A stretch of DNA of 64,000 nt. Origin: Thermoplasmata archaeon (GTDB lineage: Archaea > Thermoplasmatota > Thermoplasmata > Methanomassiliicoccales > Methanomethylophilaceae). The notes beneath the pieces were generated by a model that saw nothing but the letters and a program-made list of their open reading frames with translations, did no database searches and had not been told where the DNA came from. Positions 1 to 64,000 of this stretch are shown one piece after another (positions within the stretch are counted from its first letter, which is position 1; each line of letters begins with the position of its first letter). The stretch is taken from assembly GCA_015063235.1 (NCBI GenBank), contig SUSW01000021.1, forward strand, positions 1-64,000. Direction: 5' to 3'. The position numbers were made by a program, and so were the translations under genes.

Positions 1-120
1 ACCCTGACCTTCTCCAAGTCCGGATACACGTCTGCGACCAAGACCTTCACAGTCACTGTCATCTCGTCCCTCGAATTCACATCATCTCCCGCAGGAGGTG
101 CGATCATCTATGCAATATGA
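1..120 (+). CDS. C-terminal end of a secreted/surface protein (partial)
   Basis: Frame 1 is open from the window edge to a TGA at 118-120 and gives 39 residues rich in Thr, Ser and Val. Alternating polar/hydrophobic strands (FTVTVISSLEF) look like the last strands of an Ig-like or PKD-like domain. It overlaps the start of the next gene by 11 bases, so both probably belong to one transcript with the virus-like module to the right. There is no membrane anchor at this C-terminus. Function is not recognisable from the fragment. Confidence 0.55.
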   Translation, partial: TLTFSKSGYTSATKTFTVTVISSLEFTSSPAGGAIIYAI

Positions 121-1441
121 TATCAGAACAACAGCGATAATCATAGCCGCCGTCTTCATGGCGGTGCCCTTCGCTCTAAGCGAATCAGATGCCGATCAGG
201 CATACGACAAGGACTACGGGGAGTTCTACTCCTACACCCTGCAGTTCGTATTCGACGGAGCCGAAGCCCAGACCATCGATTGGGATTTCGGCGACGGCTC
301 CGAGCACAGCACGGAATGGAACCCCAGGCACACATATGCCGCAAAGGGAACATACTACGTAACCCAAACAACCAGCAACCCCAAGGGAACGACCGTTGAA
401 GTCTACAAGGTGCAGATCATGGGATTCCCTGTGATCACCTTCGAGAGCAACGGAGGCTCCGCTGTCCCTCAGATAGAGCAGACAGCATACAACGTCACCG
501 CTTCGAAGCCCATCGATCCCATCAAAGCGGATAGCACATTCGATGGTTGGTTCACCGATCAGGAGTTCACCAACCCCATGGATTGGGATGCTGGCGTCAA
601 TAGATCCATGACCCTCTACGCCAAATGGACCCCGGTCCAAACCCCTATCCAGACCTTCACCGTGACCTTCGACAGCAATGGGGGTTCCCCCGTCCAGCAG
701 CAGACCGTCCAGTCCGGATCGGTCGCCACGGTTCCAGTCAAGCCCACGAAGGCGGGATTTGCCTTCTCTGAATGGAGGTTGAACGGCCAGCCCTATGATT
801 TCGGAACATCCGTGACAGGCAACATCGTCCTCGTTGCAACATGGACAGAGAACACACAGCCCGTGATCTCCCACAATATCTCCTTTGATGTCGACGGCGG
901 ATCCATTCCCATGCAGTCCAGGATGGTCTCCAATGGAACATCGCTGACCCTCCCGTCCTATGATGGGACCAGGACAGGATTCACATTCGGCGGCTGGACC
1001 TACAGCAACGTCACCTACCAGCCGGGCAACACTGTTGTCGTGACAGGCGACATGACCTTCAAGGCCATCTGGACCTCGAATCTCCCTGTTCCGACCGACG
1101 AGGATGTCACCGTCTCCTTCGATGTGGCCGGAGGATCCTCCTCGGTATCCTCCGTGACAGTGAAATCCGGGACTTCCGTAACGCTTCCCGATTACAGCGG
1201 AAGCAGGGAAGGCCACAGTTTCGGAGGATGGGCCATCGGAATGCTGACCTACCAGCCCGGTTCCTCGGTCACCGTATCAGGCGACATCACGGCCAAGGCC
1301 ATCTGGATCCAGGATTCCGAAGGACAGGATAAGGAGAAAGAAGATTCCTTCCTGACCGACCCCGTGGTCATCGTGATCGTCATCGCGTTGATCATAGGTA
1401 TCGTAGTCCTGGTGGCAAGGGCCTGTTCGAGGAGGTTCTGA
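110..1441 (+). CDS. Secreted, C-terminally anchored PKD/InlB-B-repeat protein
   Basis: Predicted surface protein of 443 residues. A hydrophobic signal segment occupies residues 6-24 (TTAIIIAAVFMAVPFALS). A PKD-like domain follows (IDWDFGDGS near residue 60). Then come four InlB B-type (Listeria-Bacteroides) repeats beginning near residues 105, 185, 260 and 340, each with an F-x-x-x-GG opening and a closing W (SFGGWAIG, FSEWRLNG). The end is a transmembrane helix (VVIVIVIALIIGIVVLVA) and a short basic tail. The ATG at 110 is chosen because GGAGG at 94-98 precedes it; a GTG at 98 lies inside that ribosome site. In this neighbourhood it occupies the position of an adhesin or spike of a membrane-extruded virus. 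That role is inferred; chromosomal adhesins of gut methanogens share the domains. Confidence 0.75.
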   Translation: MQYDIRTTAIIIAAVFMAVPFALSESDADQAYDKDYGEFYSYTLQFVFDGAEAQTIDWDFGDGSEHSTEWNPRHTYAAKGTYYVTQTTSNPKGTTVEVYKVQIMGFPVITFESNGGSAVPQIEQTAYNVTASKPIDPIKADSTFDGWFTDQEFTNPMDWDAGVNRSMTLYAKWTPVQTPIQTFTVTFDSNGGSPVQQQTVQSGSVATVPVKPTKAGFAFSEWRLNGQPYDFGTSVTGNIVLVATWTENTQPVISHNISFDVDGGSIPMQSRMVSNGTSLTLPSYDGTRTGFTFGGWTYSNVTYQPGNTVVVTGDMTFKAIWTSNLPVPTDEDVTVSFDVAGGSSSVSSVTVKSGTSVTLPDYSGSREGHSFGGWAIGMLTYQPGSSVTVSGDITAKAIWIQDSEGQDKEKEDSFLTDPVVIVIVIALIIGIVVLVARACSRRF

Positions 1442-1443
1442 CC

Positions 1444-1824
1444 ATGTCGGCCTGGAGCGGTCTTGCCAAAGGATTGTCCAAGCTCCTGGGTGGAGGCACG
1501 TCCAAAGCTGCCGTGGCAGCATCCGAGGCTGTCCAGGCCGGCACCCGGACCGTCATCACCTGGGGGAACGCCTTCAGGGTGGCCGTCGCCGGAGGATTCA
1601 CCTTCCTGTTCCTCAACGGGGGTGCCTCCAACGTGGTGGCGTCAACATTAGGGATAGGCCAGGATGCGGCGCAGATACTAATCATCTTCGGTTTCATCGT
1701 TCTGATGATATTGGTCACGAGGCTGATCGTCAACTATGTCAGGCGCAGATTCCACATCGACAGCGAGTACTTCGACATCCCGGTGGTCAGGAACATCGGC
1801 AGATACCAATGGAATCCGGACTAG
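1444..1824 (+). CDS. Small two-helix membrane protein (virion-component-like)
   Basis: Unrecognised protein of 126 residues. Residues 1-35 are Gly/Ser/Ala rich and amphipathic. Two hydrophobic stretches follow, near 42-62 (AFRVAVAGGFTFLFLNGGAS) and 76-99 (ILIIFGFIVLMILVTRLIV), then a basic RRR and an acidic tail. GAGGAGG precedes the ATG, and the gene starts 2 bases after the adhesin stop. Its size, topology and place between adhesin and ATPase resemble structural membrane proteins of inoviruses or pleolipoviruses (inference). It ends with TAG at 1822-1824. Reading through that codon would add seven residues and end at a TGA overlapping the next ATG, the ATGA arrangement common in this genome. 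Confidence 0.7.
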   Translation: MSAWSGLAKGLSKLLGGGTSKAAVAASEAVQAGTRTVITWGNAFRVAVAGGFTFLFLNGGASNVVASTLGIGQDAAQILIIFGFIVLMILVTRLIVNYVRRRFHIDSEYFDIPVVRNIGRYQWNPD

Positions 1825-1844
1825 GGGATCTGGGAGAGGGTAAG

Positions 1845-2177
1845 ATGAAGCTCAGGTTCTGGATCCCCATGCTCGCAGGAATTCTCAATGCGAGTTTCAT
1901 CATGGATCTCTTGGTCACTTTGGCCTCGGGTGAATCCCTGGGAAGCCTGCTGAGCGATGCCACCGGAAATACAGTTGCGAAGACGATCATCGACAACATC
2001 CCCACGGACCCCACGGTCTTCTGGATGATGTCCGGGTTCATCCTGTTCTTCGTATGCGCCATAGAATGCATCGTGATCTACATCGCATTCTATTCCGACG
2101 TTTCCGAATGCAGCAGGAACGTATCCATAAATCCTAAGATCGGAAGCCCTAACGGAAAGCTCTGGGGAGGTCGTTGA
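1845..2177 (+). CDS. Small multi-helix membrane protein
   Basis: Protein of 110 residues with hydrophobic stretches near residues 5-25 (WIPMLAGILNASFIMDLLVTL) and 65-88 (WMMSGFILFFVCAIECIVIYIAF). The ATG at 1845 is preferred over upstream starts because GAGAGGG lies 6-12 bases before it. No family is recognised. It sits in a tightly packed run of small membrane protein genes upstream of the Zot-like ATPase, so a role in a virion or secretion complex is the best contextual guess. Confidence 0.65.
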   Translation: MKLRFWIPMLAGILNASFIMDLLVTLASGESLGSLLSDATGNTVAKTIIDNIPTDPTVFWMMSGFILFFVCAIECIVIYIAFYSDVSECSRNVSINPKIGSPNGKLWGGR

Positions 2178-2178
2178 C

Positions 2179-2370
2179 ATGGACATCCTTCGTATGGCAG
2201 TAGGCGTAATCCTGTTCGCCGCATCGTCATGGCTCTCCCCGTTCATCTCCGAATCCTTCGGGATACCCGAGACCCTCGCCTTCCTGTCGGTGGGCGGCAT
2301 CCTCTCCTTCGCCGGAGGGATCATCTTCTATTCGGGGGTGAGATCGTGCACATACTCGTACCGATCGTGA
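2179..2370 (+). CDS. Tiny two-helix membrane protein
   Basis: 63 residues. Two hydrophobic segments (MAVGVILFAASSWLSPFI, and TLAFLSVGGILSFAGGIIFY) are separated by a short polar loop. A strong GGGGAGG at 2164-2170 precedes the ATG, which starts one base after the previous stop. Size and hydrophobicity match minor or major coat proteins of membrane-associated filamentous viruses, but there is no sequence signature. It overlaps the next small ORF by 25 bases. Confidence 0.6.
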   Translation: MDILRMAVGVILFAASSWLSPFISESFGIPETLAFLSVGGILSFAGGIIFYSGVRSCTYSYRS

Positions 2371-2459
2371 TGGTCTTGATAGCGATGTCCTTCTTCCGCT
2401 GGGCGTTCTCGATGAGGAAGTCCATGATGGATCTGGAGGTCTGTGATGTATGCCGATGA
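2346..2459 (+). CDS. Tiny single-helix membrane protein
   Basis: 37 residues starting at GTG 2346 (GGGGGTGA lies just upstream): one hydrophobic helix (HILVPIVMVLIAMSFF) followed by a basic segment (RWAFSMRKS) and an acidic Cys-containing tail. The helix-then-positive-charge layout is that of inovirus coat-like peptides. It overlaps both neighbours, as dense viral modules do. The start is uncertain; a longer version could begin further upstream in the same frame, but codons there overlap the preceding gene. Confidence 0.4.
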   Translation: MHILVPIVMVLIAMSFFRWAFSMRKSMMDLEVCDVCR

Positions 2460-3195
2460 CGCCCAGATGGGTCCGCGTCAGCCAGGCCCCGAGGATCTGG
2501 CGGTACAGCCGGAGATATCGGAACCGATCCAGAGACCGATCTACGTCAGAAGGAGCAATCTCCGCCTCATCGCCTTCAGGATCGTTGCTCTGGCAGCTTT
2601 GGTAGCGACCGCATCGGCGGCATGCTACTTCGTCTTCGGTCCTGAGGCGATAATCTGGTTCCTCGGAGAATCCTGGCCGATACTGATCGCACCGTTCGCA
2701 GGATTCGCCCTGGGATGGTACGCGGCCAAGACGATGTATCACCCTTACGGATACTACGTCGTCTGCCTCACGCCTGAAACCCACAGTATCCGTGTCGTGT
2801 TCGTTCCCGACCAGGTGTACAAGCTGTTCAACCAGTCTGGGAACAACGTCCTCTACCACACCGGTATGGGAGCTCCGGCATACATCGCCAGGGAGATCGA
2901 CACAGATGAGGGGTACATTGTGTACAGCTGGATCCACGAGAGGGATGCTCTTGTCGTCATGACAAGAGAGGAGGCCTTCATCAACTGGAGACAGGCCGCA
3001 GAGGACATCCTCAGGGAGAACTCACAGATCCTGGACATCCCGTACATCATAGGCCTCGGTTACACCAGGTCGGCCCTCAGAAGGGTGGTAGACGGTTTCG
3101 CCAGCGTCCTCGGTATGCAGGACAGGGACTTCTCCAAGGACACATCGGTGGAATCCCCGGAGGACAGGGAGGCAAGCAATGAGCAGAGCGATTGA
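2446..3195 (+). CDS. Membrane protein with cytosolic C-terminal domain, viral-module protein
   Basis: 249 residues. Proline-rich N-terminus (residues 1-38), two transmembrane helices near 43-64 (LIAFRIVALAALVATASAACYFV) and 72-94 (WFLGESWPILIAPFAGFALGWYA), then a soluble domain of about 150 residues with no recognised motif and an acidic, disordered C-terminus. GGAGGT at 2435-2440 gives the ATG at 2446 a 5-base spacer. It overlaps the ATPase gene by 17 bases, so the two products are probably co-translated and may interact, like the paired membrane/ATPase assembly proteins of filamentous phages (inference). Confidence 0.65.
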   Translation: MYADDAQMGPRQPGPEDLAVQPEISEPIQRPIYVRRSNLRLIAFRIVALAALVATASAACYFVFGPEAIIWFLGESWPILIAPFAGFALGWYAAKTMYHPYGYYVVCLTPETHSIRVVFVPDQVYKLFNQSGNNVLYHTGMGAPAYIAREIDTDEGYIVYSWIHERDALVVMTREEAFINWRQAAEDILRENSQILDIPYIIGLGYTRSALRRVVDGFASVLGMQDRDFSKDTSVESPEDREASNEQSD

Positions 3196-3793
3196 TTACA
3201 TCAAGGGCATGGAGCACGGCCTGATCATAGCGGTCGGTAGCGGGAAGCAGGGCAAATCCTGCTCCCTCCACTCGCTGATCGCATTATGCTGGAAGGACCG
3301 TCCCGTGTACATGCTCGATCCCCTGGTCTACGACATCTCGATGTTCCCAGGATACCATAGGGTATCCGAGACCAAGCGCATCCCGGTAGGAGCTGTCGTC
3401 GTCATCGAGGATGTCAACAGGATCTTCCATTCCAGGGGATCCTCCAAGAACACGGACATCCAGGGTTGGTTGTCGATCATATCGCACAAGTCCAATGTCG
3501 TCTGCGTTACAACGCAGAACATGGCGGATACCGACGTAGCATTCGTCAGGTCGCAGGACTGCATCCTGATGAACAAGTACATGCACGACGAGGACCTGAT
3601 GTTCGAGCGCCCGGAATTCAAGCTGGGCCAGGCGATGGCCAACCTTTGGATCGACAGGTCCGGGAAGGCCTATCCAAGAACGGACAGGAGGGCCTGGTGC
3701 TTCTTCCCCAGGTTCAACGAGTGCGTCGCCATTCCAAAGGTGGAATGGTGGACCTATCGCAACAGCCACATGCTCAGGGACGTGGTCATATGA
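3179..3793 (+). CDS. Zot-like/FtsK-HerA-type P-loop ATPase (virion morphogenesis candidate)
   Basis: 204-residue ATPase. Walker A is GSGKQGKS at residues 21-28; a hydrophobic Walker B-like strand is VVVIEDVNRIF near 75-85; a WLSIISHKSNVV segment and the TTQNMADTD motif follow near 110-120. This series corresponds to the Walker B/RHxG/TQ pattern of zonula occludens toxin (Zot, phage pI) and of related FtsK-HerA packaging ATPases. No C-terminal transmembrane helix is visible, unlike classical pI; the upstream two-helix membrane protein may supply it. The gene overlaps its upstream neighbour by 17 bases and its downstream one by ATGA. Alternatives are a pleolipovirus-type ATPase or a plasmid mobilisation ATPase. 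Confidence 0.75.
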   Translation: MSRAIDYIKGMEHGLIIAVGSGKQGKSCSLHSLIALCWKDRPVYMLDPLVYDISMFPGYHRVSETKRIPVGAVVVIEDVNRIFHSRGSSKNTDIQGWLSIISHKSNVVCVTTQNMADTDVAFVRSQDCILMNKYMHDEDLMFERPEFKLGQAMANLWIDRSGKAYPRTDRRAWCFFPRFNECVAIPKVEWWTYRNSHMLRDVVI

Positions 3794-4194
3794 GCATCCG
3801 TGTCACGTCGGATCCGGAGACGGACAGGCTGCTGTCGCTGAGAGTATCCTCCCAGGTGCCCCTTCCGCCGGAGATCTCCCTGGCCGATCCCAGGCGTTCG
3901 GCTCATTTCTTCAGGATGGCCACGTTCTTCGATGCTTACGGTCTCGGAGAGCACCCCATGGTCAGGCTCCTGAAGGACATGGAGCTGGAGACTATGATGT
4001 CCTCCGCGCTGTCAAGAGCGCAGCATCTGGACCGCGTAGCGCACTACAGCGCCTGGCTGGGGAACAGCCCGGTGAGGATTGAGAACCTCGCCGAGGAGGG
4101 GATGGCTCAAAGGCCCCGCAGGGGCTGGTTCCCGAAGGGCGGAGGCGTAGCCGACGCCGCAGGCGGTCACGGAACCCCGCCCTCATCCCCCTGA
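3790..4194 (+). CDS. Hypothetical protein of the viral module
   Basis: 134 residues beginning at the ATG that overlaps the ATPase stop (ATGA). Residues 1-105 are mostly helical and charged with ordinary codon use. Residues 106-134 are Gly/Pro/Arg rich and run into the GC-rich hairpin region, so the gene end may have been reshaped by that region. No domain is recognised. Position directly before the probable replication origin and Rep gene suggests an element-specific accessory function. Confidence 0.55.
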   Translation: MSIRVTSDPETDRLLSLRVSSQVPLPPEISLADPRRSAHFFRMATFFDAYGLGEHPMVRLLKDMELETMMSSALSRAQHLDRVAHYSAWLGNSPVRIENLAEEGMAQRPRRGWFPKGGGVADAAGGHGTPPSSP

Positions 4195-4430
4195 TGTCGC
4201 CCGCCGGAAGCGTGAGCAGACGGCGCGCACCCGGAGTGAGCCTTAGCGAGCGCAGGGTGCGGGCGACAAACAGGCCGTGCGGACGCCGGCGAGGGCGACA
4301 GCCCCGGCGGACGCCGGCCGCCTTCCCACCGGCGACACAGTCGCCGTTTACATCCCCTCCGAGGGGATATTCACATTCAATGACACGCAGGTAAGGGGAT
4401 ACCTGCTCACCTAAATCCCCATACAGTGAA
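4195..4430 (+). other. GC-rich hairpin cluster; candidate rolling-circle origin
   Basis: Non-coding, far GC-richer than its flanks, and packed with inverted repeats: CGCACCC/GGGTGCG at 4226-4260, GGGC-GACA-GCCC near 4287-4298, a 7-bp stem CGGCGAC/GTCGCCG at 4330-4346, and ATCCCCT-CCG-AGGGGAT at 4354-4370. The block GGACGCCGGC occurs twice. It lies directly upstream of an HUH replication protein gene, where double-strand origins of rolling-circle replicons usually sit. A structured leader RNA or packaging signal is the alternative. Confidence 0.5.
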
Positions 4431-5960
4431 ATGAGATCCATCGAAAGCTATGATTCCAGGGCAGAACAGCTCAGGCTGAACTCCATCGAGGCCCATTTCA
4501 CTCAGGCATACAGGGCAGGCCTCGCAGAGCAGGCCGCTCTTGCTTCTCATCCGGTAGTGAAATATGTCAAGACCCTCCCCGTGGAGGATGCAACGTATCC
4601 TGCCATAGAGTACCTTATAGTTGCGAAGCAGATAGGAAGGCCCGTCCAGGAGGTGTATTCGCTCGTCAGGAGGGGGATAACCTCGTTCAAGGACAGACAG
4701 GGCAATACGGTCTTTTTCAGGAGGCAGCATCATAACTACATCCACTGGACCATGCCCGGCAGGGATCTGGACCGTCCGAAGGTCAAGGGATGCGGCATCA
4801 TCCATGCGAAGACCGGAGGTCTCGTCATCAACGCATGTCCTAACGATCCGGAACATTTCGCCAAAGCGAAGAGAAGGCATTGCTGGAGCATGCACTGTCC
4901 TGAGTGCATGAACGATACCGCCCTTAGGCAGGGTGTGGAATTGGAGCTCAGGCTCAAGGCTTACAAGATGCTGATGCGTAAGCAGGGTATCGACGTAGGG
5001 AGGATAGGGCATTGGGTGATCTCCCCTCCACAGGATCTGATGAAATCCTGGATGCAGACCAAGGAGGATTTCTCCAAGGTGGTGAAGTACATCGAGCTGT
5101 CCCTCCAGGATATCGGAGCTTTATCAGGAGAAACGATATTCCACCCCTGGAGGATGAACAACGGAAAATGGGAATTATCACCGCATTTCCATAATATCTG
5201 CTATGGATGGCTTGACACCGACAAGTTCCTGAAGGAGAATCCAGGATGGATAATCAAGAAGATCCATTCCCACGAGGGTGTCCACAGCATCAGGCATACT
5301 GCTGCGTACCTGTACACCCACATGGGCCTCGGACTTGCCGATAAGGATCCAGAGGACGTCGATTGGACCGAGGACATCCTGAACTACATGATCCCCGGCA
5401 TCAAATCTCCCAAGGCCAGGTACTCGGAGCAGGACTACGAGGAGCAGTTCTTCGGAAAGGGCCGCATGTCCGGGGACATCGACATCGACTGGGAGGACTG
5501 GACACAGCAAAGGCTGATGGCCAAGCTCAGAGCAAGACAGTGGGGAGGCATCTCCAAGAACAAGATCAGACTCATAGGTTATGATAGACAATATAAGATC
5601 AGGGTCTGCAAGGAATGCGGCGAGATCATCAGGACTTACGAAGGGGATGACGATACCATCGGTTCTTACGTAAGATACATCCAGGACAATCCGGTCCTGT
5701 GCTTGGCGCACCAGTTCGATCTGGCCCAATCGTCGTACCTGAGATACAAGGACGACCTCAGATCCGCAAAGCTCACAATTACGGACTTTGCCAAGTTCAC
5801 ACCATTCGCAGTTTCATCCCTGGAGTTCATGCCCCAGAACAAGGATCTCGTCATGGGTGGCCCGTTCGCTGAACCCGATGAGTACTTCCTCAGCAGGCAG
5901 AGGGCAGCATACGGTGAGGATTCAATCGATCAGACTGAATCATCTTCTTTCCCTGCATGA
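4431..5960 (+). CDS. rep: HUH-type rolling-circle replication initiator (Rep)
   Basis: 509 residues. The metal-binding HUH motif is HFH at residues 252-254 in the context SPHFHNICYGW. Candidate catalytic tyrosines follow about 40 residues later (Y293 and Y295 in AAYLYTHMG). Cysteine pairs CWSMHCPEC near residue 150 and CKECG near 390 probably bind zinc. This order (zinc finger, HUH, Y motif, zinc finger) is typical of archaeal plasmid and pleolipovirus replication proteins, which nick the origin and become covalently attached through Tyr. The gene follows the hairpin cluster directly. No helicase domain is present, so replication would use a host helicase. The sequence gives no sign of decay. 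Confidence 0.8.
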   Translation: MRSIESYDSRAEQLRLNSIEAHFTQAYRAGLAEQAALASHPVVKYVKTLPVEDATYPAIEYLIVAKQIGRPVQEVYSLVRRGITSFKDRQGNTVFFRRQHHNYIHWTMPGRDLDRPKVKGCGIIHAKTGGLVINACPNDPEHFAKAKRRHCWSMHCPECMNDTALRQGVELELRLKAYKMLMRKQGIDVGRIGHWVISPPQDLMKSWMQTKEDFSKVVKYIELSLQDIGALSGETIFHPWRMNNGKWELSPHFHNICYGWLDTDKFLKENPGWIIKKIHSHEGVHSIRHTAAYLYTHMGLGLADKDPEDVDWTEDILNYMIPGIKSPKARYSEQDYEEQFFGKGRMSGDIDIDWEDWTQQRLMAKLRARQWGGISKNKIRLIGYDRQYKIRVCKECGEIIRTYEGDDDTIGSYVRYIQDNPVLCLAHQFDLAQSSYLRYKDDLRSAKLTITDFAKFTPFAVSSLEFMPQNKDLVMGGPFAEPDEYFLSRQRAAYGEDSIDQTESSSFPA

Positions 5961-6131
5961 AGCATCAGCGGACGCGCTCTTATTCTATCAATTAACAGTT
6001 ATGTCGAGGTTTTCTAATGTATTGTGCATCATCTCTTCTTCTTTTATTTCATCCATTTTTAGTTTGCCAATGGTCTAAACTGATTGTTCTTGTCGATATT
6101 TTATTATTCAATCATCTTCTTACTTGTTAGT

Positions 6132-6737
6132 ATGAAGGCTTGTCCTCATTGTAATGCTCAGCTGAAAGATGATTTACTTTTTTGTACCAAATGCGGTACT
6201 AAATTATCTTCAGAACCACTTACTACGCAGGACAACACCAAAGATCCTTTTCAAGAGATGAAGTGCCCTTCTTGTGAAATCATCTTTACAGATGGCTCGT
6301 TATTTTGTAATAAATGTGGAACTAAACTTGAAGTTGTTCCTAGACAGCAGCCGGATCCTGTTCTTTTGTATAAACAATGTCCTGGTTGTGAGAAAAAGTT
6401 CGAAGATGAGTCTCTCTTTTGTAATATGTGTGGGATAAAACTCGTGGAAGTGTATGACGGAGATTTGGTTTCCGATTCTAATATTATGTATTGTCCGGCT
6501 TGTAAAACCGAATACTCTGATGATTCTTTATTCTGCACCGTTTGTGGAAAGAGGTTGGAAGTTTTTCAAAAGAAATCAAGTGATTCTGATCAATCGTCTG
6601 ACCTCTCTCAAGGTAACTTTGATAATTATTCATATCATTGTAGGGTTTGTGGTTGTTCGATCACTGAAGGCCAGGAGCGTTGTAGCCGGTGTAACACGTT
6701 CCTTTATCCGACAAATATTGTTAAGATTAAGATTTAA
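6132..6737 (+). CDS. Multi-zinc-ribbon protein
   Basis: 201 residues made almost only of five zinc ribbons with paired CxxC knuckles: CPHCNA/CTKCG, CPSCEI/CNKCG, CPGCEK/CNMCG, CPACKT/CTVCG and CRVCGC/CSRCN. The linkers are acidic and variable. Start chosen at 6132 because an AT-rich TATA-like stretch lies about 25-30 bases upstream, fitting a leaderless transcript. It opens an AT-rich island (TTT, AAT, GAT-rich codons) clearly different from the Rep gene before it, which suggests separate acquisition. Zinc ribbons of this type usually mediate protein or nucleic-acid contacts; no catalytic domain is present. Confidence 0.7.
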   Translation: MKACPHCNAQLKDDLLFCTKCGTKLSSEPLTTQDNTKDPFQEMKCPSCEIIFTDGSLFCNKCGTKLEVVPRQQPDPVLLYKQCPGCEKKFEDESLFCNMCGIKLVEVYDGDLVSDSNIMYCPACKTEYSDDSLFCTVCGKRLEVFQKKSSDSDQSSDLSQGNFDNYSYHCRVCGCSITEGQERCSRCNTFLYPTNIVKIKI

Positions 6738-6751
6738 TCTTCGGTGATGAC

Positions 6752-8602
6752 ATGGTTTTCTGTAAGAAGTGTGGTACCGAGATCGGTAATGGTGTAAAGT
6801 ATTGTCCTAAATGCGGTACTATGGCCTCAGCCGATTCCGTTGTTGATATGAGTTCTTCAGTTTCTGAGACGAAAATTGATGCTCAAGTATTGCCTCCAGA
6901 ACCTGTCGTTACTACTATAGCTTCAATATCTACATCCAATAAGAAGACAAATCGCCGGACGATTCTGGTTGTTATCTCTGTAGTTGCTGTTATTGCCATT
7001 GTTGCAGTATTATTCTTGATGCCGACAAAATATGAAATCGATTTATCTACCAATGGATCTGGTATGGTATATGGTTCGGGCTCTTATGAGTCTGGCGACA
7101 TGATCACCATCAGAGCTGCTGGTACCAATGGCATGGAGTTTTACAAGTGGAGTGATGGTAACACCTCTGCAAGTCGTACGATATCCGTTGATGGCGATAA
7201 GAGTTTAGTTGCTTATTTTGCTTATTTTTATGATATATCTGTGAAGTCTAATTATTCGGACGGAGGGAGCATATCCGGTGGAGGGCATATTAAGCAGGGA
7301 GATTCAGTAACAATCAGAGCTGAACCCTCTTATGGTTATTATTTTTCTCACTGGATGAAGGATGGTTCTAGAGTTTCAAGTAATCCGTCTTACACATTTA
7401 CGGCTAATTCTGATGCTACCTACGTAGCTGTTTTCGAGTTGCGGTCATTTACCATCCAAGCTTACTCGAGTAACTCAGGATGGGGCGAGTGCTCGGGCGG
7501 GGGTACATATTTATATAAGTCATCTGTGACTCTATATGCTAATTCATATTCTGGCTATGAATTTCTGGGATGGTATGATGGATCATCCTATCTTGGCAAT
7601 CTACGTACCTACACCTTCAACGTGGAATCGGATGTAACCTTTACTGCCAAGTTCGGCATTATTCATGATGCTTCATTTTCTTTCGAAGCCTCTGCTTCTC
7701 TTGCACCTGTCACCCTGAGTATCAATTCGAAATATACGGTAGAATACAGCAATAGGTATGTTACCTTCATGGATGCTATGACCGGATCGACTCTCCTTAC
7801 GTATAATGGTAGTTCCAATTCATCTCTTTCCACCAGCATCTCGTCAGGTACAGCGGTGAAAGTGGTCCAGAAGATAACCTATACAGACGGCTATACGGCA
7901 TCATATACGGACACATATGTAGTCAATGAAAATGTTACTCATAAGTATTCATGGAAATATAACGTGGACAAATGGTATTCTTTTTTCACTGATTTCTTCA
8001 GTTTGAACAATTCATCGGATTCATTTACGTGGGACCTCAGTTTCAAGTGGTATTACAAATACTACTCTGATCCCATACCTCGCAATATCAACGGAGCTGC
8101 TGATAGGATCGATGACTTTGTAACCTCTGATGATTCCTGGATCAAGAGTTTGGCCAAATATTTGAATAATCAATCTTCATCGATGTCTGATATCGAGCGT
8201 GTCAATTATGTCCTGAAGTTCGTGCAGAGTTTCGAATATCAGTACGATAAGGACGGCAAGAATGTCCAGGATTATTGGAAATATCCTGCTGAGATCCTCT
8301 GGGAACAGAAGGGCGATTGTGAGGATCATGCCATCCTTTTTGCAACCCTAATGGAAGCCATGGGTTATGATGCTGTGCTCTATTACGTCTACTGTTATGA
8401 CTCTTCTGGTAATTTTACCGCTGCCCATCTTGCTACAGGTGTCGCGGTTTCCGGTGCATCTGGAACTAGTACTACATTCCAGGGCAAGACCTATTACTAT
8501 TGTGAGGCTACCTCAGATGCAGGCTCGAGAATCCATAATTGGGCGAATGTAGGTTATATTCCAACAGGTTATGTCATTCAAAGGACATATCAGGTAAGTT
8601 GA
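6752..8602 (+). CDS. Zinc-ribbon, membrane-anchored repeat protein with transglutaminase-like domain
   Basis: 616 residues. An N-terminal cytosolic zinc ribbon (CKKCG...CPKCG, residues 4-22) is followed by a transmembrane helix near 70-92 (TILVVISVVAVIAIVAVLFLM). Then come three or four repeats of the InlB/Big family (GSGSYESGDMITIRA...FYKWSDG, GGHIKQGDSVTIRA...FSHWMKDG, YLYKSSVTLYA...FLGWYDG). The C-terminal 150 residues form a transglutaminase-like cysteine protease fold: Cys in KGDCEDHAILFATLMEAMG, His in AAHLATGV, and an Asn/Asp candidate in RIHNWANVG. The enzyme part would be outside the cell. Similar cysteine-peptidase-like proteins act on surface proteins, but the substrate is unknown. 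GGTGATGAC precedes the ATG. AT-rich like its neighbours. Confidence 0.75.
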   Translation: MVFCKKCGTEIGNGVKYCPKCGTMASADSVVDMSSSVSETKIDAQVLPPEPVVTTIASISTSNKKTNRRTILVVISVVAVIAIVAVLFLMPTKYEIDLSTNGSGMVYGSGSYESGDMITIRAAGTNGMEFYKWSDGNTSASRTISVDGDKSLVAYFAYFYDISVKSNYSDGGSISGGGHIKQGDSVTIRAEPSYGYYFSHWMKDGSRVSSNPSYTFTANSDATYVAVFELRSFTIQAYSSNSGWGECSGGGTYLYKSSVTLYANSYSGYEFLGWYDGSSYLGNLRTYTFNVESDVTFTAKFGIIHDASFSFEASASLAPVTLSINSKYTVEYSNRYVTFMDAMTGSTLLTYNGSSNSSLSTSISSGTAVKVVQKITYTDGYTASYTDTYVVNENVTHKYSWKYNVDKWYSFFTDFFSLNNSSDSFTWDLSFKWYYKYYSDPIPRNINGAADRIDDFVTSDDSWIKSLAKYLNNQSSSMSDIERVNYVLKFVQSFEYQYDKDGKNVQDYWKYPAEILWEQKGDCEDHAILFATLMEAMGYDAVLYYVYCYDSSGNFTAAHLATGVAVSGASGTSTTFQGKTYYYCEATSDAGSRIHNWANVGYIPTGYVIQRTYQVS

Positions 8603-8672
8603 GGTAAACGCAGTATCTATTGAGGTCGTTCTCGAATGTCTTTGTTAAATACTGCGTTTACTATCTGACCTC

Positions 8673-9476
8673 ATGGCCTTCTGTGGTAGATGTGGCACAA
8701 AGAACTCGGATGAGGATCTGTTCTGTAGACAATGTGGTTATTCACTTAAGGATGAGGACGAATCGTCGTCCGATTATACTAGAGATTATTCCACTCATCA
8801 TTATGAATCTCCTAGATCTGATGATATAAACAATTCCTATCAAAGAGAGAATCCTCTAGGAGCTCAGCAAGATAAAGAACACCAATTCTATGATGCAGTG
8901 AAAGAAAGAATGTCTACAGGATCATATTCTACCAAGGATTCCAGGGGGGACACGATCATTGTCTCTAAAGTTACCAAAGAGGATCTTGATCGGAAACGTT
9001 ATATGTCTTATCTTTTCCTGGCCATTGGCCTTATCGCTATGGCTTATGTCGGATTCATCCACAAGTTCCACATCTATATCTCTGGAGATGGCAAAAGCAT
9101 CGATATCACAGAAGCTACGTTGTATGAACTAATATCCAAAGGGGTAACAGGTTTGGGGGATGTTATTCCTAACGAATTGTTGCTCATCATGTTCTTCGGA
9201 TCGTTCCTTTTGGTCCTGTGTGGCTTTGCTCATTATGTACCTTCAGCCTTGGGTAGTCTTGTATTCTTTTTTATGGGGATGCTGATGACTGTTATGACCT
9301 ATCCGATTAATCTATATATAGTCGAAGTTGCTCCTAAAATTGCTCTAATTGATCCAGAGACTGGGCCCATGTCTTTGTTGATCTATTTCTTGTTCTTCCT
9401 TGTTCCTGCTATCATTATCTCGATATCTGTTGAATTACTCTCTAAGGCTTCTAAGCCTATTAGGAATGTTGTATGA
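8673..9476 (+). CDS. Zinc-ribbon membrane protein
   Basis: 267 residues. N-terminal zinc ribbon (CGRCG...CRQCG, residues 4-22), then a polar Ser/Asp/Tyr-rich segment to about residue 95. Four predicted transmembrane helices follow (near YLFLAIGLIAMAYVGF, LLLIMFFGSFLLVLCGF, ALGSLVFFFMGMLMTVM, LLIYFLFFLVPAIIIS). The soluble ribbon-plus-linker and membrane C-terminus match the small zinc-ribbon membrane proteins found beside SPFH-domain genes. Function unknown. It is the third consecutive zinc-ribbon gene of the AT-rich island. Confidence 0.65.
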   Translation: MAFCGRCGTKNSDEDLFCRQCGYSLKDEDESSSDYTRDYSTHHYESPRSDDINNSYQRENPLGAQQDKEHQFYDAVKERMSTGSYSTKDSRGDTIIVSKVTKEDLDRKRYMSYLFLAIGLIAMAYVGFIHKFHIYISGDGKSIDITEATLYELISKGVTGLGDVIPNELLLIMFFGSFLLVLCGFAHYVPSALGSLVFFFMGMLMTVMTYPINLYIVEVAPKIALIDPETGPMSLLIYFLFFLVPAIIISISVELLSKASKPIRNVV

Positions 9477-9521
9477 GTTCTTAGTTAGTTATGAATTATT
9501 CAGGTGATTATCGGTGATAGG

Positions 9522-10130
9522 ATGAATATAATCTTCTGCAGAGAATGTGGGAATCCGATTAAAAATGATGAGTCGTTGGATCAGATTTATTGTAACAAAT
9601 GTGGCGCGAAGAATGATGCTAAGTTTAGCGCCCTTAGATGCAAATTGTGTGGCAGATCATTTGGAGATGCGGCATATATCTTCTGCCCTCTGTGTGGTAC
9701 CACTCTAATTGCCAATCCGGTTATCCTGGATTCGTGGGATTACAACACTTCTAATGCTATATGCTCTTGTGGGAATCATATCCATTTTGACGAAGGGGTG
9801 TTCAGAATAGTTTGTGATAGCTGTGGCAAAAGTAACTCCAGAACACACTATCCTTCACATATTTTTGAAGTAGTTATAACCCAATCAGCTATTGACTTCT
9901 CCAGATCGTTCAGGATTCTTCTTAAAAAGTCGCGTTCTTTCGATATCACGGAAGCGGGCAGATATCAATTCATCCTGACCAACGCCATCTATGATCTCTC
10001 TATAGATATAGGTGGCATGAATTGCTATGACAATCGTTTCACCACTTTTGAGAATAAGCGTTTGGAAGTGAAGTACAATAATTCCAACAATACGATCGTA
10101 ACAGAACTTCAGACGCTGTACTTGTATTGA
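9522..10130 (+). CDS. Multi-zinc-ribbon protein with C-terminal beta domain
   Basis: 202 residues. Three CxxC ribbon units fill the first 105 residues (CRECG/CNKCG, CKLCGR/CPLCG, CSCGN/CDSCGK). The C-terminal half is predicted mostly beta strand (FEVVITQSAIDFSRSFRILL...YQFILTNAIYDLSIDIG) and is not recognised. The ATG at 9522 is preferred to the GTG at 9504 because GGTGAT lies about 5 bases upstream of it. The 266-base gap that follows is AT-rich, without a visible gene, and holds the promoter of the next operon. Confidence 0.6.
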   Translation: MNIIFCRECGNPIKNDESLDQIYCNKCGAKNDAKFSALRCKLCGRSFGDAAYIFCPLCGTTLIANPVILDSWDYNTSNAICSCGNHIHFDEGVFRIVCDSCGKSNSRTHYPSHIFEVVITQSAIDFSRSFRILLKKSRSFDITEAGRYQFILTNAIYDLSIDIGGMNCYDNRFTTFENKRLEVKYNNSNNTIVTELQTLYLY

Positions 10131-10396
10131 TTGGTCAAATACTGATCGTCCGTGTCTCTGATTATGATTAGTCAATGCAATCATCGAGTAGTTTTTAATG
10201 ATATAACCTGGGTTTACCTGATAGAACAATCTCGTATGTACTTGGATTATGTGCCTATTTGACTTCGACACAGACTGAATTTGCTATTTCTCTATTTGGG
10301 AGTAATAGAAGATAGAATTGGTTGATATTGGATATATTTTCCTATTCTGTTGGAAGCATTATTAATGTTGTTATTTGATTCGGCTTCAGTGGTTTG

Positions 10397-11323
10397 ATGG
10401 CATTATTTAAGACCAAAGAGGAAAGAGCCTCCATCAAATTTGATAAGGCTTCCGATTTAATTGCGCAGAAGCAATACGGCGATGCTTTGAATAACCTGAA
10501 CAAAGTCATCAGTTTGGGTCAAGCGACTCCGGAAGTTAATGTTCTTAAGCGTATGTTAGAGATGCGTACTAATTACAGGGATCCTAATGAACTGTCTAAA
10601 TCTATCGGTGTATTCAGTAACTATCCTGGCCTTATGGTCAAGTATGGTGTATATGATGTTTCTGTGGATGCCCTTCTCAACGAATGCAATCTCCGTATCA
10701 AAGGACAGCAGGCTCTGAATAATAGTGATGTGTCTCAGGAAGCAGGCTTACAGCTTATCAGTACAGCAGCCGAATTTGCGGCTTATGACCGTACATTCAT
10801 CCTTGAGGAGATATTCGATGAGAAGAAGGTTACAGCTCGCGATTATTCTAACATGATGTATGCTCTTGGATATGAAAGATTATCTGAGGCCATTAAGTGG
10901 GAAGATCCAAAGAAGGCTGCTGAATTCCAACAGCAGGCGTTGATATACAACAACGAACGTCATAATCAGGAAGCGATCTCCAAGAATCAGGAATTCATCC
11001 GCGGTGCATCGATGACCGTCCATTGCTGGTTCTGCGGACGTGAAGTTTCTGGTGAGAACATACATTTCGTTCCTATGAGTAGTATGCTCACAGACCCCAT
11101 TCTCAGGCAGGCAGACCCCAATAAGCCGTTGGCGACCAATAGTACGAAGTCTATATTCGCTTGCCGTGCCTGCTATTCCGCGATCGATACCGTCGGTAAG
11201 ACCTATTTTGAATTGGGAAAGAAGTACACCGATGCTGAGGTCACGAAGGCTTATAATCAACTGATGTCGGAGATCAATGATTTGCAGAGACAGATCAATG
11301 GTCTAAGGGCCGGTATGCATTGA
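10397..11323 (+). CDS. TPR-like protein with C-terminal zinc finger
   Basis: 308 residues. Residues 1-45 look like one TPR-type helical pair (ASDLIAQKQYGDALNNLNKVISLG), followed by alpha-helical sequence. A Cys4 zinc finger is split across residues 207-260 (CWFCGREV...CRACYSAI), and a short coiled coil closes the protein (EINDLQRQINGLR). ATG 10397 is preferred to the TTG one codon earlier. It is the first of four tightly linked genes (stop-to-start spacing under 12 bases) ending with an SPFH protein and a membrane protein. This suggests one complex, comparable in layout to the bacterial ydjGHI genes. Confidence 0.65.
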   Translation: MALFKTKEERASIKFDKASDLIAQKQYGDALNNLNKVISLGQATPEVNVLKRMLEMRTNYRDPNELSKSIGVFSNYPGLMVKYGVYDVSVDALLNECNLRIKGQQALNNSDVSQEAGLQLISTAAEFAAYDRTFILEEIFDEKKVTARDYSNMMYALGYERLSEAIKWEDPKKAAEFQQQALIYNNERHNQEAISKNQEFIRGASMTVHCWFCGREVSGENIHFVPMSSMLTDPILRQADPNKPLATNSTKSIFACRACYSAIDTVGKTYFELGKKYTDAEVTKAYNQLMSEINDLQRQINGLRAGMH

Positions 11324-11333
11324 TGTGATGATC

Positions 11334-12878
11334 ATGGATGAAGTCATAGAATTAAGATGTAAATCATGCGGAGGGCCGCTCTCCGGTGAGGGAGATATGC
11401 TGAAATGTCTTTCTTGCGGTAGATCGCAGCTTAAGGTTGATTCTCAGAAATATATCGAGCAGGCAAAGATGGAGATGATGGCCTGGATCTCTAAGACCAT
11501 ACCGACAGGTATGTCGCTGAATCAGACAGAGACCATGGATCCTATCGCTCGCCATAATATCTTCATGTCCTCGATCAAACCTTCTCTGGAAGCTACATTT
11601 AGAGAATACAAGTTCGGATTCATCAGCACCCTTTCCAATCAATTGCTTGTCATGCCTTTCAAAACTCTCAAAGGACTGCCATCAAGATACAGTCCTAAAG
11701 AGCTCTTCGAGTTCGATGCAAAGGTCAAATCAATCAAGGCATTGGCAGTCGATGATGACAGTAAAAGACTAGTGAATCAGGCTTCAGGTGTTTCCACATC
11801 CTATGCGATGACCGTCAATAGTGTCGAATTGATGGCTCAGGATCAGCTAGATCGCTATCAGTTCATGACAAACAACTACAAAGCGTCAGCTGAAGCCATC
11901 GCTGATCTGCAGGGGTATGAGCTCGTCAAAAAGAGATTCGATGCTCTGAGCAAAGCTTGCGATGGTATCAACGATATCATGTCAGGCAATTCTCAGGCGG
12001 CGATTATGAAACTTGAGGATGCAGCGTATAATCTGGATTCGGTTGAGAAAGATGCACGTTCCAACATCGATTATTCATCGATGGCTCTGGCTGTTTCCAG
12101 AGAGGCCATCGTCTGCAGGACCACTCTTCGCATCGCAAAGGCGTTGTCTGTCAGTTCTGGTCTTGATACGCAGCAGGTCTTCAAGGTCATAAGCGATCTG
12201 ATGACCGAAGTTACTCTTGAGAACCAAATGCAGCATGGCAATCTCGCTTCTTTCAGCAGGATAGAGAGGACTTCTGAGATACTCAATCTTCTTTCAGAAG
12301 TCATTTCTGCGAAGAGCGGTGACGGTTCTCTCAAGGTCGCATCCGGTTCCGGTTCAGTTCTTTTCCCATTGTGGGTTGTTGAAATCAAGTACAGTTTTGT
12401 CACCGGATCACTGTTCAAGAAGCATTCAGTGCAAGTGTCTGAGCTCATATTCGTTTCTGCTGAATTCCCGACTTCTTCGTCCACTGTCCAGAATTCCAGA
12501 CAGGCGATCACCGATATTTTCAAAGCAATGCCCGAGACCACTTTCATGCAGAGGGTAAAGGGCGATGAGACATCTATCACAATGGGCAGTCAGGTGCGCT
12601 ATGTTTATGACGATGCACACCATACTAGGTTAAACGCCAGTACGAAGGTAGTCGCACCCACTTCTACTAAGTATGATGTAGAGCTCATAGTCAATAACTA
12701 TCTGGATGCCTGCAGATCCACTCATCCGAAGTTACAGATGGGGCGGGCTACTATCCATGGTCTAATCTACGTTCCAGCAGAACCTAACTCTAATGGATAC
12801 ACACTCATGGTCAATCTGGGCAATATCGCTCCAGCTAATCTGGGCGATAAAGAAACGATTTCAAAATTGATCCTGTGA
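11334..12878 (+). CDS. Zinc-ribbon helical protein of SPFH operon
   Basis: 514 residues. One zinc ribbon at the N-terminus (CKSCGGPL...CLSCG), a long alpha-helical middle (about residues 35-330), and a C-terminal alpha/beta part with many beta strands (LFPLWVVEIKYSFVTGSLFKKHSV). The organisation resembles YdjG-like TFIIB-type zinc-ribbon proteins that act with SPFH proteins in membrane-stress systems; this is a weak analogy, not a motif match. Three in-frame starts cluster at 11325-11334; 11334 has GTGAT just upstream. It sits between the TPR-like and SPFH genes. Confidence 0.55.
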   Translation: MDEVIELRCKSCGGPLSGEGDMLKCLSCGRSQLKVDSQKYIEQAKMEMMAWISKTIPTGMSLNQTETMDPIARHNIFMSSIKPSLEATFREYKFGFISTLSNQLLVMPFKTLKGLPSRYSPKELFEFDAKVKSIKALAVDDDSKRLVNQASGVSTSYAMTVNSVELMAQDQLDRYQFMTNNYKASAEAIADLQGYELVKKRFDALSKACDGINDIMSGNSQAAIMKLEDAAYNLDSVEKDARSNIDYSSMALAVSREAIVCRTTLRIAKALSVSSGLDTQQVFKVISDLMTEVTLENQMQHGNLASFSRIERTSEILNLLSEVISAKSGDGSLKVASGSGSVLFPLWVVEIKYSFVTGSLFKKHSVQVSELIFVSAEFPTSSSTVQNSRQAITDIFKAMPETTFMQRVKGDETSITMGSQVRYVYDDAHHTRLNASTKVVAPTSTKYDVELIVNNYLDACRSTHPKLQMGRATIHGLIYVPAEPNSNGYTLMVNLGNIAPANLGDKETISKLIL

Positions 12879-12888
12879 GGTGAATCGA

Positions 12889-14064
12889 ATGGGATTGTTC
12901 AAGAACAAGAATGAATCGGCATATGACAACAAGAAGACATTCCTGAGTGTCATCAAGAGCGATAACAACGCCGGATCATACGGCGCGATGTCAGCTGATG
13001 ATGTCTTCTGGAAGGTGCCTTTCGAGGACTTCAACATTCATTCCAAACTCATCGTAGGCGAGAGCGAAGACGCTCTTTTCTATAAGAACGGAGTGGTCCT
13101 AGAGGTCTTCTCGGGAGGAGAGTATGATCTGGAGACTAACAACTATCCTTTCCTGAGCCGTATTAGGAACATGCTGTCTAACGGCATCAGCATCTATAAT
13201 GCAAGGGTATATTACATCAACAAAGCCCATAAATTGGATAACAGATGGGGCACCGACAGTCCGATCCAGGTTGTCGATAAGAAGTACAACATCGCCACAT
13301 CGGTCCAGGCAAGAGGCGCTTATACCCTGCAAATAGTGGATTCTAAGAAGTTCTTCCTGAAGTTCGTCGGCCTCAATCAGAACAGACTGACAGCAACAGA
13401 TGTCATCAGCGAGTTCAGGGCTCCTGTATCGCAGAAGATAAAGAGTCTCCTCGGTAACGTCATCAAGTCCATGGATGATGAGATTATCGGTATTTGCTCA
13501 AGACAGGATGAAGTAGCTGAAATGGTCAAACCCATGTTGGATCCAATCTTCGACGAGTACGGAATACGTCTTGTCAACTTCTACGTTGAGGCGCTCGATG
13601 TTGCCAACGATGAATCCAGAAGGGTGCTCGAGGAGGCTCGTACCAAGAGGGCCACCACTCAGATCGAGGCTGAAGGTGAGAAGGCCAGACTGGAGACTCT
13701 GGGCATCACATGGGCTCAGAGCGAGAGTGCAAGCATCATGCACGATGCCGCTCAGAACGAGGGATCAGGAATGGTCGGCGCAGGTGTCGGTATCGGATTT
13801 GGTCTTGCCGCTGGTTCCGGCATGTACAACATGGCTGCGAGCACCATGACGCCTTTGGATGGTAGCGGTCAGCAACAGCAGGCTCAGCAACAACAGCCGC
13901 AGAATCCCGGTACGGTGAAATGTTCATGCGGTGCAGTTCTTCCAGCTGGCAGCAAGTTCTGTTCCCAATGCGGGCAGAAGCTCAATCTATTCTGTCCTAA
14001 CTGCGGTAACAAACTATTGCCTGGAGTCAAATTCTGTTCAGAATGCGGGAGTAAGATAGAATGA
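12889..14064 (+). CDS. SPFH/Band-7 protein (YdjI-like) with C-terminal double zinc ribbon
   Basis: 391 residues. A Band-7/SPFH domain of the 'virion core protein/YdjI' type spans about residues 20-280, including LVNFYVEALDVANDESRRVLEEA and the helical segment rich in Ala and Glu. A Gly/Ala-rich stretch and a Gln-rich linker (QQQQAQQQQPQ) follow. The end is a double zinc ribbon: CSCGAVL...CSQCG and CPNCGNKL...CSECG. GAGGTGA lies directly before the ATG. Members of this family are recruited to membranes and often sit beside PspA or zinc-ribbon membrane proteins. The gene overlaps its downstream partner by ATGA, so a common complex is likely. Confidence 0.8.
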   Translation: MGLFKNKNESAYDNKKTFLSVIKSDNNAGSYGAMSADDVFWKVPFEDFNIHSKLIVGESEDALFYKNGVVLEVFSGGEYDLETNNYPFLSRIRNMLSNGISIYNARVYYINKAHKLDNRWGTDSPIQVVDKKYNIATSVQARGAYTLQIVDSKKFFLKFVGLNQNRLTATDVISEFRAPVSQKIKSLLGNVIKSMDDEIIGICSRQDEVAEMVKPMLDPIFDEYGIRLVNFYVEALDVANDESRRVLEEARTKRATTQIEAEGEKARLETLGITWAQSESASIMHDAAQNEGSGMVGAGVGIGFGLAAGSGMYNMAASTMTPLDGSGQQQQAQQQQPQNPGTVKCSCGAVLPAGSKFCSQCGQKLNLFCPNCGNKLLPGVKFCSECGSKIE

Positions 14065-14738
14065 AAGCGAATTACCTTGCAGTCCTTATTGAACTTGTCA
14101 TAATGGCTGTCGTCGATGTCGTTATGTATATCTTTATCAAGGACTGGACAAACACAATGATCTGTTCGATTGTGATGATAGATTTGGCCTTTGTTCTCAA
14201 TATGGTCTCGTTCCTTACGACCCCTAATCACAAGAACAGCTATATCTTCCAGTCATCCACATCGATCTTCGCATCTTATCTGATTATCATAGAGATCGCA
14301 TTGATGCTTGTAGGCCTCTTCGTCAAGGAGATTCCTGAGCCGTACATCATGGTCATCGAGATCGTCGTGTTCATCATATTCACGATCCTCTTCATCATGA
14401 ATGTCGTGGCCAACAATCATACTGCCCAGACTGCTGATGTCAACGATGCCGGTGTCGCAAGGATTTCTGACGTCACCTCATGTCTCTATCAGGCTTTCAA
14501 TGCGGCGGAAGGCAATGAGATGAAATCAGTCATCGAGAAGGCATATGATAAATCGAGATCTTTAACTGGATTCAGAGACGAACTCGCAGATTACGATCAG
14601 GAACTGATGGATGTCGCGGAGGCCATTTCTGCTCAATCCAAGACCGGTGATGTGGACGCTGTCCAGCAGCTCTACGCCAAATTCTGTAATATCGCTGATG
14701 AAAGGGCTCAGAAGGCTCGCAAACTCCAATCCAGTTGA
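14061..14738 (+). CDS. Four-helix membrane protein of SPFH operon
   Basis: 225 residues. Four transmembrane helices within residues 5-120 (LAVLIELVIMAVVDVVMYIF, ICSIVMIDLAFVLNMVSFL, LIIIEIALMLVGLFV, MVIEIVVFIIFTILFIMNVV). The cytosolic C-terminal 100 residues are helical and acidic. The start overlaps the SPFH stop (ATGA), so translation is probably coupled. A role as membrane anchor for the SPFH/zinc-ribbon complex is inferred from operon structure only. Confidence 0.65.
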   Translation: MKANYLAVLIELVIMAVVDVVMYIFIKDWTNTMICSIVMIDLAFVLNMVSFLTTPNHKNSYIFQSSTSIFASYLIIIEIALMLVGLFVKEIPEPYIMVIEIVVFIIFTILFIMNVVANNHTAQTADVNDAGVARISDVTSCLYQAFNAAEGNEMKSVIEKAYDKSRSLTGFRDELADYDQELMDVAEAISAQSKTGDVDAVQQLYAKFCNIADERAQKARKLQSS

Positions 14739-14756
14739 TATAAAACATATTAAAAT

Positions 14757-14778
14757 GGGGGCAGACTGCCCCTGTTTT
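14757..14778. terminator. Bidirectional terminator
   Basis: Hairpin GGGGCA-GAC-TGCCCC followed by TGTTTTG, preceded by an AT-rich tract on the other side. It lies between two convergent genes and can serve both. Confidence 0.6.
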
Positions 14779-14780
14779 GA

Positions 14781-15461
14781 TCAAACTTCGATCATGGCCT
14801 TCTTCAGCCATTCCTTGGCGGCCTCCCTTCCAGGGCAAGTCGCCAAGAGATCTTCTACCTCCTTCTTCCTCTCGACGAAATCAAGTCCGAAATCCAGGGA
14901 TATATTGGCGATCTCGTGCAGTAGGCAGTAGTCGAGGACCTCTTCCGGAACGTTGTCGTTCAGGAGTTTCCTGTTCATGATCACGACCCTCATCAGGCAT
15001 GAGCTCTGTCCTGCCTTTGATTCGGATTCCTCCTTCGACCAGAACAGCTTCAGTCCGTTGATCTCTTCGACGAGGCCAGCATCAACGATTCTGTGGTAGG
15101 CATCCCAGAGTTTCTCATCCTCGTTTTCATCAGAGACAGCGAGGTTGCGGCTCCTTTCGATGTACTTCTCCTGGTTGAGATCTCTGAACTCCTGGGAGGT
15201 CAGCCATTCCTTGGCGCATTCCGGGTAATCCAGTTCCTCTTCCGCAAGGATCCTCGAGAAGATCGTCTTCGCGATCCCTTTCACAACATCCTCGGGTGCC
15301 TCCTTGAGGTAGTCTGAGACGCTGAAGTTCGCGAAGTCGCATGTGCGAATCCATTTCACTTTGAGGTCTCTGAATGGCGAGAATTCCGCTTCCACGTTCT
15401 CAAATCCGAAATCGTTTCCGACCTTCTGGAAGGTCAAGTTCAGTTCTTCCGATGTTACCAT
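14781..15461 (-). CDS. YgjP/SprT-like protein with degenerate metal motif
   Basis: 226 residues from ATG 15461 (GGAG 9 bases upstream; a TTG lies three codons earlier). The C-terminal third resembles the M48/YgjP-like zinc-metallopeptidase fold: a helix with LLHEIANISLDFG where an active enzyme would have HExxH. The second His is replaced by Asn, so metal binding may be lost or altered. The rest is charged and unrecognised. It converges on the SPFH operon and ends at the shared terminator. The family call is tentative. Confidence 0.45.
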   Translation of the reverse strand: MVTSEELNLTFQKVGNDFGFENVEAEFSPFRDLKVKWIRTCDFANFSVSDYLKEAPEDVVKGIAKTIFSRILAEEELDYPECAKEWLTSQEFRDLNQEKYIERSRNLAVSDENEDEKLWDAYHRIVDAGLVEEINGLKLFWSKEESESKAGQSSCLMRVVIMNRKLLNDNVPEEVLDYCLLHEIANISLDFGLDFVERKKEVEDLLATCPGREAAKEWLKKAMIEV

Positions 15462-15653
15462 CTTCTTCAACTCCTTTTTTCTTAGGGGCCTCTTGAACCC
15501 CGGAACGGAGCTGGAGCGAGGGGATTATGCGTATGCGGTGAGTAAATAACATCGTTCAAACAGGAAAGGCGAGCCGCAATACACAATATTGCCCCTCGCG
15601 ATAAGTGTAGGGGTGAAAGGGCCCGAAAAGGAGATGTCTTTAATTCTGTTCCG

Positions 15654-15688
15654 ATAAGTATAAAGCAGCTTTGTTTCATCACGGTCTT
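15654..15688 (+). promoter_or_regulatory. TATA-box promoter of the C5 methyltransferase gene
   Basis: AGTATAAAGC at about 15657-15666 lies roughly 25-30 bases before ATG 15689, the spacing of a leaderless archaeal transcript. This supports ATG 15689 over the upstream TTG at 15671. The preceding 150 bases hold no recognisable gene. Confidence 0.5.
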
Positions 15689-16672
15689 ATGGTAAAACCC
15701 CGTGTTGCAAGTCTTTTTGCCGGTATCGGTGGCATATGTCTTGGCTTCAAAGAAGCCGGTGCCGATATAATATATGCCAATGAGATAGATTCCTATGCTT
15801 GCCAGACATACCGTCATAATTTCAATGGGGCTCCTTATCTCGTTCAGGATGATGTATATAACCAGCATCTTTCAGATTTGGACAATGTTGACATTATTGC
15901 AGCCGGATTTCCATGTCAGGCGTTTTCGATAGCTGGTTACCGTAAGGGCTTTGCAGATGACCGCGGAGTATTGTACACGCAGGTTGACAGACTTATTAAT
16001 GAGTGTCATCCGAAAGCTGTTTTCTTAGAGAATGTGAAGAATTTGATGTCTCATGACAACGGACGTACGTATAGTGTAATTAAAGCCGCTCTTTAGGATT
16101 CAGGATATTGCGTAACTCAGGCCGTTCTTAACACAATGGAATACGGCAATATTCCTCAGAACAGAGAGCGCATTTATGTTGTTGCTTTCAGAAAGTCTCC
16201 AGACGGCTCATGTCTTGCTAAAGACTGTTTTAGTTTTCCCGAACCTATTCGTCTGACTGTTTCCGTTCATGATATCATCGATTATCACGATAAGAAAGCC
16301 GATTCTTTCTATTATAGTAAAGATCATAAGTATTATTCTCAGCTGGATCGGGAGATGACAAATCCGGATACTATTTATCAATGGCGCCGTGTCTATGTGC
16401 GTGAGAACAAAAGTAATGTCTGTCCTACGCTGACTGCCAACATGGGCACGGGAGGTCATAATGTCCCCCTTATCAGAGATGATTATGGTATTAGGAAGCT
16501 CACTCCTGAGGAGTGCCTTAAGTTCCAAGGATTCCCTGACAGTTTCTCTTTCCCTGATATTGCCAAGTCCCATATGTACAAGCAGGCGGGTAATTCTGTT
16601 TCCGTTCCTGTCATTAAGAGGATAGCAGAGAATATGATTTTCGCTATGCGCAATTCGGGGATGATAGGTTGA
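15689..16672 (+). CDS. C5-cytosine DNA methyltransferase with in-frame TAG (pyrrolysine or nonsense)
   Basis: 327 codons in one frame, interrupted only by TAG at codon 136 (16094-16096). All core motifs are present in order. Before the TAG: motif I LFAGIGGICLGF, motif IV with the catalytic Cys in GFPCQAFS, and motif VI FLENVKNL. After it: DSGYCVTQAVLN, motif VIII QNRERIYVV, motif IX EECLKFQGFPDSF, and motif X AGNSVSVPV. The TAG replaces one variable residue before the conserved Gly-Tyr, and no frame change is needed. In a pyrrolysine-using archaeon the codon may be read as Pyl, giving a complete enzyme; otherwise the gene is a pseudogene. Function: protective methylation for the REase encoded directly downstream. 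Confidence 0.85.
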
Positions 16673-17775
16673 CCAGTGTTTTCTGTAAGGCTTCGAAGGA
16701 GGAAAGGCATTCTTACATTCAGTATCTCCGGGCGATGTCTTCTATTAGCAGTCTTTTCTCTGAAAGCAATACTCCGTATATCGATTATCGTATCGTGGAG
16801 AATCTCTTTTGCAGATGTTTTAATGCAGAGAATCTTTCCAGATCATGCATTGCGATTGATGCACGTATCGGTCCGATTGGAGTGGGCATCAAAACTTTCG
16901 TAGACACCCCTTTTCAGAAGATTGCTGAATTCGACAAGAAACGGGAATACACAGATACTGGAGATGTAATTGAGGATGCTTGCAGAGTATCCGAGCTCAG
17001 AAATGAGAGACTCGATTTCTCCAAAGATGCTTATGCGATAGATGATTTCATCTATCATTATGTCGTCCGCAGGCCCAATCGTCTTTCAATCCATGAATGT
17101 TCCATGGATTATATCGATCTTGATTCGATCAAGGTTACAAAGCAGACTGGCAAAGGATTTGACTTTACTGATGGAAAGAACAGGTTCAGATTCAGCAGAT
17201 CTAAGAGTACAATTCTTGAATCTTTTAGTCTTGAGCACTCTCTTTATGATTTCGGAGTGGATTTCGTCGAGGATCCGATGAGGGCTATCGTCGAGGTTTA
17301 TGAGGGGGAGTTTACTATAGGGGAGCCATCTTCACAGTCTATCGTTCAGAAACCGACTATAGTTCTCCCGCTGTTCTCTACGAGAGGAGGTGTTCACGTC
17401 CCAGAAAAGAGCGGACTCAACCAATGGAATGCAGGAGGACGCAGAAGAGATTTTGATGAGATTTACATTCCTTATCAGAAGGAGGATCGCGATCGTATAC
17501 CAGGCTTCTTCCCAGCTAGGGACACTCCGTTTGATCTGGAGCTGCCCAGCGGGGAGACTATCAGTGCCAAGGTCTGTCAGGATCAGGGAAAGGCCATAAT
17601 GTCAAATCCCAACAAGGAACTCGGAAGATGGCTTCTCCGGGACGTGCTTCATCTGGATGAGGGGCAGTTAGTCACGATGGATATGCTTGACAGCCTGGGC
17701 GTTAATGCAGTGATGTTCACTAAAGAAGATTCGGGTAAGTATTCGATAGATTTCACCAACATCGACTACGATTAA
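16669..17775 (+). CDS. Type II restriction endonuclease, NgoFVII-like C-terminal domain
   Basis: 368 residues. The N-terminal two thirds is unremarkable alpha/beta sequence. The C-terminal region carries a signature I associate with NgoFVII-type (PLD-fold) restriction endonucleases: GLNQWNAGGRRRDFDE, then YIPYQ, FFPARDTPFDLEL, and KAIMSNPNKELGRWLLRDVL. No classical PD-ExK core is evident. The start is a TTG (16669) overlapping the methyltransferase stop; an internal ATG at codon 23 is possible. Order (MTase, REase, opposing Vsr) is that of a complete type II cassette. The base composition is lower in GC than the core genes, suggesting transfer. Confidence 0.6.
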   Translation: MTSVFCKASKEERHSYIQYLRAMSSISSLFSESNTPYIDYRIVENLFCRCFNAENLSRSCIAIDARIGPIGVGIKTFVDTPFQKIAEFDKKREYTDTGDVIEDACRVSELRNERLDFSKDAYAIDDFIYHYVVRRPNRLSIHECSMDYIDLDSIKVTKQTGKGFDFTDGKNRFRFSRSKSTILESFSLEHSLYDFGVDFVEDPMRAIVEVYEGEFTIGEPSSQSIVQKPTIVLPLFSTRGGVHVPEKSGLNQWNAGGRRRDFDEIYIPYQKEDRDRIPGFFPARDTPFDLELPSGETISAKVCQDQGKAIMSNPNKELGRWLLRDVLHLDEGQLVTMDMLDSLGVNAVMFTKEDSGKYSIDFTNIDYD

Positions 17776-18175
17776 GAGTTTTCTCAATAGAGTCTGCACA
17801 CTCTTCCGTATTTTTTATAATCTTTTTTCTCCAGAATCTCAGTACAGTATACCCCATTTGTTCTAGCTGGGCTTCGACTTTGCGGTCTCTTTCCATATTC
17901 CTTTCGATTTTCGGAATCCAGTATTCTCTCTTGGTTCCGATACGTTCTTTCTGATTTTCCCAGTCATATCCGTGCCAGAATTCTGAATCACAGAAAATTG
18001 CTACTTTCTTTCCTTTGAATGCTATATCTGGTTTTCCCGGAAGGTCTTTGCAGTTCTTTCTGTATCTAAGCCCGCGTTTCCATAATTCCTTTCTCAAAAT
18101 GACCTCTATCTCTGTATCTTTCGAGTGGATGGCCTGCATGTTCTTTCTGCGCTGTTCAGGAGTGTGATTGTCCAC
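17753..18175 (-). CDS. vsr: Very short patch repair endonuclease
   Basis: 140 residues from GTG 18175 (VDNHTPEQRRKNMQAIHSK, the usual family N-terminus). Vsr motifs are clear: DTEIEVILRKELWKRGLRYRKN, the catalytic Asp in GKPDIAF, and FCDSEFWHGYDW. Vsr nicks 5' of T in T:G mismatches that arise from deamination of 5-methylcytosine, so it belongs with the C5 methyltransferase. It converges with the REase gene and overlaps its last 23 bases. A complete MTase/REase/Vsr set supports a functional, or recently functional, system. Confidence 0.9.
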   Translation of the reverse strand: MDNHTPEQRRKNMQAIHSKDTEIEVILRKELWKRGLRYRKNCKDLPGKPDIAFKGKKVAIFCDSEFWHGYDWENQKERIGTKREYWIPKIERNMERDRKVEAQLEQMGYTVLRFWRKKIIKNTEECADSIEKTLNRSRCW

Positions 18176-18189
18176 ATTCTTCAATCGAA

Positions 18190-18389
18190 GTTGTATTTTT
18201 ACCTTTATCGATTATTTCATCGATGACACCGCCTATGAATGTTTCATCAAGGAGGACTTGGACGGCTTCTTGGAGTCCAGGTCGGACAACATGTTCCGCT
18301 ATCTCAAGGATATTATCGGTATCAGCATCGAGGCTGCAGAATCGCAAACTGATGCTGATAGAGAAAAGGTGGAAGACGATTTAATATGA
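18190..18389 (+). pseudogene. Truncated 3' end of an unidentified gene
   Basis: An open frame ending TGA at 18387-18389 encodes about 60 residues with normal coding character (IDYFIDDTAYECFIKEDLDG...MFRYLKDIIGISIEAAES). The only upstream start is a TTG inside the opposing vsr gene, and no ribosome site is visible. A terminator follows immediately. The simplest reading is the C-terminal remnant of a gene cut off when the restriction-modification cassette arrived. A genuine short gene with an internal start cannot be excluded. Confidence 0.45.
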
Positions 18390-18396
18390 TTATGAT

Positions 18397-18422
18397 CCCC
18401 TCCCCGTAGGGAGGGGTTTTAT
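18397..18422 (+). terminator. Strong intrinsic-type terminator
   Basis: Perfect 8-bp stem CCCCTCCC/GGGAGGGG with CGTA loop, followed by TTTTATT. It lies between the gene remnant on its left and the convergent mobile-element strip on its right. Confidence 0.75.
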
Positions 18423-18719
18423 TCAATATTCGTCTGGCAACAGTATTGTTGTCACCGACCTATCGTACTCGGTTATGATGTAGATCTTCCCGAAATCGGT
18501 GTCGTACGAACTGAACAGTCTGTCTGAGACGCCTTCCTATCTCTCCGCCTCCAGAGCATCGTTGTTCATCTGCTTGTCCTCGTCACAGAGATCGCCCCAA
18601 TCTCCACGGCAATGGCGGTCCAGACATTTCCGGATGGTCTCGGCAGCATCGGCACTGCCCATCATCATATCCCTGATTCCGATGGTGTTGACGATGGTAC
18701 CGGTCTCGAACAGGCTCAC
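18423..18719 (-). CDS. Mobile-element-associated small protein with in-frame TAG
   Basis: 98 codons from GTG 18719, which overlaps the upstream stop and has GGAGGTGAG in front. Residues 1-60 contain the hallmark GDWGDLC-x-EDK stretch. TAG is codon 61 (18537-18539). In the same frame 37 codons follow, carrying the equally characteristic end IITEYDRSVTTILLPDEY. I recognise both halves as one family common on conjugative elements of gut bacteria (often labelled plasmid-related or type I restriction subunit-like, without known function). The TAG falls in the variable linker between them. Either pyrrolysine is inserted or the gene is broken; conservation of both ends favours reading through. Confidence 0.7.
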
Positions 18720-19423
18720 GAGCTCACCTCCTCCATCGAAACGATTGTTCTTCCGTTCTCTGGCAGGATTATCGATTCCGACCCGTCCTTCCAGGTGAAC
18801 CTCGGTACGGTGATCTTCTTGCAATCCCTCTCGATGATTGCCTCCATGTACGGTTTGTCCACGATCTTGACGATGTTGAAAGGTCTGTTCCTGCAATCGG
18901 TGTAGAATTTCCCGATCTCGAAAGGTCTTGCCGCAATGCCGTTCTCCTTCCTCTTCGATATCTCGTAGTGGTAGTTCCATGAGACATCGGTGATCCTCTT
19001 CCCATGGAATTTGAGAGATTCTATCATCTCCGATCCCAGCTGCTGGGCCTCCGGCTGGCTCGCATCCAGTTCCTTTAGGAACTCCATCCTATCGTAGCAG
19101 TTCTGTTCCTGTCCCTTGAAGTACTTCCTGGCGACGACCTTCCATCCGTTCAGGATGTACATCCCGTTGTCCCAATTGTCGCAGTCCAATTCATTCAGCT
19201 TCCCGATCCCCAGGGAGTTCCCATCCGCTCCCATGAAGTTCCCGATCACCTGGCAGAGCCTGGAGTATCCGTAGTCGCTCTTGTCCGGAGCTGCGAACCC
19301 TCTCAGATCGCAGTACTCCAGGAACGCTCCTACTGAATCTGCTCCTCCGTTCCAGTGGAGGTAGATCCCGAGGCCTTCTCTGGCCATGTCCTTCTCGGTG
19401 GTGATCACCGCTCTGTTCCCCAT
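18716..19423 (-). CDS. Mobile-element hypothetical protein (MGNRAVI family)
   Basis: 235 residues from ATG 19423. The N-terminus MGNRAVITTEKD...GIYLHWNGG, followed by RLCQVIGNFMGADG and DCDNWDNGMYILNGW, is a pattern I associate with hypothetical proteins on integrative elements of gut Firmicutes. The C-terminal 60 residues contain a possible beta-rich domain with a paired charged pattern. The ATG overlaps the stop of the gene before it (ATGA), and its own stop overlaps the next start. Function unknown; probable horizontal origin. Confidence 0.65.
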   Translation of the reverse strand: MGNRAVITTEKDMAREGLGIYLHWNGGADSVGAFLEYCDLRGFAAPDKSDYGYSRLCQVIGNFMGADGNSLGIGKLNELDCDNWDNGMYILNGWKVVARKYFKGQEQNCYDRMEFLKELDASQPEAQQLGSEMIESLKFHGKRITDVSWNYHYEISKRKENGIAARPFEIGKFYTDCRNRPFNIVKIVDKPYMEAIIERDCKKITVPRFTWKDGSESIILPENGRTIVSMEEVSS

Positions 19424-19719
19424 CAGATCACCCCCGACATCTTGGCTTCTGCCATCCACACCGTGAACTCTTCGTATTCAGAAGTGCTCATCAGTATGTC
19501 CAGAACTTCTTTCCTGTCCGCGAACATCCCTCTGAAGGGCTCGTCCGGGCACATGATGACCGGTTTCCTCTTGGATTTCCTGACGGTCTCGACGATCGCA
19601 GGGATCCCCATCCTGTGCTCCCTGTCGGTCTTCCTGATGACCAGCCTGTATCCGGTGTACTGGTCCTGGTCGACCCTGATGTTCTCGCTGTTCAGGACAG
19701 CGATCTGCCAATCCTGCAT
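19423..19719 (-). CDS. Small hypothetical protein of mobile-element strip
   Basis: 98 residues, no recognised domain. Mixed alpha/beta composition (QIAVLNSENIRV...GYRLVIRKTDRE) with a helical C-terminus. Translationally coupled on both sides: it starts one base after the wHTH stop, and its TGA overlaps the next ATG. Likely part of the same acquired strip. Confidence 0.55.
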   Translation of the reverse strand: MQDWQIAVLNSENIRVDQDQYTGYRLVIRKTDREHRMGIPAIVETVRKSKRKPVIMCPDEPFRGMFADRKEVLDILMSTSEYEEFTVWMAEAKMSGVI

Positions 19720-20019
19720 TCAGGCCACCCCCTCTCCGCATGCGAGGATGTCCTTCACCGTCAGCATCCCGAGGGCGTTCAGCCTGTAGCACATCCTGTG
19801 CGCTCTCGTTCTTTTCGGACTGTCGGTCGCATGCCTCAGGAGGTGGTAGACGAATCCCTTCTCCTCCAGTCTTCTGATCTCGATGGACACCTGTCCTCTG
19901 GAGATTCCGATAGCATCCGCTATGCCGTCCTGAGTGGTCTCATAAAGCATCTCGTAGCTGTTCCCCAATCCCATCTGTCCGTACAGGTGGATCAGTATCT
20001 GCTCCTGCCTGGTGGTCAT
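19720..20019 (-). CDS. Winged-helix transcriptional regulator
   Basis: 99 residues from ATG 20019, which overlaps the upstream stop. MTTRQEQILIHLY starts a MarR/ArsR-like winged helix: the recognition helix region is DGIADAIGISRGQVSIEIRRLEEKG, followed by wing residues (FVYHLLRHATDSPKRTRAHRMCY). It probably regulates the five-gene strip it belongs to. Operator not identified. Confidence 0.7.
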   Translation of the reverse strand: MTTRQEQILIHLYGQMGLGNSYEMLYETTQDGIADAIGISRGQVSIEIRRLEEKGFVYHLLRHATDSPKRTRAHRMCYRLNALGMLTVKDILACGEGVA

Positions 20020-20258
20020 CAGCAGCACCTCCCATATACTCCGTTGATGCACTGATCGTCTTCGACCATGAATCCGGTGTGTCCGTTCCCGCACTCCCTG
20101 ATCCATGCCGCCAGGTATCCGATGGATTCCCAGTCGCGGTTCTCCAGCATGTTCTTCAGATCTTGGGTGTCCCATCCGTAATCCAGGATGGTCACGATGT
20201 CGTCGACGCTCAGTCTGTCGATGACTTCGACTCCGGTGAGGATCCCGTAGTCGCTCAT
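20019..20258 (-). CDS. Small acidic hypothetical protein
   Basis: 79 residues from ATG 20258 (AGGTGG about 6 bases upstream). Contains DIVTILDYGWDTQDLKNMLENRDWESIGYLAAW and a C-terminal Cys-containing tail (MVEDDQCINGVYGRCC). The acidic helical sequence is unrecognised. Its start overlaps the stop of a truncated gene upstream, so it was once an internal operon member. Confidence 0.5.
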   Translation of the reverse strand: MSDYGILTGVEVIDRLSVDDIVTILDYGWDTQDLKNMLENRDWESIGYLAAWIRECGNGHTGFMVEDDQCINGVYGRCC

Positions 20259-20370
20259 CTGAACCACCTCATGTCCTCGGGGTAGTTCCCATCCTCGTCC
20301 AGCGGATATCCGTAACTTGGAATATCCGCTCTTACCGCTCCGACATCTCCGAAGTCGGCGAAGCTGTTTG
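20255..20370 (-). pseudogene. Remnant 3' end of an upstream operon gene
   Basis: Reading leftward, FADFGDVGAVRADIPSYGYPLDEDG...MRWFR ends at a TGA that overlaps the ATG of the next gene, the coupling seen throughout this strip. Upstream of about 20370 the frame enters the structured RNA and coding character is lost. The segment is best explained as the end of a gene truncated when the RNA/DUF3800 unit was inserted. A 9-bp hairpin (AGCGGATAT/ATATCCGCT, 20301-20330) lies within it. Confidence 0.35.
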
Positions 20371-20600
20371 GAAGGAACTGGTTTCTTAAGGAGTTTGACT
20401 TGGTTCCTTGATCTCTTTTACAGACCATTTCTTTCAACCCTGGGCTTTCTTCGAAACCCAAGCGGGAAGGAACGAGGGCCGCATGCACGTAGCTTACACA
20501 TCGAAGATGGAAAGCCCGATGATGCGGGCCGAGATTAGCGAAGGGTGGCGGAGAAGAAAGCACGGGTTGAATGTATTGATTCCACTGTCCACCAACAAAT
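20340..20600 (+). ncRNA. Structured RNA upstream of DUF3800 gene
   Basis: No ORF with coding character, but several mutually compatible helices: CCGAC/GTCGG at 20340-20358; AAGGAAC/GTTCCTT at 20373-20379 and 20403-20409; a long-range TTCAACCC/GGGTTGAA at 20433-20440 and 20564-20571; inside it TGGG-TTTC-loop-GAAA-CCCA at 20441-20460, CATC-GAA-GATG at 20499-20509, and a GCC-GCAT/ATGC-GGGC pairing near 20478-20529. Structured RNA motifs in front of DUF3800 genes have been described in bacteria and phages as the DUF3800 RNA motifs. Whether this one belongs to a known class cannot be told by eye. A separate TATA-like element (CTTTATTG, about 20602) lies after it for the protein gene, so the RNA may be transcribed independently. 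Confidence 0.55.
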
Positions 20601-20639
20601 CTCTTTATTGTCGTCTTTCTTTCCCGGATTCGATAGGTC

Positions 20640-21218
20640 ATGACATGGGTCGTTGCAATTGATGAATCAGGGGATCTCGGTAAGGATTCCAGATTCTTCT
20701 CTATGGCAGCGGTCATCAACGAGCGTGTACGCAATCTGGAACCTGTTTTCAAAAAGATCCCTAAGATCAGAGAGGATTCCAAATTCTACAACTCGACCGA
20801 ATCGGAGATCATCGATGTACTGGCTTCGTTGCCCGATTCCGATTCGATCATCATATCGGTCACTGTCGATAAACATGACTATACCGGAAGTCATTATGGG
20901 GTTCACGGGAACAAGCTGTACGCAGCTGTCCTCGGGGATCTGTTCGACAGTGTTTTCGAACATATCGGTGCCCATGACGTTTCCGTTTTCTTGGATCGCA
21001 GCACCTTCGTGACCATTCTCGAATTGAACAGCATCTGTCTGGAAGCTGCGTCGCATCACGGAACAAACGTGAAGAAATGCGTCAAGGCCACATCCCATCA
21101 GAACAGATGTGTCCAGATCGCCGATTTCGCTGCCGGTGCGATAAACCGCAAATTCGAATACGACGATATCAGATTCTACGGGTTAATAGAGAAGATATCC
21201 TTTGCCCGCAAGCATTGA
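20640..21218 (+). CDS. DUF3800 protein (RNase H-like fold)
   Basis: 192 residues. The N-terminal AIDESGDLGKDSRFFSMAAVI is the DUF3800 signature (D-E-S-G-D), which supplies acidic residues of a probable RNase H-like active site. VSVFLDRSTF and HQNRCVQIADFAAGAINRKFE near residues 125 and 160 fit the later conserved Asp-containing motifs (QIADFxxG). Family members are often on mobile elements and associated with structured RNAs; the biochemical role is unproven. ATG 20640 follows a TATA-like stretch by about 30 bases, indicating a leaderless message. The preceding 260 bases hold the putative RNA. Confidence 0.85.
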   Translation: MTWVVAIDESGDLGKDSRFFSMAAVINERVRNLEPVFKKIPKIREDSKFYNSTESEIIDVLASLPDSDSIIISVTVDKHDYTGSHYGVHGNKLYAAVLGDLFDSVFEHIGAHDVSVFLDRSTFVTILELNSICLEAASHHGTNVKKCVKATSHQNRCVQIADFAAGAINRKFEYDDIRFYGLIEKISFARKH

Positions 21219-21434
21219 TGGCCACCCATGGCAACCTGGATGCGGGTCTTATCAGGATAATACACTATTGGCCTCATTCATATTTAATCTATCCCTTTCT
21301 CAACTTTTGATCCCGCTGATTGTCCGCATCCTTCCTCTTTGTTTTTAGTAAAATATTATATGTAAAATATACACTTAATAAAATAATGGGAATGACATAC
21401 ACTGTCATTCGCAAACTCTTTCGGAGGATAACAA

Positions 21435-21866
21435 ATGGAAGATCTCTCAAACGATTCAACCGAGTCAAAGGATTCGGGGACAGCATTCACGAAATACTCT
21501 TACAAGGTCGGCTTCAACGCCGCCATGGTATCTGTTTTCGCAGATTCCCTCTGCATCGATGACGAGATGCGCATCGACACTCTGATCCAAGCTCTAGCGG
21601 CGGAATTCCACAGACAGTATTCCGTTCTCGATAATCCGACGGAGGTCCTGGGGGAATTCATCTCGGCCGTATAGGATTCTATAGTTGACAATCTCGATAG
21701 AGATACAGTCTTTGGCGGATCGACATCTGTCGCAGGATATGTCGATGCTCTCTCCTACATCACCGATTTCAGAGGTTGCGATGACGATCGCTGCAGCCGC
21801 TGCAAGGAATGCAAGGGGTGCTCCCATGAGCGATTACGAGCTCATCCCCACGAGCACCCGCGGTAA
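21435..21866 (+). CDS. Hypothetical protein with in-frame TAG and Cys-rich C-terminus
   Basis: GGAGG precedes ATG 21435. The first 79 codons encode an acidic, helical sequence (GFNAAMVSVFADSLCIDDEMRIDTL). Codon 80 is TAG (21672-21674). The same frame continues for 63 codons with the genome's typical codon choice and ends in a cysteine cluster, CDDDRCSRCKECKGC, a plausible metal site. If TAG is read as pyrrolysine the product has 143 residues. If not, it has 79. Its 3' end overlaps the next gene by 41 bases, which slightly weakens the longer model. Family unknown. Confidence 0.5.
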
Positions 21867-22197
21867 GAAGTATCCTCTCGGTTGGGTGCACTTCGCTCCG
21901 GGCATCAATACCAAGCGCAGGACGATGACCGAAAGCTATCTCATGCAGAGGATGCCCCGCACCAACACCATCGCTCAGAATCAGCATTACGTCGAGAAGG
22001 TCATGAACAACAAGCGCACGCCCGAGTACAATAAGAACGTCATCAGGCAGTTCGTCAACGACCATCTCGACAAGTTCATGGCCCTGTCCGACAGGACAGA
22101 GGATCCCGATCTCAACGAGTGGGCTCGGAAGAAGAACGCCGGTGCAAGATTCGGTTGGATCTCTTGGTTCAAGGCGGAATTCTGTAACTTCAGGTGA
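21826..22197 (+). CDS. Hypothetical basic protein
   Basis: 123 residues from ATG 21826 (GGGGTG just upstream). Basic and helical (INTKRRTMTESYLMQRMPRTNTIAQNQHYVEKVMNNKRT), possibly nucleic-acid binding. An upstream extension in this frame would overlap the Cys-rich part of the preceding gene and is not favoured. No family recognised; it is part of the accessory strip before the AbrB-like regulators. Confidence 0.55.
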   Translation: MSDYELIPTSTRGKKYPLGWVHFAPGINTKRRTMTESYLMQRMPRTNTIAQNQHYVEKVMNNKRTPEYNKNVIRQFVNDHLDKFMALSDRTEDPDLNEWARKKNAGARFGWISWFKAEFCNFR

Positions 22198-22306
22198 TTA
22201 CATAATGTCCGAAAACGACCCTCAGGACCATCAGCCAGACGTTCAATCATACTTATGTAATCAGTATCTGATAAGGTTTATATTTGTCATATACATCCAG
22301 CCGATC

Positions 22307-23272
22307 ATGCCCTACAAGAAGGCTGTAAGGAACATCACGATATCAGGTACGTCGAAGATCATCCCCGTTTCCACCGAGGTCAAGGAGCTCGGACTGGGTC
22401 CGAAGGATACCGTCGTAGCTTATCTCGCGATCCCCGGATCCCTTGAGGAGTATGCTTTGGATCTCGCCACGACCTTCTGCAACCAGGGCGCATACTATGT
22501 GAATGAGAAGTACCTCACATCGAAGGACTGCAATCCTGTTGGACATCATTTCGAGAACATGCTGGATGACACCAACCGCTCAGAATGCGAGCTCATCGTC
22601 AATAGGTTGGCAGCATTGAATTACATGATCGACACCATGCGCTCTTACACGAAGACCATGGTCTCCGGACCCTATGCATACTATGCAGAGGATCTCAGGA
22701 CGTTCGTGGCCAAGTTCGATCCGTCGGAGCTTGTGGATGATGATGAGATCTCACGCAACATCAAGAACCTCATGACGCAGATTAACGTCCTCAGGGCGTG
22801 TCTGAACACACCTTTGTTCGATTTCTCCCCGATAGATTCCGTCAAGCATCTCCAGAACTATATGGACAGGGCACTGGAGGATGTGGTCAGGCTGTTCCAT
22901 TGTGCTCCCGAAAGAAGGGAGGAGGAGTGCAGCAGAATCAATCAGGAATGGCAGGACGAGGTGAACAAGGTCATCTACCGCGACATGTACTTCGTCGGTC
23001 TGAAGATGAACAGATCCGACGGAGGATTCACTGGTATGCCGGAGTTCTCGGTCATATCCGCTCCGACCCACAGGATGGCCTTGGAATCGTTCTCCGATGA
23101 CAATTCCCAATCATACGCATTCGGTCCGTATATGGATGAATCCGAGTGCTCAGAGCTCGTCTCCTACCTCAGATTGAAGTGGAAGCTGGAGATCAAGCAG
23201 GATTCCGACCAGAGCACGGTGGTGCAGGTCAAGAATCTGATCAATGAATACAACGTAATGTCTGGTGAGTGA
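22307..23272 (+). CDS. AbrB-like N-terminal domain protein with long helical C-terminus
   Basis: 321 residues. Residues 5-45 form a SpoVT/AbrB-type swapped-hairpin domain (VRNITISGTSKIIPVSTEVKELGLGPKDTVVAYL), normally DNA binding. The remaining 270 residues are helical and not recognised. ATG 22307 is chosen because TTTATATT at 22277-22284 lies 25-30 bases upstream. An alternative ATG at 22205 with GGTGAT in front would add 34 hydrophobic residues. A second protein with the same kind of N-terminus and promoter lies 400 bases downstream, so the two may be related regulators or an antitoxin-like pair. Confidence 0.6.
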   Translation: MPYKKAVRNITISGTSKIIPVSTEVKELGLGPKDTVVAYLAIPGSLEEYALDLATTFCNQGAYYVNEKYLTSKDCNPVGHHFENMLDDTNRSECELIVNRLAALNYMIDTMRSYTKTMVSGPYAYYAEDLRTFVAKFDPSELVDDDEISRNIKNLMTQINVLRACLNTPLFDFSPIDSVKHLQNYMDRALEDVVRLFHCAPERREEECSRINQEWQDEVNKVIYRDMYFVGLKMNRSDGGFTGMPEFSVISAPTHRMALESFSDDNSQSYAFGPYMDESECSELVSYLRLKWKLEIKQDSDQSTVVQVKNLINEYNVMSGE

Positions 23273-23282
23273 ATTGGATGGG

Positions 23283-23624
23283 ATGATGCCCTATTGCGAA
23301 CAGATGAAGATCAGCATGAGACTTCGCACCGAGCAACCTTTGGATCTGACTGAGAACGAGATCATCATCGACAGGATAAAGCAGCATTCCTTCGTTGAGG
23401 TCCAGGATAAGGACAGGTAGGCTGAGATGCTTCTCATGACAGCAGTCTCCATGGACATGGACCGCTACTTCTCCGGCGATATGGATGCTTGGATGATCAG
23501 CATCATGGACAGGATAAGGATCTACGCACGCCAGTATGTAGGTCAGGCAAACTGCATCGGAGGATTTTCCGGTGACGAACCATTACCTCCCGAGACCATC
23601 TTCAAGGATGTCAAGGAATTCTGA
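23283..23624 (+). CDS. Small hypothetical protein(s) joined by in-frame TAG
   Basis: From ATG 23283, 45 codons (MKISMRLRTEQPLDLTENE) run to TAG at 23418-23420. The identical frame then continues AEMLLMTAVSMDMDRYFSGDMDAW... to a TGA at 23622-23624. Read through, this gives one 113-residue acidic protein. Read as terminator, it gives a 45-residue peptide and a 65-residue protein starting at ATG 23427, six bases after the TAG. There is no strong ribosome site before 23427, which slightly favours one protein. No family recognised. Confidence 0.45.
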
Positions 23625-23654
23625 ATGGGAATCCTCCCATTCTCTTTTTGTCCG

Positions 23655-23692
23655 ACAAGTATTATATGTCATACATGTAATACAAGTATTAT
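23655..23692 (+). promoter_or_regulatory. Promoter with direct repeat over AbrB-like gene start
   Basis: ACAAGTATTAT occurs at 23655-23665 and again at 23682-23692, the second copy running into the ATG. A TATA-like TATTATATG lies in the first copy about 27 bases before the start codon, so the transcript is probably leaderless. The repeat would place a bound protein over both TATA box and start, fitting autoregulation by the AbrB-like product (inference). Confidence 0.5.
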
Positions 23693-24416
23693 GCAAGAGA
23701 TAGCCCGTATCATCAAGAACGGAAATTCACTGAGTGTGAATGTCACCAGGCTCTGCCGCAAGCTGGGCCTCGATGCCGGCGATCAGGTCCTCATTGATAT
23801 CTCGGTGCCTGATTTCGCCGATAAGATTGTTCCGGAGAAGAGCGCCCTCACCGAAGAGGAAGCTGTCAGCGTTGTGAGATCCATCTTCGAGGAGTTTGGA
23901 AAGAAAGGTCTTTTCCTCACTCAGGTCGAGTTCTATGCTTACGAGTCCACGGGCACTCCCGATGCGATGACGAAACGTGCGGTCGATATTATGATTGAAA
24001 CAGGAGAACTTACAAGGGATTCCAATGACAGGATTTGGTACGGATCTAAGGGCGATGATCCGATAAGGAAGATATTCCGTGACAGGAGGACTAGGAAACT
24101 GAACCGCGAGTCGATCTATGTCGATGACCTCGGACAGCTGGAGAGATTCGTTAGGGATTACGACGTCGTCGGTACCGTTCCCCTCTCCAGAGTGGATTTC
24201 GATATCTACGATGAGATAATCGATCACGAGTTCGCCGTCAGGACCAAGGATGACAGGGTGTTCCTGGTATCCAACCCCTATAAGAAGGAAGGGGAGGAAC
24301 GCAATGCCATCGATTTCGCTGCCAAGCACGGTCTTGAATACAAGTATATCGATGATTACTGCTGGTATCACAAAGGGGATACGAGACTGGTCCTTTTCTG
24401 GATCAAGGATGAATGA
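23691..24416 (+). CDS. AbrB-like DNA-binding protein with C-terminal domains
   Basis: 241 residues from leaderless ATG 23691. The N-terminal 45 residues (EIARIIKNGNSLSVNVTRLCRKLGLDAGDQVLIDI) are a clear AbrB/MazE-type domain. A helical segment resembling a winged helix follows (VVRSIFEEFGKKGLFLTQVEFYAYES...MTKRAVDIMIETGELTRDSNDRIWYG). The C-terminal 100 residues are alpha/beta and not recognised. The upstream longer frame has no start signal. Probably a transcription regulator of the accessory region. Confidence 0.65.
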   Translation: MQEIARIIKNGNSLSVNVTRLCRKLGLDAGDQVLIDISVPDFADKIVPEKSALTEEEAVSVVRSIFEEFGKKGLFLTQVEFYAYESTGTPDAMTKRAVDIMIETGELTRDSNDRIWYGSKGDDPIRKIFRDRRTRKLNRESIYVDDLGQLERFVRDYDVVGTVPLSRVDFDIYDEIIDHEFAVRTKDDRVFLVSNPYKKEGEERNAIDFAAKHGLEYKYIDDYCWYHKGDTRLVLFWIKDE

Positions 24417-24425
24417 GGTGATGAA

Positions 24426-24725
24426 ATGGATTCTCAGAAGGTTTTGACCATAGTCGCTATTGCATTGTTGGCCGTTGTAGCGGTCGAAGGGGCCGTTCTC
24501 ATAACGAACGGAGGATCGCATGCAGATGACGATTCTACCGATTTCCTGAAGGAGCAGGTAGAACTTCTCAGCAAGAAAGGCGGGACGATCAATTTCGTCA
24601 GTGCCGGTCATATCGAGATCAAGGCAGGAACCATTCTGTCAGTTCATGGCGACATCATCTATTACGAATCGATCAGAGCTTCCTATCCTCTGTCTTCAAT
24701 CCAATCCATCAGGATAAACGCCTGA
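24426..24725 (+). CDS. Small secreted or membrane-anchored protein
   Basis: 99 residues with an N-terminal hydrophobic helix (VLTIVAIALLAVVAVEGAVLIT) and a short extracytoplasmic domain of predicted beta strands (GGTINFVSAGHIEIKAGTILSVHGDIIYYESI). GAGGTGATGAA precedes the ATG, 9 bases after the AbrB-like gene, so the two may be co-transcribed. Function unknown. Confidence 0.6.
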   Translation: MDSQKVLTIVAIALLAVVAVEGAVLITNGGSHADDDSTDFLKEQVELLSKKGGTINFVSAGHIEIKAGTILSVHGDIIYYESIRASYPLSSIQSIRINA

Positions 24726-24735
24726 TCTGAAAACC

Positions 24736-24760
24736 GGAGGGCCATACCCTCCATTTCAAT
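24736..24760. terminator. Terminator between convergent genes
   Basis: GGAGGG-CCATA-CCCTCC hairpin (24736-24752) followed by ATTTCAAT. It separates two convergent genes. Confidence 0.55.
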
Positions 24761-24761
24761 A

Positions 24762-25040
24762 TCAATTCTTCATCGCTTCGTTGATAATCTCGATGTGCTC
24801 GGCGACGGTCTTCCCTTTTTCAGTGAGGATGAGATATTCGGTGTTCCATCTCATGCTCTCGTCGCTGTATGTGGAAACGAGACCGGCATCTATGAGCTTG
24901 TTGATCATAGCGTACTTGGTCTTCTCCCCTCCCTTGTCGACCCTGACGATATCCGTCTTGGTCATATTGGGATTGTTCCTGATGATCCATAGAATGCTGA
25001 GAGCGTATTTCTCCTCGAGCAGCGATGAGTTCCAATCCAT
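24762..25040 (-). CDS. Winged-helix transcriptional regulator
   Basis: 92 residues. SILWIIRNNPNMTKTDIVRVDKGGEKTKYAMINKLIDAGLV is a helix-turn-helix of the MarR/PadR-like kind, followed by a wing (NTEYLILTEKGKTVAEHIEII). The upstream region holds two copies of a TTACAGT(GT)AGTT-TTACC motif, one starting at its own start codon and one near the integrase promoter. Probable repressor of itself and the divergent integrase (inference). Confidence 0.75.
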   Translation of the reverse strand: MDWNSSLLEEKYALSILWIIRNNPNMTKTDIVRVDKGGEKTKYAMINKLIDAGLVSTYSDESMRWNTEYLILTEKGKTVAEHIEIINEAMKN

Positions 25041-25126
25041 TACAGTAGTTATTACCGAGTAATATTTTAACAGTTCCTATCAAACACCCGTTTAACTCGG
25101 TATTTTCTTACAGTGTAGTTTTTACC
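25040..25126. promoter_or_regulatory. Divergent control region with repeated operator-like motif
   Basis: TTACAGTAGTTATTACC at 25040-25056 and TTACAGTGTAGTTTTTACC at 25108-25126 share all but two inserted bases and one substitution. They lie between the wHTH regulator (leftward) and the integrase (rightward), with AT-rich TATA-like DNA between them. Confidence 0.55.
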
Positions 25127-25210
25127 AACAATTAAATACACGGTTGCCAATGCAATATACAGAGCGAAAGAACCCGGCAATCGGGAACATAGCTCACAGG
25201 AGGTAATGAA

Positions 25211-26146
25211 TTGGGAAGAAATCCACTCGGAGAATACCTGGATCGCTATCTGGATACCATACGCGAAGTGTATTCTGAGGAGACGTTCAAGAACCGTGTC
25301 CGCAGATACCACAGGATGGAGTCCAAGGTGCAGATCCTGGTCAAAGAGGGAAAGATGAGGTCCATGTCCCCCAAGAACTGGACTGAGAACGATGTGCGCG
25401 AGTACATACTCTACTGCAAGGGTCTGGTCAGCACTGCCGATATGGTCCATGAGATCAACGCTCTGAACCAGCTGCTGCTGTACCTCGACAATCCTGCGGT
25501 CCAGCTGTGCCTTGCGCACAATCCGATGCTCAAGCCGAACTTCAAGGGGACTAGGAGGAAGGACAGCATGTCCGACGACATGTACGACCTCATCCTCGAA
25601 AGGTCGAAGATCATAGACACCGGCGATTTCAATCTGGTCAGGGCCTACGCCCTGGTCCTGATGAGCATCACCACCGGCACTAGGAACAAGGAGATCCGTT
25701 TCGCCGATGTGAAGGACGTCGATACCACCCTGTGGACATTCGACATCATCCACGTCAAAGGCGAGGCGACTTACGGGATGCCGAGGACCGTTCCGCTGCA
25801 TCCCGATGTCCGCAGGATCCTCACTCTGTACCTCGTGCTACGCGAAAAGTGGTTGGCGGACAATAACGTGAAGTCACAAGCGCTATTCCCATCCAAAGAT
25901 AGTTCTGACGGCTATCTGTCCGGCAACTCGATCCGCAAGATCAAGACCGTCGTGGAAAAGGACCTCGGAATCAAATTCGACCTCCGCATGTGCCGGAGGA
26001 CCTTCGGACAGAGATATCTCGATAACGATCTGGATATCGAATCCGTATCGGTCCTCATGGGGCATGCGAGCACAAAGACAACGGAGGGATTCTACAGCAG
26101 GAAGAGGCTCAACAAGGCTGTCGAGAATGCTAAGAGCACATGGTGA
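25211..26146 (+). CDS. int: Tyrosine recombinase/integrase
   Basis: 311 residues starting at TTG 25211 (GGAGG upstream). N-terminal SAM-like core-binding region to about residue 110. The catalytic domain shows Arg in TTGTRNKEI, a beta-hairpin Lys candidate in HVKGEATYG, Arg-Arg in RMCRRTFGQRY, His in MGHASTKTT and the nucleophile Tyr in GFYSRKR. The usual His of box II (HxLR) is Met/Cys here (LRMCRR), a tolerated but unusual variant. Its 3' end is 113 bases from the 3' end of a tRNA-Ala gene, the classic arrangement of an element integrated at a tRNA. It is the likely integration enzyme of the accessory region on its left. Confidence 0.85.
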   Translation: MGRNPLGEYLDRYLDTIREVYSEETFKNRVRRYHRMESKVQILVKEGKMRSMSPKNWTENDVREYILYCKGLVSTADMVHEINALNQLLLYLDNPAVQLCLAHNPMLKPNFKGTRRKDSMSDDMYDLILERSKIIDTGDFNLVRAYALVLMSITTGTRNKEIRFADVKDVDTTLWTFDIIHVKGEATYGMPRTVPLHPDVRRILTLYLVLREKWLADNNVKSQALFPSKDSSDGYLSGNSIRKIKTVVEKDLGIKFDLRMCRRTFGQRYLDNDLDIESVSVLMGHASTKTTEGFYSRKRLNKAVENAKSTW

Positions 26147-26189
26147 TCTCAAGCGGAAAACAGTTTCCTGTATCGAAATTCATTACTTT

Positions 26190-26260
26190 CCTGACAATTG
26201 TCCACGTGGCGGACAAGGTTTCTGTCCACTTTTGGACAATCTGGGTATGAAGTGAAAGTG
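26190..26260. repeat. Repeated TTGTCC/GGACAA sites at tRNA 3' end (attachment region candidate)
   Basis: Between the integrase and the tRNA, TTGTCC or its complement occurs repeatedly: TTGTCCacgtggcGGACAA, then TGTCCActtTTGGACAA, then the tRNA end itself (GTGGACAAGG). The repeats copy the last seven bases of the tRNA-Ala. They look like integrase core or arm sites around an attachment site. I found no second copy of the longer tRNA 3' part elsewhere in the window, so the far att site is probably left of position 1 or has decayed. Confidence 0.45.
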
Positions 26261-26333
26261 GACAAGGCGAGATTCGAACTCGCGGCCTCTTCGTTGCGAA
26301 CGAAGCGATCTAACCGGGCTGATCTACTTGCCC
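26259..26333 (-). tRNA. tRNA-Ala (anticodon CGC)
   Basis: 75-nt cloverleaf on the minus strand. The acceptor GGGCAAG/CTTGTCC contains the G3:U70 pair that is the alanine identity element. D-stem GATC/GATC; anticodon stem CTTCG/CGAAG with loop TTCGCAA gives anticodon CGC; the T-arm is GCGAG-TTCGAAT-CTCGC. Discriminator A; CCA is not encoded. It reads GCG codons. Confidence 0.93.
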
Positions 26334-26461
26334 ATTGAAAATCCCGGGTAGTTCCCCGTACTATGAACCCTAATAAAAACCTTTCAGCATCCGTGCAGCC
26401 AACTTTATCAGGTGCCGGATGCCAGATGTTCATAAATATGTTGTAACAGCATTCGCTTTGC

Positions 26462-26863
26462 ATGGCAAAACTCACAGAAGAGATGCTTGAAGAGATGAAG
26501 GCCACGGGAATAATCTCGTTCGCTACTGCATCGAAGGACGGAACACCCAATGTCGTCCCTGTAGGGATGATCTTCATGGGCGATGATGGGAACATATGGC
26601 TTATTGACAATTATCTTAACAAGACTCTATCGAACCTCAAGGAGAATCCGAAGGCCGCATTCTACATCTGGACCAGGGATTTCAAGGAGTCCTATCAGAT
26701 CAAGGGATCCGTCACCATAGAGAACTCAGGAGAGGATTACGAGAAGGCGGTGGCCATCGCACATTCCAAGAAGGAGACATACCCTGCGAAGAACCTCGTC
26801 AAGATGAAGGTGGAGGACATCTTCTACGTTACGCCCGGGGACCACGCCGGAAACAAACTTTGA
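26462..26863 (+). CDS. Pyridoxamine 5'-phosphate oxidase-like FMN-binding protein
   Basis: 133 residues with the split-barrel flavin fold: GIISFATASKDGTPNVVPVGMIF, then NIWLIDNYLNKTLSNLKENPKAAFYIW, then YQIKGSVTIENSGEDYEKAV. The residue pattern is that of small PNPOx-like proteins, which bind FMN or F420 and reduce unidentified substrates. A TATA-like CATAAATATG lies 25-30 bases upstream. It starts outside the integrated region, beyond the tRNA. Confidence 0.8.
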   Translation: MAKLTEEMLEEMKATGIISFATASKDGTPNVVPVGMIFMGDDGNIWLIDNYLNKTLSNLKENPKAAFYIWTRDFKESYQIKGSVTIENSGEDYEKAVAIAHSKKETYPAKNLVKMKVEDIFYVTPGDHAGNKL

Positions 26864-26871
26864 ACAAAAGA

Positions 26872-26905
26872 GGTCGCTCCTGTGAGCGACCCTTGATTTT
26901 TATCA
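26872..26905. terminator. Bidirectional terminator
   Basis: GGTCGCTC-CTGT-GAGCGACC, 8-bp perfect stem, followed by TTGATTTTTA. It lies between the flavin protein gene and the convergent purB operon. Confidence 0.75.
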
Positions 26906-26910
26906 GGGTT

Positions 26911-27078
26911 TCATTCCTGCTTAGGTTTAAGAAGCCAGGGTGCAGAACCCATTATAGCTCCGATCGGTGTCATGATGAGGATCATGAACCAAGGGCTGCC
27001 GTTGGCGAACATGAATGCCCCCAGTGCGGCTCCGACGACGGCGCCTATTATCATCCCGTGACGGGCTTGGGCCATCAT
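26911..27078 (-). CDS. Small two-helix membrane protein
   Basis: 55 residues starting at an ATG that overlaps the purB stop (TGATG). Gly-rich hydrophobic helices GMIIGAVVGAALGAFMFA and WFMILIMTPIGAIMG, with a basic C-terminus (KPKQE). Translation is coupled to purB; the function is unknown. A much longer antisense ORF over the same DNA is a shadow of purB. Confidence 0.6.
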   Translation of the reverse strand: MMAQARHGMIIGAVVGAALGAFMFANGSPWFMILIMTPIGAIMGSAPWLLKPKQE

Positions 27079-28445
27079 CAGGCAACAGTCCTCCCGGTGA
27101 CGTTCTCTGCCGCTTCCACCATCTTGTCGACGATTTCCCTTGCACCGCCGACGTAGTTGGACGCATCCATGGTGGCTATGATCTCCTCTTTGGTCAGAAC
27201 TCCTTTGAGATCCTCCCTCTCCAGCAGAACATCCCTCAGATGCCTCTTCTGGTCCTCCGCAATCATCGCGGATTCCCTTATGATCTCGTGGGCATCCTGT
27301 CTTCCGACGCCTTTCTCCGTGAGCTTCATCATCAGAGGCTCTGCCATTACCAGCCCTCTCGAGGATTCGATGTTCTCCAGCATCTTGTCTGCGTGGACCT
27401 CGAGACCTTCGAAGATCCAGTTCATCTTCTTCAGGATCTCGTCGGTGAGGATGAAAACATGAGGCAGGGTGAACCTCTCTGTGGACGAGTTGGAAAGATC
27501 CCTCTCGTGCCAGAGCACCTGGCTCTCGAATGTGGGTGTGACGAATCCCCTTACCACTCTGGCAAGTCCGCAGCAGTTCTCGGAGTTCATGGGGTTGCGC
27601 TTCTGGGCCATGGTGGAGCTTCCGACCTGCTTCTTCACGTCGAAGAACTCGGACGCCTCTCCGATCTCGGACCTCTGGAGGTTCCTGATCTCGGTACCGT
27701 ACCTCTCGATGGATGTGGCGATGTTGGCCATCAGGCAGATGACCTCCGTGTACCTGTCGCGTCCGACGACCTGGGTGGCCGCGGGCTCGTATGTGAGCTC
27801 CAGGTCCTGCATGACCCTTCTCTGGATCTCGAAGAAGTTCTTCCCGAGGGCGGCTCCGGTACCGACGGCACCAGCCATCTTCCCTGCGCATGCCCTGGGC
27901 ATGCATTCGATGATCCTCTCCCTGTGCCTGATCATCTCTGCGATGTATCCTGCGATCTTGAAACCGAATGTTATCGGAATGGCGAACTGAGCATGTGTCC
28001 TACCGATTTCGAGGGTGTCCCTCTCCCTCTTGGCGATGACTGCGAGCGTGTAGATGAAGTCCTCGACATCCTTCAGGATGATCTCCATTGCACCCTTGAT
28101 CTGCAATGCTGTGGCCGTATCCACGATGTCGTTGGAGGTGGCTCCCAGGTGGACGTACTTGCCGGCATCGCCCTCGCATTTCTCGGTCATTGCCTTGACC
28201 ATAGCCATGAGGTCATGCCTCGTCTCCTTCTCGATCTCTTTGATCCTGTCCACCGAGACGACATCCAGGCTCGCCACACGGGTGATCTCCTTCGCATCCG
28301 CCTCGGTAATGGTGCCGAGGGACGCGTGTGCCCTGGCCAGGGCGGCTTCTACGTACATCTGGTTCTGGATACGGCTCTCTTCGGAGAACACGGCCTTCAT
28401 GTCGGCACGCCCGTACCTGTAGTCAAGGGGACAGCTGTTGCTCAT
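27078..28445 (-). CDS. purB: Adenylosuccinate lyase
   Basis: 455 residues. Cleaves adenylosuccinate to AMP and fumarate, and SAICAR to AICAR, in purine synthesis. Signature SSTMAQKRNPMNSE (fumarase/ASL family SSxMPxKxNP motif, with Ala-Gln variation) is present near residue 275. Conserved blocks HLGATSNDIVDTA and GRTHAQFAIPITFG hold the catalytic His. Start at ATG 28445 (MSNSCPLDYRYGR); an ATG six codons upstream is less likely. A CG-alternating tract (TTGCGCGCGCG) lies in its short upstream gap. Confidence 0.93.
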   Translation of the reverse strand: MSNSCPLDYRYGRADMKAVFSEESRIQNQMYVEAALARAHASLGTITEADAKEITRVASLDVVSVDRIKEIEKETRHDLMAMVKAMTEKCEGDAGKYVHLGATSNDIVDTATALQIKGAMEIILKDVEDFIYTLAVIAKRERDTLEIGRTHAQFAIPITFGFKIAGYIAEMIRHRERIIECMPRACAGKMAGAVGTGAALGKNFFEIQRRVMQDLELTYEPAATQVVGRDRYTEVICLMANIATSIERYGTEIRNLQRSEIGEASEFFDVKKQVGSSTMAQKRNPMNSENCCGLARVVRGFVTPTFESQVLWHERDLSNSSTERFTLPHVFILTDEILKKMNWIFEGLEVHADKMLENIESSRGLVMAEPLMMKLTEKGVGRQDAHEIIRESAMIAEDQKRHLRDVLLEREDLKGVLTKEEIIATMDASNYVGGAREIVDKMVEAAENVTGRTVA

Positions 28446-28496
28446 TGATATCGGATGGTGCATCGGGAGTTCCTTATAAGAGTGTTGCGCGCGCGT

Positions 28497-30005
28497 TTAC
28501 AGGTATCTGCGGTAGTCGTACCTTCCGTCCCTGATCCTGGCCATGACCTCTTCCGGGACTTTGTCAAGCTCTTCTCTGAGGAATATGCCAGACTTCAGGT
28601 TTCTGGCACCTGCTGATGACATCAGCGATACTGTGCATTGGGCCACTCCGTACCTTCTCTGGATAGGTCCTGCGCTTACAACGCTAATCTGCACCTTGTC
28701 ATATCTTATGAAGTCGGTCTCCCTGTCGTAAGCGCCTATGATCATCATGAACGTATCATCGCCCATGGCGAACTCGCGGTTTCCCTGCGCCAGCAGGCCG
28801 TGGATGATGAGCAGGGCAGGCAGCACTATGGCGCAGAGCGCACACAGTGTATAGGTGCCGTACCTCACGAAATCGTCCGTGTAACCGTTGTACTCCATGT
28901 ACAGGAATGCCGCTGCGCTGATCAATATGAGGGCTGCGGATAGCAGCACCTTGTACATTATTGTCGGGACCGCTGCCATCTTTGGTTGGCTGTGGCGGTC
29001 GCAGTCGAACAGGAATTCAGGTACCAGCTGACGGCTGAGTTCCATGACCACACTCTTACCTTTGAGCGGGCAGAGCAGGGGGAGCCCCTCTTTGTCGGCC
29101 AGACCGACGACCTCTGCTTCGAGTACTGCCTTGCCCATGAGTCTGGCCAGAAGAGGCTGGCGTATGCGTACGGAGTTGACCTTCTTGATGTTGAACGAGC
29201 TGCGGTAGTTGCTTATGAGCCCGCTCTCCACCGTAATGGTGTCGTCCACCCTATAGATACGGTAATTGTAGTATCTCAATATGGTCCTGATCCAAGGCCC
29301 TAGGGTGGTGAAGAGGAATAGGATTATGGCGGCGATGGAACCAGCCCCGTTGCCTGCCCTCAATGTGAACACCGAGTAGGCCAGAGCGCCCAATCCTATG
29401 ATGGACTGGACAGTGGGCTGTCCGAACAGGCCGTGGAGTATGACGTCGAAGTTGCTGATCTGGACCAGGGTCTCATGGGCTTTCTCCTCTTCCATGACCA
29501 TCTCCCGTCTGAAGATCCTCGAGGATATGGATTCGCGGAGCCAATCAGCCTCATCCGATTTCAGCGTGATGGAGGCCTCGGCCACGTTGGAATTGACTGA
29601 GGAGTTCACGTTGAACAGAAGCTGCGTCGTTCCGAACAGATGGTGGAAAAGGTTCCTCCTGACGTTGACAGAGGCCAGCTTGGAGTATTGGATGTGGACG
29701 TCCGACTTGAATATCGTGTCCCTCTTGACGTAGATCTCGTTGTCGCTGAAGGTGAATGTGGTGAGCTTCCATCTCCTCCAGAATATGAATGTGATGAACA
29801 GGAACACTCCGACCGCCGGGAGAAGGTACCACCATTGTATCTCGATCTCGCCGGTCTCGGGTTTGATGTTCCCTATGTTGATCACGACGACAAACGCGAT
29901 GATTATCGCTACTGTGATCAGATTCGACAGAATCACTGTAGGGTGGTTCCTCAGGACTATGGTACTGTCCTGGGCAGCCGTCTCTTCAGGGATCTCTGGA
30001 TCCAC
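28497..30005 (-). CDS. Membrane protein with bacterial PH-like domains (YdbT-like)
   Basis: 502 residues. Three segments of bPH_2 (DUF304) type, each following a pair of transmembrane helices: residues about 25-70 (LSNLITVAIIIAFVVVIN, YLLPAVGVFLFITFIFW) with TFSDNEIYVKRDTIF; residues 190-240 with YRVDDTITVESGLISNYRSSF; residues 345-400 with FAMGDDTFMMIIGAYDRETDFIRYDKVQ. Architecture matches YdbT of bacteria, encoded together with a smaller YdbS-like protein, as here. Role unknown; such pairs are linked with membrane stress. The gene begins 2 bases before the upstream gene's end region. Confidence 0.75.
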   Translation of the reverse strand: MDPEIPEETAAQDSTIVLRNHPTVILSNLITVAIIIAFVVVINIGNIKPETGEIEIQWWYLLPAVGVFLFITFIFWRRWKLTTFTFSDNEIYVKRDTIFKSDVHIQYSKLASVNVRRNLFHHLFGTTQLLFNVNSSVNSNVAEASITLKSDEADWLRESISSRIFRREMVMEEEKAHETLVQISNFDVILHGLFGQPTVQSIIGLGALAYSVFTLRAGNGAGSIAAIILFLFTTLGPWIRTILRYYNYRIYRVDDTITVESGLISNYRSSFNIKKVNSVRIRQPLLARLMGKAVLEAEVVGLADKEGLPLLCPLKGKSVVMELSRQLVPEFLFDCDRHSQPKMAAVPTIMYKVLLSAALILISAAAFLYMEYNGYTDDFVRYGTYTLCALCAIVLPALLIIHGLLAQGNREFAMGDDTFMMIIGAYDRETDFIRYDKVQISVVSAGPIQRRYGVAQCTVSLMSSAGARNLKSGIFLREELDKVPEEVMARIRDGRYDYRRYL

Positions 30006-30007
30006 TT

Positions 30008-30526
30008 TCAGTCACGTTCCTTCAGGAGTTTTACGACATATTCGTTCAGCTTGGATGCTATGCTCTCTGCCGTGTCCTCATCCAGGAATTCCAGCTTCGC
30101 AGTGCCTCCGGCCGTGGTGATGTTGACGTCCGCCAGTCCGAATAGCCTGTTGATGGGCCCTTTGCCGACCTGGACCTGGTGGATCCTCTCGATCGGGACC
30201 AGAGTATGGGTGACGATGACTATCCCGCGCCTGATTTCCACCTTGTCGTCGTCGAGTCTGTAGCGGTAGCGCCTGTAGAAAACCTGCGGTCCGAATATCA
30301 GGTATACAGTGGCCAGTACCAAGAGGATGATGGTGATGGCGCGGCCCAGATCTTTGGATTCCCCGAATATCGTATCCGAGAAATAGATGACCAATCCTGC
30401 CGCAGCTGCAAGGATCGCGAAGGTGATAAGGTTGCCCAGATACATCGACTTCTTGCTTGCTGGATTGAGCACTCTGTAGCCGTCAGCGGTCATTCCGGAT
30501 TCATCCACTTGGAACTCCCTATTCAT
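30008..30526 (-). CDS. Membrane protein with bacterial PH-like domain (YdbS-like)
   Basis: 172 residues from ATG 30526 (MNREFQVDESGM). Two transmembrane helices (YLGNLITFAILAAAAGLVIYF, AITIILLVLATVYLIF) precede a bPH_2 domain: YRYRLDDDKVEIRRGIVIVTHTLVPIERIHQVQVGKGPINRLFGLADVNI, typical of YdbS. Directly upstream of, and surely co-transcribed with, the larger three-domain partner. The presence of the bacterial pair in an archaeon suggests lateral acquisition or an old shared family. Confidence 0.8.
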   Translation of the reverse strand: MNREFQVDESGMTADGYRVLNPASKKSMYLGNLITFAILAAAAGLVIYFSDTIFGESKDLGRAITIILLVLATVYLIFGPQVFYRRYRYRLDDDKVEIRRGIVIVTHTLVPIERIHQVQVGKGPINRLFGLADVNITTAGGTAKLEFLDEDTAESIASKLNEYVVKLLKERD

Positions 30527-30677
30527 ACCTCCCGATTGGTCGTCCGAGTATATACTGTTTAGATTCCGAGCCAGCGCAGCTGTTTCCCAAATCTTTATAA
30601 ATAACATGTTATTATGCGTGTTTAAAGTGGGCCATGCTTATCTCATGGTCAATGCGAACATAGAGAGTTGAACATTT

Positions 30678-31658
30678 ATGGAAGATTTTGTGGAGGACAT
30701 TCAGCAGCAGAATTCTCAGGAAGAGCAGGTGCAGGCAACAGAGGTAACCGAGCAGGTTACCGCCGAGGGAGAGACAGCGATCACTTCCGAGGAAGATCTC
30801 ACCGCAATGGAGGAGAAGCGCAGCATCGCAAACGACGATGCGGAGAAGCACAGGAAGCTCAGGGACGAGCTCAACAACCAGACCAAGGAGTGGAAGGCCA
30901 AGAGGGACGCACTCAACGCACAGGTCAGGGAGCTTGTCGACGAGGCAGGAAAGTGCAGGGAGGAGCGTGACTCCTACAACCAGAAAGTAAGGGAGACGAA
31001 AGAGCTCAGGGACGAGTGGAACCAGAAGGTCACCGCACTCAAAGAGCAGCTCGCACCTTACAGGACTGAGAAGGCCGAGGAGAAGGACCAGGTCCCCCTC
31101 AAGCAGCTGAAGAAACAGCTCCAGGATCTCGAATACATGCAGCAGACGCAGCCCCTTGGAAAAGACAAGGAGAACGGCATCGTCAAGCAGATCTCCGTCC
31201 TCGCAAAGCAGATCGAGGAGAGGGAGAAGACCTACGAGCAGAACGATGAGATGAAGGATCTCATCGCACAGCTCAAAGAGGCAAAGGCCCAGGCAGAGAC
31301 CTACCACCACCAGGTTTCCGAGTACGCCGAGCAGGCTCAGGCAGCACACGACAGGATGATCGGCTACTACGAGCAGGCAGACAAGCTCAGGAAGGAAGCC
31401 GACGCAGCCCAGGCCAAGTTCATCGAGTGCAAGCAGGCAGCCGACGAGGAGCACAAGAAGCACATCGAGCAGATCAAGTCCGTCCACGAGATGGACAAGG
31501 ATGCAGCTGCTTTCAAGAACAAGAAGAACAGCGTCAAGAAGAAGAGGGTCGACGAGTCCGGTAAGAAAGAGGCCAAGGAGATCTTCGAGCGCTTCAAGGC
31601 CGGAGAGAAGCTCTCCACCGAGGACCTCATGGCCCTCCAGAAGTCAGGCTACCTCTGA
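30678..31658 (+). CDS. Archaeal coiled-coil protein (COG1340-like)
   Basis: 326 residues, almost entirely charged heptad coiled coil from about 45 to 290 (EKHRKLRDELNNQTKEWKAKRDALNAQVREL...). The acidic N-terminus is Gln/Glu rich. The C-terminal 30 residues (AKEIFERFKAGEKLSTEDLMALQKSGYL) form a conserved end typical of the uncharacterised archaeal coiled-coil family. Strong codon bias (AAG, GAG, CTC, ATC) suggests high expression. Monocistronic, with its own terminator. Function unknown. Confidence 0.75.
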   Translation: MEDFVEDIQQQNSQEEQVQATEVTEQVTAEGETAITSEEDLTAMEEKRSIANDDAEKHRKLRDELNNQTKEWKAKRDALNAQVRELVDEAGKCREERDSYNQKVRETKELRDEWNQKVTALKEQLAPYRTEKAEEKDQVPLKQLKKQLQDLEYMQQTQPLGKDKENGIVKQISVLAKQIEEREKTYEQNDEMKDLIAQLKEAKAQAETYHHQVSEYAEQAQAAHDRMIGYYEQADKLRKEADAAQAKFIECKQAADEEHKKHIEQIKSVHEMDKDAAAFKNKKNSVKKKRVDESGKKEAKEIFERFKAGEKLSTEDLMALQKSGYL

Positions 31659-31672
31659 TCTTAAACTTCACA

Positions 31673-31712
31673 GGGGCTTCGGCCCCTTTCATTACCTTTT
31701 GTTTTTTCGATT
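31673..31712 (+). terminator. Terminator after coiled-coil gene
   Basis: GGGGC-TTCG-GCCCC stem-loop with stable TTCG tetraloop at 31673-31686, followed by T-rich sequence (CCTTTTGTTTTTT). Confidence 0.8.
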
Positions 31713-31714
31713 CT

Positions 31715-32127
31715 ATTCCCAAGTGCTGCCTGAATGGCAGATGCGGGTCCGTATGATCCCTCATTCAGCACACAATCGCTTCAGAACCGTAGGCTGTAAT
31801 CGCCCGTTAATCGGCATCGGCAGACGGTGAAGTATATGGGAAAATCCAATGATCCTCCCCAGACGATTGGAATGATGAAAGGGCTGTTTGTGAACCTCAA
31901 ATAACAATAAACACCTTACAGCAATTATTAAAGTAATTACCTTAATTTTCCTCAGAATGATTAAATATTTTGTAGTATAATAGGAGCATTACAGGGATAC
32001 GGTCAGACTGTAGAGTGCATCCCATCCCTTCTTTATACTGGCCGGTCCCCCAACCTTTCTCTTGCAAAATAACTGACATTCATACAATATCCTTTTTTAC
32101 GCGTGCGCGTATGAGGAGGCGTTAACC
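31715..32127 (+). other. Intergenic region upstream of srp54
   Basis: 413 bases without a convincing gene. The second half is AT-rich, with an imperfect palindrome around GTAATTAC (TTAAAGTAATTACCTTAA, about 31926-31943). Near the gene the sequence ACGCGTGCGCGT is followed by GAGGAGGCG, the ribosome site of srp54. The first half has weak inverted repeats but no clear RNA. Confidence 0.4.
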
Positions 32128-33489
32128 ATGGTCTTAGAAGGTTTAGGAAAATCGCTGAGGAACGTACTCGGACGTATCGGCAAGGCATCCGTTATAGATG
32201 ACGAGCTGGTAAATGAACTGTGCAAGGATCTTCAGCGTGCGCTCTTGGAAGCCGATGTGAACGTCAAGCTCGTCATCGAAGTCACCAACAATGTGAAGGA
32301 ACGTGCCCTGCACGAGCCGCCAGAGGCCGGAAAGAGCATGAAGGACCATGTAACCAAGATCATCTACGAGGAGCTGGTCAGACTCGTCAACAACGGCGAC
32401 GGACTGCAGCTCAAGCCTCAGACAATCATGATGGTCGGTCTGTACGGTCAGGGTAAGACCACGACCACCGGCAAACTCGCATTATACTTCAGCAAGAAGG
32501 GATTCTCCGTCGGACTCATCGGAGCCGATGTCTACAGGCCCGCAGCTCTCGACCAGCTCAAACAGCTGGGAGAGAAGGTCGGAGTGGACGTCTACGGCGA
32601 ACCCGGTGAGAAGGATGCAGCCGCTATCGTCAAGAGGGGTAAAGAGGCATTCAAGCACAAGCAGATCATAATCATCGATACATCCGGACGCCACGCGCTC
32701 GAGGACGATCTCATCGAGGAGATCAGGCAGATCGCGAAGGTCGCACAGCCCGAGGAGAGGATCCTGGTCCTTGATTCACAGGTAGGACAGCAGGCAGGAC
32801 CTCAGGCCGAAGCGTTCCATAACGCAGTAGGAGTCACCGGAGTCATACTCACCAAGATGGACGGAACCTCAAAGGGAGGAGGCGCCATCTCGGCCATCCA
32901 GAAGACCAACGCCAGGATAGTGTTCCTCGGAGTCGGTGAGCACATCCGTGATCTCGAGGCATTCGACGCCAAGAGATTCATATCTAGGCTCCTTGGTATG
33001 GGAGACCTCTCCGCCCTGGTCCAGCTGGCATCGGAGGAGATCGATGACCAGGAGGCCATGGAACGTGTGGCCCAGAACATGATGAAAGGCCGTTTCACTC
33101 TGAACGACATGTACTATCAGATGTCGGCGATGAGCAAGATGGGAACCCTGGAGAAGCTGATGAGTCTGATCCCCGGCATGTCCGATATAGGGGACAAGGT
33201 GGATTATGAGGCCACTCAGCAGAAGCTCACGGTATTCAAGATTATCATGGATTCCATGACAGCACAGGAGAAGGACGATCCCTCCATAATCAAATCCAAG
33301 CGTATCGACAGGATCGCCGACGGTGCAGGTGTTACCAACCACGACGTCAAGGAACTGCTCAAACAGTACAACCAGAGCAGCAAGATGATGAAGTCCGTCG
33401 GAAAGGACCGTAAGATGCGCAAGCAGCTCATGAAGCAGATGGGCGGCATCGATCTCGACAGCCTCAAGGAACTTCAGGGATCCGAATGA
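32128..33489 (+). CDS. srp54: Signal recognition particle protein Srp54
   Basis: 453 residues, full length. N domain (1-90), then the GTPase G domain: G1 GLYGQGKTTTTGKL, DVYRPAALDQL, G3 DTSGRHALEDDL, G4 TKMDGTSKGGG, and GVGEHIRDLEAF. The Met-rich M domain follows from about 300 (MMKGRFTLNDMYYQMSAMSKMG...MMKSVGKDRKMRKQLMKQMGG), which binds SRP RNA and signal peptides. GTP-dependent targeting of nascent membrane proteins. GAGGAGGCG precedes the ATG. It is the first gene of a run overlapping by ATGA with trmY. Confidence 0.96.
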   Translation: MVLEGLGKSLRNVLGRIGKASVIDDELVNELCKDLQRALLEADVNVKLVIEVTNNVKERALHEPPEAGKSMKDHVTKIIYEELVRLVNNGDGLQLKPQTIMMVGLYGQGKTTTTGKLALYFSKKGFSVGLIGADVYRPAALDQLKQLGEKVGVDVYGEPGEKDAAAIVKRGKEAFKHKQIIIIDTSGRHALEDDLIEEIRQIAKVAQPEERILVLDSQVGQQAGPQAEAFHNAVGVTGVILTKMDGTSKGGGAISAIQKTNARIVFLGVGEHIRDLEAFDAKRFISRLLGMGDLSALVQLASEEIDDQEAMERVAQNMMKGRFTLNDMYYQMSAMSKMGTLEKLMSLIPGMSDIGDKVDYEATQQKLTVFKIIMDSMTAQEKDDPSIIKSKRIDRIADGAGVTNHDVKELLKQYNQSSKMMKSVGKDRKMRKQLMKQMGGIDLDSLKELQGSE

Positions 33490-34082
33490 GGTACTTCGTG
33501 ATAACCGGCCATAAGGCAGTTTCCACCGCAGATTTCAAATTGGATGACATCGCAGGCGGGGCCGGCAGGCTGGATATCCTTGTGAGGTGCGTTAATTCCG
33601 CATTCTTCCTCAGCCATAACCTGCGCAAGGATGTCGAGGCGTATCTTGTGCTCGAAGGAGGGGATGACCCTCCTAAGACCGTCATATTCAGGGGGGATAG
33701 CCTCAGGTATCTGAACCCTGATGAGCGCAGCACATCTTCGCTGATCAGGAACGCCCTCATGAAGAAAGTGTCTCCAGGCGAGGAGGTTAGATCGTCCCCG
33801 GGTGTGTTCGTTACGAAGATGTCCTTCAACGACGTGATCGATAGGCTGTCGGAGAAAGGGGACTTCGTTTATCTGAAGGAGGACGGGGTGGATTGCAGGG
33901 AGTATGATTTCCCGGAGAATCCGGTATTCGTCCTCGGGGACAACCGCGACCTCACCGAGGAGGAGGAAGAGTATCTTCTTGCCCATTCACCTGATAGGAT
34001 ACGTATCGGTCCGCACAGTCTTCATGCGGACCATTGCATGATCATAGTTCAAAACGAAGTCGATCGCAGGGAGTGTGAATGA
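33486..34082 (+). CDS. trmY: tRNA (pseudouridine(54)-N1)-methyltransferase TrmY
   Basis: 198 residues, SPOUT-family methyltransferase. N-terminus MRYFVITGHKAVSTADFKLDDIAGGAGRLD and the middle RNALMKK match archaeal TrmY. The C-terminal knot contains VFVLGDNRDLTEEEEEYL, binding S-adenosylmethionine. It converts pseudouridine 54 of the T-loop to N1-methylpseudouridine. The start ATG overlaps the srp54 stop. Confidence 0.9.
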   Translation: MRYFVITGHKAVSTADFKLDDIAGGAGRLDILVRCVNSAFFLSHNLRKDVEAYLVLEGGDDPPKTVIFRGDSLRYLNPDERSTSSLIRNALMKKVSPGEEVRSSPGVFVTKMSFNDVIDRLSEKGDFVYLKEDGVDCREYDFPENPVFVLGDNRDLTEEEEEYLLAHSPDRIRIGPHSLHADHCMIIVQNEVDRRECE

Positions 34083-34086
34083 TAAC

Positions 34087-34290
34087 ATGGCCGAGTTCAC
34101 AGAGAAGATTCCGCAGCACAGGCATTGTGAGGTCTGCGGTAAAGCATTCATCGGAGAGGGCAAGTTCTGCAGCGACTATTGCAAGGATACTGCCGGGGAC
34201 GATGTCAAGAAGAAACTGCGCAAATATCTGATCCTGGAGATAGTCCTGGTCGGAGTCGTAGTAGTTGCCCTATGGTTCGGTTGGAAATGA
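34087..34290 (+). CDS. Small zinc-ribbon membrane protein (DUF2116-like)
   Basis: 67 residues from ATG 34087. A Cys4 knuckle pair CEVCGKAF...CSDYC (residues 16-32) is followed by a basic stretch (DDVKKKLRKY) and one transmembrane helix (LILEIVLVGVVVVALWFGW). Typical of archaeal DUF2116 zinc-ribbon proteins often near translation or SRP genes. A GTG at 34075 would add four residues. It overlaps the next gene by ATGA. Confidence 0.75.
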   Translation: MAEFTEKIPQHRHCEVCGKAFIGEGKFCSDYCKDTAGDDVKKKLRKYLILEIVLVGVVVVALWFGWK

Positions 34291-35231
34291 TATCCGCAGT
34301 AGCAGGAACATTCAATATACTCCATGACGGACACAAGGCACTGCTCGACAGAGCGCTTGAGGTCGGAGACCTTGTGAGGGTCGGGATAACATCAGACAGG
34401 ATGGCGGCCGAAGGGAGGAAGTCCTTCGTCAGTCTGTACAACCGCAAGGCGGAGCTCTGCAGCTATCTCGACGGAAAGGGCGAATACGAGCTTTTCGAGA
34501 TAGACGACATCTTCGGGCCGGCGGCCATGATGGATGACGTGGACATTCTCGTGGTCTCGGAGGAGACCCTTGGGAACGGAAAGAAGATCAACGAGGAGAG
34601 GGCCAAGCGCGGACTCAGGCCTTTGGAACTGTCGGTCGTACCGTTGGTGAAGGCTCAGACTGGAGAGAAGATCAGCGCCTCATCGATATTGGAGGGCAGC
34701 TACAGCCGGTCCGGAAAGAGAGATGTTATGGATATCGCCGTGGGTTCTGTCAACCATGTCAAGGTGGCTGCGGTGCGTTCGGTCATGGAACGCATATACG
34801 GTGAGGTGAGAGTTGTCGGAGTTGAAGTCTCCAGCGGGGTTCCCCTTCAGCCTTTCGGCGATCAAACACATCAGGGTTCGGTCAACCGTGCCAAGGCAGC
34901 GTTGGGGGATCACGACATGGCCGTCGGTATCGAGGCCGGTGTGTTCGAGATACTTGACGGTCTTTACGATATACAGCACTGCACGATCCTGACCAGGGAC
35001 GGAAGGATGACCTTCGGACAGGGTTCGGGATTCAGGTATCCGGATACCGTTGCGGATCTTGTCAAGAAAGGGATGACCGTCGGCGACGCGATGAAGGAAG
35101 TATACGGAAACACCGAGATCGGAAAGAAGCAGGGTGCCATCGGTCTTCTCAGCAAAGGTCTTCTCGACCGTAAGACCCTGACAGAGCAGTCCGTGATGGC
35201 TGCTATGATACCTCGTTTGGGGGTTGAGTGA
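34287..35231 (+). CDS. coaD: Phosphopantetheine adenylyltransferase fused to DUF84 inosine/xanthosine triphosphatase
   Basis: 314 residues with two domains. Residues 1-145 are an archaeal CoaD nucleotidyltransferase: AGTFNILHDGHKALLDRAL carries the HxGH motif, and TGEKISASSILEG resembles the ISSTxIR-like end. It transfers AMP to 4'-phosphopantetheine in CoA synthesis. Residues 148-314 (MDIAVGSVNHVKVAAVRSVM...GVPLQPFGDQTHQGSVNRAKAAL...MAVGIEAGVFE) are a DUF84/YjjX-type NTPase that removes ITP/XTP. The fusion is in one frame with no linker defects. The start overlaps the zinc-ribbon gene stop. An internal ATG at the domain boundary (about 34728) might allow separate translation. Confidence 0.88.
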   Translation: MISAVAGTFNILHDGHKALLDRALEVGDLVRVGITSDRMAAEGRKSFVSLYNRKAELCSYLDGKGEYELFEIDDIFGPAAMMDDVDILVVSEETLGNGKKINEERAKRGLRPLELSVVPLVKAQTGEKISASSILEGSYSRSGKRDVMDIAVGSVNHVKVAAVRSVMERIYGEVRVVGVEVSSGVPLQPFGDQTHQGSVNRAKAALGDHDMAVGIEAGVFEILDGLYDIQHCTILTRDGRMTFGQGSGFRYPDTVADLVKKGMTVGDAMKEVYGNTEIGKKQGAIGLLSKGLLDRKTLTEQSVMAAMIPRLGVE

Positions 35232-36083
35232 ATGTTCTTCAGAGACAAGGTTCGTGGTGATTCAAGATATCTCAGCGACGGTTCCGCCATCAAGGGCCAT
35301 GCCAGATATGTCATACTGCCCAATGATGAGACTGAGTTGCGCGAAGGCATACGCTATGCCAACAAGGGCAATACAAAGGTGACCATCGCAGGCAACCGTA
35401 CCGGCGGCCGCGGAGGCGCAGTGCCCAGCGGCGGAGACATAATGTCGATGGAATACCTGCGCGGCGTCGTCGGAGTGGGAAAGGACTCTAACGGTATATT
35501 CGTCAGGGCCTTGGCATGTACATCGGTCTCAACCTTCAACGAAATGGTCGCGAATTCGAAGATGGATGTGATCTCGAAACCCTTCGAAGAGGATTATAGG
35601 TCCATGAGATTCCCGGTGAACGCATCGCCGTCATCGACAGTAGGCGGATGCATCGCCGTGAACCGTTCGGATATCCGCAGATATGTCCGCAGCATCAGAG
35701 TGGTCTTCTCGGACGGCACGTTCACCACCATCAAGCGCGGTGAGTCGTTTGCAGACGGCAGGAATATGGTGCTCGTAGCCGGCAGGAACTATTTCTCATT
35801 CAATCTGCCGTCGTACACTTCGGACGGGGTCGTCGGACCGAAGATTGAGGAAGGGATGGATGTCATCGATCTCTTCATAGGTTCCGAGGGGCTGTTCGGG
35901 ATCATCACCGAGGCGGACATCTACATTTCGGAGGATGTCGCGGAAGGCATCACCAACGAATCCGGAAAGATGGAGAACCATCAGATAAAGGATAGATACG
36001 GCCAGAAGGCCGTGGATGAGATAATCAGGATCAAGAGCATCCTCGACCCCAATTACATATTGAATGTTGGTAATCTGATCTGA
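35232..36083 (+). CDS. Compact FAD-binding (PCMH/GlcD-type) protein lacking cap domain
   Basis: 283 residues. The N-terminal FAD-binding PCMH fold is clear: RYVILPNDETELREGIRYANKGNTKVTIAGNRTGGRGG, then GCIAVNRSD, VRSIRVVFSDGTF and LFIGSEGLFGIITEADIYI. Normal glycolate/lactate dehydrogenases have about 200 more residues (substrate-binding cap) before the C-terminal helix. Here the terminal signature LDPNYILNVGNLI follows almost at once, so the cap is missing. No frameshift or stop is seen, so this is either a genuine minimal family or an old internal deletion. It could act with a separate substrate subunit. Starts one base after coaD stops. Confidence 0.75.
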   Translation: MFFRDKVRGDSRYLSDGSAIKGHARYVILPNDETELREGIRYANKGNTKVTIAGNRTGGRGGAVPSGGDIMSMEYLRGVVGVGKDSNGIFVRALACTSVSTFNEMVANSKMDVISKPFEEDYRSMRFPVNASPSSTVGGCIAVNRSDIRRYVRSIRVVFSDGTFTTIKRGESFADGRNMVLVAGRNYFSFNLPSYTSDGVVGPKIEEGMDVIDLFIGSEGLFGIITEADIYISEDVAEGITNESGKMENHQIKDRYGQKAVDEIIRIKSILDPNYILNVGNLI

Positions 36084-36542
36084 TCAGAGGGATCTGGCCT
36101 TCTCAAGGACCTTTTCGACATGGCCGTCGACCTTGACCTTCTTCCAGGCAGCTTCGACTTTGCCGTCAGCACCTACGATGAATGTGGATCTGACGGTCCC
36201 CGTGGTCTCCTTGCCGTACATCATCTTGGTTCCCCATGCCCCGGATTCCTCCAGAAGCTTGTGGTCGGGATCGCTCAGAAGTTTGATCCTCAGTTCCTTC
36301 GAATCGACGAATTTCCTGTGCGACGCCACCGAATCCTTGCTGACTCCGATGATCTGGATACCGAGAGTTTCGAAAGCATCCTTGTTCTCGCTGAACGCGA
36401 CTGCCTCCCTTGTGCATCCTGAGGTGTTGTCCTTGGGATAGAAGTAGATCACGTATCTCTTTCCTGCCAGTGTCTTACTGTCGAAGGTGTCTCCGTTCTC
36501 ATCCTGGAGAACGAACGCCGGGAATTTATCGCCTGCTTCCAT
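36084..36542 (-). CDS. bcp: Thioredoxin-dependent peroxiredoxin (Bcp/PrxQ type)
   Basis: 152 residues. The peroxidatic Cys lies in YPKDNTSGCTREAVAF (about residue 45). PrxQ-type enzymes have a resolving Cys five residues later, which is replaced here (SGCTREAV, no second Cys), indicating a 1-Cys mode. PAFVLQDENGDTF and GVSKDSVASHRKF are family typical. Reduces H2O2 and organic peroxides. Convergent with the FAD protein, which ends at the adjacent base. Confidence 0.88.
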   Translation of the reverse strand: MEAGDKFPAFVLQDENGDTFDSKTLAGKRYVIYFYPKDNTSGCTREAVAFSENKDAFETLGIQIIGVSKDSVASHRKFVDSKELRIKLLSDPDHKLLEESGAWGTKMMYGKETTGTVRSTFIVGADGKVEAAWKKVKVDGHVEKVLEKARSL

Positions 36543-36546
36543 GTTA

Positions 36547-38205
36547 TCAGAACATCGTATCCTTGTGCTCGGCTATAATAGGTCCGAGGTCGATCTCGAG
36601 GAATGCGATGGGATGGGCGATCTCATAGCCTGTGACCACATCGATGGCCATCTCTCCGAACATTCCGATGGACTTGCCTTTGAAGTATATCTCCGCACCT
36701 CTGCCGTCGATGAACGTTTTGATATCGGTGGGCTTGAGCTCGTACTCGCAGCCCAACTCCCTGAGGACGGATTCGGTTATGGATTTGATTCCGGTGAAAG
36801 ATACCTTTGAAGCCGTCTCCATGGCGCAGAGGTGTGCTTCCGTGACATTGTTCCTGACGACGTTGCCTACTTCGAAGATCCTCTGGGGGAGGTCGCGGTG
36901 CTTGTTGTGCTTCAGGATATTTACCAGGCTGGGCATGAGGTAAGTCCTGAGGCAGGTGACATCCTCGGTCGCTGGGTTCAAAACCCTGACGTTGTCGAGC
37001 CACGGGAGCTTGGATATCTCATATTCGTCTTTGTCGTTGATGAGCGTGAGTGTCATGACCTCCATGAATCCGAGGCCGACCATGACGTCCCTGATGTTCT
37101 CGGAGAACGAATTGATGGGCTCAAGTCCGCCGGAGGTCTGTCTCAGCGAGTACACCCCGCCGAAGTTCTCGAATCCGTAGCCTACCGCGACATCCTCAAA
37201 GAGGTCGACCTTGTGCATGATGTCGAGCCTGTAGGTGGGTACGGTCACATGCATCGTATCGCCGTGGAATTTCGCATCGAGACCCATCTTGTTCAGTGCC
37301 TTCACCATGTCTGTAGGTGTGAGCTTCGTTCCCAGATATCTGTTGCATTCCGCCGCAGAGAATGTGTAAGTCTCGGGCGTGAAATCCGGGGACTGGAAGG
37401 TTACGTTGCCTGAATGCATGGTGACGGATTCGATCTTTCCTCCGCGTTCCGCCAGAGATGTGCAGACGATGTCCAACGCTCCCTTGACGGCTTTCCTGTC
37501 GAATCCGGTCACATCGATGAAGAGGTTTTTCGTCTCCGTCGTCACAGTGGTGAGCGATCCGTTGATGATAGGAGGGAACGAGAGGACGTTGTTGTCCCTG
37601 TCCAGGATGATGGGGTACTGATCATAGCCTTTGAGGAGGTGAGCGTAGTCGCGTCCCTTCTCGTGTTTCGTGAGGATCTCCTCCATGTCCATCTCCTCGG
37701 TCTTCGCCAGGGGGACAAATCTGATGGAGTGGGGCTCCGCAAGCCTGTATGTGAACGGAGCGTTTACCTTGTCGAGATCGTGGATTCCGATGGCGAGCTT
37801 CTTCCTCTTCCTCCCGATGGTGGTGTGGAGCTTCTCCTGCATCTCCATGATCGACTTCAGCATGTTCTCGTCGATATCCACTCCGCGGACGATTCCGCAG
37901 AGGAAGTAGGGTCTGACATCCTTGACAGATTTGTCGATGAAAACCTCAGAGCCTGATTTCTTGACCTCGTATGTCTTCATCCCAGTCTCCAGGCCGAGGA
38001 AGGCCCTCATACTCCTGGCAGTTCCTTCGACGGAATACATGTCGGGGCGGTCCGGGAAGAATTCTACGGACATATCGTCGCATCCCGCTTCGGCGTGCTC
38101 GATATCGGCTCCGATCATCGGGATTCTATCGGTCAGTGTCTCCATAGGTACGTCCTGGCCGATCAGTGTGCACAGGTCGCTGTACTTGAAGCTAATTACA
38201 GGCAT
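36547..38205 (-). CDS. pheT: Phenylalanyl-tRNA synthetase beta subunit
   Basis: 552 residues, archaeal/eukaryal length. Start at ATG 38205 (MPVISFKYSDLCTLIGQDV). B3/B4 editing region near 100-260 (VRPYFLCGIVRGV...HDLDKVNAPFTYR...RDYAHLLKGYDQYPIILD), B5 domain (AAECNRYLGTKLTPTDMVKALNKMGLDAKFHGDTMHVTVPTYRLDIMHKVDLFEDVAVGYG), and the catalytic-like C-terminal part (VRVLNPATEDVTCLRTYLMPSLVNILKHN). Forms the alpha2beta2 enzyme charging tRNA-Phe. An upstream in-frame ATG extension lacks signals. The alpha subunit is not in the window. Confidence 0.94.
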   Translation of the reverse strand: MPVISFKYSDLCTLIGQDVPMETLTDRIPMIGADIEHAEAGCDDMSVEFFPDRPDMYSVEGTARSMRAFLGLETGMKTYEVKKSGSEVFIDKSVKDVRPYFLCGIVRGVDIDENMLKSIMEMQEKLHTTIGRKRKKLAIGIHDLDKVNAPFTYRLAEPHSIRFVPLAKTEEMDMEEILTKHEKGRDYAHLLKGYDQYPIILDRDNNVLSFPPIINGSLTTVTTETKNLFIDVTGFDRKAVKGALDIVCTSLAERGGKIESVTMHSGNVTFQSPDFTPETYTFSAAECNRYLGTKLTPTDMVKALNKMGLDAKFHGDTMHVTVPTYRLDIMHKVDLFEDVAVGYGFENFGGVYSLRQTSGGLEPINSFSENIRDVMVGLGFMEVMTLTLINDKDEYEISKLPWLDNVRVLNPATEDVTCLRTYLMPSLVNILKHNKHRDLPQRIFEVGNVVRNNVTEAHLCAMETASKVSFTGIKSITESVLRELGCEYELKPTDIKTFIDGRGAEIYFKGKSIGMFGEMAIDVVTGYEIAHPIAFLEIDLGPIIAEHKDTMF

Positions 38206-38269
38206 GCAACCTCGATGCGGACTATCGTAAATAAAAGTAAGCGCGCGTGCGCGCACTATTTTGGAAAGA

Positions 38270-39424
38270 TCATCTGCCCAATGCCTTGTGCGCCTGACCC
38301 AATTGGCCTGCGGCTTGGGCTGCGAGTGTGGAGAGCTCTCCTGCCAATACGGTGGATGCCACGATCTCGGCTAGCTTCTTCGCCTTGCCGTCGCCCTTAC
38401 ATCCTATCATCTGCAGCGCTTCGGACTGGCAGGGAAGCGATGTGCCTCCTCCGACGGTACCTACTTCGACTGCAGGCATACGTACGCAGATGTACAGGTC
38501 GCCGCCTACATCCTCGCAAGTGGTGGCCGTCATGCTGCCTCCTACGACCTGTGCGGGATCCTGTCCCGTGGCTATGTACAGGGCTGCGACCATGTTGGCG
38601 GCGTGTGCGTTGGCTCCGAGTGTGCCAGACAGGCTGCTGCCCACCAGGTTCTTCCTGTAGTTGGTCTCCACGATCGCATCGGTCGTGGTATGGAGTTTTT
38701 CTGAAACTATGTTCTTCGGGATGGTCGCCTCTGCGATGGCAATCTTCCCTCTGCCCTCTATCATGTTGATGGCGGCGGGTTTCTTATCGGAGCACATGTT
38801 CCCCGACACCGATATCATCACAGCGCCCGTCTCCTTCTCGATGAGTCTGCATACGGCCTCCGAAGCGATGGTGGCCATGTTCATCCCCATGGCGTCGCCG
38901 GTGCTGAACGAGAATCTAATGTAAAGGCTCCTTCCGTCGGGGAAGAATTCCATCCCCTGCAACTCCCCGTGGGATGTGGTATCTGCAACGGCGGCATCGA
39001 TCTGATCAAGGTGGTTGTCTACCCAATCCATCACCTCTCTCGAGTGCTTTATGCCGTTGACCCTGAATACAGGTGCGCGGGTCATCATGTCCGAGAACAC
39101 GAACGCGTTCGCACCGCCCGATGCCGAGATGACCGACATCCCTCTGGATATGGAGGCGACAAGCGCACCTTCCGTAGTGGCCAGGGGTATGAGGAACTCG
39201 CCTTTGGCATGATCCCCGTTGATCTTCATCGGACCGGCATATCCCAGAGGGATCTGGACAGCTCCGATCATGTTCTCTATGTTCTTGGCAGCCATCTCCG
39301 CTTCAAACCCATAGTTCCCGATAGTGCTCAGTGATACTCCGGTGTAGTTCTCAGCGGCTCTGCGGCGCTCTTTAACATCCGCCTTGGTCTTCCCGCGGTT
39401 CTTCAGCCCGTCGTTGTCTGCCAT
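38270..39424 (-). CDS. hmgA: HMG-CoA reductase (class I)
   Basis: 384 residues. NADPH-dependent reduction of HMG-CoA to mevalonate for archaeal lipid synthesis. Conserved motifs: ENMIGAVQIPLGYAGP (substrate Glu), GDAMGMNMATIAS (nucleotide site), TEGALVASISRG, SDKKPAAINMIEGRGK (catalytic Lys), GSSLSGTLGANAHAANMVAALYIATGQDPAQVV, and VGTVGGGTSLPCQSE. The C-terminal His expected near the end is in LGQAHKALG. Monocistronic; a CG-alternating tract lies between it and pheT. Confidence 0.95.
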   Translation of the reverse strand: MADNDGLKNRGKTKADVKERRRAAENYTGVSLSTIGNYGFEAEMAAKNIENMIGAVQIPLGYAGPMKINGDHAKGEFLIPLATTEGALVASISRGMSVISASGGANAFVFSDMMTRAPVFRVNGIKHSREVMDWVDNHLDQIDAAVADTTSHGELQGMEFFPDGRSLYIRFSFSTGDAMGMNMATIASEAVCRLIEKETGAVMISVSGNMCSDKKPAAINMIEGRGKIAIAEATIPKNIVSEKLHTTTDAIVETNYRKNLVGSSLSGTLGANAHAANMVAALYIATGQDPAQVVGGSMTATTCEDVGGDLYICVRMPAVEVGTVGGGTSLPCQSEALQMIGCKGDGKAKKLAEIVASTVLAGELSTLAAQAAGQLGQAHKALGR

Positions 39425-39475
39425 GCCAGTATGATGATTTTATTGGTATAAAAGGAATCGAGGAAGAAGGGATTT

Positions 39476-39495
39476 CTCCCGTCTCTCGACGGGAG
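39476..39495. terminator. Terminator of the permease gene
   Basis: CTCCCGTC-TCTC-GACGGGAG, 8-bp perfect stem just downstream of the permease stop on the minus strand, followed leftward by AT-rich sequence. Confidence 0.6.
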
Positions 39496-39505
39496 ATGTT
39501 TAGTT

Positions 39506-40966
39506 TCAGTTGTCCCAGTTGACACCGTTGGGAATGTCGGGGTGCTTTTCGTGGTTCCACTTCTGGATTCCGTACCAGATGGGCACGTAGATAAGGATGG
39601 AGAATGCTGCGATGACGCAGTATGCTACTCCGGAGTACGTGTAGAGGTACCAGAACAGCGATGGCAGGAAGAGGAAGAACTCCAAGATGACGATTCCCGT
39701 GGAGATTCCGACGAATCCCTTGGGGCACTTGTAGATCCTCTCAACATCCTTGAAGCGGGGGTCCTTGCGCGACTTGATGAAGGCCAGCTGACAGAGTCCG
39801 TGGGTGATGACGTATCCGGGACAGGAGATTGCGAGGGTCTCGCTTGCTGTGAGTCCTGAGAGGATGACGAGGAATCCTGCTCCTGCCTGGAAGAGCAGAG
39901 CGTTTACGGGAACTCCGTATTTGTTGGTCTTTGAGAGCCAGAGGGGCATGTGTCCGTTGGAGGCCATGACCTGGATGGTCCTCGAACAGCCCTGCATTGA
40001 GGTCTGGACGATGACGATCATTCCGACCATCAGGAGTAGTGTGGCTATGAGTCCGACTGTTTCGCCGAAGCTGTTCTCGGCGATGACGGCAAGACTGGTC
40101 GCCCCTGCTGCTTCGATTCCCTCGGGTCCGAGTGTTCCGTACACTGCGAATGAGATGAGGAAGTACAGGACAAGACATGCGATACCGCACATGATGAGTG
40201 CCTTGGGGACATCCTTTGCGGGCTCCTTGTATTCGGCACCGTATGTGGCTGCGGTCTCCCAACCTACTGCGCTCCACTGAGCGATGGTCAGAAGCGAGAG
40301 GATGAGAAGGAAGGCGTTGCCGTCCCAGACCCAGTCTGTAGGTGTGAATTTGTCGATTATGACGTCCATGTGGAAGTCTCCCATGACGAAGGGTGCGCAG
40401 ACTATGACCACAAGGGGTATGATTGTGAAAAGTGTGAGGATCATCTGGAATTTGGCCCCTCCCTCCAGTCCCTTCAGACTGGTTCCGATGGTGTAAGAGT
40501 ATACCGCTACACCGAGGAGGAGGTAGAATCCTGTTTCCATCCAGCCTTCCAGTTGAAGGTCGAATGCGTCGATAAGGTAGTAACCTACCATGATAGTGAA
40601 GATCGGGATGACAGTGAACCATGCGACGAAATAGCTCCATGCGCCTAAGGCCCCTATGAGTCTGCCTGTGTTGATCTTTTTGTTCTTATACTTCTCATCA
40701 TCCTCGAAGACATACTGGATGGATCCTCCCATTCCAGCGACTCCGAATGTTGCGCACAACTCTCCGATAGGGAGGTTGATGAAGAATCCTGAGATAACCG
40801 ATATCACCCAGACCGCAATGCTCATTCCCCAGAGAGGGATGGACATATCTGCGATCGAAGGCATGATAAGGATAGGAACTCCCATCGCAACGATGAGACC
40901 CTGCTTCCATGTGAGCGTACGGGCCAACTGGCCTGCACCTGACTGGGCTTCTGCTGTTTCAGACAT
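39506..40966 (-). CDS. APC-family amino acid/amine permease, candidate methylamine transporter
   Basis: 486 residues with about 12 transmembrane helices. The first are GLIVAMGVPILIMPSIADM, WGMSIAVWVISVISGFFINL, LIGALGAWSYFVAWFTVIPIFTIMVGYYLI; TM6 region has WSAVGWETAATYGAEYKEPAKDVPKA, the conserved APC stretch. It lies on the same strand as, and downstream of, chlDI, within the mttBC locus. Its promoter carries the ATGTTGA motif shared with mttB. Import of trimethylamine is therefore a reasonable but unproven guess; amino acids are the alternative. GAGGTGA precedes the ATG. Confidence 0.8.
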   Translation of the reverse strand: MSETAEAQSGAGQLARTLTWKQGLIVAMGVPILIMPSIADMSIPLWGMSIAVWVISVISGFFINLPIGELCATFGVAGMGGSIQYVFEDDEKYKNKKINTGRLIGALGAWSYFVAWFTVIPIFTIMVGYYLIDAFDLQLEGWMETGFYLLLGVAVYSYTIGTSLKGLEGGAKFQMILTLFTIIPLVVIVCAPFVMGDFHMDVIIDKFTPTDWVWDGNAFLLILSLLTIAQWSAVGWETAATYGAEYKEPAKDVPKALIMCGIACLVLYFLISFAVYGTLGPEGIEAAGATSLAVIAENSFGETVGLIATLLLMVGMIVIVQTSMQGCSRTIQVMASNGHMPLWLSKTNKYGVPVNALLFQAGAGFLVILSGLTASETLAISCPGYVITHGLCQLAFIKSRKDPRFKDVERIYKCPKGFVGISTGIVILEFFLFLPSLFWYLYTYSGVAYCVIAAFSILIYVPIWYGIQKWNHEKHPDIPNGVNWDN

Positions 40967-41080
40967 ATTTTCACCTCAGTTCGATGCCATGCCAATAGGG
41001 GCTGCTGCCAGACGTCCCCTAGAGTCCTTCTTTCATAGCGCTCGTTCTGTTAAGATTGAGAAGTTTATCCATCAATATAA

Positions 41081-41104
41081 ATGTTGAGTACTCCATATTT
41101 ATAG
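41081..41104 (-). promoter_or_regulatory. Permease promoter with TACTCAACAT motif
   Basis: On the minus strand a TATA box (CTATAAATAT, 41104-41095) is followed directly by GAGTACTCAACAT (41093-41081), placing the motif at the expected transcription start. The same ATGTTGA/TCAACAT word is repeated in the mttB control region. Confidence 0.5.
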
Positions 41105-41140
41105 TGCTGGCCAATTTAAAACAATATAAATATAGAAAAC

Positions 41141-41162
41141 GGTCCAGAAGTCTGGACCTTTG
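41141..41162 (-). terminator. Terminator of chlD
   Basis: GGTCCAG-AAGT-CTGGACC hairpin at 41141-41158, directly after the chlD stop, followed on the minus strand by an AT-rich tract (GTTTTCTATATTTATATTG). Confidence 0.65.
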
Positions 41163-41168
41163 GGTTTT

Positions 41169-42995
41169 TCAAAGGATGTTGTCGGACGATCTCAGGTCCT
41201 CGAGCTTATAGTAAGGGGCCTCGAGGGCATAGGACAATCTGAGAGCTTTCTCGTTGGGCTCGTTGGATACCTTCGTATCTACGAGTACACAGTCCATCCT
41301 GTCAAGACGGAGGTGCGATGCTATCTCTATCGATTCCTCAAGAGGGTCGTTGCCTTCCGTGAGCGCAATATTGGCTCCGGCATCGGTCATCAGGATCACG
41401 AAGGCCACATCTGAGGGATGCTTTCTGAGATACTGCCCCACATACTGATGCATGAAGGACAGGGCTTCGCTCAGAGGGGTCTTCTTTCCCGTGGGGATGT
41501 CATCCACTACCTTCTTGACACCGCCGACCGAACGGGTCGGAGGGAGAAGCATGCCTACGAATTCTTCGTTGAAGGTCATGACAGCAACGCTGTCTTTACG
41601 GACATAGTGGTCGGCCAGCATCGACATTATTGCGGCCTTCACAGCACGCATGCGGGCTCTGATGACCAGCGATCCGCTGTTGTCCACCATGAAGAAGAAC
41701 AGGCATGAGGTATGCTTCTCACGAACCTTCTGTCTGAGGTCCGACGGCATGATTATGACGCCGTCCCTTCCGGTGAGCTCTCTGCGGCGGTTCTGATACG
41801 GTGCCGCGGTACGGATCGTGGCATCGATGGCGAGATCCTCTGTCGAATCATTGGCCGGACGGGACGAGACATATCTCCCCTCCTTTCCTGCACCTTTTAT
41901 GAAACGGCGCAGCTGCTGTGCGTCCATTTGATTCTTCTTCTTACGGCTGTCATCCAACAGGTCGATGGTGTCGAAGATCTTGTCCATCTCCAGGACGACC
42001 TTCTCGTCCGGATCATCGCTATCCTTGCGCAATTTGACAGGCTCGGAACCTGGTGTTTCGGAAACGGGGGTAGGCGTTTCGTCGTACATGTCGTCTTTCT
42101 TCATCTTGTCGACGAACTCCTTACGTTCGTCATGGATGAAACGCTTCATATGCGAATCACCGAAGAACAGGACCCGGTCCTCCACCATCTTCGGATCCTT
42201 CTTATGTCTGGTGCGGCGGTGTATGACGCATACCCTGAGGGCGAAGGACAGGTCGTCTTCATTAACCTCGGTCCTTCCGTCAAGAGCGGCTGATGCCTTG
42301 CACACTCTGGCCACTGCGAGCTCGCCGCGGTGTCCCTGCATGCCGAACCTGTCGCCAGCTTCAACTATGGCCTCTAGGATGCTGTCGTCTATGGTCACTT
42401 TGCTGATGATAGATTTGGCCTTCTCGATGCTGTCGATCAGCTTCTCATCTATCTTCCCCTCTTCGAACGTATCGGAGTATACTGCCTTCATCACATCCAC
42501 TCTCTTCTTGCAGTCCGGATCACGGGGGATGACCACACACATGTCGAACAGGTCGTTCAGCGATGATGACAACGGCTGCTCGCGATCGTTGGCCGTCGCC
42601 ACTATACGTACCGAGCAGGGGTATGATTTGGATACGCCTTCCCTTTCGATATGGACCTCTCCTCTGCAGGCCGACTCCATCAGTGTAAGGGAGGTGTTCC
42701 TGGGCAGTAGGTTGATGTCATCCACTAACAGTATTCCACTGTCCCCGCCGAGAAGTCCTGGTTCGAACTGGGCAACACCTGTCGTGAGCATCTCTTCCAG
42801 GTTTATGCTTCCGAACAGCTGCTCATCCGTGATGTTCTGGGGCACCACCTTAGCCCTTTTGCCTGTGCATGCCCACGAGAATGAGTGGATGAACGATGAT
42901 TTACCGGAACCTGAAGGTCCTTTGATTAAGACGCCGTGGAGGTCGGGGCTGGCCATAAGGCACGTCAGTGCGCGGAGGGCATCCTCCATCCCCAC
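41169..42995 (-). CDS. chlD: Magnesium/cobalt chelatase subunit ChlD-like (AAA+ plus VWA)
   Basis: 608 residues from GTG 42995 (ATG two codons later). AAA+ domain: Walker A GPSGSGKSS near residue 25, Walker B-like ILLVDDINLL near 90, and ATANDREQPLSSSLNDLFDM. Acidic, charged linker (residues 270-400). C-terminal von Willebrand A domain with intact MIDAS residues: DNSGS, the Thr in GKKTPLSEAL, and the Asp in LMTDAG. ChlI/ChlD pairs drive metal insertion by ChlH or CobN. In a methylamine user the corrinoid (CobN, cobalt) role is likelier than chlorophyll; the large subunit is not in the window. Confidence 0.88.
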   Translation of the reverse strand: MGMEDALRALTCLMASPDLHGVLIKGPSGSGKSSFIHSFSWACTGKRAKVVPQNITDEQLFGSINLEEMLTTGVAQFEPGLLGGDSGILLVDDINLLPRNTSLTLMESACRGEVHIEREGVSKSYPCSVRIVATANDREQPLSSSLNDLFDMCVVIPRDPDCKKRVDVMKAVYSDTFEEGKIDEKLIDSIEKAKSIISKVTIDDSILEAIVEAGDRFGMQGHRGELAVARVCKASAALDGRTEVNEDDLSFALRVCVIHRRTRHKKDPKMVEDRVLFFGDSHMKRFIHDERKEFVDKMKKDDMYDETPTPVSETPGSEPVKLRKDSDDPDEKVVLEMDKIFDTIDLLDDSRKKKNQMDAQQLRRFIKGAGKEGRYVSSRPANDSTEDLAIDATIRTAAPYQNRRRELTGRDGVIIMPSDLRQKVREKHTSCLFFFMVDNSGSLVIRARMRAVKAAIMSMLADHYVRKDSVAVMTFNEEFVGMLLPPTRSVGGVKKVVDDIPTGKKTPLSEALSFMHQYVGQYLRKHPSDVAFVILMTDAGANIALTEGNDPLEESIEIASHLRLDRMDCVLVDTKVSNEPNEKALRLSYALEAPYYKLEDLRSSDNIL

Positions 42996-43009
42996 GAATT
43001 GATCGGTAC

Positions 43010-44047
43010 TTAGGATCCCAGATACCCCCTTAGGATACTGTCCAGTTCATTCTGTTTGAACTGGGCCTCCTCGAACGGTCCTGCCTTCATACGGTGGCGG
43101 ATGATCAGCGGAGCGGTGCTGGAGATGTCCTGGAACGTGATCTCGTCTCTCCCCTCTAAAGCGGCATTGGCCTTGGCAGCGCGAATCATAGCGAGGTCCG
43201 CGCGGTGTCCTTCCATCCTGTAGTGTATGGACGTCATGGCTATGGCGGTGAGCACTTTGTCCGACATATGGACCTTGCCGACCAGCTCCTTGGCCTTGAT
43301 TATTTTGTCACGAAGGGCAGCAGTATCGTCTTTGCACTCTTCTACAAATGATTCGGGGTCGGCATCGAATGCGAGCCTTCTCTTGATGACCTCGACCCTG
43401 GTGTCAGGGTTAACTTCGCTCTTGATATCTACACACATTCCGAATCTGTCCATGAGCTGGGGACGAAGGATACCCTCTTCGGGGTTCATGGATCCGATGA
43501 GCACGAATCTTGCAGGATGGGAGAACGAGATGCCTTCCCTTTCAACAAAGTTACGGCCCATGGCAGCGGAATCAAGGAGAAGGTCAACGATATGGTCATC
43601 CAGCAGGTTGACTTCATCCACATACAGCAGGTTGCCATTGGCCTGTGCGAGGACTCCTCCCTCGTACTTTCTCTCACCTGTACGGAGAACATGTTCCACA
43701 TCGAGGCTTCCTGAGATACGGTCTTCCGTAGCGTTCAGCGGAAGCTCGACAACCTTCATAGCGCGCATCGATGTCTTGTAACCTCCCTTTTTGATGCGTT
43801 CTTTGCAGTCATCGCAGAGGTATCTATGGTTCTCGGGGTTGCAGTGAAACTGACATCCTTCTATATAGGGTACATCAGGTAATATCTGTATTAAAGAGCG
43901 AACCGTGGTGGATTTAGCGGTCCCCTTTTCTCCGCGAAGAAGCACTCCTCCGATACCCGGATCTATTATGTTCAGAAGCAGTGCGCGTTTCATCTCTTCC
44001 TGTCCTACTATACGGACAAAGGGGAATTGCAGATTGTTTTCACTCAT
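43010..44047 (-). CDS. chlI: Magnesium/cobalt chelatase subunit ChlI-like AAA+ ATPase
   Basis: 345 residues from ATG 44047. Walker A GEKGTAKST near residue 40, Walker B YVDEVNLLDDH near 140, sensor region LIGSMNPEEGILRPQLMDRFG. Includes the ChlI insertions around the four-Cys cluster (CQFHCN...CDDCKERI), which probably binds zinc. It forms a ring with ChlD and powers chelation of a metal into a tetrapyrrole or corrin. Divergent from mttBC across a 280-base control region, suggesting joint regulation of corrinoid supply and the corrinoid-dependent methyltransferase. Confidence 0.9.
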   Translation of the reverse strand: MSENNLQFPFVRIVGQEEMKRALLLNIIDPGIGGVLLRGEKGTAKSTTVRSLIQILPDVPYIEGCQFHCNPENHRYLCDDCKERIKKGGYKTSMRAMKVVELPLNATEDRISGSLDVEHVLRTGERKYEGGVLAQANGNLLYVDEVNLLDDHIVDLLLDSAAMGRNFVEREGISFSHPARFVLIGSMNPEEGILRPQLMDRFGMCVDIKSEVNPDTRVEVIKRRLAFDADPESFVEECKDDTAALRDKIIKAKELVGKVHMSDKVLTAIAMTSIHYRMEGHRADLAMIRAAKANAALEGRDEITFQDISSTAPLIIRHRMKAGPFEEAQFKQNELDSILRGYLGS

Positions 44048-44325
44048 GTTATCGCCGTAACTATCCATTGGATGGATGGATGCTCCATGTTGACGGATAT
44101 ATTGTACTACTCATTAAAAAATGTTGTAGTGTGCTGTTTTTATATTGATTATATCTATATTTAATGTTGAGAGCATCAATTTATTATGTTGAGGCTAACT
44201 TCAATTATGTTGACGAATCAATGATTTTATATAGTTATGGTGACATCTCAACATTAGACAGAACGGGACGAGCGCCCGAGAGTCAAAGGCCGCTTTTGCG
44301 GTGAAATAATGGAGGAATGAAAAAG
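44048..44325. promoter_or_regulatory. Divergent chlI/mttB control region with repeated ATGTTGA motif
   Basis: ATGTTGA occurs at 44087-44093, 44164-44170, 44186-44192 and 44207-44213, an ATGTTGT variant at 44121-44127, and the inverted TCAACAT at 44248-44254. The ATGTTGT copy lies in a dyad ACTAC...GTAGT (44106-44130). A TATA box TTTTATATAG at 44225-44234 puts the mttB start near 44258, next to the inverted copy. The mttB leader (about 44258-44325) contains a CCGC-TTTT-GCGG hairpin, then GGAGG before the ATG. Array-like repeats suggest cooperative binding by a regulator, such as the MarR protein encoded downstream of mttC (inference). Confidence 0.6.
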
Positions 44326-45825
44326 ATGGTAAGCAAGCACTACCCCGGAAGGCAGAAAACATCCGGAATCAAGATAGAGCTTTTTAGCGAAGACGACATC
44401 CGCGAGATCGATTACGCCACCAGAGATGTTCTGGCAAACTATGGAGTTCAGGTTTCCGATGAGGAAGGACTTCAGGTATTCAAGGACGCAGGATGTGAGG
44501 TCAACTTCGAGACCAAGATGGTCAAGATCCCCTCAAAGCTCATCAACATGGCTCTTGCAGCAGCCCCTAAGATGTTCTACCTTTACGGACGTGACGACGA
44601 GCACACCGTCCCCATGATCCACTCAGGACCCGTCTACTACACCAACTTCGGTACCGGAATCCAGATGTGCGACTACCTCGGAGACAACAAGTACAAGACA
44701 AGGGACTCCAACGAAGAGGACCTCGCCAACACAGCAAAGATCGTAGATGCTCTCCCCAACCTCGCAGTCTACTCCCTCGCAGTTTCCGCAAGGAACTGGG
44801 CTGGAGTCGGAGCTGAGGATGTCCACGAGATGATCACATCGATCAAGAACACATCCAAGCACTTCCACCACATCGACCCCGTTGCAGAGAACGTCGAGTT
44901 CTACTGGGAGATGCTCAAGGCATACTACGGCGGAGATGAAGAGATGGCACGCAACAGGCCCATCATGTCCATGCTTGTCTGCCCCACATCACCTCTCGAG
45001 CTGTCACACAACGCCGCTCAGGTCATCATGAAGGGAGCAAGGCTCGGAATCCCTGTCAAAGTCCTTTCAATGGCAATGGCTGGAGGATCCTCACCTATCC
45101 ACCTCACCGGAACACTCGTTACCCACAACGCTGAGATCCTCTCCGGTCTCGTACTGGCTCAGCTTGCCAACCCCGGAGCACGTGTTCTCTACGGAAGTTC
45201 AACAACAACATTCGACCTCAGGAACGGAACCGCACCTGTCGGATCACCTGAGCTCGCAGTCATCTCTGCAGCCGTCGCCAAGCTCGGACAGTACTACGGA
45301 CTGCCCGTCTTCACAGCCGGTATGTAGACCGACGCTAAGATCCCCGACTCCCAGGCAGCACACGAGAAGTCGATCACATCACTTCTCCCCGCAATGTCCG
45401 GTGTCAACCTCATCTACGGATCAGGTATGCTCGAGTTGGGACAGACCTTCTCCATGGAGCAGGTTTGCATCGATAACGATATCATCGAAATGAACTACAA
45501 AGCAATGGAAGGAGCCCCCGTCACAGACGAGACCCTGGCCGTTGACGCAATCAAGGAGATCGGAGTCGGAAACGATTTCCTTGCACACGAGACCACAATG
45601 GAGCACTTCGAGTCCGCATCCAACCCTAAACTGTTCGACAGGACAATGCTCGGAGAGTGGATGAACAACGGATCCAAGAGCTGTGTTGAGAGGGCTCACG
45701 ACATGGTCGTAGACATCATGGCCAACCACGTCGTCAAACCTATTCCCGAAGACCGCCTCGCAGCAATGGAGGAGGTCGTTAAACAGGCTGACGCCGCTTT
45801 CAGAAAGAGAAAAGGAATGGAGTGA
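44326..45825 (+). CDS. mttB: Trimethylamine:corrinoid methyltransferase with pyrrolysine at codon 334
   Basis: 499 residues if the in-frame TAG at 45325-45327 is read as pyrrolysine. Start at ATG 44326 (GGAGG 10 bases upstream); this makes the amber codon number 334, the known pyrrolysine position of MttB in Methanosarcina barkeri, which supports both start and identity. Flanking sequence LPVFTAGM[18 protein letters not shown] is family typical. The TIM-barrel enzyme transfers a methyl from trimethylamine to Co(I) of MttC, giving dimethylamine. An ATG three codons upstream lies too close to the ribosome site. Highly biased codons (GGA, ATC, AAG) indicate strong expression. Directly followed by mttC. 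Confidence 0.96.
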
Positions 45826-45830
45826 TTTAA

Positions 45831-46493
45831 ATGGCATCAACAGAAGACATATGCGCAAGAGCAAAAGCAGCAGTAATGGCATACAAAGTACCTGACGCAA
45901 AGAAGATCGCAGAGGAAGCAGTCGCATCCCCTGATGTCGACCTCGTCAAAGTCATCCAGGAGGGCTACTCCGCCGGAATCACAGAGGTCGGAAAGCTCTT
46001 CGATGCAAAGAAGATCTTCCTGCCCCACATGATGGCAGCCGCTAACGCTATGACCGCCGGAATGGACGTCATCGTCCCCGAGATCGAGAAGCGCGGTGGA
46101 TCCGTCGGAGAGGGACTCGGAAACGTCGTCATCTGCTCAATCGAGGGAGACATCCACTCGATCGGAAAGGACATCGTCGCAATCATGCTCAAGGTCGCCG
46201 GATTCAACGTCTTCAACATCGGAAGGGACGTTCCCCTCGGACAGATTGTACAGGCATGCAAGGACAACGACGCAGTCGCATGCGGAACCTCTGCACTCAT
46301 GACCTCAACCATGGTCGGCCAGAAGACCCTGGAAGAGATGATGGTGAAGGAAGGCCTCAAGGGCAAGTGCAAGACCAACGTCGGTGGAGCACCTGTTACC
46401 CAGCAGTGGGCCGATGAGATCGGAGCAGACATCTACTCTGAGAGTGCGAACGACGCTGTCGCAAAGTTCACAGCGGTATTCTCTGACGCCTGA
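45831..46493 (+). CDS. mttC: Trimethylamine corrinoid protein
   Basis: 220 residues. Helical N-terminal cap (residues 1-85) then a Rossmann-like B12 domain with the cobalt-ligand motif EGDIHSIGKDIV (DxHxxG, His about residue 105) and the later SxL (CGTSALMTSTM) and GG (NVGGAPVT) motifs that hold the nucleotide tail. It accepts the methyl from MttB and passes it via MtbA to coenzyme M. Begins 5 bases after mttB. A terminator follows. Confidence 0.95.
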   Translation: MASTEDICARAKAAVMAYKVPDAKKIAEEAVASPDVDLVKVIQEGYSAGITEVGKLFDAKKIFLPHMMAAANAMTAGMDVIVPEIEKRGGSVGEGLGNVVICSIEGDIHSIGKDIVAIMLKVAGFNVFNIGRDVPLGQIVQACKDNDAVACGTSALMTSTMVGQKTLEEMMVKEGLKGKCKTNVGGAPVTQQWADEIGADIYSESANDAVAKFTAVFSDA

Positions 46494-46513
46494 AATTAAA
46501 CAAAGGGGCTACC

Positions 46514-46550
46514 CCCCGCAGTGCCAGCTGCGGGGAAGCCTGGTTTTTCC
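46514..46550 (+). terminator. Terminator of mttBC
   Basis: CCCCGCAG-TGCCAG-CTGCGGGG hairpin (46514-46535) followed by AAGCCTGGTTTTT. It lies 20 bases after the mttC stop. Confidence 0.75.
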
Positions 46551-46646
46551 TTCTTTACCTGGAGTGTGGCCCCTTTGATACCCTCAACTTTGATATACGA
46601 AAGTGAGGAACCAACGTTTTTAAACAACGAACTAAATGCGGGTAAT

Positions 46647-47204
46647 ATGCCTGAGAGAGAGGACGTCTATTGGAACTCTTTTTTGCCGGCGTTCTTCGAC
46701 AGGATGAGCCTGGTCATGCGTAAGAACATGACCGAGATCGTGTCAGATTACGGTCTCACCAGTGCCCACGCAGTCTATCTCATTGCATTGCACCTCAGAG
46801 ACGGTCAAACCCTTGTGAGCCTGTCCCGTTTCCTGGATCTTGATACGGCGAACACCAACCGTGTGGTCAAGGTTCTCAGGGAGAAGGGGCTGATATACGA
46901 TGACCGTAAGTCCGAGTCCAGCAAGAAGTATTCGATCTTCCTGACCGAGGAAGGCCATGAGCTGGCTGCCAAAGTCATGAACGGGATCACGGATCTTAAC
47001 AACAGCTACTTCCGCGACATTCCGAGAGAGGATATCCTCCAGATGAGGAACACTCTTATCCGCGTCCTGAACAACATGAACACCGACATCGATAGTTACA
47101 TGGGTTCGAAGTACGAGGATCCGTTCTACACGCACCTTCACATCATTCCGCCTGCGGACGGATACGAGGCAGAATCCATCCGTGTGCAGACTAGGAAAAA
47201 GTGA
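46647..47204 (+). CDS. MarR-family transcriptional regulator
   Basis: 185 residues. Winged helix with VYLIALHLRDGQTLVSLSRFLDLDTANTNRVVKVLREKGLIYDDRKSESSKKYSIFLTEEG, the MarR recognition helix and wing. The N-terminal dimer helices are present. ATG 46647 lies about 27 bases after TTTTTAAAC, a probable TATA element, so the message is leaderless and an upstream in-frame extension is not used. CTCAAC words occur in its promoter. By position it is the best candidate regulator of the methylamine genes (inference). Confidence 0.85.
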   Translation: MPEREDVYWNSFLPAFFDRMSLVMRKNMTEIVSDYGLTSAHAVYLIALHLRDGQTLVSLSRFLDLDTANTNRVVKVLREKGLIYDDRKSESSKKYSIFLTEEGHELAAKVMNGITDLNNSYFRDIPREDILQMRNTLIRVLNNMNTDIDSYMGSKYEDPFYTHLHIIPPADGYEAESIRVQTRKK

Positions 47205-47329
47205 GCATTCAGCAGAACGCATCTGTTGGATGTAATGGTTTCCCTTTCGAACTATGTGAAAAACTTGACTAATATTTATGTCTGGCTCAGCATTTTTCGA
47301 TATTGACTACTCAATATTATGTTGGATGA

Positions 47330-47358
47330 ATTAGGTAATATTTTTTATATTGCCTAAT
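47330..47358. promoter_or_regulatory. Inverted repeat over flavoprotein promoter
   Basis: ATTAGGTAATA (47330-47340) and TATTGCCTAAT (47348-47358) form an 11-bp dyad with one G/T mismatch. They enclose the TATA box TTTTTTATAT, 25-30 bases before ATG 47372. A repressor bound here would block TBP. TACTCAATATTATGTTGG just upstream repeats the methylamine-locus word. Confidence 0.6.
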
Positions 47359-47371
47359 GAATGACAATTGT

Positions 47372-47944
47372 ATGGGAAAGATAGTGGCAGTCGCTTGTAG
47401 CCCAAAGGCAGACGGTTCGTCCTCGCGCATCACGGATGCGTTTTTGGATGGAGCTATGGGGCTCTCTACGAATTTCATCACACTTCACAGGTTGGTGAAA
47501 TGCAAGTCTATTTACGACTGTCGCCGTAACATGGCATGCAAATCTAAAGGAAAATGTGTCTTGAATGACGATCTTACAGAGGTCCTTGAGGATATCGAGA
47601 CTGCCGACTGCGTCGTATTCGCAACTCCCATATATTTTGACGGGCCCTGTGCTCTCTACAAGATGCTCGAGGACAGGATGTACGGATTCCTGGATACCGA
47701 GATGCACTCTGTTCTGGCACCGGGGAAGAAGGCCCTGCTCATCGTCACAAGCTATTATCCGGAAACAGATCTCCCGGATATCGCAGGCAGACTCGCCAAG
47801 AATCTGGAGACTTTCGGATTCGATCTCATGGGCGTTATAACATACTGCGACCACATGGGTACTGAACCTGTGGAGAAGAACGAGGTGCTTCTCCATCATG
47901 TGAAACAGATGGGCCTCAAGATGCGTAACACTCCAACGGTGTGA
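47372..47944 (+). CDS. NADPH-dependent FMN reductase/iron-sulfur flavoprotein-like
   Basis: 190 residues. Flavodoxin-like fold: VAVACSPKADGSSSRITDAFLDGA (FMN phosphate loop), then the Cys-containing KCKSIYDCRRNMACKSKGKCVLNDDL, which resembles the Fe-S cysteine cluster of iron-sulfur flavoproteins, then ADCVVFATPIYFDGPCALYKMLEDRM (isoalloxazine site). It likely shuttles electrons from F420/ferredoxin or handles O2 or peroxide stress. ATG 47372 suits the TATA box; an ATG at 47357 would lie inside the operator dyad. Confidence 0.8.
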   Translation: MGKIVAVACSPKADGSSSRITDAFLDGAMGLSTNFITLHRLVKCKSIYDCRRNMACKSKGKCVLNDDLTEVLEDIETADCVVFATPIYFDGPCALYKMLEDRMYGFLDTEMHSVLAPGKKALLIVTSYYPETDLPDIAGRLAKNLETFGFDLMGVITYCDHMGTEPVEKNEVLLHHVKQMGLKMRNTPTV

Positions 47945-47953
47945 TTCTAAGAA

Positions 47954-48340
47954 TCATTTGGATTTCTCCGCATCCCTTTTCTTCTTTTCCTTCCTGGTTT
48001 TGAGTGCCCACATTACGGTGGATACCAGGATGATCGAGAGGACAGGGTATGTGGCCTTCGTGATATCTCCTAGGAGCCAATATGCTACTATCATACCGAG
48101 TACACCGACTATTCCGAACCATCTCAGCACTGCCCCTCCGCCTAGAAGCAGAATGAATATGATGGTCACGATGAGAATCAGGATCTGCACCAAAGTCTCT
48201 GAACTGAAATAGAGGAATCCGGAATCGCCGACCGTTTCGACGATGTACGGCGAGATGTATGTATCCGTGATGTAAGGTACAGCGATAACATACAGGAGGG
48301 TCATGATGACTCCTGCTGAGAACTTGAACGCCAATCCCAT
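47954..48340 (-). CDS. Small four-helix membrane protein
   Basis: 128 residues, four hydrophobic helices (FSAGVIMTLLYVIAVPYI, TLVQILILIVTIIFILLLGG, WFGIVGVLGMIVAYWLLG, YPVLSIILVSTVMWAL) and a strongly basic C-terminus (KTRKEKKKRDAEKSK). No family recognised. It converges on the flavoprotein gene, leaving 9 bases between the stops. Confidence 0.65.
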   Translation of the reverse strand: MGLAFKFSAGVIMTLLYVIAVPYITDTYISPYIVETVGDSGFLYFSSETLVQILILIVTIIFILLLGGGAVLRWFGIVGVLGMIVAYWLLGDITKATYPVLSIILVSTVMWALKTRKEKKKRDAEKSK

Positions 48341-48398
48341 ATTGTACCCGATGACATAATAGATAAATTGATTTTATGGGAATTGTTACGGTGGTCCG

Positions 48399-49028
48399 AT
48401 GACATCCGATCCGGAATACGAGGCAACTTCCAAAGCGAAGAGGCAATACGAAAGCGGGAATGTTCAGGGTGCGGTCATAACCCTCGAGGATTATCTGAAG
48501 ACGGACCCTCATAACTGCAAGGTCAGACTTCAGCTCGCTCAATATATCATCTATGGGCTTGACAACCTAGAATACGGGATGATGCAGCTGGATGTCATAT
48601 TGGATATCGATCCTGAATATGAAGATGCGCTTTTGGCCCAGGTGGCCGTTGCCTCGAAGTACAAGAAATACAATAAGGACACCAACGCTAAATTCGAGAA
48701 GATTCTGGAGACGAAGGAGACGGGAGACATCTGTAACGCTTACGCCAGGTTTCTGAGGAATCAGATGCTCGATTTTAAGAAATCGCAGATGTACTACGAG
48801 AAGGCGATTGTGTTGGAGCCTAACCGTTACGAGTTCCATCAGAACTACGCGGCGTTGCTGCTCAACGATCTGAAGGATTACCGGAAGGCCAAGGAAGAAC
48901 TGGAAATCCTGATGAAGCTCAAACCCGGGGACAAGAAGGTCCAAGACAACTACGACCGTCTCATCAGAGAGAAGTTCGACAAGAACGGCAATCCGAAGAA
49001 ATCCAGATTGGGTTTCCTCAAGCGCTGA
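48399..49028 (+). CDS. TPR-repeat protein
   Basis: 209 residues with four or five tetratricopeptide-like units (SKAKRQYESGNVQGAVITLEDYLK, VRLQLAQYIIYGLDNLEYGMMQLDVILD, DALLAQVAVASKYKKYNKDT, QMLDFKKSQMYYEKAIVLEPNRYEFHQNYAALLLNDLKDYRKAKEELEIL). A scaffold for protein contacts; partner unknown. It converges with a zinc-ribbon gene that starts one base later. Confidence 0.75.
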   Translation: MTSDPEYEATSKAKRQYESGNVQGAVITLEDYLKTDPHNCKVRLQLAQYIIYGLDNLEYGMMQLDVILDIDPEYEDALLAQVAVASKYKKYNKDTNAKFEKILETKETGDICNAYARFLRNQMLDFKKSQMYYEKAIVLEPNRYEFHQNYAALLLNDLKDYRKAKEELEILMKLKPGDKKVQDNYDRLIREKFDKNGNPKKSRLGFLKR

Positions 49029-49520
49029 TCAGAGCCTCTTTCCGCAGTTTATGCACTTCTTCACCCTGCGGTTGATGTAGCCGCAGTTTTCGCATTGAGG
49101 GAGGCCGTCGACCTTGAGAAGGTTCACGCCGTCTCCTCTCCACCCGGTCCTGGCGATGGCGGAATTGATCTTATCGATGTCTGTGCTGAGCTCGTTGTTG
49201 CTCCTCAGCATATCTTCGTTGAACATCATGATGGCATCATCCCTCTCCTTCTCGATGATGTCCTTCTTCCCATAGATGTCTTGGAGTTTGTCGAGCTTCT
49301 TCTGGGTCTTGACCCTTACCATCTCCACAGGTTGGGTCTTGAGGACGCGGGAGAGCTTTCTTATCTCCGAGTCCATGCATTTCTGGAACTCCTCATCCGA
49401 ATAGTCCTCGAAGGGGCTCAGTCCAAGTAGCCAATATGTGTTGTACCTTCTGTCCGTGTAGAGTTCATTGCCACCGCTGGGAAGGGCGACCTCTTCCTTC
49501 TTCTTAGAGAAAAGTCCCAT
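49029..49520 (-). CDS. Zinc-ribbon helical protein
   Basis: 163 residues from ATG 49520 (MGLFSKKKEEV). Helical, charged region with NTYWLLGLSPFEDYSDEEFQKCMDSEIRKLSR, then a C-terminal zinc ribbon CENCGYINRRVKKCINCGKRL. The longer upstream ORF has no coding character. MGLFSKKK starts are common in membrane-peripheral proteins of this group; function unknown. Confidence 0.7.
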   Translation of the reverse strand: MGLFSKKKEEVALPSGGNELYTDRRYNTYWLLGLSPFEDYSDEEFQKCMDSEIRKLSRVLKTQPVEMVRVKTQKKLDKLQDIYGKKDIIEKERDDAIMMFNEDMLRSNNELSTDIDKINSAIARTGWRGDGVNLLKVDGLPQCENCGYINRRVKKCINCGKRL

Positions 49521-49680
49521 GGTCGGTCCAGGCAGTTCATGAGGTAAATAATCACCGATATGCGGATGGGGGTCGACCGTTCCGTTCGGTTCATTATCCA
49601 CAATCCAGTCATCGGCCAATCGCCCGTGAATGGATATCCGATAAATACTACCCTGCAATCTGCTTATATGAGGGCTCAGC

Positions 49681-51459
49681 ATGGCTTACGAGAGCAAGGG
49701 ACGCAAAGGCGGTTCCGGACATTACAGCAAGGATAGCAGGAAGGACGGTTCCGATAGACCCCGCGGAGGAGATGCCGGCAAGAGATTCGGCAGCAGTCCC
49801 AAGAAGGATTATCAGAAGAAGGACGGACGCAAGTTCGGTGACCGTCCGAAAGGCCATGACAGTGCACCGAGGAAGGAATTCGACAAGAAGGGCGGCAGAC
49901 GCCGCGATGGCGGACGTTCTGACAGGCCCCGCAGGGACGACAGAGGTTCCGGGAGACCGTACTGTGACCGTAAGGATGACAGGGATTCTAAGAGGTCCTA
50001 TCATGACCGCAGGGACGACAGGGGTGCCGGAAGCCGCTATCAGGACCGCCGGGAGGCTCCGGAGGAGCCTAAGAAGCTGTTGCTCCCCCAGGATGCATCC
50101 AAGCTTCTGTACAGAGGTATCGACTGTCAGATCAACGGCAACGACAACATGGCAATGATCATGTTCCTGCACGGTTCCGTCATGATGAGCGAAGGATGCG
50201 AGAATAACGCAAGGCGTATACTCAAGAACCTGGGAAAGGCCGGATTCATAGCGATGAGGACGGACATCTCCCCCAGCTGCTCGCACGAGGCTCTCATAGA
50301 ATTCGATTACATCTGCATCACCTTGGATTCCGGATTCGACCGCTCTGCTTTCGACAAGGCATACGCGGAAGGCAACACACATGCAATCTATCGCAGGATA
50401 TGCCTGGAGGAGGTTGAGGGTGACGATCCCGTCATAGACGAGTTCGCATCCAGATATCCCGATGACGAGAAGAAGGTCATCGCTGGTCTCGATTACCTGA
50501 GAAGGAAGAAGGATTCGCCTTCTGCCGAGAACCATCTGGAGAGGATCCAGAAGTCGATAGAGCTGAAGCGTTTGGTCAACGTGATGTTCACTCGCGCCAT
50601 GAACGGCGATGCCAGGGCGGTGTCGGAGCTCAAGCAGTATTCCAAGGCCGTGCCCGAGGCGGCGTTCTACACCGAATTCCTGGCCGCCCGTGCCGAAGGG
50701 AACGAGGTGGAATGGCTCAGGGAGAAGTATCCCCAATACAGCGAGTTCATCATCGTCAAGCAGGGAGAGTTCAAGATACAGGACACACCGTTCGGCATGT
50801 TCCTCAGGGCCAAGAATCTGGAGTCCAAGAAGGAAGAGCATATGTCGGTCATGATGAACGCCGCCAGGGCGGGATCCCCAGAGGCGATGGACGAGCTAAG
50901 CAGGAAGATGTTCAGGAACGACGTGAGGAAATGCCTTGCCGGCATATACCTGAAGGAGAACGACCTTCAGAACCTCATTATAGTCTACCAGGCGGGTCTG
51001 GATGACATGTATTATCTGGATCAATACTGTGCCGGAGAAAACCAGCGTATCATCGAGGTCGGAAAAGAGCTTGGTAAACAGAGTGTCGGCAAGGAGATCG
51101 ATTGGCTCAAGGACCATTACGACAAAGGCATGGAGTTCTGCAGGGATGAGCTCATCGAGAGGTCCAAGGACGAGTTTTATCAGAACAAGAAGATGGTGTA
51201 TGCTCTGCACGATATCGGGGCCGACAGGGAGGCTGCTGAGCTGTACTTTGCCATGGAGGGCAATCCCGAGCTTCCATCGTACAAATGGCTGAAGAAGGTG
51301 TGCTCAGACGATGAGGTCACAGCTTATGTCCGTGCCCATTTCGAGGAAAGGGGCGATCTTGCGACATTTGACTCGATATTCGTCGATGACGGTTATGAGA
51401 AGAGGCCTAAAAGGAAACCGGGAATCGGCAGGAAGCCCTTTTCAAGGCCGCGCCGTTAA
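49681..51459 (+). CDS. Large protein with disordered basic RG/RD-rich N-terminus
   Basis: 592 residues. The first 130 are low complexity, rich in Lys, Arg, Gly and Asp (RPRRDDRGSGRPY, RDDRGAGSRYQDRR), like RGG-type RNA-binding tails. The rest is alpha-helical with repeating short units resembling Sel1/TPR solenoids (AMIMFLHGSVMMSEGCENNARRILKNLG; EEHMSVMMNAARAGSPEAMDELSRKM), followed by a second basic tail (KRPKRKPGIGRKPFSRPRR). RNA or ribosome association is inferred from composition. Not assigned to a family. Confidence 0.65.
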   Translation: MAYESKGRKGGSGHYSKDSRKDGSDRPRGGDAGKRFGSSPKKDYQKKDGRKFGDRPKGHDSAPRKEFDKKGGRRRDGGRSDRPRRDDRGSGRPYCDRKDDRDSKRSYHDRRDDRGAGSRYQDRREAPEEPKKLLLPQDASKLLYRGIDCQINGNDNMAMIMFLHGSVMMSEGCENNARRILKNLGKAGFIAMRTDISPSCSHEALIEFDYICITLDSGFDRSAFDKAYAEGNTHAIYRRICLEEVEGDDPVIDEFASRYPDDEKKVIAGLDYLRRKKDSPSAENHLERIQKSIELKRLVNVMFTRAMNGDARAVSELKQYSKAVPEAAFYTEFLAARAEGNEVEWLREKYPQYSEFIIVKQGEFKIQDTPFGMFLRAKNLESKKEEHMSVMMNAARAGSPEAMDELSRKMFRNDVRKCLAGIYLKENDLQNLIIVYQAGLDDMYYLDQYCAGENQRIIEVGKELGKQSVGKEIDWLKDHYDKGMEFCRDELIERSKDEFYQNKKMVYALHDIGADREAAELYFAMEGNPELPSYKWLKKVCSDDEVTAYVRAHFEERGDLATFDSIFVDDGYEKRPKRKPGIGRKPFSRPRR

Positions 51460-51539
51460 GATGTCAACATAAAGTGTATATTTAAAAAACGGACCATTTG
51501 AAACTATAGTTTATATACTGCTTATAAATCCCCTTATAC

Positions 51540-52088
51540 ATGTGGGACCTTCACGTACAGAACATCGTAGCATCGACACAGCTTTCAGACGGATTCGATT
51601 TGAACAAGATCATGGAGGGTCTTAATGATTCCAAATACGACCCCCACACATTCCCCGGACTCGTCTACAGGGTAAAGGATCCGAAAACATCCGTTCTGCT
51701 ATTCAGATCGGGAAAGGCTGTCTTCACAGGATCGACAGACCTGAATATGCTCGAGGCTTCGGTCAAGAAAGTCCTCTTCGATCTGAAGGCTATCGGTCAG
51801 GATGTCTATGACAACCCCAAGACCGAGATTCAGAATATGGTCTCATCTGCGGATCTCGGTGCAGAGGTCAACCTAAATACCACTGCTATCACGCTCGGAC
51901 TCGAGAAGGTCGAATACGAGCCTGAGCAGTTCCCCGGTCTGGTCTACAGGATCAATGATCCCAAGGTCGTCATCCTTCTGTTCGGTTCCGGAAAAATTGT
52001 TATCGCAGGTGCCAAGAAGCTCGAAGAGGCAGGAAGAGCCGTCGACAACCTTGCCGAAGAGCTCAGAAGTGCCGGATTGCTTCCTTGA
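51540..52088 (+). CDS. tbp: TATA-box-binding protein
   Basis: 182 residues made of two imperfect repeats of about 90: LHVQNIVASTQLSDGFDLNKI...FPGLVYRVKDPKTSVLLFRSGKAVFTGS and IQNMVSSADLGAEVNLNTTAI...FPGLVYRINDPKVVILLFGSGKIVIAGA. This is the saddle-shaped general transcription factor that binds TATA boxes and recruits TFB and RNA polymerase. Its own upstream region is strongly AT-rich with CTTATAAAT. A terminator follows. Confidence 0.96.
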   Translation: MWDLHVQNIVASTQLSDGFDLNKIMEGLNDSKYDPHTFPGLVYRVKDPKTSVLLFRSGKAVFTGSTDLNMLEASVKKVLFDLKAIGQDVYDNPKTEIQNMVSSADLGAEVNLNTTAITLGLEKVEYEPEQFPGLVYRINDPKVVILLFGSGKIVIAGAKKLEEAGRAVDNLAEELRSAGLLP

Positions 52089-52098
52089 AACCACATCC

Positions 52099-52148
52099 AA
52101 AGGCTGCCAGAAGGCGGCCTTTGATTATCATCACCATCATTTTTTTCT
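52099..52148 (+). terminator. Terminator of tbp
   Basis: AAAGGCTGCC-AGAA-GGCGGCCTTT, 10-bp stem with GNRA-like loop (52099-52122), and a run of T at 52139-52147. Confidence 0.75.
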
Positions 52149-52214
52149 TGCATAAGTCCGTTTTCGGAGCTTCTCTCTGGACAATGTTATTAATCTCATC
52201 GGCAATCCCCCTGT

Positions 52215-53834
52215 ATGAAGAGCGGACTGATGGCTTTGATGGTCATCTGCCTACTGGCAGTCGGATTCCTTATGCCGTTCGCATCGACTGATTCTGATGC
52301 GGCGGTAGATACCAGCGATTTCAAGATCGTGGTCTCGGGGACCGAGGCTCCGGATAAGGATGTGACATCAGTCATCGAGAATGGTAAGACCAAGACCTGG
52401 GATGTCTATGTCATAAACATGTCGGACAAGTTCCTGGATGTCACATTCTCGAAGTCATCTTCCAACAGCGAACTAACCATTACGGAGGCCCCAGCAGGAA
52501 AGATGCTGGTGCCTCGCAATCAGATGAATGAGAGTTATTATCTGGAAGGCAAATTTACCATCAAAGCGGACAACCTGTCCGAATCGTCACATGGGTCCCT
52601 GGTCACACTTTCGGTCACGGTCATAGATGTGAACGATAAGAGTTCATCCGTGAATGTGGACGTCAGGTTCCTCATAGACATCGATTCCGTCTATGATAAT
52701 TCTGATATGTATAACAAATTCCTCGGATTTATTGAGAACAAAACCCCTCCGCCCTTCGACAAAGCATGGTTCCCCGCACTGATCACTGTGATATTCTGGA
52801 TGGTCATAGCTAAATTCCTGAGCTGGATAATCGCTCCCAGGTTCGCCAGGGTCCTTGACAAGCAAACAACCAGCGATGATCAGAAGAAGTTCGAGAAGAT
52901 CTTATCAAGGCTCATCGTCTCACTCGTGATGCTGATAACCATTAACGAGGCCATGGATATCCTTGGTCTCAGCGCATCTATCAAGAACGATGTGATGTCG
53001 CTATCGTCCATTATCTGCATAGCGATTACCATCGTCATCGCATGGGAGATCTATAAGCAAGTCATCGACGGTGTACTGCTGAGGTTCGAGGAGAGCGAGG
53101 ATGACACCTCCATAGACCGTACGCTCCTACCTCTGTTCTTGATGCTCGGAAAACTCGGATTCTGGGCAATCGGTATCGCATCCATCCTGGGTGCATTGGG
53201 TATCGATCTCCAGGGAATACTGATCAGCGCAGGAGTCGTTTCACTGGGAATCACAATGGGTGCACAGAACGTCCTGGGGCAGTTCTTCAGCGGTATGGTC
53301 ATACTGTTTACCAGGCCCTTCAAGAAGGGGGATTTCCTCAAAATCAACGATAAGGTGTACGTGGTCAAGAAGGTCAAGGTCATGTTCACCGAATTCTATA
53401 GCTGGGATAGGGACCAGATCATCACCATGCCCAACAACGCGGTCACGGCATCCACCATCGTCAACCTGACCAAGGAGGACGAGGCATACAGGTTGTACAT
53501 CTACTTCGAGGTAGCTTATCAGACCGATATTAAGAAGGCGGAGAAGGTCATGCTCGACGTTGCCAACAAGAGTCCGTTGGTGCTGCATGATGAATCTCAC
53601 GCTCCGCCAAACGTCAGGCTCACTAGCTTCGCGGGTTCCGGTATAGAGCTCAGGCTCGGTGTCACTACCATGAACTTCGGTTCCAGTATTACCGACGCAT
53701 CGGCATTGAGGATCGCAGTCTACGAAGCGTTCCTTGAGAATGACATCGAGGTGCCCTACGACAGGCTTGAGGTCACCATGCTCAACGACTGTTTCTCAGG
53801 TCAGAGGAGGCCGGGAGACACAGTTGCGGACTGA
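52215..53834 (+). CDS. MscS-family mechanosensitive channel with extracellular N-terminal domain
   Basis: 539 residues. Signal-type helix (LMALMVICLLAVGFLMPFAS), then an extracytoplasmic beta-rich domain of about 150 residues (Ig-like, residues 30-170). Then come transmembrane helices (WFPALITVIFWMVIAKFLSWII; LIVSLVMLITINEAMDILGL; SSIICIAITIVIAWEIYK; LFLMLGKLGFWAIGIASILGALGI). The MscS pore and beta domain follow: GVVSLGITMGAQNVLGQFFSGMVILFTRPFKKGDFLKI...VTMPNNAVTAS-like segment (IITMPNNAVTAS). Opens on membrane tension to release solutes. The extra N-terminal domain is a variation. Confidence 0.88.
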   Translation: MKSGLMALMVICLLAVGFLMPFASTDSDAAVDTSDFKIVVSGTEAPDKDVTSVIENGKTKTWDVYVINMSDKFLDVTFSKSSSNSELTITEAPAGKMLVPRNQMNESYYLEGKFTIKADNLSESSHGSLVTLSVTVIDVNDKSSSVNVDVRFLIDIDSVYDNSDMYNKFLGFIENKTPPPFDKAWFPALITVIFWMVIAKFLSWIIAPRFARVLDKQTTSDDQKKFEKILSRLIVSLVMLITINEAMDILGLSASIKNDVMSLSSIICIAITIVIAWEIYKQVIDGVLLRFEESEDDTSIDRTLLPLFLMLGKLGFWAIGIASILGALGIDLQGILISAGVVSLGITMGAQNVLGQFFSGMVILFTRPFKKGDFLKINDKVYVVKKVKVMFTEFYSWDRDQIITMPNNAVTASTIVNLTKEDEAYRLYIYFEVAYQTDIKKAEKVMLDVANKSPLVLHDESHAPPNVRLTSFAGSGIELRLGVTTMNFGSSITDASALRIAVYEAFLENDIEVPYDRLEVTMLNDCFSGQRRPGDTVAD

Positions 53835-53937
53835 AGTCATGTCCTGAGGACATGGCAGGTCCGCTAAAGCACCGGATTCCGGTGCTATCGATCCTTTACA
53901 AATCAATTATTTAATCCATCAAGCCGATATCGGAAGC

Positions 53938-54918
53938 ATGTGGGATGCAAGGCTAGAAGCCATCAGGGACCGTAAGCTGAACGAGATGATCATTTTCTCC
54001 GCTATGGTGCGTGCGGAGCCGTCCAAAAGGCACGAATTCGTTACCATAATCGGCATGCTGGACAAGGATCTCGATCTTATCGAGTCACTTGCCGAGAACG
54101 GACCTATTCCCAAAACAGAACCGATAGCTTTCGAATCATATCGCAGCAGGCTCTCGAAGCTGGAGCTCATGGACGAGTACTGTCTGGATTCCTGCAGGAA
54201 GGGTGAGAATGATTTCGGACCAATCATCTGCAAGGAGCACATGACTACATCAGTCGCAGTGAAGCATAAGTCTGAGTCACCTGCTGTGATCCCAGATTAT
54301 CCCAAACCTGTGCAGGTGCAGGAAGAATCGGGAGTGGAGGCTCCCGAGAAGCCTTCGCCGATCCCGATCCATGCCATCAACCAGGATATGCCCGAGGCAA
54401 TCCCTCCGGAAAAGCCGGCCAGCATGCCTGAGGCCGAACCCGGGGAAGGGTCTGCGGGAGACGATCCCTGTTCTGCAAGGGACTCCGCCGATTCCGACGA
54501 AGGGATATACGACATAATTCTGAGCATCGAAGATGCCGTCACACTTAAGAGAGCCCGTGAGATGAAGGATCTTAAAGTGGATCTGTTTATCGACAGGGAG
54601 ATGAACGGTCATTTCGATGACGATGCCTGCGAAGATGTCATCACATTCCTGAAGACTGATATGAGGTTAATCGACCTGATACTCTCCATCAATGTCAGCA
54701 GCAAGGAGGATATCGAGTCCAAGGTCAAGGCCATAGTGGATTTCGTCGCTTCTGCCGAAGAACCGCGTCATCAGAACATCTACATCAACGCGCTCAACGG
54801 AGAGGAGAGGAAATTGGAAGGGGAGTACAACGAGGCTCTCAAGAGGCTCGAGAAGGTCATAGCGGAACGCTACAGTCACGTTCTCGACGAGAAAGAGTCA
54901 TCCCTGTTCTTCGTCTGA
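53938..54918 (+). CDS. Hypothetical protein with disordered proline-rich centre
   Basis: 326 residues. Helical N-terminal 105 residues (MWDARLEAIRDRKLNEMIIFSAMVRAEPSKR...), a disordered Pro/Glu-rich region 105-185 (PKPVQVQEESGVEAPEKPSPIP), and a helical C-terminal domain 190-326 (IILSIEDAVTLKRAREMKDLKVDLFIDREMNG...). No family recognised. Single gene between the MscS channel and a DNA-binding regulator. Confidence 0.6.
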   Translation: MWDARLEAIRDRKLNEMIIFSAMVRAEPSKRHEFVTIIGMLDKDLDLIESLAENGPIPKTEPIAFESYRSRLSKLELMDEYCLDSCRKGENDFGPIICKEHMTTSVAVKHKSESPAVIPDYPKPVQVQEESGVEAPEKPSPIPIHAINQDMPEAIPPEKPASMPEAEPGEGSAGDDPCSARDSADSDEGIYDIILSIEDAVTLKRAREMKDLKVDLFIDREMNGHFDDDACEDVITFLKTDMRLIDLILSINVSSKEDIESKVKAIVDFVASAEEPRHQNIYINALNGEERKLEGEYNEALKRLEKVIAERYSHVLDEKESSLFFV

Positions 54919-54988
54919 GCGGATCAAACCCTTTATGGACAACCCTTTTCAGATAGCGTTTATCTATGCGTATAAGTTTCCGCACATC

Positions 54989-55342
54989 ATGGAAGACAAA
55001 CCGAAGACGAAGATGAGCAAGCACGTATGCGCATGCGGGCCGATCCTTACGACTGTATCCGCCAATCCGCTGCTGGACATCATCTCGGTCCTCGACGATG
55101 CCGACAGTCTCACCATTCTCAAAGGTCTGATGAAGACCGAGGTGCGCTCGCCGTTCCCGGACGGTCTCTTCGGTCTGGAATCTGCCAGGACCAACACTGC
55201 GCTCAGGAGGCTTCTCAGGGCAGGACTGGTCAACAGCAGGGTCGAGGGTGCCGACCACATCTATTACATCCATGTGGAGAGATTCAGGGAGCTTCACGAA
55301 TTCGTTGATGGCCTGGTGAACAACAAGGCCGAGAAAGCCTGA
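54989..55342 (+). CDS. ArsR-like winged-helix regulator
   Basis: 117 residues from ATG 54989, 25 bases after TTTATCTATG, a probable TATA box (leaderless). N-terminal CACGPIL cysteine pair, then the winged helix: LLDIISVLDDADSLTILKGLMKTE...SARTNTALRRLLRAGLVNSRVEGADHIYYIHVERFRELHEF. The sequence fits ArsR/SmtB-type regulators; the cysteines could make it metal- or redox-sensing (inference). Confidence 0.7.
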   Translation: MEDKPKTKMSKHVCACGPILTTVSANPLLDIISVLDDADSLTILKGLMKTEVRSPFPDGLFGLESARTNTALRRLLRAGLVNSRVEGADHIYYIHVERFRELHEFVDGLVNNKAEKA

Positions 55343-55348
55343 ACAGGA

Positions 55349-56143
55349 TTATCTGTAGAGCTCCGGTCTCCTTCTGTCGTAGTAGGAGATGTTCATCATG
55401 GTCTCAGGGCCGTCCCTGGGAAGCTTCCCTCCAGCAGAGAACGTGATGGAGTGCTCATCGTCGCCGTAGTATTCGTCGATGACATTCCCCTTCGGGTCCA
55501 GAGCTATCAGCCCTCCGCCGAATATCGATCCCTGCCCATTGTCTCCGACAGCGCTGCAACCTGCGACATACATGCCGTTGTCCGATGCCCTGGCAGGAAG
55601 GTATGAATGCCAAACAGCTTTCCTTCTATCCGACGATATTCCGTTGGCGAACGGTGTCAGGACAATCTCGGCGCCCTTGGATCTTAATGTGGCACAGATG
55701 TCCGGTATGTGTGATTCTGTGCATAGCTGGATCCCCGCCTTCACACCATCAACGTCGAAGACGGGAAGCTCGTTCCCGGCGATGAACAGCTCTGATTCTT
55801 TCAGGCCGAGATGCGTCTTGCGGTAATGTCCGATCATACCGTCCTTTCCGGCGATCTCCTGTCTAAGATGCATGGATCCGTTGTCCTTCTCGATGTATCC
55901 GAAAACAATTGCTGTACCGTATTCGGAGGCCAGTTCACGGGCTTCTTTGACATAAGGATCGGCGGGATCGAGTGCGAATCTCTCGGATTCCACCGTGGAA
56001 TAGCCGGAGAGGCACATCTCGGGAAAACAGATGATATCGGAATCCCTGTTGGATTCTACGAAGGATCTCATCTTTGAGAGATTGCGGGCCGGATCGCCTG
56101 CTACGGAGTTCATCTGCACCATCGTGACCCGGACATCCTTCAT
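55349..56143 (-). CDS. Carbon-nitrogen hydrolase (nitrilase superfamily)
   Basis: 264 residues with the Glu-Lys-Cys triad: Glu in CFPEMCLSGYST (about 42), Lys in GHYRKTHLGLKESELF (about 113), Cys in KAGIQLCTESHIPDICATL (about 141). Family enzymes hydrolyse nitriles or amides, often omega-amidase or N-carbamoylputrescine-amidase type. No ammonia-using partner gene is adjacent, so the substrate is open. Convergent with the ArsR-like gene. Confidence 0.9.
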   Translation of the reverse strand: MKDVRVTMVQMNSVAGDPARNLSKMRSFVESNRDSDIICFPEMCLSGYSTVESERFALDPADPYVKEARELASEYGTAIVFGYIEKDNGSMHLRQEIAGKDGMIGHYRKTHLGLKESELFIAGNELPVFDVDGVKAGIQLCTESHIPDICATLRSKGAEIVLTPFANGISSDRRKAVWHSYLPARASDNGMYVAGCSAVGDNGQGSIFGGGLIALDPKGNVIDEYYGDDEHSITFSAGGKLPRDGPETMMNISYYDRRRPELYR

Positions 56144-56364
56144 ACTATCGTCCCTGGAGCATGATGTCTGTATAAAAAGTGTCCAATGTCATGGAACTCG
56201 CTGGGGGTTTTAGGGGTTCGGCGTATCGCCGTCCGTAGCATCGTCTGAGGACAGGACAAATTACCTGAGTTTAATAAAAAACGATATTAGTTAAGTAATT
56301 AGCTAAAATTATATTCATTAATTATTTAATAAATGAGACACATGCAGATACGGATGGGATACAC

Positions 56365-57036
56365 ATGAGAGATGAATCTAGGTTCAACTCTCATCTCAAT
56401 GGGAACAACTCATTGAATGGGACAGCTATGGCGCCGAAAGGTGTGGGATACTCTGTGGGCAGATCGGAGCTCACTATACAGGGATACGAGAGATACAATA
56501 TCGACGATGATGACGGCATTTACATTGCTAAGCTGCCGGAGAAGACCTTTTTCAACGACGGCGAACCCGTTTTCGTAAAGGCACAGCCCGGAATCTTCGT
56601 CGGAAGCCACTGGCAGAATAAAACACAGCCTGTAACCAAGACTGTAAAGAAGACTTCTGACCCCAAGCAGCTCTTCTCGGACATCCTGCGCAGCAACGAT
56701 ATCATTGTCAGAACCCACGTCGGAACATACGCTGACGGCAAGGTCGTCGAGCAGAAGCCCCTTACCGATTTCGTCTCTCAGATGAATAGCCGCATAGACT
56801 CCCTGACAGCCAATCAGAACAGCATGAACGTCTCGCTGACATCATCGGCCGCTGCACCCAATGTGGATCTGAAAGCAAGCGGCATAAGCACGGAGAATGT
56901 CCAGGTGAGACCTCCTGACAAGCCCAAGTCTCAGAGGAAGTTCGCCTTCGTCAACGGAAAGCTCGTGATGGTGGAGGACGAGGCCGCTCAGGTCCCTTCG
57001 TCGCCATCTTCCGACAAAACTATCCAGGATTGCTGA
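56365..57036 (+). CDS. Hypothetical protein, low-complexity N- and C-termini
   Basis: 223 residues. Asn/Ser-rich start (FNSHLNGNNSLNG), a globular-looking central part (YERYNIDDDDGIYIAKLPEKTFFNDGEPVFVKAQPGIFVGSHW...DIIVRTHVGTYADGKVV) and a disordered basic tail. No family recognised. The 200 bases before it contain no gene and carry an AT-rich palindrome-like segment (TTAGTTAAGTAATTAGCTAA, about 56288-56307), a possible operator. Confidence 0.55.
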   Translation: MRDESRFNSHLNGNNSLNGTAMAPKGVGYSVGRSELTIQGYERYNIDDDDGIYIAKLPEKTFFNDGEPVFVKAQPGIFVGSHWQNKTQPVTKTVKKTSDPKQLFSDILRSNDIIVRTHVGTYADGKVVEQKPLTDFVSQMNSRIDSLTANQNSMNVSLTSSAAAPNVDLKASGISTENVQVRPPDKPKSQRKFAFVNGKLVMVEDEAAQVPSSPSSDKTIQDC

Positions 57037-57039
57037 GTT

Positions 57040-57055
57040 CCCGGCAACTGCCGGG
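57040..57055 (+). terminator. Possible terminator hairpin
   Basis: CCCGGC-AACT-GCCGGG directly after a stop codon. No long T run follows, so its efficiency is doubtful. Confidence 0.4.
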
Positions 57056-57193
57056 ACTTGCGTCCTCATTATCTGAGATTATTGTGCTAATTGCATCCTA
57101 ATTCATCCAAATTGTATTTTTCTATAGGAAATCAGTTCAGGAAAGCGTTTCATTAAACGAGTATCTTATAATACTACATGCTGTTGTTTCATT

Positions 57194-58024
57194 ATGGACG
57201 CCGTAGTGAAGGGTCGGAGGGGCAGGAAGAAATCGCCCGATAAGATTCACATCGGAAGAAAGGAGCCTCTGTCATATGCAGATGCGATAAGGACATCCCT
57301 GTCCAAAGAAAGGCACAGGATATTCTATGCCGAGAGCGACTGCACCGATTTCGCACCATTCGACAGGGAAGAAGGTTCCTTCCTCATCATCTCAGGCTAC
57401 TTCAAGGAGGCATCCAAATGCAGGGATTACCTGAATGCTCTGCCGGAGGATATCGACAGGAAACGTGTCATCTACATCCCTGTAAAAACGCTGGATGATG
57501 TCAAATCATTCAGGGAAGCGGTCGAAGGACTGGGTGCAGCGTTCCTATACGACGATCTGATGATATTCAAGGACGGGTCCCGTTACGTTTACGAGGCATC
57601 CGATATCCAGAAGGCGACATCTCCTGAGATTAGGGAGGAGATGGGAGGTTCTGACTTCTCCATCATGGGTTCTCCGTCGATAGACAAGGGGGGCATGTAC
57701 GATCATCTGAACAAGAACGTCCCGGCGGCAAATCTTGTCGTGGTGACAGGGATGTTCAACCTCAAACAAAGTGAATATAACATCAACTGGACATACTTGT
57801 GCAACATGGTCACCACATTCCCGGACGGAATGAGCGTCTTCAACGACCTTCGCAGCGACGTCAAATATGTGGATATCCCGCTGAAGCAGACCAGGTCCAT
57901 GTCGTTCCAGGACGGCACCATGATGATGAATGCCGAGGAGTACAGGGATTTCCTGAAGACCATCGGCATGCCTTCAGTATACAAGACGGACAAGGATGTG
58001 ACGGTCATCACCAAAGGAGGATAG
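57194..58024 (+). CDS. Unrecognised operon protein A (ends in TAG)
   Basis: 276 residues. A basic N-terminus (VVKGRRGRKKSPDK) precedes alpha/beta sequence (RIFYAESDCTDFAPFDREEGSFLIISGYF; VIYIPVKTLDDVKSFREAVEGLGAAFLYDD). No domain recognised. TATA-like CTTATAATAC lies 27 bases before ATG 57194. The stop is TAG (58022-58024), and the next gene starts three bases later in the same frame, so reading through would give a 468-residue fusion. A good GGAGG for the next gene overlaps the end, favouring ordinary termination. Confidence 0.6.
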   Translation: MDAVVKGRRGRKKSPDKIHIGRKEPLSYADAIRTSLSKERHRIFYAESDCTDFAPFDREEGSFLIISGYFKEASKCRDYLNALPEDIDRKRVIYIPVKTLDDVKSFREAVEGLGAAFLYDDLMIFKDGSRYVYEASDIQKATSPEIREEMGGSDFSIMGSPSIDKGGMYDHLNKNVPAANLVVVTGMFNLKQSEYNINWTYLCNMVTTFPDGMSVFNDLRSDVKYVDIPLKQTRSMSFQDGTMMMNAEEYRDFLKTIGMPSVYKTDKDVTVITKGG

Positions 58025-58027
58025 ACC

Positions 58028-58603
58028 ATGGTCTTCCTCACCATCAAGATCTTCACCTCAACAATCCTGGACGGCGGTACTCTGCTCAAGGTGGAGCACC
58101 CCAGGGATTACTTCATGGAGAATCTGGAAGCTTATGTGATGATGGCCAAGAAGGTCTACAGGGATTACTACCTTCAGCTCAAGAGCATCTCCGCAGCGGT
58201 GCGCCGTATCGGCGGCGCAGGAGACATCTCAGGATGTACGGTCGTTGTGGATGACAATCTTAAGATCATCCTTGATCCGACCGATATGCGCCCTGTGCTG
58301 TACCGTGCGGTCACAGGGGATCTGATCTATTACGAAAGTTTCCGCGCATCGGGGTTCCTGGACGACAAGTATGTGCTGCAGGACCGTCAGCTGGTGGCTG
58401 CACTAACACTTAAGAGTGTGACCTGGGATGTTCCGCCGCACCTATCCAGGAAGAGCATCCGCGATATGAACCATGTCTCGGAGGCCCTGCAGTCCATCAT
58501 CAGTCAGGATGTCGTCCGCAGATGGGACGACAGGATCCTTGATATGGATGCGACCTTGGAGACGATAATGATGAAGGCCGACAAGGAAGAGGAGGAGGAA
58601 TGA
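58028..58603 (+). CDS. Unrecognised operon protein B
   Basis: 191 residues, helical and mixed (LTIKIFTSTILDGGTLLKVEHPRDYFMENLEAYVMMAKKVYRDYYLQLKSI) with an acidic tail (KADKEEEEE). No family recognised. GGAGG seven bases upstream of the ATG. Second of four consecutive genes with no homology visible to me, which probably form a complex. Confidence 0.6.
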   Translation: MVFLTIKIFTSTILDGGTLLKVEHPRDYFMENLEAYVMMAKKVYRDYYLQLKSISAAVRRIGGAGDISGCTVVVDDNLKIILDPTDMRPVLYRAVTGDLIYYESFRASGFLDDKYVLQDRQLVAALTLKSVTWDVPPHLSRKSIRDMNHVSEALQSIISQDVVRRWDDRILDMDATLETIMMKADKEEEEE

Positions 58604-58604
58604 C

Positions 58605-58847
58605 ATGGGACGCGAAGCGCTCCGTAAGGATATTGTGGCGATAACCGCGGATGATGTGGTCGCCATGTTCAGAGAGAAACGTGCCTTGGAGGAGTATATC
58701 GGTTTGATCAAGGGATCACCGACCAATTACATCAACTCCCAGGTTCTGGATTTCATCAACACCGACTTCAAGGCATCGAAGCACGGCATCAAGGTGCCGG
58801 ACGTCAAGAGGGCTGTAGACAAGGCTGTACAGGAGGGACAGAAATGA
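58605..58847 (+). CDS. Unrecognised small operon protein C
   Basis: 80 residues, helical (DDVVAMFREKRALEEYIGLIKGSPTNYINSQVLDFINTDFKASKHGIKVPDVKRAVDKAVQEG). Starts one base after gene B ends and overlaps gene D by ATGA. Possibly DNA or protein binding, but nothing specific. Confidence 0.55.
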   Translation: MGREALRKDIVAITADDVVAMFREKRALEEYIGLIKGSPTNYINSQVLDFINTDFKASKHGIKVPDVKRAVDKAVQEGQK

Positions 58848-59521
58848 TCCCATGCCGCAATCTCGATGCGCCTGCAGAGCAGGACATCCTGATGACCGAT
58901 GAGAACAGGGCCTTCATCAGGAACTCGATCGAGAAGGAGCTCGGTGCGTTCTTCTACGCGGTCATGTGGAGGGACAGCGTCGAGCAGCCTATCGTCGACT
59001 ACCTCAGCGAATGTCTTGCCTACGAGAGGGGCCTTAGCATCCCTGAATGTACCGAGCCGGTCAGGAGGATGATAGACGAGATCCTGAAGGAGGTGGAGGC
59101 TGATGCACACAAGTGCGTCGACGCATACAGGGAATCCTTCCCGTGGGATATCGTCGAGAAGTGTCTGAGGGACGAGAAGTTCTCCGATTCGGACATGGCA
59201 GGGCCCAGGAACAAGATCTCCCAGTGGCTTCCCAGGAACATAGACGATCCGTTTCTGAGCACGGAGATGCCCATAGTTATCATGTCCACCATGGACCATC
59301 TCAAGGCGTACGAGAGCAAGATGCATTCGGATATGGAGAAGGCCCCTTACAGGATCGACAGGGAGAAGCTCACCGCATATCTGCTTATAGAATTCAAGAG
59401 GGATGCCGGTAAGTTCAGGTTCTCCCATTACAAGGCGATGTCCGAGATGGTCCCGGACCTTCTCGACCGTCTCGTCCCGATGCTGAAGGAGTTCGGGATA
59501 ACGACCGTATCGCTCGGATGA
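58844..59521 (+). CDS. Unrecognised operon protein D
   Basis: 225 residues, acidic, helical (NSIEKELGAFFYAVMWRDSVEQPIVDYLSECLAYERGLSIPECTEPVRRMIDEILKEVEADAHKCVDAYRESF). Has Cys and His residues but no clear metal motif. Coupled to gene C by ATGA. It and its partners are an undescribed lineage-specific set as far as I can see. Confidence 0.6.
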   Translation: MIPCRNLDAPAEQDILMTDENRAFIRNSIEKELGAFFYAVMWRDSVEQPIVDYLSECLAYERGLSIPECTEPVRRMIDEILKEVEADAHKCVDAYRESFPWDIVEKCLRDEKFSDSDMAGPRNKISQWLPRNIDDPFLSTEMPIVIMSTMDHLKAYESKMHSDMEKAPYRIDREKLTAYLLIEFKRDAGKFRFSHYKAMSEMVPDLLDRLVPMLKEFGITTVSLG

Positions 59522-59586
59522 GTGCACGTTCGGACCGAACTCTTTTCGGACACATAGATATAATACAACGGCCTTGGAGTGCTTGG

Positions 59587-60369
59587 ATGGCAGACAATCA
59601 CTCGGAGCTTCTGGAGGCGTACAAGGATATCGCCTCGGTGCTGAACAGGCACGGAATTACTTTCTACGGTTTCTTCGGGACTGCCATAGGTGCGGTCAGG
59701 CACAAAGGATTCATCCCTTGGGACGATGACCTGGACATAGCGATATTAGCAAAGGATCTGGATGAGGTCAACCGCGTCCTATCGGAGGAGCTGGATCCTG
59801 CGAAATACTATTATCACAACCCCAGTGCCGACAGCCATCCGCACGTCATCATAAAGACCGATGATTTCGAGACCGTTCTGAGGAACAGGAAGGCCACGTT
59901 CATAGACGTCTTCGTCCTCACCGATTTCCCGGATTCGAAGATACGTCAGTACCTTATGTACCCGTTCTGCGGCTTCGAGCTCCTGTCGCACAAAATGATC
60001 GATGAGCACCCGGGTGTGAAGGGCCTCTTCTACGGCATAATGCACATCTCCAGGAAGTTCATCCGCATGATCTCCCAGAAGGATACCAAGAAGGTTAGCC
60101 ACCGTGCGGTCAAGGTCTGGGATAACACATGGTACCGCGAGGATTTCGGGACTCCGCTGATTGTGGATTTCGAGGACACCAAGATGCCGATCCCCTGCAA
60201 CTACGACCGTATCCTGACCGAGTTCTACGGAGATTATATGACACCTCCTCCGGAGGACAAAAGGTCTGGAGCCACAGGCTATCCGTACAGTCTGATGAGC
60301 GATTACCTCGAGGACATGTCAGGCGGGAAGAAGCATCCCAGGCTATCATCGGATGATCTGCCCTATTGA
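59587..60369 (+). CDS. LicD-family phosphotransferase
   Basis: 260 residues. The LicD nucleotidyltransferase-fold motif is intact: GITFYGFFGTAIGAVRHKGFIPWDDDLDIAILAKDLDEVNRVL (residues 23-64), with the catalytic Asp residues in WDDDLDI. The family transfers phosphocholine or similar groups to surface glycans. Start at 59587 has GGAG upstream; an ATG at 59518 overlapping gene D's stop would add 23 residues. Convergent with, and overlapping by 24 bases, the LRR protein gene. Confidence 0.85.
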   Translation: MADNHSELLEAYKDIASVLNRHGITFYGFFGTAIGAVRHKGFIPWDDDLDIAILAKDLDEVNRVLSEELDPAKYYYHNPSADSHPHVIIKTDDFETVLRNRKATFIDVFVLTDFPDSKIRQYLMYPFCGFELLSHKMIDEHPGVKGLFYGIMHISRKFIRMISQKDTKKVSHRAVKVWDNTWYREDFGTPLIVDFEDTKMPIPCNYDRILTEFYGDYMTPPPEDKRSGATGYPYSLMSDYLEDMSGGKKHPRLSSDDLPY

Positions 60370-62829
60370 TCGGTTTTCCCTGAACAGATCCCTGCCTTTC
60401 TTTGTGACAGTATCCGGGACGGAAGGTTCCAATGACCTGCAGCCGCGGAAGGCCTCGTCGCCTATCTCTTTCACACTGGGCGGCAGCATCATTTCCTTAA
60501 GTGATGTGCACCCGGCGAACGCACCTTTTCCGATGGATTCCAATCCCTGAGGGATATCGATACGGCTAAGGGATGAGCATCTGCTGAAGGTTCCGCCCTC
60601 TATCCTCTTCAGTGATTCGGGCAGGACGACGACAGCAAGGGAGGAGCAGTTCACCAATGCCCCTCCGCCCAGATGGACCAAAGAATCAGGGAAGCTCAAA
60701 GATGTGATGCTCCTGCATCCATCGAAAGCACTGTCACCGACAGTCTCTGTCCCCTCAGGTATCCTGATGTGTTCAAGGGAGATGCATCCGCGGAATGCAC
60801 CTTTTCCTATTATCCTGATCTCATCAGGCAATACTATGGTCCTCAAGGATTTGCAATCTGAAAACATGCAGTCCTCGATCGCTGTGATGCCTTCGGGGAT
60901 ATCGATTCTATGCAGAGAGCAGCAACCACGGAATGCGCTGTCCAGCATCTGAACCGTTCCGGAAGGGATGATCAATGATTCAAGGCCGGTGCAGGATTCG
61001 AATGCACAGCGGCCTATCTTCGTAACCGATTCGGGAATAGACACCGTCTTGAGGGAGACACATCCGAGGAACGTCTCATCTTCGATAACCTCCACCCCTT
61101 CAGGGATGGTTATCGATTCCAGCAAGGAACAGTTTCTGAAGGCACGCCTCCTGATGTGTCTGAGGCATTTTGGCAGGATGACCGATGTCAATGATGAGCA
61201 CCCGTCGAAGACGCCTGTTTCCAATTCCCGTATCTTAGGCGGTATCTTCATCGAGCTCAATTCCGAACAGCCTCCGAATGCCTGTCTGCCGATCCTTTCG
61301 ATGTTATCGTGCAAGGTTATCGATCTGAAGCAGCAACCCTCGAAAGCACCGTCCGCAACCGACGTGATCTCCTCAGGTATTTTGAATGACTTTTCGGGCC
61401 TCATGGCGGGGCAGCGGATAAGTGCAGCGGACTCCTTGCTGTACAGTGCACCGTTAACAGACTCAAGGCAGGGATTGCCTCCGCCGACCGATATCGTTTC
61501 AAGGCAAGTGCAGCCTTTGAACGAGTCAGGGGATACGGACCTGACGGAATCCGGGATTGAAACCTATACGAGGGATGAGCAATCTCTGAACAATGATCTC
61601 TCGATGACCTCCAGTTTTACCGGGATGTTGACCGTTTTCATTCTTTCGCATCCGTCGAATGCCCCTGCTCCTACCGATTCAACAGAATCCGGGATCACCA
61701 GCGATTCGAGTGCGCAGCCGGAGAATGATTTGACCCCTATCTTTATCAGACCGTCTTTCAGTTTGACTGTCCTGAGGCTTTTCGCTCCGGCCAGGGCAAA
61801 GTCGCCGATCTCTGAAACCTGGGGCAGTTCTATCTCGGTCAGGGATGAGCAGTTGCTGAGCAATCCGTTGCTGACAGTACCAATCCTCGGAGGGATGTGG
61901 ATGTAGGACATCCTGCGGTCATCTTTAAAGGCCCAGGTACCCACTGATATCACGCTATCGGGGATGTCGATCCTTCTCAGGCGGATGCATCTCTCGAATG
62001 CCCAGTCTCCGATGGATTCCAGACCATCGCAGAGCTTCACGGATTCCAGACCCTCGCATCTGCTGAATGCCAGTCTGCCGATTGTCTTCACGGAAGAAGG
62101 GATCGATACAAATCTGAGCGCCTTACATCCGAAGAAAGCAGAATCTCCGATGTTCCCGATGCCTTGGGGGATCCCGACGTACGTAAGCGATGTGCACTGT
62201 CTGAAGACGGAGTCTCTCAGATCTCTGAGGTTTTTGGGGATGTTAACGGATCCAAGGCGGTTACAGCTTCTGAAGGCATATTCTCCAATAATCGTCACGT
62301 TCTCGGGGATCCTCATCGATGTCAGTGAACTGCAGTGTTCGAAAGCATGCTCTCCGATGTTCTCCAGCTTCTGCGGTAATATGACCTGATTGAGGTGGGT
62401 GCAGCGGCTGAAAGCGCCATTACCTACGGTCCGGACGATTTCAGGAATCTTATATCCTTTAGTTTGCTTGGAAGGAGGGTATCTGAGAAGTTTTGTCATA
62501 CTCTTGTTGAAGAGTATGTCCTGGAACGAACGGAATCTTTTGTTCTTTGATGATACGTTCAAGCGTAACAGGCGGGGGCATCCGGTGAGAGAATTCTCCC
62601 CTATCTTCGATACCGTTGATGGAATTTTTACGGTCTTAAGGAATTCACATCCGTAGAATGCATATCTGCCGATGGATGTTATCCCTTCCTCAATGACTAC
62701 CTTTTTCACCTTCTTGGAGATCCAGGGCGCCTCGGATCCGTACACATCATTGAACCTGAAGTCCTTCATGGGACCGGAACCGCAGATAGTGAGGACACCT
62801 TCCCTGTCGATGCTCCATCTCAAATTCAT
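60346..62829 (-). CDS. Large BspA-type leucine-rich-repeat protein with in-frame TAG
   Basis: 827 codons in one frame from ATG 62829, interrupted only by TAG at codon 422 (61564-61566). Up to it run LRR_5 repeats of about 23 residues (FYGCEFLKTVKIPSTVSKIGENSLTGC...). After it: VSIPDSVRSVSPDSFKGCTCLETISVGGG, a YSKESAALIRCPA segment, and further repeats to position 60346. The TAG occupies exactly one repeat residue (CSSLV-x-VSIPDSV, where relatives have Lys/Ser or similar), so translation past it leaves the solenoid in register. If terminated, residues 1-421 would form a shorter protein. No membrane anchor or signal peptide is evident. BspA-like proteins of gut microbes are surface or secreted adhesins. 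Confidence 0.8.
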
Positions 62830-62879
62830 TAGAAATACCACTTCACGGCGAAATACCGAATCACAGTTAATATAAGGTT

Positions 62880-63290
62880 GCGGCGGAGTCGAACCGCCCA
62901 CCTAGTTGCCTAGATGCCCACCGGGGTTGTGTCGGCTGAGTGGCATTGCTGCTGCTCGGACCGACTGATAGCCGTGTTGAGCTATACGCTCTTATCACGC
63001 CCTATCGGCGAACCCATCGCCGTTAAGCTTCGGGCCGCGTGCACACGTGTACCCTTGCGGGCTTTCACGCTGTGCCTGTCTACGTGTACGACGGATGTCG
63101 CTGTCACGCCAGACTGCTCCGGGATGTTGCCATCGCGGAGCGTGTTAACAGGAGGGGGCTTATGCCCCAACGGCCATATGGCCGATACCCATATGGGCTG
63201 TTAACACTCCCCCATTGCCTTCCTTGCGGAGACGGGGACCTATTCCGCTGGAGCGGAATATCAGAAACTACGTGAGTTCAGATATGTTAG
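62880..63290 (-). ncRNA. Large structured RNA with five GCAA tetraloops and T-arm-like 3' hairpin
   Basis: No coding character; in minus-strand order the helices are: GCGGAAT-type hairpin (63259-63242); TCC-GCAA-GGA in a CCCC/GGGG stem (63237-63209); a 10-bp stem GTGTTAACAG/CTGTTAACAC (63207-63198 and 63151-63142) enclosing three hairpins, CCCATATGGG, GGCCATATGGCC and GGGGC-ATAA-GCCCC; GCTCCG...GATG-GCAA-CATC (63141-63116); CGAC-ATCC-GTCG; GCGTG...CCC-GCAA-GGG (63070-63037); GGCGA-TGGGT-TCGCC; GAGC-GTATA-GCTC; GTCGG...GCA-GCAA-TGC (62965-62931); CATCTAG-GCAA-CTAGGTG (62916-62899); and GGCGG-TTCGACT-CCGCC (62898-62882), which mimics a tRNA T-arm. A minus-strand TATA box (TTTTATACTGC, about 63322-63312) fits a start near 63290. 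It matches neither RNase P (no GAGGAAAGUCC/ACAGAAA) nor SRP RNA that I can recognise. Confidence 0.75.
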
Positions 63291-63366
63291 GCGACGTTTA
63301 CACCAAAATGGCAGTATAAAACATTATGTAATGGATTATCGGTGGATGTATCTTCCTAATTAACAC

Positions 63367-64000
63367 TCACAGCTGCTCTCTCAGTAAATCACAGAGCGGG
63401 TTGGCCACATGCCATATCATTACCGGAGGCACCGCATTGCCGAGAGCATGGTATTGGTATTTTCCTCCTCCTGTCAGTGTGAAAGAATCAGGGAAGCCCT
63501 GTATCCTTGCCACCTCCCTCTGGGTAAAGCGTCTTAGTCCGCCTTCCGTTTCAAGGACCGGATCGGAGCTGTTGAGAGAGGTTTTCCACAGGTGCGAACC
63601 GATGGTTCTGCAAGGCTTCGACGGATCTTGGATATGATATTTCCTTTCGCTCTTCTTCTTCCTCAACTGTCTGTCTACGCTATCTCTGCTGTAATGGTAT
63701 CTTTCAGGGACGTCCTGCTCCAGCACAGATGACAGCGGCTCAGGATGGTTGGAGCGCCTGATAGTTCCGAAGGAGAATTCCGCAGGAACGTCTTTACGAA
63801 TCCCGACCATGATGACCCTTTGGCGTTTCTGCGGAATACCGAATTGTGAAGCATCCATTATCGAAGAGACCACCTCATACCCGCAGTTCCTGAATTCCGA
63901 GATTATCAACGGAAATGCCTCGCCGTCGTTGGCGGTCAGCAGCCCCGGCACATTCTCCGCTATGAAGCATAAGGGCTGTTTATCCCTGATGATACGGCAC
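63367..64000 (-). CDS. C5-cytosine DNA methyltransferase (partial, N-terminus outside window)
   Basis: The last 211 codons are visible. Motif VI ENVPGLLTANDGE, motif VIII QKRQRVIMVGI, target-recognition region, motif IX TQREVARIQGFPDSFTLTG, motif X ALGNAVPPVM. It continues past the right window edge, where motifs I and IV must lie. The reading frame is intact in the visible part. Distinct in sequence from the methyltransferase at 15689, so the organism carries at least two C5 enzymes. A partner endonuclease would be expected beyond the edge, or the gene is solitary. Confidence 0.9.
   Translation of the reverse strand, partial: CRIIRDKQPLCFIAENVPGLLTANDGEAFPLIISEFRNCGYEVVSSIMDASQFGIPQKRQRVIMVGIRKDVPAEFSFGTIRRSNHPEPLSSVLEQDVPERYHYSRDSVDRQLRKKKSERKYHIQDPSKPCRTIGSHLWKTSLNSSDPVLETEGGLRRFTQREVARIQGFPDSFTLTGGGKYQYHALGNAVPPVMIWHVANPLCDLLREQL

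Follow-up and report, generated by a model that had tools for sequence, protein, structure and literature searches.

A TTGA-N4-TCAA dyad in methylamine-gene promoters of Methanomethylophilaceae and a MarR-family protein as its candidate regulator

The window, a stretch of 64,000 nucleotides, belongs to a host genome of 1.78 Mb in 54 contigs and carries a trimethylamine methyltransferase locus. The closest match of its mttB gene in the named collection comes from Thermoplasmata archaeon assembly SIG3 (94%), and several other close matches bear the title Methanomethylophilaceae or Methanomassiliicoccaceae, of the order Methanomassiliicoccales. The genes of the locus are as follows.

39506-40966, minus strand: APC-family permease, probable methylamine transporter (putative substrate)
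41169-44068, minus strand: chelatase ATPase pair, chlD-like (41169-42995) and chlI-like (43010-44068), divergent from mttB
44317-45825, plus strand: mttB, trimethylamine methyltransferase, with an in-frame TAG (pyrrolysine) at 45325-45327
45831-46493, plus strand: mttC-like corrinoid protein gene
46647-47204, plus strand: MarR-family protein, candidate regulator (Pfam scores a little under the curated threshold; resembles MarR proteins in fold and sequence)
47357-47944, plus strand: FMN-reductase/flavodoxin-like protein (flavoprotein gene), start codon more likely at 47372

The initial annotation had pointed to a heptamer, ATGTTGA/TCAACAT, with four direct copies and one inverted copy between chlI and mttB and one more in the permease promoter. 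All of these are present: the direct copies begin at 44087, 44164, 44186 and 44207 of the plus strand, the inverted one at 44248, and the permease copy at 41081. For the chlI-mttB gap (248 bp, from the chlI start at 44068 on the minus strand to mttB at 44317), these five heptamers compare with a shuffle mean of 0.11 and a maximum of 2 in 5000 shuffles. Over the entire 64-kb window the excess is mild (19 heptamers versus 10.8 expected, with 2 of 100 shuffles reaching 19), and two further copies, at 44543 and 46213 inside the mttB and mttC coding sequences, are probably due to chance. Genome-wide, TTGANNNNTCAA alone occurs in 16 places versus 14 for the control, i.e., with no bulk enrichment; the longer string TCTCAACATT, found in 4 places, 2 of them in the chlI-mttB gap, was uninformative and was set aside.

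When both strands are read, the heptamer is an arm of an 18-bp dyad, ATRTTGA-N4-TCAAYAT, with the core TTGA-N4-TCAA; this larger unit, of which the heptamer is the half-site, had been missed. Moreover, the heptamer is a minor half-site variant, ATATTGA being commoner. The dyad was taken as the unit and the heptamer was dropped, because relatives keep TTGA-N4-TCAA and not the heptamer. The following promoter elements were recognised in the window.

41061-41078, minus strand: second permease dyad, 20 bp downstream of the first; the same 20-bp pair occurs in L007 and L008
41081-41098, minus strand: permease-promoter dyad ATATGGA-GTAC-TCAACAT, touching a TATA-like box at 41096-41103; counterparts at 4777 of L007 and 2390/2410 of L008
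44087-44093, plus strand: single heptamer close to the start of chlI, without a visible dyad partner and possibly a half-site
44166-44180, plus strand: upstream dyad GTTGA-N5-TCAAT, containing most of heptamer 44164
44188-44205, plus strand: in-phase half-site farther upstream, holding heptamer 44186; as a dyad (GTTGA-N8-TCAAT) it is poor
44207-44224, plus strand: dyad ATGTTGA-CGAA-TCAATGA, immediately preceding the mttB TATA box; counterparts in L007, L008, L128 and L143
44226-44233, plus strand: probable mttB TATA box TTTATATA, read from the sequence and also a pattern hit
44237-44254, plus strand: dyad ATGGTGA-CATC-TCAACAT, between the TATA box and the expected mttB transcription start, containing the inverted heptamer 44248
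47300-47317, plus strand: perfect dyad ATATTGA-CTAC-TCAATAT upstream of the flavoprotein gene, its centre 39 bp before a TATA-like box at 47344-47351

The flavoprotein dyad has no mismatch to the consensus, those at 41081-41098 and 44237-44254 have one, and those at 44207-44224 and 41061-41078 have two. The near copy ATGTTGG claimed earlier for the flavoprotein promoter does exist (47319-47325), but the relevant element there is the perfect dyad directly upstream, by which it was replaced. The TATA-like box of this gene is also surrounded by an inverted repeat, ATTAGGTAATAT/ATATTGCCTAAT (47332-47360 in the window), which is absent in L007 and is perhaps a second, local operator.

At mttB the dyads 44207-44224 and 44237-44254 flank the TATA box, 30 bp centre to centre, and the same distance is found in L007, L008, and L128. 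Farther upstream follow two or three additional dyads or half-sites in steps of 21-22 bp; the whole geometry, with centres about 21 bp apart and then 30 bp across the TATA box, is shared by the window, L008, and L128, and partly by L007. In six mttB promoters taken together, 11 N4 dyads and 12 N5 dyads were counted against about 0.45 expected for each, a level reached by none of 300 shuffles; spacers 1 and 7 were also above the shuffles in these six promoters (4 each), mostly as overlapping readings of the same sites. A shared leader sequence, ACAGAACG...GAGCGC, follows the dyad both at the permease (41038-41051) and at mttB (44258-44276) and is kept in the permease leader of L007.

The whole genome contains 18 dyads with at most two mismatches versus 8 for a reversed control pattern, and 5 of the 18 fall between 41061 and 47317. 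Allowing up to three mismatches, the window holds 10 dyads versus 10.2 by chance, i.e., no excess; given these chance-level counts, the signal sits in the good matches. In a scan of the 64 kb with a site matrix, filled from relatives' sites that had themselves been picked by match to the consensus, the top four positions were four dyads of this locus (scores 17.6-25.8), the next best scoring 12.4. Two weaker dyads (9.4 and 12.4) are located at 10124-10178, upstream of a 309-aa ORF without a Pfam match.

Because the consensus came from the genome's own sites and those of a few relatives, other loci were used to test it. The spacer was examined in 24 of the relatives' 30 MarR loci, namely those that had no part in deriving the motif; all had earlier been scanned with the fixed consensus. 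When up to one mismatch was allowed, 9 matches had spacer 4 and none of 12 other spacers had more than one; when up to two were allowed, spacer 4 gave 22 and the other spacers 3 to 16. Seventeen of these 22 spacer-4 matches fall in the 600-bp-upstream set, which makes up 42,095 of the 338,307 bases. In the same loci, 150 permuted palindromes gave a mean of 2.3 and a maximum of 15 matches (mean 0.83 and maximum 7 in the upstream set).

Target genes were analysed with a query set comprising corrinoid protein, mtmB, mttB, permease, chlI/chlD, and MarR genes, and with 48 sites from 40 additional stretches that had been selected because relatives carry a site there. Of these sites, 19 are located no more than 500 bp upstream of a query-set gene, versus 65 of 1629 random positions (4%) in the same stretches, a contrast that is somewhat flattered because the random positions include coding DNA. 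None of the other 29 stands before a query gene; in L198 a further site lies ahead of a gene of the URO-D family, to which methylcobamide:CoM methyltransferases belong. When about 80 bp around each of 63 distinct strong sites of relatives were examined for partner dyads, 25 were counted versus 4.8 expected, paired sites being entered from both ends; the distances were 20, 30, 40, 44-50, 59-62, and above 70 bp. Finally, within the family, 33 genomes with an orthologue of the window's MarR protein have a mean of 2.73 sites and 27 genomes without it a mean of 0.85 (Mann-Whitney p = 8e-5, kinship among the genomes being ignored), the control pattern giving 0.21 and 0.37, respectively, in the same genomes.

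Enrichment of the motif upstream of methyltransferase genes, which the initial annotation had proposed to test, is seen in relatives for mtmC-mtmB and corrinoid-protein operons. In the host genome it is seen for one mtmCB promoter, on contig 47, with a site scoring 20.4 about 330 bp before mtmC and a weaker site 20 bp on, but not for the mtbB/mttB/mtmB cluster of contig 51, where the site scan and matrix found no good dyad near the second mttB operon, mtbB, or mtmB. In L209 (2895), L214 (3119), L221 (3032), and L158 (7242) the site precedes mtmC by about 320-460 bp, and TATA-like boxes lie in the interval. The dyad is also present in the promoter of a SocA/Panacea-domain gene, both in the host genome and in four relatives (L161 3704-4308, L200, L204, L205, and L217), one of the five domain assignments being just below the Pfam cut-off. 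On contig 35 of the host genome (L162 4980-5022), another MarR gene has a TATA-like box with a GTTGA-N4-TCAAC dyad on either side, and in L232, from another family, two near-perfect dyads surround the TATA-like box in the promoter of a 520-aa ORF beside a MarR homologue. A perfect dyad on contig 17 (L159 5848) adjoins no recognised methyl gene, in a stretch that appears to lie between tRNA genes. For several other neighbours of sites the Pfam search gave no family.

The protein encoded at 46647 scores slightly below the Pfam cut-offs (MarR_2, 25.8 bits versus 27; MarR, 24.0 versus 24.6). A profile search with it retrieved 37 PDB sequences, the majority of which bear the name of a MarR-type regulator, and its model matches MarR structures in Foldseek (E about 2e-6). 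The predicted elements (H3-35, H39-50, H56-63, H67-79, E83-85, E96-99, H101-121, H127-142; mean pLDDT 71) form a winged helix-turn-helix (wHTH) with flanking dimerisation helices, as in the MarR family. Two motifs are invariant in eight orthologues: D-x-ANTNRV-x-K-x-LRE, which falls on the predicted recognition helix 67-79, and the N-terminal YWNSFLPxF. The sequence contains no cysteine; cysteine-based redox sensing is therefore unlikely, and a ligand would be a likelier signal than thiol oxidation.

The MarR protein is conserved like MttB in the closest relative (95% versus 94%) and its gene adjoins mttB in 7 of 54 fetched mttB loci, none of these cases being in Methanosarcinales records. Within the stretches fetched for the 30 MarR loci of relatives, mtt, mtb, or mtm genes are present in 19, a flavoprotein homologue in 24, and a dyad with at most two mismatches in 16, with none in the remaining 14. 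In the five other families, a MarR match at E 1e-20 was found in 1 of 40 genomes, and this match is the homologue that adjoins the 520-aa ORF of L232. No dyad with at most two mismatches lies in the MarR promoter of the window; one is located just upstream of the MarR gene in L136 and L137, as also at the contig-35 MarR gene. On contig 51 (L157 12583-13182) a paralogue (42%) is encoded just upstream of mtmB, and its own operator was looked for and not found.

Comparison of sequences establishes the dyad with its spacer and phasing, its place before methyl-transfer genes, and the tendency of dyad and MarR gene to occur together. The same site stands before several functionally linked operons and is conserved across genomes. 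The earlier proposal of a regulon under one shared factor is well supported by this cross-genome comparison (spacer, target genes, and co-occurrence); its members are not confined to the window, and the foremost candidate for the factor is MarR 46647. The initial annotation had named this protein as the possible factor, and it is indeed the best candidate by linkage, conservation, and co-occurrence; it is a candidate only, whose binding we infer. This neighbouring MarR-type protein probably binds the dyad, and we consider it likely that the dyad is the operator of a Methanomethylophilaceae methylamine regulon bound by MarR 46647 or a close paralogue; because the core is common to several MarR paralogues, we do not name one of them as the sole partner. 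A simple scheme is opposed by the missing dyads at the second mttB operon, at mtbB, and at the window's own MarR promoter, by the 14 MarR loci of relatives without a dyad, by the contig 17 site, and by the 29 sites away from query genes.

The protein would bind the dyad as a dimer and most likely act as a ligand-released repressor, where we infer binding, ligand, and sign, the sign with reserve, as site position relative to the TATA box varies. At the permease and mttB, dyads overlap the TATA box or follow it closely, where a bound protein would block TBP, TFB, or RNA polymerase. The upstream mttB sites, at 21-22 bp, stack on one face of the helix, which would favour cooperative binding. Release of the protein by an inducer, in the simplest case a methylamine, would turn on together the permease (uptake), mttBC (demethylation), the chelatase-like pair, and the flavoprotein gene.

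Several other explanations were weighed against this one. The view that the heptamers simply reflect AT-rich promoter DNA, or form a core-promoter element on which no regulator acts, agrees with the AT-richness of archaeal promoters and with the chance-level number of window dyads at up to three mismatches, but is very improbable in view of the gap shuffles, the spacer specificity, the permuted motifs, the target-gene enrichment, and the low site counts in MarR-free genomes of the same family. The dyad could also be a true operator for some other wHTH protein (an unlinked regulator, or a MarR paralogue like those of contig 51 and contig 35), the neighbouring MarR being incidental: the 42% paralogue adjoins mtmB on contig 51, the core recurs in the promoter of the contig-35 MarR gene itself, and in relatives MarR homologues of 53-57% identity also neighbour sites (L150, L152-L154). 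However, the contig-51 cluster beside the 42% paralogue is without the dyad, and it is the orthologue of MarR 46647 that tracks site number across genomes and is linked to mttB and the flavoprotein gene, which makes this explanation rather improbable.

The sign of the control may likewise be the reverse, dyads upstream of the TATA box recruiting TBP and TFB when methylamine is present. The array upstream of the mttB TATA box would fit, and the dyad 39 bp upstream of the flavoprotein TATA-like box (in the window and L007) and the distal sites before mtmC are so positioned as to suit activation or another role. Archaeal repressors, however, usually bind on or after the TATA box, and the permease pair, the site of the contig 15 Panacea gene, and the downstream mttB dyad overlap or follow it; activation thus appears doubtful, and repression by the MarR protein is preferred.

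The candidate resembles MexR of Pseudomonas aeruginosa, a wHTH protein as ours is by sequence and predicted fold; excerpts of PMC10609311 describe this MarR-family repressor with a GTTGA operator at mexA, a half-site of the same type at its target promoter. In contrast to MexR, the system described here has an archaeal TATA promoter, methyl-transfer targets, and N4 and N5 dyads in a phased array. Among solved structures the best sequence match, also one of the top fold matches, is a MarR protein of Methanosarcina mazei (PDB 3s2w; E 1.3e-11), at about 22% identity only. In Methanosarcina, according to excerpts of PMC11218639, MsrA-E and MreA control methanol or methylamine methyltransferase operons; control of methyltransferase genes is what they would share with the candidate MarR, and they differ in belonging to another archaeal lineage. 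No title or abstract on such a site or regulator in Methanomassiliicoccales was found in our searches of the open-access literature.

Tentatively, and on a reading that we regard as more speculative than established, the MarR-type protein may assemble cooperatively on the phased N4/N5 ladder over the mttB TATA box, sense trimethylamine through an aromatic pocket (YWNSFLPxF), and switch uptake, demethylation, and cofactor genes throughout the family. The site matrix could help to predict further members of the regulon, for example the Panacea-domain gene. The dyad would provide a readable cis-element for the switch-on of methylamine use in these methanogens, a process that consumes trimethylamine and makes methane.

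Follow-up and report, generated by a model that had tools for sequence, protein, structure and literature searches.

Does the in-frame TAG at codon 422 of the LRR_5 gene in the window (the whole stretch of 64,000 nucleotides analysed here, contig C16 of the host genome, G000) end a protein of 421 residues, or is it translated, and as what? The host genome is a draft of 1.78 Mb in 54 contigs, 87% complete. The features on which the analysis relies are collected in Table 1.

Table 1. Coordinates of the LRR_5 gene, of other genes with an in-frame TAG and of neighbouring genes. Positions without a prefix are those of the window.
Feature	Position	Strand	Remarks
LRR_5 gene	62829..60346	minus	827 codons, ATG 62829, TGA 60348-60346, one TAG predicted to be read through
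In-frame TAG, codon 422, predicted pyrrolysine	61564..61566	minus	ACC (Thr) in the G012 homologue
mttB, trimethylamine methyltransferase, TAG at 45325-45327	44317..45825	plus	MTTB 302 bits; positive control in the window
Gene, family not assigned, TAG at 58022-58024	57194..58603	plus	G024 homologue with Tyr at the site
Na/Pi cotransporter-PhoU gene	L086:1546-3183 (G000 contig C30), L092-L112		in-frame TAG
DNA cytosine-5 methyltransferase gene, 3' part	63367..64000	minus	continues to about 64366
G012 cytosine-5 DNA methyltransferase	L066:494-1513		beside the LRR homologue

One LRR_5 frame on both sides of the TAG

Exactly one stop triplet lies inside the 827-codon frame, the TAG at codon 422 (61566-61564). 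The repeats keep the same register and the same frame on either side of it, and the read-through product scores 613 bits against Pfam LRR_5 (gathering score 27.7), i.e. it belongs to the BspA-type LRR_5 family. The earlier note had taken the two halves for one continuous solenoid in one frame. This holds: the open frame, read through the TAG, specifies one 827-residue BspA-type solenoid. Most genes have a higher coding score per codon than this one (34 over 421 codons, 15 over 405).

The nearest solved folds are the BspA-type LRR proteins 4fs7, 4gt6 and 4h09, and the alignment with the LRR_5 protein 4gt6 runs across the TAG site (query 419-627). In a single-sequence AlphaFold model of modest confidence (mean pLDDT 71), for which Lys was substituted at the TAG, residue 422 is predicted to start a short strand and the solenoid to continue beyond it; the less certain part of the model, residues 449-479, is a loop insertion away from the TAG.

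The protein contains some 28 repeats with the pattern C..L.x[VIML].[IL]P, among them CSSLV-O-VSIP, in which codon 422 provides the x of CSSLV-x-VSIP. Elsewhere this column holds S, T, R, Y, E, Q, F, H and other residues. Thus, as had been proposed, the TAG stands in place of one variable repeat residue, and the column that holds it is, by its sequence, a tolerant one.

A homologue with a sense codon at site 422

Among 147 genomes of the order the LRR_5 protein has a sole close full-length homologue, in a genome of the same genus (G012). The two proteins have the same start and are 40% identical over residues 1-809, almost gap-free, with both halves covered. At its own codon 422 the homologue has ACC (Thr) and reads across the site as a single frame. 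It carries one internal TAG of its own, at its codon 611 in an AF-x-GC column where the host gene has GAA (Glu), and no TAA, TGA or frameshift before its end.

First and second codon positions of the two LRR genes are 53-68% identical and third positions 30-33%. Identity and codon-position pattern are alike in the three parts into which the two TAGs divide the alignment; both genes thus evolved as one reading frame. That one frame spans TAG 422 is more than chance, since both halves match one homologue with a uniform codon-position pattern. Orthologues with the halves as separate genes, the outcome that would have spoken against the earlier note, were looked for in these genomes and none was found. 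Much of the shared codon history may nevertheless predate both TAGs, and the comparison is therefore better evidence for a single gene than for the age of the read-through.

TAG 422 is not shared by this only close homologue among the 147 genomes; conservation of the TAG is expected of functional Pyl sites only and not of neutral ones. Present in one genome and faced by a sense codon in the only homologue, TAG 422 could be recent. A conserved catalytic Pyl site at this position is rejected, given the Thr of the G012 protein and its own TAG elsewhere. Bacterial LRR matches, at 28-30% identity, are uninformative, and a search for viral relatives gave only one unrelated phage LRR protein.

Pyrrolysine machinery and use of TAG in the host genome

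Contig C47 of the host genome carries a tRNA-Pyl with anticodon CTA together with the pyl genes, each above its curated cut-off (PylS 261 bits, PylB 439, PylC 317, PylD 199). The organism thus has tRNA-Pyl(CUA), pylS and pylBCD. Two mtmB genes with an in-frame TAG adjoin this set. Together with the methylamine genes, the pyl set suggests that the host belongs to the Methanomassiliicoccales. No further CTA tRNA was found in a 446-kb sample of the genome, about a quarter of it. This sample comprises the contigs that hold the window and the pyl genes, together with stretches from elsewhere, several of which were picked for their LRR genes; it is thus partly centred on LRR genes and on the pyl cluster.

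The 340 genes of this sample, called by codon-usage score, stop at TGA (291), TAA (38) or TAG (11). For 8 of the 11 TAG cases coding continues in frame after the TAG: mttB, the two mtmB, the Na/Pi cotransporter-PhoU gene, a TerB_N gene, the gene at 57194-58603, a gene of contig C1 and the LRR gene. A terminal TAG without coding continuation is therefore left in 3 of the 340 genes predicted in this quarter of the genome, and each of the three is followed by TGA or TAA (after 7, 7 and 23 codons). The situation is different in a genome of the same order with no PylS match above the cut-off (G041), where TAG ends 27 of 191 genes and coding continues after none of them (8/11 vs 0/27, p=3e-6).

In-frame TAGs lie inside matches to MttB, MtmB (two), PhoU, TerB_N and LRR_5. 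As a control, 14 genes ended by TGA or TAA and followed by a coding-like continuation were compared with Pfam, and no domain spans their stop; most are two complete neighbouring genes and a few have no informative domain. That TGA or TAA acts as sense like TAG is therefore rejected. In a 107-kb sample of G012, in-frame TAGs like those of the host occur in genes that include mtmB and the Na/Pi and LRR genes. Taken on its sequence, the host genome appears to use UAG nearly always as sense and almost never as a terminator.

In-frame TAGs in other genes

The same pattern had been said to recur in unrelated genes. It does so in the window, in mttB and in the gene at 57194-58603, and further elsewhere in the genome. 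The TAG of mttB coincides with a match to PYLIS_3 (45325-45424, 74.3 bits); at TAG 422, Rfam gives no match to a PYLIS-type signal. For the gene at 57194-58603 there is a single relative, in G024: an uninterrupted ORF that encodes Tyr at the TAG site. In nine species of the genus the TAG of the Na/Pi cotransporter-PhoU gene falls in exactly the same alignment column, where the others have Lys or Glu; it is a conserved predicted Pyl site outside the methyltransferases. On comparison alone, these two genes show that TAG is swapped with sense codons in this genus.

Two further genes are recorded as observations. In the TerB_N protein (L005:4309-6620, minus strand) a PADLOC match to SngA spans the in-frame TAG at residue 405, and the name SngA suggests a Shango defence system. 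The gene at L083:8191-8919, family not assigned, has an in-frame TAG followed by a coding continuation of 87 codons.

Reading of UAG 422

Given that the Pyl set is complete and that other genes have TAGs within conserved domains, TAG 422 would be expected to be read. The reading that we favour, with a probability of about 0.85, is that a pyrrolysine is inserted at UAG 422, a tolerant site, to give the 827-residue product; a codon with a sense meaning in nearly all cases would here be used neutrally. The decoder of UAG 422 would be tRNA-Pyl(CUA), loaded by PylS with the pyrrolysine that PylB, PylC and PylD make. Translation would then run to the UGA at 60346 and would need no cis signal at UAG 422. 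Residue 422 would occupy a tolerant, probably solvent-exposed repeat position. A TAG mutation there would cost little and persist, since UAG seems almost out of use as a terminator in the lineage.

Pyrrolysine read-through was already the proposal of the earlier note, and it now has the support, at the level of sequence, of the full pyl set, of TAG being almost never a terminator, of the TAGs inside conserved domains and of the sense codon in G012. What is observed is the open frame, the homologue, the pyl genes and how TAG is used in the sampled quarter; from these we infer that pyrrolysine is actually incorporated and that its presence is neutral: pyrrolysine 422 most likely has no catalytic role and is a neutral substitution.

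Three other explanations were weighed. It is unlikely that release factor and Pyl-tRNA share UAG 422, giving forms of 421 and 827 residues in a ratio set by methylamine supply and Pyl level. Pyl insertion has indeed been proposed to depend on competition with release factors, and Acetohalobium arabaticum reads UAG as Pyl only on trimethylamine (PMC8211752); the lack of a PYLIS-like match at TAG 422 would also fit. But terminator TAG has nearly gone from the sample, each remaining case having a close backup stop, and rare use of TAG as a stop has been read as pointing to decoding that is constitutive and efficient (PMC4153887). Nor does position 422 show any sign of a module boundary, and the G012 TAG is elsewhere.

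We hold it improbable that the gene, coding for a dispensable repeat protein, has suffered an ordinary nonsense mutation and is a young pseudogene truncated at residue 421. The 405 downstream codons show no second lesion, the G012 homologue likewise has its one internal TAG and no other interruption, and this explanation would leave aside the complete Pyl set and the TAGs inside conserved domains of other genes, one of them across nine species. The restriction of TAG 422 to the host genome and the accessory nature of LRR_5 genes speak for it, as does the mutational spectrum: 13 of the 21 transition routes to a stop in the LRR gene yield TAG, and with this share TAG in 5/5 non-methyltransferase interruptions is, taken alone, no rare outcome (p about 0.09). 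The least probable explanation is an error of assembly or sequencing, codon 422 being in truth a sense codon. The draft state of the assembly and a site known from a single genome would allow it, but independent genomes repeatedly show interruptions by TAG alone, nine assemblies agree on the Na/Pi TAG, and random errors would also produce TAA, TGA and frameshifts.

Cellular location of the LRR protein

The protein had been called probably a surface protein, and this part does not stand. The maximal hydropathy over 19 residues at the N-terminus is 0.18 for the LRR protein and 0.43 for its G012 homologue, as against 2.2-2.9 for the seven other LRR_5 proteins of the sampled DNA, all of which (7/7) have a strong N-terminal hydrophobic segment. 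By hydropathy neither the LRR protein nor its homologue has a signal peptide or membrane segment, and the LRR protein has none at its C-terminus; with neither signal peptide nor anchor, a surface location is rejected. Because it is devoid of the hydrophobic N-terminal segment seen in the seven others, we infer that the LRR protein is probably cytoplasmic.

Relation to known systems

An archaeal "Pyl code", in which TAG is read as Pyl throughout, was reportedly described in Science in 2025 with proteomic support. The host genome resembles it in that TAG would act as a sense codon in many unrelated proteins, and differs from it in the three TAG ends with nearby backup stops that remain in the sample. 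Like MtmB, MtbB and MttB, the last of which is encoded in this window, the LRR protein has an in-frame TAG and would depend on the same tRNA-Pyl decoder. The Pyl of these methyltransferases is a catalytic, conserved active-site residue, whereas LRR site 422 is variable and not conserved. With the BspA-type LRR_5 proteins (4fs7, 4gt6, 4h09; NCBIfam HupY/LrrG) the LRR protein shares the repeat family and the kind of fold; it differs from them by the lack of a signal peptide or anchor, by the interrupting TAG and by a score far below the HupY cut-off.

In "Candidatus Methanomethylophilus alvus", 16 non-methyltransferase Pyl proteins were predicted, TAG makes up 1.6% of stops, and in-frame amber mutations were argued to be stable in a cell of this type (Borrel 2014, PMC4153887). 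Pyl-containing proteins other than methyltransferases were thus already predicted there in 2014 (PMC4153887), and the LRR gene would be a further example. Both organisms probably belong to the same order and have TAG-interrupted genes with homology on both sides and very low use of TAG as a stop (PMC4153887). The 16 listed proteins (PMC4153887, Table 7) include neither an LRR protein nor a Na/Pi cotransporter or TerB protein; added here are homologues with sense codons and a TAG conserved in nine species. Pyl has also been described in the tRNA-His guanylyltransferase Thg1, under neutral evolution according to the title of the report (Heinemann 2009, cited in PMC4153887, PMC8211752). Thg1 is like the LRR case a protein unrelated to methylamine use, and unlike it in being a different protein and in that the LRR homologue has its TAG elsewhere.

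Gene finders split TAG-read-through genes in two. If TAG generally means pyrrolysine in these methanogens, the annotation of many proteins of the lineage is in error, and the need of pyrrolysine for growth may extend well beyond methylamine use. Two genes offer clean test cases: the LRR gene for a TAG accepted at a tolerant site, and the Na/Pi gene for a TAG kept in nine species where others have Lys or Glu.

Neighbourhood of the LRR gene

In each of the two genomes with the LRR gene, a cytosine-5 DNA methyltransferase gene adjoins it; this is the only shared neighbour. The two methyltransferases are 63% identical, and the gene order relative to the LRR gene is opposite. If its two terminal TAGs were also read, the G012 LRR frame would end at a TGA overlapping the methyltransferase start. 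At the cut-off used, just one more of the 147 genomes has the methyltransferase (G069), on a short contig that ends about 340 bases downstream, and no LRR gene lies upstream of it. An obligate LRR-methyltransferase pair is weakened by this case; a functional link is possible. It is very improbable that codon 422 is a regulated switch, giving the full solenoid in the presence of methylamine and pyrrolysine and the 421-residue half in their absence, with the LRR protein working together with the adjacent methyltransferase. Were it true, a DNA-modification cassette would be tied to the pyrrolysine supply of the cell.

The gap of about 535 bases upstream of the LRR gene gave no Rfam match to a structured RNA. 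Just upstream of the LRR gene both genomes have a sequence resembling a tRNA T-arm, GGCGGTTCGACTCCGCC (minus strand), at 62876-62900 in the window, where neither Rfam nor ARAGORN gives a match to it, and near L066:3970-4015. In G012, a tRNA and an integrase also lie near this sequence.

Follow-up and report, generated by a model that had tools for sequence, protein, structure and literature searches.

A large structured RNA predicted in a Methanomethylophilaceae-type archaeon and its fast-evolving relatives

Introduction

Large ornate RNAs such as GOLLD, ROOL and OLE occur in bacteria and phages, and their functions are poorly understood (PMC12286853). GOLLD and ROOL are phage or prophage RNAs encoded near tRNA islands, with tRNAs sometimes lying in the GOLLD linker, and both form RNA-only cages (PMC12286853). 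Among the open-access papers searched, none was found that describes such an RNA in the archaeal order considered here.

The locus lies in a stretch of 64 000 nucleotides (positions 1–64 000 of contig SUSW01000021.1, GenBank assembly GCA_015063235.1; hereafter the window) from a Methanomethylophilaceae-type archaeon. In an initial annotation, made from the letters alone, positions 62880–63290 had been described as a large undescribed structured RNA. The coordinates were correct and the strand, which had not been given, is the minus strand; the description itself is supported by the lack of a match in Rfam and by homologues that carry compensatory base changes at both ends. As judged from its sequence, the window RNA is a member of a previously undescribed, fast-evolving RNA family in ruminant-gut methane-producing archaea.

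Folding of the window RNA and searches of Rfam

The window copy (W, on G000:C16) was assigned to 62880–63295 on the minus strand (∼415 nt) from its folding energy and from the boundaries of its C-type relatives; all parts of the RNA and its promoter described below are on this strand. A minus-strand segment of 431 nt folded with −190.4 kcal mol−1, compared with −150.3 ± 6.0 kcal mol−1 for dinucleotide shuffles (z = −6.65), and none of 100 shuffles reached the energy of the native sequence; the plus strand of the region gave z = −4.65. When the conserved 5′ junction was imposed, at a cost of 0.6 kcal mol−1 above the minimum free energy (MFE), the fold contained 15 hairpins. Five of the 15 are closed by a GCAA loop, with stem lengths of 3–7 bp, and five is also the number of GCAA caps noted earlier; among 2000 dinucleotide shuffles the mean count was 0.11 and the maximum three, so that five were reached in none of them. 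The 10-bp stem GUGUUAACAG/CUGUUAACAC with three hairpins inside was also recovered by folding (63207–63142), two of its hairpins being palindromic (CCCAUAUGGG and GGCCAUAUGGCC); this element was not recognised in the other copies. A coding region was considered and rejected: open stretches are present on both strands of the RNA but differ between copies.

A search of Rfam, a check that the initial annotation had proposed, was run against release 15 with E values up to 10 and gave no useful match. The best score was 11.5 bits for a group II intron (cut-off 49), followed by 9.7 bits for RNase MRP on the opposite strand, far below the cut-off. The RNaseP_arch model did not match here, and the RNase P RNA of this genome was located elsewhere (G000:C47, 203.6 bits). 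The GOLLD, ROOL and OLE models gave no match in the window region (E up to 10) or in the relatives. The initial annotation had suggested that GNRA-rich RNAs as large and ornate as this one tend to be ribozymes or RNP scaffolds. Large ribozymes have a similar size, GNRA loops and multi-helix junctions, and the RNA could be considered one of them; a ribozyme is nevertheless highly improbable given that the models for RNase P, group I and group II introns do not match and that between the two ends there is a hypervariable middle with no recognisable conserved core.

Relatives of the window RNA

Nine copies were found in all: at least six loci in the genome of the window, W included, and one in each of three relatives. 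Those in the window's genome are, besides W, copy E (G000:C21) and the C-type copies on G000:C24, C11 (twice, C11a and C11b) and C3, and those in relatives are A (G087:C69), B (G027:C192) and D (G114:C2). The copies are few and come mostly from metagenome-assembled draft genomes; C24 and C11a are each situated at the end of a contig. BLAST of the genomes of the order returned short islands only, and copies A, B, C, D and E were reached by following such islands by eye in combination with folding. Three further BLAST loci (L006, L007 and L008) had only coding sequence or individual hairpins in common with the RNA and were set aside.

A first covariance model (R1), for which copies A and B were the sole input, proved too narrow and did not find W. 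A second model (R2) was built from the 5′ domain of W, A, B and C; it recovered two held-out copies of the same genome, C3 at 38.9 bits and C11a at 36.1 bits, and scored 21.1 bits on W itself with filters off. Copies D and E were missed by R2 and were recognised by eye and folding. A search of 400 genomes of the class with R2 yielded no convincing member outside the family under the stricter filters of Infernal, which W-like copies would escape, and this absence is weak evidence because of the low score of W and the failure to find D and E. Weak model matches in G075, G006, G082 and G223 fell in coding or unrelated sequence without other features and were attributed to chance. Plain DNA similarity to phages or plasmids was not found, and viral contigs held no convincing relative of the window RNA; two of them (L232 and L233) contain isolated GGCGGTTCGACTCCGCC hairpins that match a D-loop/T-arm pattern, with no detectable tRNA, and are probably unrelated. 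The new RNA family is hardly detectable by sequence similarity alone, and short motifs together with a purpose-built covariance model were needed.

Promoter and ends of the RNA

The promoter regions of the nine copies were compared after alignment on the 5′ GCC. The window copy has a TATA box, TTTTATAC, at 63314–63321, and the corresponding site holds a TATA-like element at equal spacing to the GCC in all eight other copies, which strengthens the earlier proposal of a plausible TATA promoter. Further upstream, about 58 nt before the GCC, the element TACATCCACCGA (63339–63350) matches TTTGTACATTYACYGAA, found at identical spacing ∼60 nt ahead of the 5′ end in C24, C11a, C3 and E; the core TACATYYACYGA has a single exact match in the 64-kb window, within TACATCCACCGA. 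The 5′ end of the window RNA was predicted from the position of the TATA box, and the RNA would begin ∼25 nt downstream of it; the 3′ end was placed at or just past the T arm. The conserved block of the C-type copies starts with UUGCC and terminates in a U-rich end ∼320–355 nt on, with unrelated flanks, and in copy E a run of U7 directly after the T arm marks the end. Taken together, the fixed promoter spacing, the sharp ends and the U7 of copy E point to a discrete transcription unit and not a leader or a repeat. On the sequence comparison as a whole, the window RNA is very probably an independent structured RNA gene.

The presence in one genome of several dispersed, near-identical C-type copies, two of them at contig ends, is what would be expected of a selfish MITE-like repeat that folds well by chance. 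C3 and C11b have a mean column identity of 90% over their alignment. The promoter of C11b, however, has kept the functional elements alone while the remainder has diverged, compensatory base changes are present, and the divergent copies have their architecture in common rather than terminal sequences, and we regard a repeat of this kind as very unlikely.

Conserved 5′ junction and 3′ domain

The RNA opens with a three-way junction (63239–63292) made up of the closing helix P1 (CCUA/UAGG) and hairpins a and b, which was identified from MFE folds and covariation. An identical junction appears in the single-sequence MFE folds of W, B, C and E; in copy A it lies 1.6 kcal mol−1 above the MFE, and copy D shows hairpin b and the closing helix distinctly but hairpin a is weaker and indistinct. 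Helix P1 has the form CCUA/UAGG in W, A, B and C; D and E have CCAAG/CUUGG. Of the 21 junction pairs aligned across W, A, B and C, 13 have changes on both sides, and 96.3% of the cells are paired.

At the other end lies a domain resembling the elbow of a tRNA (62882–62926), comprising a D-like hairpin with the loop CCGGUG, a GCAA-capped hairpin in the position of an anticodon arm and the T arm GGCGGUUCGACUCCGCC, stacked. The resemblance of the 3′ hairpin to a tRNA T arm had been noticed in the initial annotation and is borne out: its stem GGCGG/CCGCC and canonical UUCGACU loop (62898–62882) are invariant across W, A, D and E, the copies that have the domain in common, and the D-like loop is CCGGUG or CCGGG among them. 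Both-sided changes were counted in nine of the 15 pairs, with 100% of the cells paired. The GG of the D-like loop could, on this structural model, contact the T loop in the way typical of a tRNA elbow. An acceptor stem was looked for after the T arm and none was found. Copy B is cut by a contig end, so its 3′ domain is not seen, and the C-type copies do not contain the T arm or elbow domain.

The analysis of covariance on homologues that had been suggested at the outset gave compensatory base changes at both RNA ends. The structural alignments of the 5′ and 3′ parts were made by hand around the predicted structures and padded with N, so that the counts given above favour those structures; for the 5′ junction, none of 500 shuffled or slid versions came near the observed pairing and covariation.

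Variable middle

The copies range in length from 301 nt (D) to 1157 nt (E), and what separates their two ends appears from its sequence to be a fast-changing set of hairpin modules, to which the longest copy adds whole tRNA-like domains. W contains three modules of the form CGUG–internal loop–hairpin–CACG, recognised by sequence and folding: module 1 (63078–63114), in which the closing strand reads UACACG, the GCAA-capped module 2 (63041–63075) and module 3 (62967–63006; GGGCGUGAUAA...AACACGGC). Copy E (L034 9752–10908, ∼1.16 kb) includes a 128-nt tandem duplication, many hairpins with loops of the GUCANN type and three tRNA-Cys-like modules scoring 51 to 53.5 bits. The inner arms of these three are nearly identical and their acceptor strands differ yet pair, each module having one mismatch near the terminal acceptor pair; two further tRNA-like units were read from the sequence by eye. 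Copy D has one tRNA-like module (31.2 bits). The ordinary tRNA-Cys of the window's genome is on contig C12.

Such modules could point to a tRNA decoy or sponge, in which T arms and tRNA-like domains would titrate enzymes that act on tRNA (cleaving toxins, modification enzymes or processing nucleases) within a defence or counter-defence island. The number of T arms varies from one to at least five among the copies that have them, copy E carries its three near-identical tRNA-Cys-like modules while the genomic tRNA-Cys is elsewhere, and copy A is set in an accessory island with an integrase and PIN-domain genes. Against this, the C-type copies have no T arm, the window RNA has a single one, and the part that recurs most widely in the family, the 5′ junction, is not tRNA-like; a decoy is accordingly considered unlikely.

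Neighbouring genes

The initial annotation had placed the RNA next to a DNA methyltransferase gene. A C5 DNA methyltransferase gene is indeed located immediately upstream on the minus strand (63367–64000 in the window, continuing past its end to position 64365 of the contig). Close relatives of the enzyme (63–65% identity) were found in only three of the 147 genomes of the order, G000, G027 and G087, and these are exactly the genomes with an RNA of the W, A or B type, within a few kb of the enzyme and in differing gene order. The nearest named relatives of the enzyme are from Candidatus Methanomethylophilaceae archaea of goat rumen and roe deer omasum, and the methyltransferase is common in gut bacteria. 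The association holds in three genomes but not across the family, other copies adjoining unrelated genes. Its co-occurrence with the enzyme in the same three genomes would suit an RNA partner of the methyltransferase, acting as guide, inhibitor or regulator. The C, D and E copies, however, are away from the enzyme, and no such RNA was found near 78 non-archaeal relatives of the methyltransferase within the flanks scanned (up to 5 kb on each side); a partnership is therefore thought most improbable, and we take the link to be one of shared cargo and not of a functional pair.

The gene directly downstream (60346–62830), also on the minus strand, is of the BspA-type leucine-rich repeat (LRR) kind (Pfam LRR_5). 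It contains one in-frame TAG (61564–61566), after which the repeats carry on in the same frame as far as 60346. Readthrough of this codon is possible, given the pyrrolysine mttB element of this archaeon. The element was detected in the mttB region of the window as PYLIS_3 (74.3 bits, 45325–45424). Copy A in G087 likewise precedes a BspA-type gene, with a tRNA-Lys and an integrase gene alongside and PIN-domain genes near by. From this arrangement in the window and in G087, a structured 5′ leader controlling the LRR gene in cis might be supposed. Other copies nevertheless precede unrelated genes, copy E ends in its U7 run, the RNA unit is sharp-ended between unrelated flanks, and the window LRR gene has a possible separate TATA box of its own past the RNA (TTATATTAA, 62867–62875, minus strand); control in cis is therefore improbable.

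As to other surroundings, copy C3 adjoins a tRNA-Thr gene, and there is no tRNA gene at the window copy. Copies D, E and C3 (L033, L034 and L231) each have a transporter-like gene resembling MatE a few kb away at most; the Pfam analysis covered the neighbour of D. The window region contains no recognisable provirus, and the neighbours are chromosomal and accessory genes.

Separately, a second RNA-like region of ∼190 nt was observed to be conserved in the genus (L238, L239, L241, L242, L243, L244 and L246, in G077, G078, G081, G082, G085, G087 and G000:C17). It has the TTTGTACATTYACTGAA element, the one also found upstream of C24, C11a, C3 and E, and a TTTAAATA-like box; the downstream sequence is purH-like in most. 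No significant match to it was found in Rfam. A pseudoknot pairing CCUAC with GUAGG and GGGUUA with UAACCC is possible.

Proposed function

The best overall explanation, to which we give about an even chance, is a trans-acting non-coding RNA with its own promoter and a conserved 5′ junction that serves as a scaffold like GOLLD or ROOL. A scaffold mechanism in the manner of these bacterial RNAs, proposed by analogy, is itself given somewhat less than even odds. In such a scheme the 3′ elbow would dock a putative tRNA-elbow-binding protein of the host and shield the end of the RNA, and the middle would, again by analogy, form an architectural scaffold from a single RNA or from several copies together. 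The RNA gene would travel with accessory islands that hold the methyltransferase, the BspA-type surface protein and an integrase near a tRNA gene.

More tentatively, the family may represent a new archaeal modular RNA particle with a fixed 5′ junction and 3′ elbow, between which hairpins and tRNA-like domains have been duplicated and diversified with their stems still pairing. Such particles, either by themselves or joined by a tRNA-binding protein, would form a large complex encoded on accessory islands.

Comparison with known RNAs

The 3′ domain recalls tmRNA in that a T arm directly follows a hairpin in the position of an anticodon arm. The new RNA differs in having no acceptor stem after the T arm and no detected tag ORF, and ARAGORN finds no tmRNA. 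The modules of copy E resemble tRNA-Cys, with D, anticodon (GCA) and T arms kept and scores of 51–53.5 bits, but have A instead of U after the acceptor stem in addition to the mismatch, and are embedded in an RNA of ∼1.16 kb. YrlA, a bacterial Y RNA, contains a tRNA-like module; its model scored no more than 23.6 bits (cut-off 69), and solely over one tRNA-like module of copy E.

The closest likeness is to the ornate RNAs of bacteria and phages. GOLLD is also a large multi-helix non-coding RNA with one conserved and one variable part, and lies near tRNA and mobile genes (PMC12286853); ROOL is ornate, large, found in rumen microbes and often located near tRNAs (PMC12286853). Of the copies described here, A and C3 have a tRNA gene beside them, E has internal tRNA-like modules and W has no tRNA gene. 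The phage or prophage location that is typical of both is not that of the window RNA. In contrast to GOLLD, the new RNA is archaeal and not of phage, and its recognisable parts are a 5′ three-way junction and a 3′ tRNA-elbow-like domain; it differs from ROOL in being archaeal, in its length of 301–1157 nt, in its hypervariable middle and in the lack of an Rfam match. The new RNA is placed here among the large ornate non-coding RNAs, outside the GOLLD and ROOL families by Rfam. With its family, the function of ornate RNAs can be approached in a further domain of life through a system that is small and open to comparison.
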